From NCBI GenBank assembly GCA_004524595.1, contig SDOA01000130.1:1-10211 (forward strand): DNA of 10,211 bases. The letters are read 5' to 3'. Under the pieces are notes generated by a model. The model made no database searches. It was not told the origin of the DNA and saw only the letters and a program-made list of their open reading frames with translations. This stretch comes from Candidatus Thorarchaeota archaeon (GTDB lineage: Archaea; Asgardarchaeota; Thorarchaeia; Thorarchaeales; Thorarchaeaceae). A program made the position numbers and the translations under genes. The stretch's first letter is position 1. Each line of letters opens with the position of its first letter. Shown here in pieces: positions 1 through 10,211 of this stretch.

Positions 1-1
1 G

Positions 2-61
2 ACACCCACCATAGAAGAAGAGATTGTTAAAATAATTGAGGATAGTATAAAATCTGACTAG
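2..61 (+). CDS. C-terminal end of an unidentified protein (partial)
   Basis: An open frame enters from the left edge and ends at a TAG at 59-61, giving 19 residues that read TPTIEEEIVKIIEDSIKSD. The tail is charged and probably helical (EEEIVKIIEDSIK). No family can be assigned from so little. The frame is supported because it is open from the first complete codon and the spacer that follows is clearly non-coding. A spurious open stretch of this length is common, so confidence is moderate. Confidence 0.5.
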   Translation, partial: TPTIEEEIVKIIEDSIKSD

Positions 62-257
62 TTAACTCCTTTCAATTCTTTCATAGGAAAGTTAGCAATT
101 TTGAGCCCTGTGTGAAAAGTCAATGAAGGGGTAAAAATCAGAACTATTCGCACCATGTCGTGTCCAAATCCTAAACTCACTGTCGCTTTTTCTGACCGCA
201 CCAATTCATGGCTGCTGACTTTTCATACAGAGCCGCAATTTTGAAAAAACAATTAAG
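62..257. other. Intergenic spacer with long imperfect inverted repeat
   Basis: This 196-base spacer has no convincing ORF. It contains an imperfect inverted repeat: bases 105-122 pair with 216-233 at 16 Watson-Crick positions of 18, plus one G-T wobble and one C-A mismatch. Inside it, TCAGA (138-142) can pair with TCTGA (191-195), and TGAA (124-127) with TTCA (205-208). The 10-base word GCAATTTTGA occurs directly repeated at 95-104 and 235-244, just outside the arms. The spacer could be a structured RNA, a processed leader of the 258 gene, or a small non-autonomous element remnant. Confidence 0.55.
95..244. repeat. 20-base inverted repeat flanked by 10-base direct repeat
   Basis: The arms are at about 103-122 and 216-235. 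The inner 12 bases are the best conserved: TGAAAAGTCA pairs with TGACTTTTCA. A direct repeat GCAATTTTGA (95-104 and 235-244) touches each outer end. Terminal inverted repeats next to short direct repeats resemble a miniature transposable element, but the same geometry fits an RNA stem. I see no second copy in this window. Confidence 0.5.
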
Positions 258-815
258 TTGATATTCTTACACGTGACTAAAGATGTAGAGTGGTTAGGTT
301 TGAGAAGGTCTTTACATTATCAGAGTCTAATAGGATTGTTTATTGTAATCTCCATCATTGTGGTGGGAGTTGTTGTGCTGCAGTTTCAACAGCGTGATTA
401 TCACATTTTCAGCACCACTGAGCACAACGTGCAATCATATCCACACTATTTCAGAACATCCTTTGTGGTTGAAGAACATCCAAATCTTCATGCTTACTTA
501 AGAGTTCAATTTAGATGTCAAGGATTATCAAGTATCGAGGGTGTTTGGTTTTCATATATGATATTTACTGGTGATGTTTCTGTATTGGATAGTTATCGCG
601 ACCCAAATAATTCCACAGTACTTTGGGAAATGAGTGAAGATGGGTTGTCATTACGATACGGTTCGTCAACAAATCTAGAAATACAATCATCATCTGATGA
701 GATTCTTGATTTCATTGTTGAACCTGGAGAATATGTCTGGGTTCACTTTATGGAATCAGCAGAAGAAGTCAATGTGTCTGCAGTATCAGTAACATTGTCG
801 ATATTGTATAAATAA
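258..815 (+). CDS. Membrane-anchored extracytoplasmic protein of unknown function
   Basis: I do not recognise this 185-residue protein. It has a short basic N-terminus (LRRSLH, residues 15-20), one strong TM helix at about 23-43 (LIGLFIVISIIVVGVVVLQF), and about 140 residues that would lie outside the cell. The outer part has alternating hydrophobic/polar stretches typical of a beta-sandwich, and sequons NST (N118) and NVS (N172). A single Cys (C87) makes disulfides unlikely. The start is uncertain. TTG at 258 gives the longest form; GTG at 273 and TTG at 300 are in frame, and the TTG at 300 would give a compact basic-plus-TM anchor (MRRSLHYQS). None has a clear SD. Its stop lies 9 bases from the stop of the convergent peptidase gene. 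Probable role: surface-exposed binding or structural protein; no enzymatic motif is visible. Confidence 0.75.
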   Translation: MIFLHVTKDVEWLGLRRSLHYQSLIGLFIVISIIVVGVVVLQFQQRDYHIFSTTEHNVQSYPHYFRTSFVVEEHPNLHAYLRVQFRCQGLSSIEGVWFSYMIFTGDVSVLDSYRDPNNSTVLWEMSEDGLSLRYGSSTNLEIQSSSDEILDFIVEPGEYVWVHFMESAEEVNVSAVSVTLSILYK

Positions 816-824
816 TAGATTATA

Positions 825-1700
825 TCAGCTAACTGACCATTTTGGTCTCATTGAAACATATAATTTTTCAGAATCAGCTGAAAGAATTCCTACTGGCATA
901 TGTGGAGTATCATAAGCTAATCCAACATTCCCATGTCTATCAACCATTATGAGACCTGCTTCACCACTTGTCTTCTGACGTAGTTCCGATACCATAAGAT
1001 CTGCAGCCTCTTGAATACCTTTACCGTTCTCTACATGATATACAGCCATTCTACCCATCACTATTCTTAGAATCTGCTCTCCTTTCCCGGTACAACAAGC
1101 TGCAGCAGTCTCATTGGCATATACACCAGCTCCAATTATGGGTGAATCTCCTACTCGACCAGGTATTTTTCCTGGCCACCCACTTGTCGATGAACCTGCA
1201 CAGATATGACCTTGAGCATCTACAGCAATTGCACCTACGGTGTCACATCCCTCTGCAATCTTTGGCATCGAAGTTCTTGTATTTTCGACCTCACTTCTGA
1301 AGCCATCACAAATCATTTTTTGATAGAGCTTAGTTGCGCCGTTACCTACAATCTGATAATTTGAAGTCCTCTCTAATACATATCTTGCAAGTGATATTGG
1401 GTGGATGATATCTCGTACAGCCATTACAGCTCCACTCTCCAGACGATTTCCATCCATAATCAGAGCATCAACTTCGATGTTTCCGTCTTTATTCTTACAT
1501 GCACCTCTTCCAGCAGTGAATAGCTCAGTTTCTTCTAAAATATAGATGGCAGTTTCTACCGCATCCAAAGAAGAACCGCCACGGTCAAGAACACACAAGC
1601 CCTTTTTAGCTGCTTTTCCAACTGCATCTAGAATAGCCTTATGATGCTTTTCTTCGAAGGTTGTAGCTCCTCCATGAACAATGACTACTGGAAGCGGCAT
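825..1700 (-). CDS. Type-2 asparaginase / isoaspartyl peptidase (Ntn hydrolase)
   Basis: This family hydrolyses L-asparagine and isoaspartyl dipeptides. The precursor cleaves itself in front of a threonine that becomes the N-terminal nucleophile of the beta subunit. The hallmarks are present, numbered from the GTG at 1709: HGGA near residue 12; GRGA at 67-70; the cleavage site GCD/TVGAIAVD with nucleophile T157; the second threonine in GSSTSG (T175); substrate-binding GRVGDSPIIGAG (R185, D188); and TGKGE (T207, G208). Total length is typical for the family. The longest frame opens with GTG at 1707-1709, but ATG at 1698-1700 starts MPLPVVIVHGG directly, the usual family N-terminus, and leaves about 11 bases after the GGA at 1711-1713, so I prefer it. 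There is no signal peptide, so the enzyme is cytoplasmic and probably acts in damaged-protein peptide salvage or asparagine breakdown. The gene follows the ABC ATPase on the same strand after about 50 bases and may be its distal operon member, though no functional link is evident. Confidence 0.95.
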   Translation of the reverse strand: MPLPVVIVHGGATTFEEKHHKAILDAVGKAAKKGLCVLDRGGSSLDAVETAIYILEETELFTAGRGACKNKDGNIEVDALIMDGNRLESGAVMAVRDIIHPISLARYVLERTSNYQIVGNGATKLYQKMICDGFRSEVENTRTSMPKIAEGCDTVGAIAVDAQGHICAGSSTSGWPGKIPGRVGDSPIIGAGVYANETAAACCTGKGEQILRIVMGRMAVYHVENGKGIQEAADLMVSELRQKTSGEAGLIMVDRHGNVGLAYDTPHMPVGILSADSEKLYVSMRPKWSVS

Positions 1701-1750
1701 AGTTATCACAATCCTTTGCAGTTTGGTTACTCTTTCAAAAACATATCGAG

Positions 1751-2644
1751 TTAGAGCCCCAGACGATGCATTTCCTCTTCGAACAGTTTTTGTCGCTCTG
1801 CCAGCTTTGTACGCTGCTGTGCAAATATACCAAAATCGATTCGACCTGTAGCAGCAGCTTCATCCAGCTTTGCAATTTCAGCTTTGATCTCTTGAAGGCG
1901 TTCACGGACTACATCGATTCTTGAGGTTGCGCCCATCTCTTGGTCCGCTGTAGGAGACTGAACAGAGATGATTTGCCCATCACGAATTCGAAAGATTCTA
2001 TCACATTGTCTGGCAATTGAGGGGTCGTGCGTAACCATGATAACTGTCTTCCCAAACTCCTTGTTCACCCTGTGTAGGTATTCTACAATGATTCCACCAG
2101 TTCCTGTGTCCAGGTCGCCTGTCGGTTCGTCAGCAAGCAAGACCATTGGGTCATTGGCAAGAGCGGAGGCTATTGCTACTCGTTGTCTTTCACCCCCGGA
2201 TAACTCATCGGGTTTATGATGCATTCTATCAGCAAGACCAACAATAGTAAGGAGTTCCTCTACTCTTTGCTTTCTGGTACCACCATCTTTCTTAGCGGCA
2301 AGCATTGGCAATTCTACATTTTCATAAGCAGTTAGAGTACTGATGAGGTTTAATTCCTGAAAGATATGCCCTACAACCTGTCTGCGAAGCTGGACTAATT
2401 GTTGTGGAGTTGCATTAGTTACATCATAGCCTGCTACGACAGTACTACCCGCAGTGGCTCTAGTTATCCCACCAAGTATGTTAAGGAGAGTTGTCTTCCC
2501 AGACCCACTTGCCCCAACTATCGCAACCATCTCTCCTTCATCTACTTGCATAGAGAGGCCACGGAGTGCCTGAACCTCAATATTCCCAAGACGAAACACT
2601 TTCACAAGATCATTGGTTTGAATGTAATCTGTATTATTCATCAT
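1751..2644 (-). CDS. ABC transporter ATPase (LolD/MacB/FtsE type) with helical C-terminal extension
   Basis: This is the nucleotide-binding subunit that powers the adjacent FtsX-type permease. Numbered from the in-frame GTG at 2653, it has Walker A GASGSGKT (47-54), Q-loop Q99 in IFQELNL, signature LSGGERQ (151-157), Walker B VLLADE (171-176, catalytic E176), D-loop GDLD (179-182) and H-loop H209 (VTHD). All catalytic residues are present. Residues 236-300 are an extra tail beyond the usual end of about 230: two charged amphipathic helices (RIDVVRERLQEIKAEIAKLD and FAQQRTKLAERQKLFEEEM) that probably form a coiled coil. The permease stop TAG overlaps an AGGTGA Shine-Dalgarno, so the GTG at 2653 is inside the SD and the real start is one of three consecutive ATGs at 2647, 2644 or 2641. 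The second is used here. Tight coupling implies a 1:1 complex with the permease. Confidence 0.97.
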   Translation of the reverse strand: MMNNTDYIQTNDLVKVFRLGNIEVQALRGLSMQVDEGEMVAIVGASGSGKTTLLNILGGITRATAGSTVVAGYDVTNATPQQLVQLRRQVVGHIFQELNLISTLTAYENVELPMLAAKKDGGTRKQRVEELLTIVGLADRMHHKPDELSGGERQRVAIASALANDPMVLLADEPTGDLDTGTGGIIVEYLHRVNKEFGKTVIMVTHDPSIARQCDRIFRIRDGQIISVQSPTADQEMGATSRIDVVRERLQEIKAEIAKLDEAAATGRIDFGIFAQQRTKLAERQKLFEEEMHRLGL

Positions 2645-2649
2645 CATTT

Positions 2650-2655
2650 TCACCT
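2650..2655 (-). promoter_or_regulatory. Shine-Dalgarno AGGTGA overlapping the permease stop codon
   Basis: On the minus strand the sequence reads TAG-GTGAAAATGATGATG. The permease stop (2656-2654) runs into a GGTGA motif complementary to the archaeal 16S 3' end (UCACCUCC core). Spacing to the ATGs at 2647, 2644 and 2641 is 2, 5 and 8 bases. This rules against the overlapping GTG as start and indicates translational coupling of permease and ATPase. Confidence 0.75.
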
Positions 2656-5440
2656 AAGCCCTGAGTAGGTCAACCTTTGATTCTGGTCGCCTAGAAGATA
2701 ACCAGACAGGTAATATTGTTGCTAATAGTACAACACCCAGTAGTATTAATATTGTAAAACTTGCCGCTCCACCAAGAGCCATCCTGTAGCGAACTAGACC
2801 AGTTGCATTCTGATTCAATGAAGATATTTGTCCAATATTTTCTATATATCCAACACCTAATCCCAAGATAAGCGAGAAGAGGACAGTCACCATTACTTCA
2901 GCTAGCAGTGTTTTGAACACTTGCCATTTGCCAAATCCACGTACTGATAGTAATGCAATTTCAGCATCCTTTTCTTGTAGCGTTAAAATGACAACAAGTG
3001 CAGTGCCAACCATTGCAAGAATTACGGCAAATGAGATAGCTAACCATTGTATCTTAGTAGTTCCACTTCGGATGACACTTGTCTGATAGTCTATAAGCTC
3101 CGTAGTGACTGAATAGCTAGAATATACACCTGGAATCTCGTAAACAAGTTGTTCTTGGAGTAAAGTTCCATTTGTGTTAGGAGCCGTATCAATCAAGATG
3201 TTGGCAGTTGATGTATAGATCAAGTTACTAGAGTTTAGGAAGCTCTCTGATACGAGGGATGTATAATCACCTCCTACTGTAAATTGAAACGCTCCTGCAA
3301 TCTGTTCGATGGGAGATAGGTATCCAATCAGTCCTACAATCGTGAGAGCATGAGATCCTGAACTGAATGGACCCGCAACATCAAGAGTATCACCAACTTC
3401 ATAATCTAATCTTTGCGCTACATCAAGAGAGAGGATAATTCCATCGTCATCAAGATTTTCAAACATCTGGTTCACATCACCTATGAACCATTCTCTCTCC
3501 CAAAAGGCTACATCCAGCCACTCATCAGGTCTTATTCCACGTGTTTCGATAGTATTAGTTCCAGCTTGTAGGTTCAGGGAATATTCAGTAGTTGCACCTA
3601 CAACATCATCATAAGTATACACTGTGGAAAGGATTTCAGTAATATTGGCACCCGCGTTGAGTTCTAAACGAACATCAGCTCCAACATCAAACCGTGCAGT
3701 TCGTTCAGAGAAATCGTACTGTGAAAATAGGCTTCCTGTCGCAAATATCCCGTAGGACACAATGAGTGCAACAATGAAGACAAGTGTAGCATTACGTGCT
3801 GGATGTCTTTTCACATTCCGAGTTGCCAGATTACCAAAGGCTCCAAAGAACCTTCTTCCTAGGCTCATTACAGCCTCCTGGAATTTTGGAGAACCTCGTA
3901 TGAATACTTTTGTAGCACCATAAAGGAAAAGAAGTGGCCCGATTGTATTTAGAATTGAATCAACAGCAATCCACGCAACTATTATAATTGAGATGAAGAG
4001 ATTCCCAAGACCGATACTTCCCAATAATCCATTCATGTCAATTCCGAGTATCCAGACGATGAGTTTGTATGTACCAAGAAGTAATGCTACTGTCGGGAGC
4101 AATCGTTTGTATTCAGATGTTTCTTCAACAAAGATGTACTGTTTTAGAGCATCGAGAATCTCCAATTTTGATGCTCTCCCTGCGGGTCTCCACACAGATA
4201 AGAGGCCAAGGAACATACCAAGGATAATTGAAAGAATAACGGAAGTCATGTTACTCAAAACAGCTTGGAAGATATTGACATTGGTGACTCCAAGGATGAG
4301 ATATGCTGCTGCAGTCCCTAAGAAGATAGAAACCCCACCGGCAATACCTCCAATCAATGCTCCTTCTACTAAGAACATTTTCCTAATTGTACTACGTTCA
4401 TATCCTTTGGTGAGTAACAATCCAATCTCCCGTCTTCTAAAATTATAACCAACATCAGAAACCATTGTTCCAGTGAAATATGAAAGTAAGAATATGGGCA
4501 AGGACAAAGTAAGAAATTGAATGCTCATGAATAACTGTGTGATTTGGTAAATTCGAAGGGGCAATATCAATGTTGATGAGACCTCAGCTCCATATACAAA
4601 AGTATGAATGCTAATATCATCTCTGACTTCTTCAATCCTAGTCACTGAAGCATCAATATCATAAGGATTGAGGAATCGAAACCGTTCGATCTGTAAATGA
4701 ATGACATTATTGAGGGAAATCCGAGTATGAAACTCGACATTTTCTGCTTCCAATAGAATCGATTTGATTACTTGGTCCCAATCAGCTAAAAGTAAATTAT
4801 AACTTGAATCGATTGTGAAACCACGAGCTCCGCCACCTAAACCTTGAATCAATGCCATAAAACCAGATGTCTGAGATGGAATTATAGCATTCCGATTTCG
4901 TTCTGGGAGAGCTACATAACCAGCTACTGTAAGGTTACGCGTGATTATGTAAGGACTGAAGAAACCTCTCGATACTGAGATATTAACTTCAATTATCTGC
5001 CCAAGAGAAAATAGAGATTCATTCTCTGACCCTTGGACAACATAAATCTCGTTGGGACCTAAAGAAAGATTACCTAAAACAACATGAATCTGTGATGCAA
5101 GGTCAGAATCCATCATTATACCAGCAAGTGTCATATTTACTCCTGTATTGGCGTATTTAAACGTAAAAGATGTTGAATGTGTAGTATCAATAACACCATC
5201 CACAGTAACTAGCTTTGATTCAAGTTCAGTCATATCAGAAATAGTCCAGTTAGAAGGCGAAGACTCGACATTAAAATCATAGAGGATGTCTTCTATACTT
5301 GCTTCTAAGGCATCTCTTGAGAGAACATCCGCTGCTACATTTGTGCTAACGAAAAAGGTAGTAGCTAAAAGAACCCCAATTGTCAGAGCAATGAACAATC
5401 GATAACTACGCACTACGCGCTTGAATGCATATTTGAACAT
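2654..5440 (-). CDS. ABC transporter permease, double FtsX/MacB-PCD (about 10 TM)
   Basis: This 928-residue subunit spans the membrane and couples ATP hydrolysis in the cytoplasm to movement of a large external domain. Domain order: TM1 (14-36); external MacB-type periplasmic-core-like domain (about 37-295); FtsX unit 1 with TMs at about 300-325, 357-380 and 398-418; two further TMs at about 448-468 and 482-508; TM at 552-572; second external domain (about 573-795); FtsX unit 2 with TMs at about 797-820, 845-868 and 890-914. The two units are internal homologues. Each has an EI-x-LL-x(2)-[RK]G[FY] coupling segment (REIGLLLTKGY near 337 and AEIALLSVRGF near 826) and a cytoplasmic RP-containing end (WRPAGRASKLEILDAL and RRPESKVDLLRA). 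The outer domains carry many N-x-S/T sequons. The start ATG at 5440 has GAGG 11 bases upstream and a basic N-terminus (MFKYAFKRVVRSYR). Its coupled ATPase follows directly. Relatives export lipids, lipoproteins or peptides, or transmit force to cell-wall enzymes; the substrate here cannot be read from sequence. Confidence 0.95.
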   Translation of the reverse strand: MFKYAFKRVVRSYRLFIALTIGVLLATTFFVSTNVAADVLSRDALEASIEDILYDFNVESSPSNWTISDMTELESKLVTVDGVIDTTHSTSFTFKYANTGVNMTLAGIMMDSDLASQIHVVLGNLSLGPNEIYVVQGSENESLFSLGQIIEVNISVSRGFFSPYIITRNLTVAGYVALPERNRNAIIPSQTSGFMALIQGLGGGARGFTIDSSYNLLLADWDQVIKSILLEAENVEFHTRISLNNVIHLQIERFRFLNPYDIDASVTRIEEVRDDISIHTFVYGAEVSSTLILPLRIYQITQLFMSIQFLTLSLPIFLLSYFTGTMVSDVGYNFRRREIGLLLTKGYERSTIRKMFLVEGALIGGIAGGVSIFLGTAAAYLILGVTNVNIFQAVLSNMTSVILSIILGMFLGLLSVWRPAGRASKLEILDALKQYIFVEETSEYKRLLPTVALLLGTYKLIVWILGIDMNGLLGSIGLGNLFISIIIVAWIAVDSILNTIGPLLFLYGATKVFIRGSPKFQEAVMSLGRRFFGAFGNLATRNVKRHPARNATLVFIVALIVSYGIFATGSLFSQYDFSERTARFDVGADVRLELNAGANITEILSTVYTYDDVVGATTEYSLNLQAGTNTIETRGIRPDEWLDVAFWEREWFIGDVNQMFENLDDDGIILSLDVAQRLDYEVGDTLDVAGPFSSGSHALTIVGLIGYLSPIEQIAGAFQFTVGGDYTSLVSESFLNSSNLIYTSTANILIDTAPNTNGTLLQEQLVYEIPGVYSSYSVTTELIDYQTSVIRSGTTKIQWLAISFAVILAMVGTALVVILTLQEKDAEIALLSVRGFGKWQVFKTLLAEVMVTVLFSLILGLGVGYIENIGQISSLNQNATGLVRYRMALGGAASFTILILLGVVLLATILPVWLSSRRPESKVDLLRA

Positions 5441-5474
5441 TGCTCGTGAAACCTCAGTTCTATCATGTGTGATA

Positions 5475-5486
5475 TGTATTTAAATT
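5475..5486 (-). promoter_or_regulatory. TATA-like element for the permease-ATPase operon
   Basis: On the minus strand AATTTAAATACA lies about 42 bases before the permease ATG (5440). A TATA box there would place transcription start near 5456, giving a short leader that just includes the GAGG at 5455-5452. The 73-base gap to the upstream Ig-like gene leaves room for a separate promoter. The call is based on position and composition only. Confidence 0.4.
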
Positions 5487-5489
5487 AGT

Positions 5490-5516
5490 TAGAATGGGTA
5501 ATATAGCTCCATTCTA
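5490..5516. promoter_or_regulatory. Perfect 8-bp dyad, operator or terminator hairpin
   Basis: TAGAATGG (5490-5497) and CCATTCTA (5509-5516) are perfect inverted repeats separated by 11 bases. The outer arm contains the stop codon of the Ig-like gene, and the other arm lies immediately upstream of the TATA-like box of the permease gene. Centre-to-centre spacing is 19 bp, close to two helical turns, which suits a dimeric DNA-binding regulator. Read as RNA it is an 8-bp hairpin at the end of the upstream message, but no U-tract follows. Confidence 0.5.
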
Positions 5517-6071
5517 GGAGGATGGAGATATAGTTCTTTTATCATACATTACAGCAGCCATAATAACAATTATTGCTAACAAAACACTAGTAGTCACAAC
5601 AATTGGCATAGTTATCCCCTCATCTATCGGGACATTTTCAGGGGAGGTAATAGTGACGAAAATGTACCCGCCAGTACGAGTATTGTTATTCAAATCATAG
5701 GCTCGAATCTGAAGACGGTACTCACCTTGAAAAAGAAACGGTTCCATCTGTTTTTGATAGTACGATCCATTATACGTCAGCTCTTCGATAAGGGTATAGT
5801 TTGGAGCAGTAATATAGACAGATACATTTCTGACACCAACACCTTCGTCAGTGACATTTGCCCATACTATGAAAGGAAGACTTTCAGTTACATCACCTGA
5901 AATCCCCCATGTATGGATAGTTGGGCCAGTTTCATCCTGACTCCTAATGTAAATATCAGAATACTCTTCGATCAATGGGATAGTGTAACAATTCAATTGA
6001 GCAAGTGTCGCTGTTGCTAAGATAGTTAGAAGAACTGCACTGACAATGACAGCTGATTTGATTCGAATCAT
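5514..6071 (-). CDS. Secreted Ig-like domain protein with C-terminal TM anchor
   Basis: From the ATG at 6071 the protein has 185 residues. In order: a Sec-type signal sequence (MIRIKSAVIV, then a hydrophobic core to about 24); a short linker; a beta-rich domain at about 47-143 with the DEGVG-VRNVSVYI pattern of Ig-like/cadherin-like folds common on archaeal surface proteins; a TM helix at about 155-176; and a short cytoplasmic tail (YDKRTISPSS). Five N-glycosylation sequons are visible (N72, N82, N91, N101, N129), in line with an outside location. A TTG three codons upstream (6078-6080) is possible, but ATG starts cleanly with the basic MIRIK of a signal peptide. The gene precedes the FtsX-type permease on the same strand with a 73-base gap, which suggests an external accessory or substrate-recognition subunit of that transporter. 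No family name can be given. Confidence 0.85.
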   Translation of the reverse strand: MIRIKSAVIVSAVLLTILATATLAQLNCYTIPLIEEYSDIYIRSQDETGPTIHTWGISGDVTESLPFIVWANVTDEGVGVRNVSVYITAPNYTLIEELTYNGSYYQKQMEPFLFQGEYRLQIRAYDLNNNTRTGGYIFVTITSPENVPIDEGITMPIVVTTSVLLAIIVIMAAVMYDKRTISPSS

Positions 6072-6146
6072 TGTACTCAATTTTCTTTTTTCTTTCTGCT
6101 TAATTAGCTAACGTATTCACGCAGTATCTAAGTTGATTCTGGAAAA

Positions 6147-6420
6147 ATAAGAAGGTGGGCACAGCGTCGTGCGAGTAACGCAACGCATGCCGCGCCACCA
6201 CCTAATGATTTTGTGCGTAGCGTTCCAATGCATCCATTTTGAGACCATTGCTAGTTGAGAATCGCACGCCATAATTCTCAACGACTCACACAATGAATTT
6301 GCTGCGCCCTTGTTTATAGACAGGAAAAATTTACAGTTAACCCTTGTGGTTAAAGTCTGTTTCCTGCCTAACATATTCAAAGTCTTGGGCTGTTAACATC
6401 ATGGTGGTGTATAGATGTTA
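6147..6420. ncRNA. Candidate multibranched structured RNA or long 5' leader
   Basis: Nested complementary segments are visible by eye. P1: 6157-6165 (GGGCACAGC) with 6301-6309 (GCTGCGCCC), 8 of 9 pairs. It extends outward by ATAAGAAG (6147-6154) with TTGTTTAT (6310-6317), mostly A-T and G-T. P2: AACGCAACGCA (6177-6187) with TGCGTAGCGTT (6214-6224), 10 of 11. P3: GTTGAGAAT (6254-6262) with ATTCTCAAC (6274-6282), perfect 9 bp, inside CATTG/CAATG (6246-6250 and 6291-6295). After P1 come hairpin P4, CAGGAAA (6321-6327) with TTTCCTG (6360-6366) capped by TTAACC/GGTTAA (6337-6342 and 6348-6353), and P5 TAACATC/GATGTTA (6394-6400 and 6414-6420). The strand is unclear: P1-extension wobbles favour plus, while the mismatch in P1 becomes G-U on minus. 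A minus TATA-like TAATATAT (6440-6433) would start a transcript near 6412. I do not recognise the RNA class. Confidence 0.45.
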
Positions 6421-6603
6421 TGATATATGAGGATATATTACTTAAAAGGAATGTGGTGATGTAAATAATTGTACATAATCAAAGAAAGAGAATTCACTGC
6501 TTTATCGGAATCTTTTTCCCCGTATTGAACAATCCATGATGAAAACCAAGGTGCGAATCAGAAGACCTTTATGAGAACTCATTCTGTGAAGCAAATCCTC
6601 TAC

Positions 6604-6618
6604 AAAAGGAATAATATA
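6604..6618 (+). promoter_or_regulatory. BRE/TATA-like promoter of the PIN gene
   Basis: AAAAGGA followed by ATAATATA (6611-6618) resembles an archaeal BRE plus TATA box. Transcription would begin about 25 bases downstream, near 6640, giving a leader of roughly 23 bases that includes the GGAG Shine-Dalgarno at 6650-6653, nine bases before the ATG at 6663. The agreement of all three positions supports both promoter and start. Confidence 0.5.
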
Positions 6619-6662
6619 CTAAGGCCTTGGTTAGATAATCACTTTAAACGGAGACACGATTA

Positions 6663-8480
6663 ATGCGGGTGTACCTTGATGCGAATTTCTTCATTTCGGG
6701 CTTTTCAGAGCGGCCCAAAGATGTATCGATAATACGAGAAGCCACTGACAAAATAGGAGCTGAATTATGGATTACCAGACAAGTATTCCAAGAGCTCAGA
6801 TGGTATCTTAGGAGAGAGGTTGAAAGTATTATCAATATTGATGAGACACTCTCAAAAGACATCAAATCTTTCATGGAGAGCATCCACAAACCTGAGAGTT
6901 CACTTCCCCAACCCAATGACATGTCATTAATTCTTGGAGCAATGAGGAATAAAAATTCCAAGATAGTCACGAGTGATATGAAATTGTTACAGACCATCCA
7001 AGACCTGAAGGTCGAGGTTGAAGGTATAGTAGGATCTGCATATATTCTTGAGTTGATTGAATCAATCGACAATGAAAAGATGAAAAAAGACCTCATTCAA
7101 ATCCGTGAAAGAATCTACAATGAAGAGGTCAGATACAGTATCTCACGTCAAGAATCATATGACCCTGTAACAAGGATCAGAATCATTGAGGATCACGCTC
7201 TCCGTGTCCTTCGAACTGTTAAACGCCCCGCAGAAGGTCTAGACCGTCGATTGTCAAAAGGTCAACCCCTCTTCGTTTTGGATTTCTTAGAGGATATTAA
7301 GAAAGATGTCCCAACTATGTTCGAAGATTTCCAGAATGGAAGATACGATAGTCTAGCCCTTGAAATTGAGACTGTCCAAAATGAAATCGAACGACTTCTT
7401 ATTGTATCAACACTCACAGAAGACGCTGAAACACATGGGAAACTAGTTCGCCATGCCTCGGATCTAACATTGTTCCTGTATTATCTTGAAATGTTATGTC
7501 ATTTATACAGAGGTACGAAGGAGGGAATCGAGGATGCACTTGCTATCAGCGAAGAAGCATTCAGACTCCTCATGTTTGCAGAGGTAAATAATGATGAACT
7601 AAAGGCCTCGGTTTTCTTCGTCAGAATTCTTCTTGCTCTGATTCGAGAAGACTATCAAGAGATCGATTATTTTTACAGTCTATATGACTCGATGATCAAT
7701 AGGATTGGTCTAGATCAAATGATGGAGACAACAGAAGGTTTCTATGTCACTATGCAAGTTCTTCGCGCAGAAGTTATGGGTGGTTTCAGTCTTACTCACA
7801 ATAAACTGCAATTTGCTGATGTCACAATTTCTATGCTGAATGATATTGCGAAATACAGTCTGTTATTCGATGAACATGATAATGGTTGGCAGTTAGCAGT
7901 AACCGCATATAAAATTGGTATCGCCTATAATCGTGAGGAAGGTTCATTGAATTCATTCCGGATGTTGTACAAGGTCTCATCGTCATCACATGATCGTTTC
8001 AAGCCAGCTCTTGAGAAAATTGCAGAACATGCTCTGAAAGCCTTCGTTAAGAAGGGATGGAATACAAGTCTAGTGACACCAATCCTAAATGAGGTCCAAG
8101 GTCAGATACCACCTATTGAGAAATTAGCTACAAATGGTATCGTTGCAATTAAGAAAGTCCCTAAAGAGCTGATTGGATGGATGGATGTCCTCTCCATAGA
8201 AATCATAGATGGTGAAGAGGTTCTCATAGTACGCAACGAAAATGTACAAGCAAGAGTTGGTGTCAATATTCAATATCATCCTGAGCTTCGTCTACTCAAA
8301 ACAGGACACAAGATTGCACTTACAAATGGCGAGTTCAATATCACAGATGCAAAAATTGATGTAGTCAAAAAGTATTCATTAGTATTGATGATAGAACCCA
8401 GTTCGACTGCGGAGATATCATATGAAGGTGAGTATGGCTTTAGTTGCTTGAAAGTAGCAGCACCTGAAGCTGAAGCATAG
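6663..8480 (+). CDS. PIN-domain nuclease-like protein with large helical and C-terminal beta regions
   Basis: Residues 1-135 form a PIN (PilT N-terminus) fold, a metal-dependent RNase fold. The acidic quartet is visible: D6 in MRVYLDANFF, E44 in VFQEL, D86 in NDMSLILGA and D105 in IVTSDMKLL, with N8 beside the first Asp. All four are intact, so nuclease activity is plausible. Residues about 135-480 are almost entirely helical and amphipathic, as in TPR-like or other alpha-solenoid scaffolds, with conserved-looking pairs such as YYLEMLCHLYRGTKEG and a second half rich in aromatic/hydrophobic helices. Residues about 490-595 look beta-rich (NGIVAIKKVP, EVLIVRNENVQARVGVNIQY, YSLVLMIEPSSTAEISYEGE) and may be a small ligand- or protein-binding domain. 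At 605 residues it is far longer than VapC-type toxins (about 130). There is no signal peptide or TM helix, so it is cytoplasmic. The start is supported by GGAG at 6650-6653. The next gene begins 19 bases after its stop, suggesting co-transcription. RNA target and regulator are unknown. Confidence 0.85.
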   Translation: MRVYLDANFFISGFSERPKDVSIIREATDKIGAELWITRQVFQELRWYLRREVESIINIDETLSKDIKSFMESIHKPESSLPQPNDMSLILGAMRNKNSKIVTSDMKLLQTIQDLKVEVEGIVGSAYILELIESIDNEKMKKDLIQIRERIYNEEVRYSISRQESYDPVTRIRIIEDHALRVLRTVKRPAEGLDRRLSKGQPLFVLDFLEDIKKDVPTMFEDFQNGRYDSLALEIETVQNEIERLLIVSTLTEDAETHGKLVRHASDLTLFLYYLEMLCHLYRGTKEGIEDALAISEEAFRLLMFAEVNNDELKASVFFVRILLALIREDYQEIDYFYSLYDSMINRIGLDQMMETTEGFYVTMQVLRAEVMGGFSLTHNKLQFADVTISMLNDIAKYSLLFDEHDNGWQLAVTAYKIGIAYNREEGSLNSFRMLYKVSSSSHDRFKPALEKIAEHALKAFVKKGWNTSLVTPILNEVQGQIPPIEKLATNGIVAIKKVPKELIGWMDVLSIEIIDGEEVLIVRNENVQARVGVNIQYHPELRLLKTGHKIALTNGEFNITDAKIDVVKKYSLVLMIEPSSTAEISYEGEYGFSCLKVAAPEAEA

Positions 8481-8484
8481 AACT

Positions 8485-8492
8485 AGGAAGGA
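8485..8492 (+). promoter_or_regulatory. Tandem AGGA Shine-Dalgarno deciding a TTG start
   Basis: AGGAAGGA at 8485-8492 lies 7 bases before TTG at 8500 and 19 bases before the first in-frame ATG at 8512. The spacing favours the TTG start for the three-TM protein. The ribosome site sits within the 19-base gap after the PIN gene stop. Confidence 0.65.
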
Positions 8493-8499
8493 TTACAAC

Positions 8500-8934
8500 T
8501 TGGATATATTGATGTGGGCTATTCTGATATGTATTGTAGGAGTCTTGGCGTACTTTAATTACTATCTCAATCTGGCTCCTGGAACGGATCCAGAGGATTT
8601 CAGAGTTGGTCCACAACAACTTAACATAACCTGCGATTGTTATCTCAATACATTGATTCTTGGAGGTATTCTTGTTCTTGGACTCAGTGCTGGATCATCA
8701 ATATTTTCCTCAAGATTAGAACTCTATCTAGTTGGAGGTATTGCATTTGGTGTTGTGACACTCGCAGGAATTCTAGGGCGACATAGGAGATATGTTGAGT
8801 GGAGAGAATTACATAAGGTAATACAGAGAGCAGTGCCCAAATCTCACCTCATGCAAGGATATAGAAGTCCTGTGGATGTTCTTTTTGATGATGAAGACAA
8901 TAATGATGACGAGTTTGAAATTGACGATTACTAA
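8500..8934 (+). CDS. Small three-TM membrane protein with acidic C-terminal tail
   Basis: I do not recognise a family. The 144-residue protein has a TM helix at about 4-22, a loop of 25-48 containing CDC (C45, C47), and TM helices at about 50-68 and 73-93. A basic/aromatic segment follows (GRHRRYVEWRELHKVIQRAV, 93-112), then a strongly acidic tail (FDDEDNNDDEFEIDDY, 129-144). The RHRR right after the last TM predicts, by the positive-inside rule, a cytoplasmic C-terminal part, so the tail would face the PIN protein. The TTG start is chosen from the tandem AGGA SD. The gene lies 19 bases after the PIN gene and probably shares its transcript. It could tether or restrain the nuclease at the membrane, with the acidic tail acting as nucleic-acid mimic or metal binder; that is inference. 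Confidence 0.8.
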   Translation: MDILMWAILICIVGVLAYFNYYLNLAPGTDPEDFRVGPQQLNITCDCYLNTLILGGILVLGLSAGSSIFSSRLELYLVGGIAFGVVTLAGILGRHRRYVEWRELHKVIQRAVPKSHLMQGYRSPVDVLFDDEDNNDDEFEIDDY

Positions 8935-9037
8935 TTATTAGCTGAAATATGTTAGTACCAATGGTTTCAATAGCTAGAGTCATGTAGGAGTCTACTAAGA
9001 GTAATCTGACTTAATTACTCTGAATTTCAACTTGGTA

Positions 9038-9046
9038 AAATTTATC
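9038..9046 (+). promoter_or_regulatory. TATA-like element for a possibly leaderless gene
   Basis: AAATTTATC at 9038-9046 lies about 25 bases before the ATG at 9067. A TATA box there would start transcription at or near the A of that ATG, giving a leaderless message. This supports 9067 over the internal ATG at 9082. The T-rich stretch just after it (9046-9055) could also terminate the upstream transcript. Confidence 0.35.
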
Positions 9047-9066
9047 TTTTTCTTCCAGAAATTTAG

Positions 9067-9498
9067 ATGTGGGTAAATATAATGGCTGTACAATCAATTA
9101 AAATGATGCAAGCTGAAAATCGTCTCAAAGAATATGCATTCTCTTTCTTTATCGAAATTGGTTGCTTGAGCCCTGCAACATCAAAATCGTTAATACAACT
9201 TAAAGCTCTTGGTTTTGGTGTTACTGATACAGGTTTGAGATATCTCTTGAAGTACGGGTTTGTTGAAACTCAAGAAGGAAAAATGTATCTTGATATCAAA
9301 AGAGCTCGTTACAAAATTAAAAGAACGATAGTTGGAATGGCATTAGGGCTATTTATAATGAGTGCTATAATTTACTTTATCGAAAGATCAATATTCTACG
9401 GTGTGATTATTACTCCATTACTAGTTATTATTTTCGTATTTGTTTTGATCCCAATCACTGTGTATTATGCAAAACCATTGAAGTATCTAAAATCATAG
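9067..9498 (+). CDS. Winged-helix-like protein with two C-terminal TM helices
   Basis: The protein has 143 residues. About residues 12-75 look like a small helix-turn-helix or winged-helix domain: helices around NRLKEYAFSFFIEIG, PATSKSLIQLKALG and TDTGLRYLLKYGFV, then a short hairpin (VETQEGKMYLDIKRA). The phrase LRYLLKYGFVE matches the usual 'recognition helix then wing' pattern of archaeal transcription regulators. A basic linker (RARYKIKR) leads into two TM helices (about 88-106 and 111-132), ending with a short Lys-rich tail (AKPLKYLKS). It would be a membrane-tethered DNA-binding or protein-binding protein. ATG at 9067 fits a leaderless start; ATG at 9082 (MAVQS) is the alternative. It lies 132 bases after the three-TM gene, with its own likely promoter. 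Family assignment is by pattern only. Confidence 0.7.
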   Translation: MWVNIMAVQSIKMMQAENRLKEYAFSFFIEIGCLSPATSKSLIQLKALGFGVTDTGLRYLLKYGFVETQEGKMYLDIKRARYKIKRTIVGMALGLFIMSAIIYFIERSIFYGVIITPLLVIIFVFVLIPITVYYAKPLKYLKS

Positions 9499-9522
9499 AA
9501 TTGTTATTTCAGAGTGATCGAT

Positions 9523-9529
9523 AAAAAAA
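9523..9529 (-). terminator. T-tract terminator of the cupin gene
   Basis: Seven consecutive A on the plus strand (7 T on the minus strand) occur about 17 bases past the cupin stop codon. Archaeal RNA polymerase terminates at such T-runs without a hairpin. It sits in the 47-base convergent gap between the winged-helix gene and the cupin gene. Confidence 0.4.
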
Positions 9530-9545
9530 TAAGATTTCAAAATTA

Positions 9546-9911
9546 TTAATGAAATTCGAATGCATTTTTGTCATCTTCAAGGTTCGGAAACTTGATTGCT
9601 ACTAATCTGCATTCCTCCATAGTCCGAGATTGCATTGAATGATGTTCTCCTGGTTGAACTATTGCAATATCACCAATTTGAAGGTCAATTGATGTATTAT
9701 TTACAATCACTGTCACTGGCGTTAGTGCAATAAATATTTCTTCAAGTATCGCGTGAACATGAGGTTCAGTTTTCATACCAGATGGAATTGAGACAAAGAT
9801 GAAACCTGCAGAATCTAGTTTCTTCGAGAATAGAATGTCTGCAAAATACCTGGCACTATAACCACCACGATCAATTGACTCTGTATCATTAACACGATAA
9901 ACACGAACCAT
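9546..9911 (-). CDS. Single-domain cupin protein
   Basis: A small beta-barrel of about 121 residues. Numbered from the GTG at 9920, cupin motif 1 is SGMKTEPHVHAILEEIF, with metal ligands H54, H56 and E60 or E61. Motif 2 is GDIAIVQPGEHHSM, with the usual PxGxxH shape (P90, G91, H93/H94). Conserved metal ligands suggest a functional metal site. Such stand-alone cupins serve as isomerases, dioxygenases or sugar/ligand sensors, and substrate cannot be inferred. The longest frame starts at GTG 9920, but ATG at 9911 (MVRVYRV) is preferred: a TATA-like AGTTAAAT (9940-9933) lies about 25 bases upstream, consistent with a leaderless transcript. It is a cytoplasmic, monocistronic gene divergent from the GTPase-like gene, with the two start codons 91 bases apart. 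Confidence 0.9.
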   Translation of the reverse strand: MVRVYRVNDTESIDRGGYSARYFADILFSKKLDSAGFIFVSIPSGMKTEPHVHAILEEIFIALTPVTVIVNNTSIDLQIGDIAIVQPGEHHSMQSRTMEECRLVAIKFPNLEDDKNAFEFH

Positions 9912-10002
9912 CGTAATCACAAACTCTGTTGCATTTAACTAATTTAGTTTTCGTCTGTGACCATAAGGTATTAGTTCAAAGAATTTGTTAAGAACAGTGA
10001 GA
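9912..10002. promoter_or_regulatory. Divergent promoter region between cupin and GTPase-like gene
   Basis: This 91-base AT-rich gap must hold signals for both genes. The minus-strand candidate is AGTTAAAT at 9940-9933. On the plus strand AATTTAGTTTT (9941-9951) is the best TATA-like stretch, and GTGA at 9997-10000 is a close-spaced SD-like motif before the ATG at 10003. The two candidate boxes almost touch, so the genes may be co-regulated. Confidence 0.35.
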
Positions 10003-10211
10003 ATGTCTGTTCAAATAGTAAAATCTCGGATGATATTCAAGGTATTAGTATTAGGTCGGGACATCGCTCTTCAGACTGGATTCCTCTGCAGAGCTTCTGG
10101 TAACAATGTTTCAACACAGCTCTTCAATACTTTAGGAGTAAGTCTTGGAGTAGCGAAAAATAATCAAAGAGATGACATTAGTGTTGCTATTCAGCTTTGG
10201 GTTCTTCCACA
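10003..10211 (+). CDS. Ras/Rab-like GTPase-fold protein with degenerate nucleotide site (partial, 5' end)
   Basis: The window ends after 69 codons. The segment MIFKVLVLGRDIALQT matches the first strand and P-loop of small GTPases. FNTLGV matches the switch I region (Thr T43), and VAIQLWVLP matches the strand that normally ends in W-D-x-A-G. The spacing from T25 to T43 is 18 residues, the same as Ser17 to Thr35 in Ras, which supports the alignment. However, G1 reads G-R-D-I-A-L-Q-T instead of GxxxxGKT, so the second Gly is Leu and the phosphate-binding Lys is Gln (Q24). In G3, Asp is Val (V67) and the residue in the Ala position is Pro. G4 and G5 are beyond the edge. It therefore probably binds GTP weakly or not at all and may be a pseudo-GTPase. 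The frame is intact, which argues against recent decay. The ATG at 10003 has only a close GTGA; ATG at 10030 is an alternative. Confidence 0.65.
   Translation, partial: MSVQIVKSRMIFKVLVLGRDIALQTGFLCRASGNNVSTQLFNTLGVSLGVAKNNQRDDISVAIQLWVLP

Follow-up and report, generated by a model that had tools for sequence, protein, structure and literature searches.

The window analysed here, a complete Thorarchaeota contig of 10,211 bases, ends inside the gene of a conserved pseudo-GTPase, as homology, predicted fold, motif loss, purifying selection and domain pairing together show. We consider it probable that the complete product, about 370 residues long and made up of two domains, is a Rab-derived pseudo-GTPase of class i that acts independently of nucleotide as a constitutive adaptor.

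The gene fragment and its complete relatives

The last 209 bases of the window encode 69 residues in a frame that, as the earlier note had stated, stays open with no stop before the window end (Table 1), and its ATG at 10003 matches the starts of the database proteins P0132, P0142 and others. The three substitutions claimed for this frame are all present: Gln24 replaces the P-loop Lys, Leu23 the Gly preceding it, and Val67 the Asp of G3 (W66-V67-L68-P69). Thr43 of 'NTLG' fits switch I and lies at the right distance from the P-loop, again as claimed.

Table 1. Positions in the window of the pseudo-Rab gene fragment, its motifs and the neighbouring genes.
Feature	Position	Strand	Basis or remark
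PIN-domain protein, synteny anchor	6663..8480	+	PIN_12 E 2.8e-6, under curated cut-off
Conserved neighbour with no Pfam assignment; some stretches judged hydrophobic by eye	8500..8934	+	Pfam scan, related loci
Cupin gene, upstream neighbour, opposite strand	9546..9920	-	Cupin_2 E 1e-5, under curated cut-off
Pseudo-Rab gene, 5' part (first 69 codons)	10003..10211	+	Open frame running off contig end
Degenerate P-loop (G1), GRDIALQT for GxxxxGK[ST]	10054..10077	+	Residues 18-25, aligned columns
Switch I (G2) region, T-L-G kept	10129..10137	+	Aligned columns
Degenerate G3, W-V-L-P for W-D-x-x-G	10198..10209	+	Aligned columns

Searched by itself, the 69-residue fragment had no match in Pfam and NCBIfam or in the protein database and no relative in the genome contigs, and its phmmer matches among PDB sequences were weak (Rab3A, E 0.012; Rab9A, E 0.023). 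Since the fragment is short and fast-evolving, the neighbouring PIN gene was taken as an anchor; its product of 605 residues is 93% identical to a PIN protein of a Candidatus Thorarchaeota archaeon. The anchored search yielded 34 related contigs (30 titled Thorarchaeota, two Lokiarchaeota and two 'archaeon'), in 20 of which a frame related to the fragment (32-64% identity) occupies the same place, following the PIN gene, its downstream neighbour and, where present, the cupin gene, which keeps its position in most related loci. Complete frames of the gene at these loci run to about 370 residues. The window also holds, at 9067-9498 (+) between the conserved neighbour and the cupin gene, a 143-residue protein that looks like an insertion or an orphan, as tblastn against the 34 related loci returned nothing for it at E 0.01.

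A profile was built from 18 of the 20 loci, leaving out L014 (a fragment) and L021 (masked bases). The window's fragment, which was not included in it, scored 94.5 bits against this profile, and 2,000 shuffles of its letters reached 8.3 at best among the matches listed; the resemblance exceeds chance. In the protein database, the profile found 34 proteins of 274-384 residues, of which the organism-named ones were all from Thorarchaeota, as well as one eukaryotic small GTPase (E 8.5e-5). The fragment aligns with all 34 of these orthologues at 33-78% identity over 34-69 residues, with five gap positions in total. Of the 47 genomes that belong to the same GTDB class as L013, 26 carry the gene at E 1e-20 or better, and 22 of the 28 class matches listed for them cover nearly the whole profile; among these genomes, G194 has the C-terminal part only, at a contig end, and G203 and G219 have the gene in two pieces. 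The earlier note had named frameshifts or stops in the full gene as grounds for abandoning its reading; in the orthologues the frames are open. One match, in G209, where L012 is located in its genome, is marked with a TAA at its end; by coordinates this is the regular stop codon of the gene, and the L012 frame ends at position 13947 of its locus.

Substitution rates show purifying selection, with dN/dS near 0.1 in four pairs. The L011-L009 pair, whose two domains give similar ratios, has a dN of 0.119 and a dS of 1.14, and the three further pairs have finite dS values of 1.6-1.8; in the remaining seven pairs dS was saturated or higher (pN/pS 0.23-0.45). The gene is therefore maintained, albeit dispensable, since six Thorarchaeota loci (L001, L005, L020, L023, L027 and L030) have cupin, SLOG and phosphoesterase genes in order with the gene missing between them, and the best matches in their genomes are weak and of GTPase kind (E 3.8e-7 to 1.2e-4). 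At L015, L025 and L026 the PIN locus lacks the gene, which lies elsewhere in the genome, outside the fetched locus. Both the empty slot in the six loci and the presence of only 69 codons in the window would fit a gene in decay or a frame left open by chance, but full-length orthologues, purifying selection, motif replacements held in common and the fragment's score against the orthologue profile make that explanation highly improbable.

Rab kinship and loss of the nucleotide-binding motifs

Rabs are the best solved relatives of the family, both by sequence profile and by predicted structure. The structure prediction proposed earlier gave a Rab fold rather than an unrelated one, in a comparison that essentially covers residues up to 161 and barely assesses the parts beyond; the Thorarchaeota Rab 7ezb is among the Foldseek rows. 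Pfam placed Roc at E 0.001-0.006, below the curated cut-off, in five of nine family members scanned, and nothing GTPase-like in the remaining four. The N-terminal domain has the GTPase fold by both sequence profile and predicted model, and Rab fold and sequence kinship with it; the intact G1, G3 and G4 of a canonical small GTPase or Rab are missing. This kinship does not support the suggested link to Rag or to dynein light intermediate chains (LIC). Among the Pfam families listed for the nine members there is no Gtr1_RagA row and no LIC row, although such a list can miss a family like LIC.

Motif loss was followed in proteins sharing the C-terminal domain (C-domain). Of 103 non-identical C-domain proteins, 92 were kept as rows because at least 150 residues precede the domain, and 11 with a shorter N-terminal part were left out; the rows are stop-to-stop frames or database proteins whose N-terminal part was not scored individually as a G domain. 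The 57 class rows comprise database proteins and loci up to L065, including L031 and L033, titled Lokiarchaeota; 53 are distinct, with L013/P0126, L004/P0125, L024/P0134 and L022/P0146 held twice. Sequence set A3 draws on 11 Thorarchaeota and 20 outgroup loci together with 27 of the 34 proteins from the database.

Substitutions like those of the fragment recur in its orthologues, a check that the earlier note had proposed. At the P-loop Lys position the class rows have no Lys (0/57) and mostly Gln (47/57), followed by Thr in 38/57; outside the class Lys is kept in 26 of 35 rows. At the G3 Asp position none of the class rows has Asp (24 Ser, 18 Ala, 9 Thr and 6 Leu), so that Val is peculiar to the window, and the 35 other rows include 15 with Asp and 14 with Asn. 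Loss at two sites, G1 and G3, had been proposed from the fragment; both stand, but the loss is wider, as G4 and G5, which lie beyond the window and were read from the orthologues, are degraded too. At aligned positions, none of the 92 rows has the Gly that precedes the P-loop Lys, the Gly of G3, a full NKxD or a full SAK, and isolated letters persist in some (D119 in 27/92, K117 in 10/92). Unaligned patterns were found in a few rows ([NT]KxD in 8/92, DxxG in 4/92), none of them at the aligned positions.

The pattern GxxxxGK[ST] occurs in 0/92 C-domain proteins and in 44/44 Ras-family paralogues from six of the genomes, a control that favours intact motifs because its members were picked by Ras-family score. 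A windowed DxxG pattern passed in 36 of these 44, partly because the stretch searched is short. Thorarchaeota have a further degenerate protein of the Ras family (Ras E 1.5e-12; P-loop GSDGPIKQ, G3 WVLSS), encoded at L032:8810-9469 (-) in a 220-residue frame without the C-domain; considered as an intact reference GTPase, it was rejected as itself degenerate and excluded from the counts.

Degraded G motifs can be compatible with nucleotide binding, as passages of two papers describe for the p190RhoGAP N-terminal domain and Rnd (PMC10211241, PMC5593906). An alternative in which the protein belongs to class ii, binding nucleotide without hydrolysing it in a rebuilt pocket, perhaps for another ligand, could draw on the P-loop Lys of members outside the class and on the conservation of the replacement itself, Gln and the following Thr, within it. 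G4 and G5 read the guanine base, and with both degraded throughout we regard this alternative as quite unlikely for the family, although weak or altered binding is possible outside the class, where the Lys is often kept.

Part of the Rab surface has outlasted the pocket. The Trp before the G3 Asp is kept in all 57 class rows and 32 of the 35 others, and the Gly after switch II in all 57 and 33, respectively; this face of a Rab serves Rab effectors.

A tree of 54 of the 92 rows (every third class row and all 35 others) placed L133, L078, L083, L080 and L084 with canonical GTPases, beside the intact Rab-like GTPase L163, with high support; a constraint holding all C-domain G domains together was not rejected (p-AU 0.375), and long branches warn against further reading. 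These five may represent a second fusion or the ancestral state. More broadly, and tentatively, one might envisage Asgard-wide nucleotide-independent Rabs, in which Rab domains fused to one cysteine-rich domain lost the switch stepwise, perhaps along two separate Rab lineages: the glycines of P-loop and G3 would have gone first, together with the motifs that read guanine, and Lys and Asp would have followed in Thorarchaeota. If this were true, GTP-less Rab scaffolds would predate or accompany eukaryotic membrane traffic. Members range from those with P-loop Lys and G3 Asp still in place to completely stripped forms, a gradation along which the order of loss can be traced and tested.

The cysteine-rich domain, gene neighbours and a proposed adaptor role

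The C-terminal domain (about residues 190-306 in P0151 numbering) carries the motif C-x2-C-x3-C-x6-C plus a further C; Cys 239, 242, 253 and 299 are present in 58/58 rows and Cys 246 in 56. Its presence in the window's protein is read from the orthologues, the window holding 69 codons only. The domain had no match among PDB sequences at E 10, and Pfam gave stray rows only, the best at E 0.0044 in one of 25 members. Among 227 genomes of the phylum, taken as Asgard because the titles of the loci so indicate, 75 carry this uncharacterised domain at E 1e-4, and its pairing with the pseudo-Rab domain recurs in other genomes of that phylum. Stand-alone relatives occur as frames of 142-146 aa (L122, L123, L125) and 159 aa (L124), in which the C-x2-C-x3-C part is gone and one cysteine is left.

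These features suggest how the protein may work. The N-terminal domain (about residues 1-165) descends from a Rab/Ras-like GTPase and has lost its nucleotide-binding motifs; as a class i domain it presumably no longer binds GTP. Because the pre-G3 Trp and the post-switch II Gly are kept and the pocket is not, it may instead offer a fixed protein-protein docking surface. The cysteine domain, apparently followed by a helical tail, probably binds metal as well as a second partner, which would make the protein a constitutive adaptor and not a switch.

Gene neighbours bear on a different possibility, namely that the pseudo-Rab is a partner subunit, the unequal companion of an intact small GTPase that it pairs with or blocks. 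The outgroup loci (L142-L157, for example L153:4785-7777) show the order degenerate Rab, UPF0047 protein and Arf/RagA-like GTPase. At L153, the one outgroup locus with Pfam annotation, the GTPase lies two genes from the pseudo-Rab gene (Arf E 4e-23, Gtr1_RagA E 8.4e-20), and in 8 of 20 outgroup loci its BLAST relatives are found close to the gene, in some of them with extra genes between. This proximity keeps the partner-subunit explanation alive, and the retained Rab surface residues would suit it, but the Thorarchaeota neighbours downstream include no GTPase and neighbourhood on its own is weak evidence; we consider it unlikely. Downstream of the gene in Thorarchaeota, the stable order is SLOG, metallophosphoesterase, DUF362, UbiA and PHP (for example L007:13887-18082), and the 20 loci with the gene have SLOG downstream in 16 and metallophosphoesterase in 15. 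Operon context was discarded as a pointer to function, since the same order occurs in six loci without the gene and outgroup neighbourhoods differ.

Significance and comparison with known systems

Asgard archaea are the closest known prokaryotic relatives of eukaryotes, and their many small GTPases (between 22 and 75 matches to the Ras family in each of six genomes) are regarded as forerunners of eukaryotic switches. That a conserved family has lost the switch while retaining some of the Rab surface points to scaffold use of this fold among archaea as well. A literature search, which left most subscription papers and all bioRxiv preprints outside its range, returned no report of an Asgard pseudo-GTPase or of this pseudo-Rab family, and the main text of the Asgard Rab structure paper contains no word starting with 'pseudo' (PMC10933270).

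The family resembles Rab GTPases (Ypt7/Rab7, Rab1, Rab8 and the Thorarchaeota Rab 7ezb) in G-domain fold and sequence profile, and shares with them the Trp of WDxxG and the Gly after switch II; it differs in its degraded G1, G3, G4 and G5 and in the fused C-terminal cysteine domain. Rag/Gtr GTPases likewise have a GTPase domain followed by a C-terminal domain, which in Rag is a roadblock domain accompanied by working G motifs. The prenylation cysteines of eukaryotic Rabs are absent from the C-terminus of P0151 (...TQEWRT), and the archaeal Thor-Rab is described in its structure paper as similarly lacking a C-terminal prenylation extension (PMC10933270).

Pseudo-Rabs of Entamoeba, EhRabX3 and EhRabX10, have a Rab-like domain without G motifs as here, but are eukaryotic, and the likeness is one of motif loss. 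EhRabX10 is reportedly a further case of a pseudo-Rab devoid of G motifs, and we know of no such C-terminal cysteine domain in either protein. For EhRabX3, the lack of G motifs is noted in passages of PMC5593906, which also assign p190RhoGAP pG1 and pG2, CENP-M and fungal dynein LIC to class i; passages of PMC10211241 describe pseudo-GTPases acting as scaffolds or activators. With the class i proteins our family shares a Ras-like fold and degraded G motifs, and would be expected, like them, to do without nucleotide binding. Those examples are eukaryotic, whereas the pseudo-Rab is archaeal, Rab-like and joined to a cysteine domain, and is known here from sequences and a model; the kinship seen here between them is one of fold.
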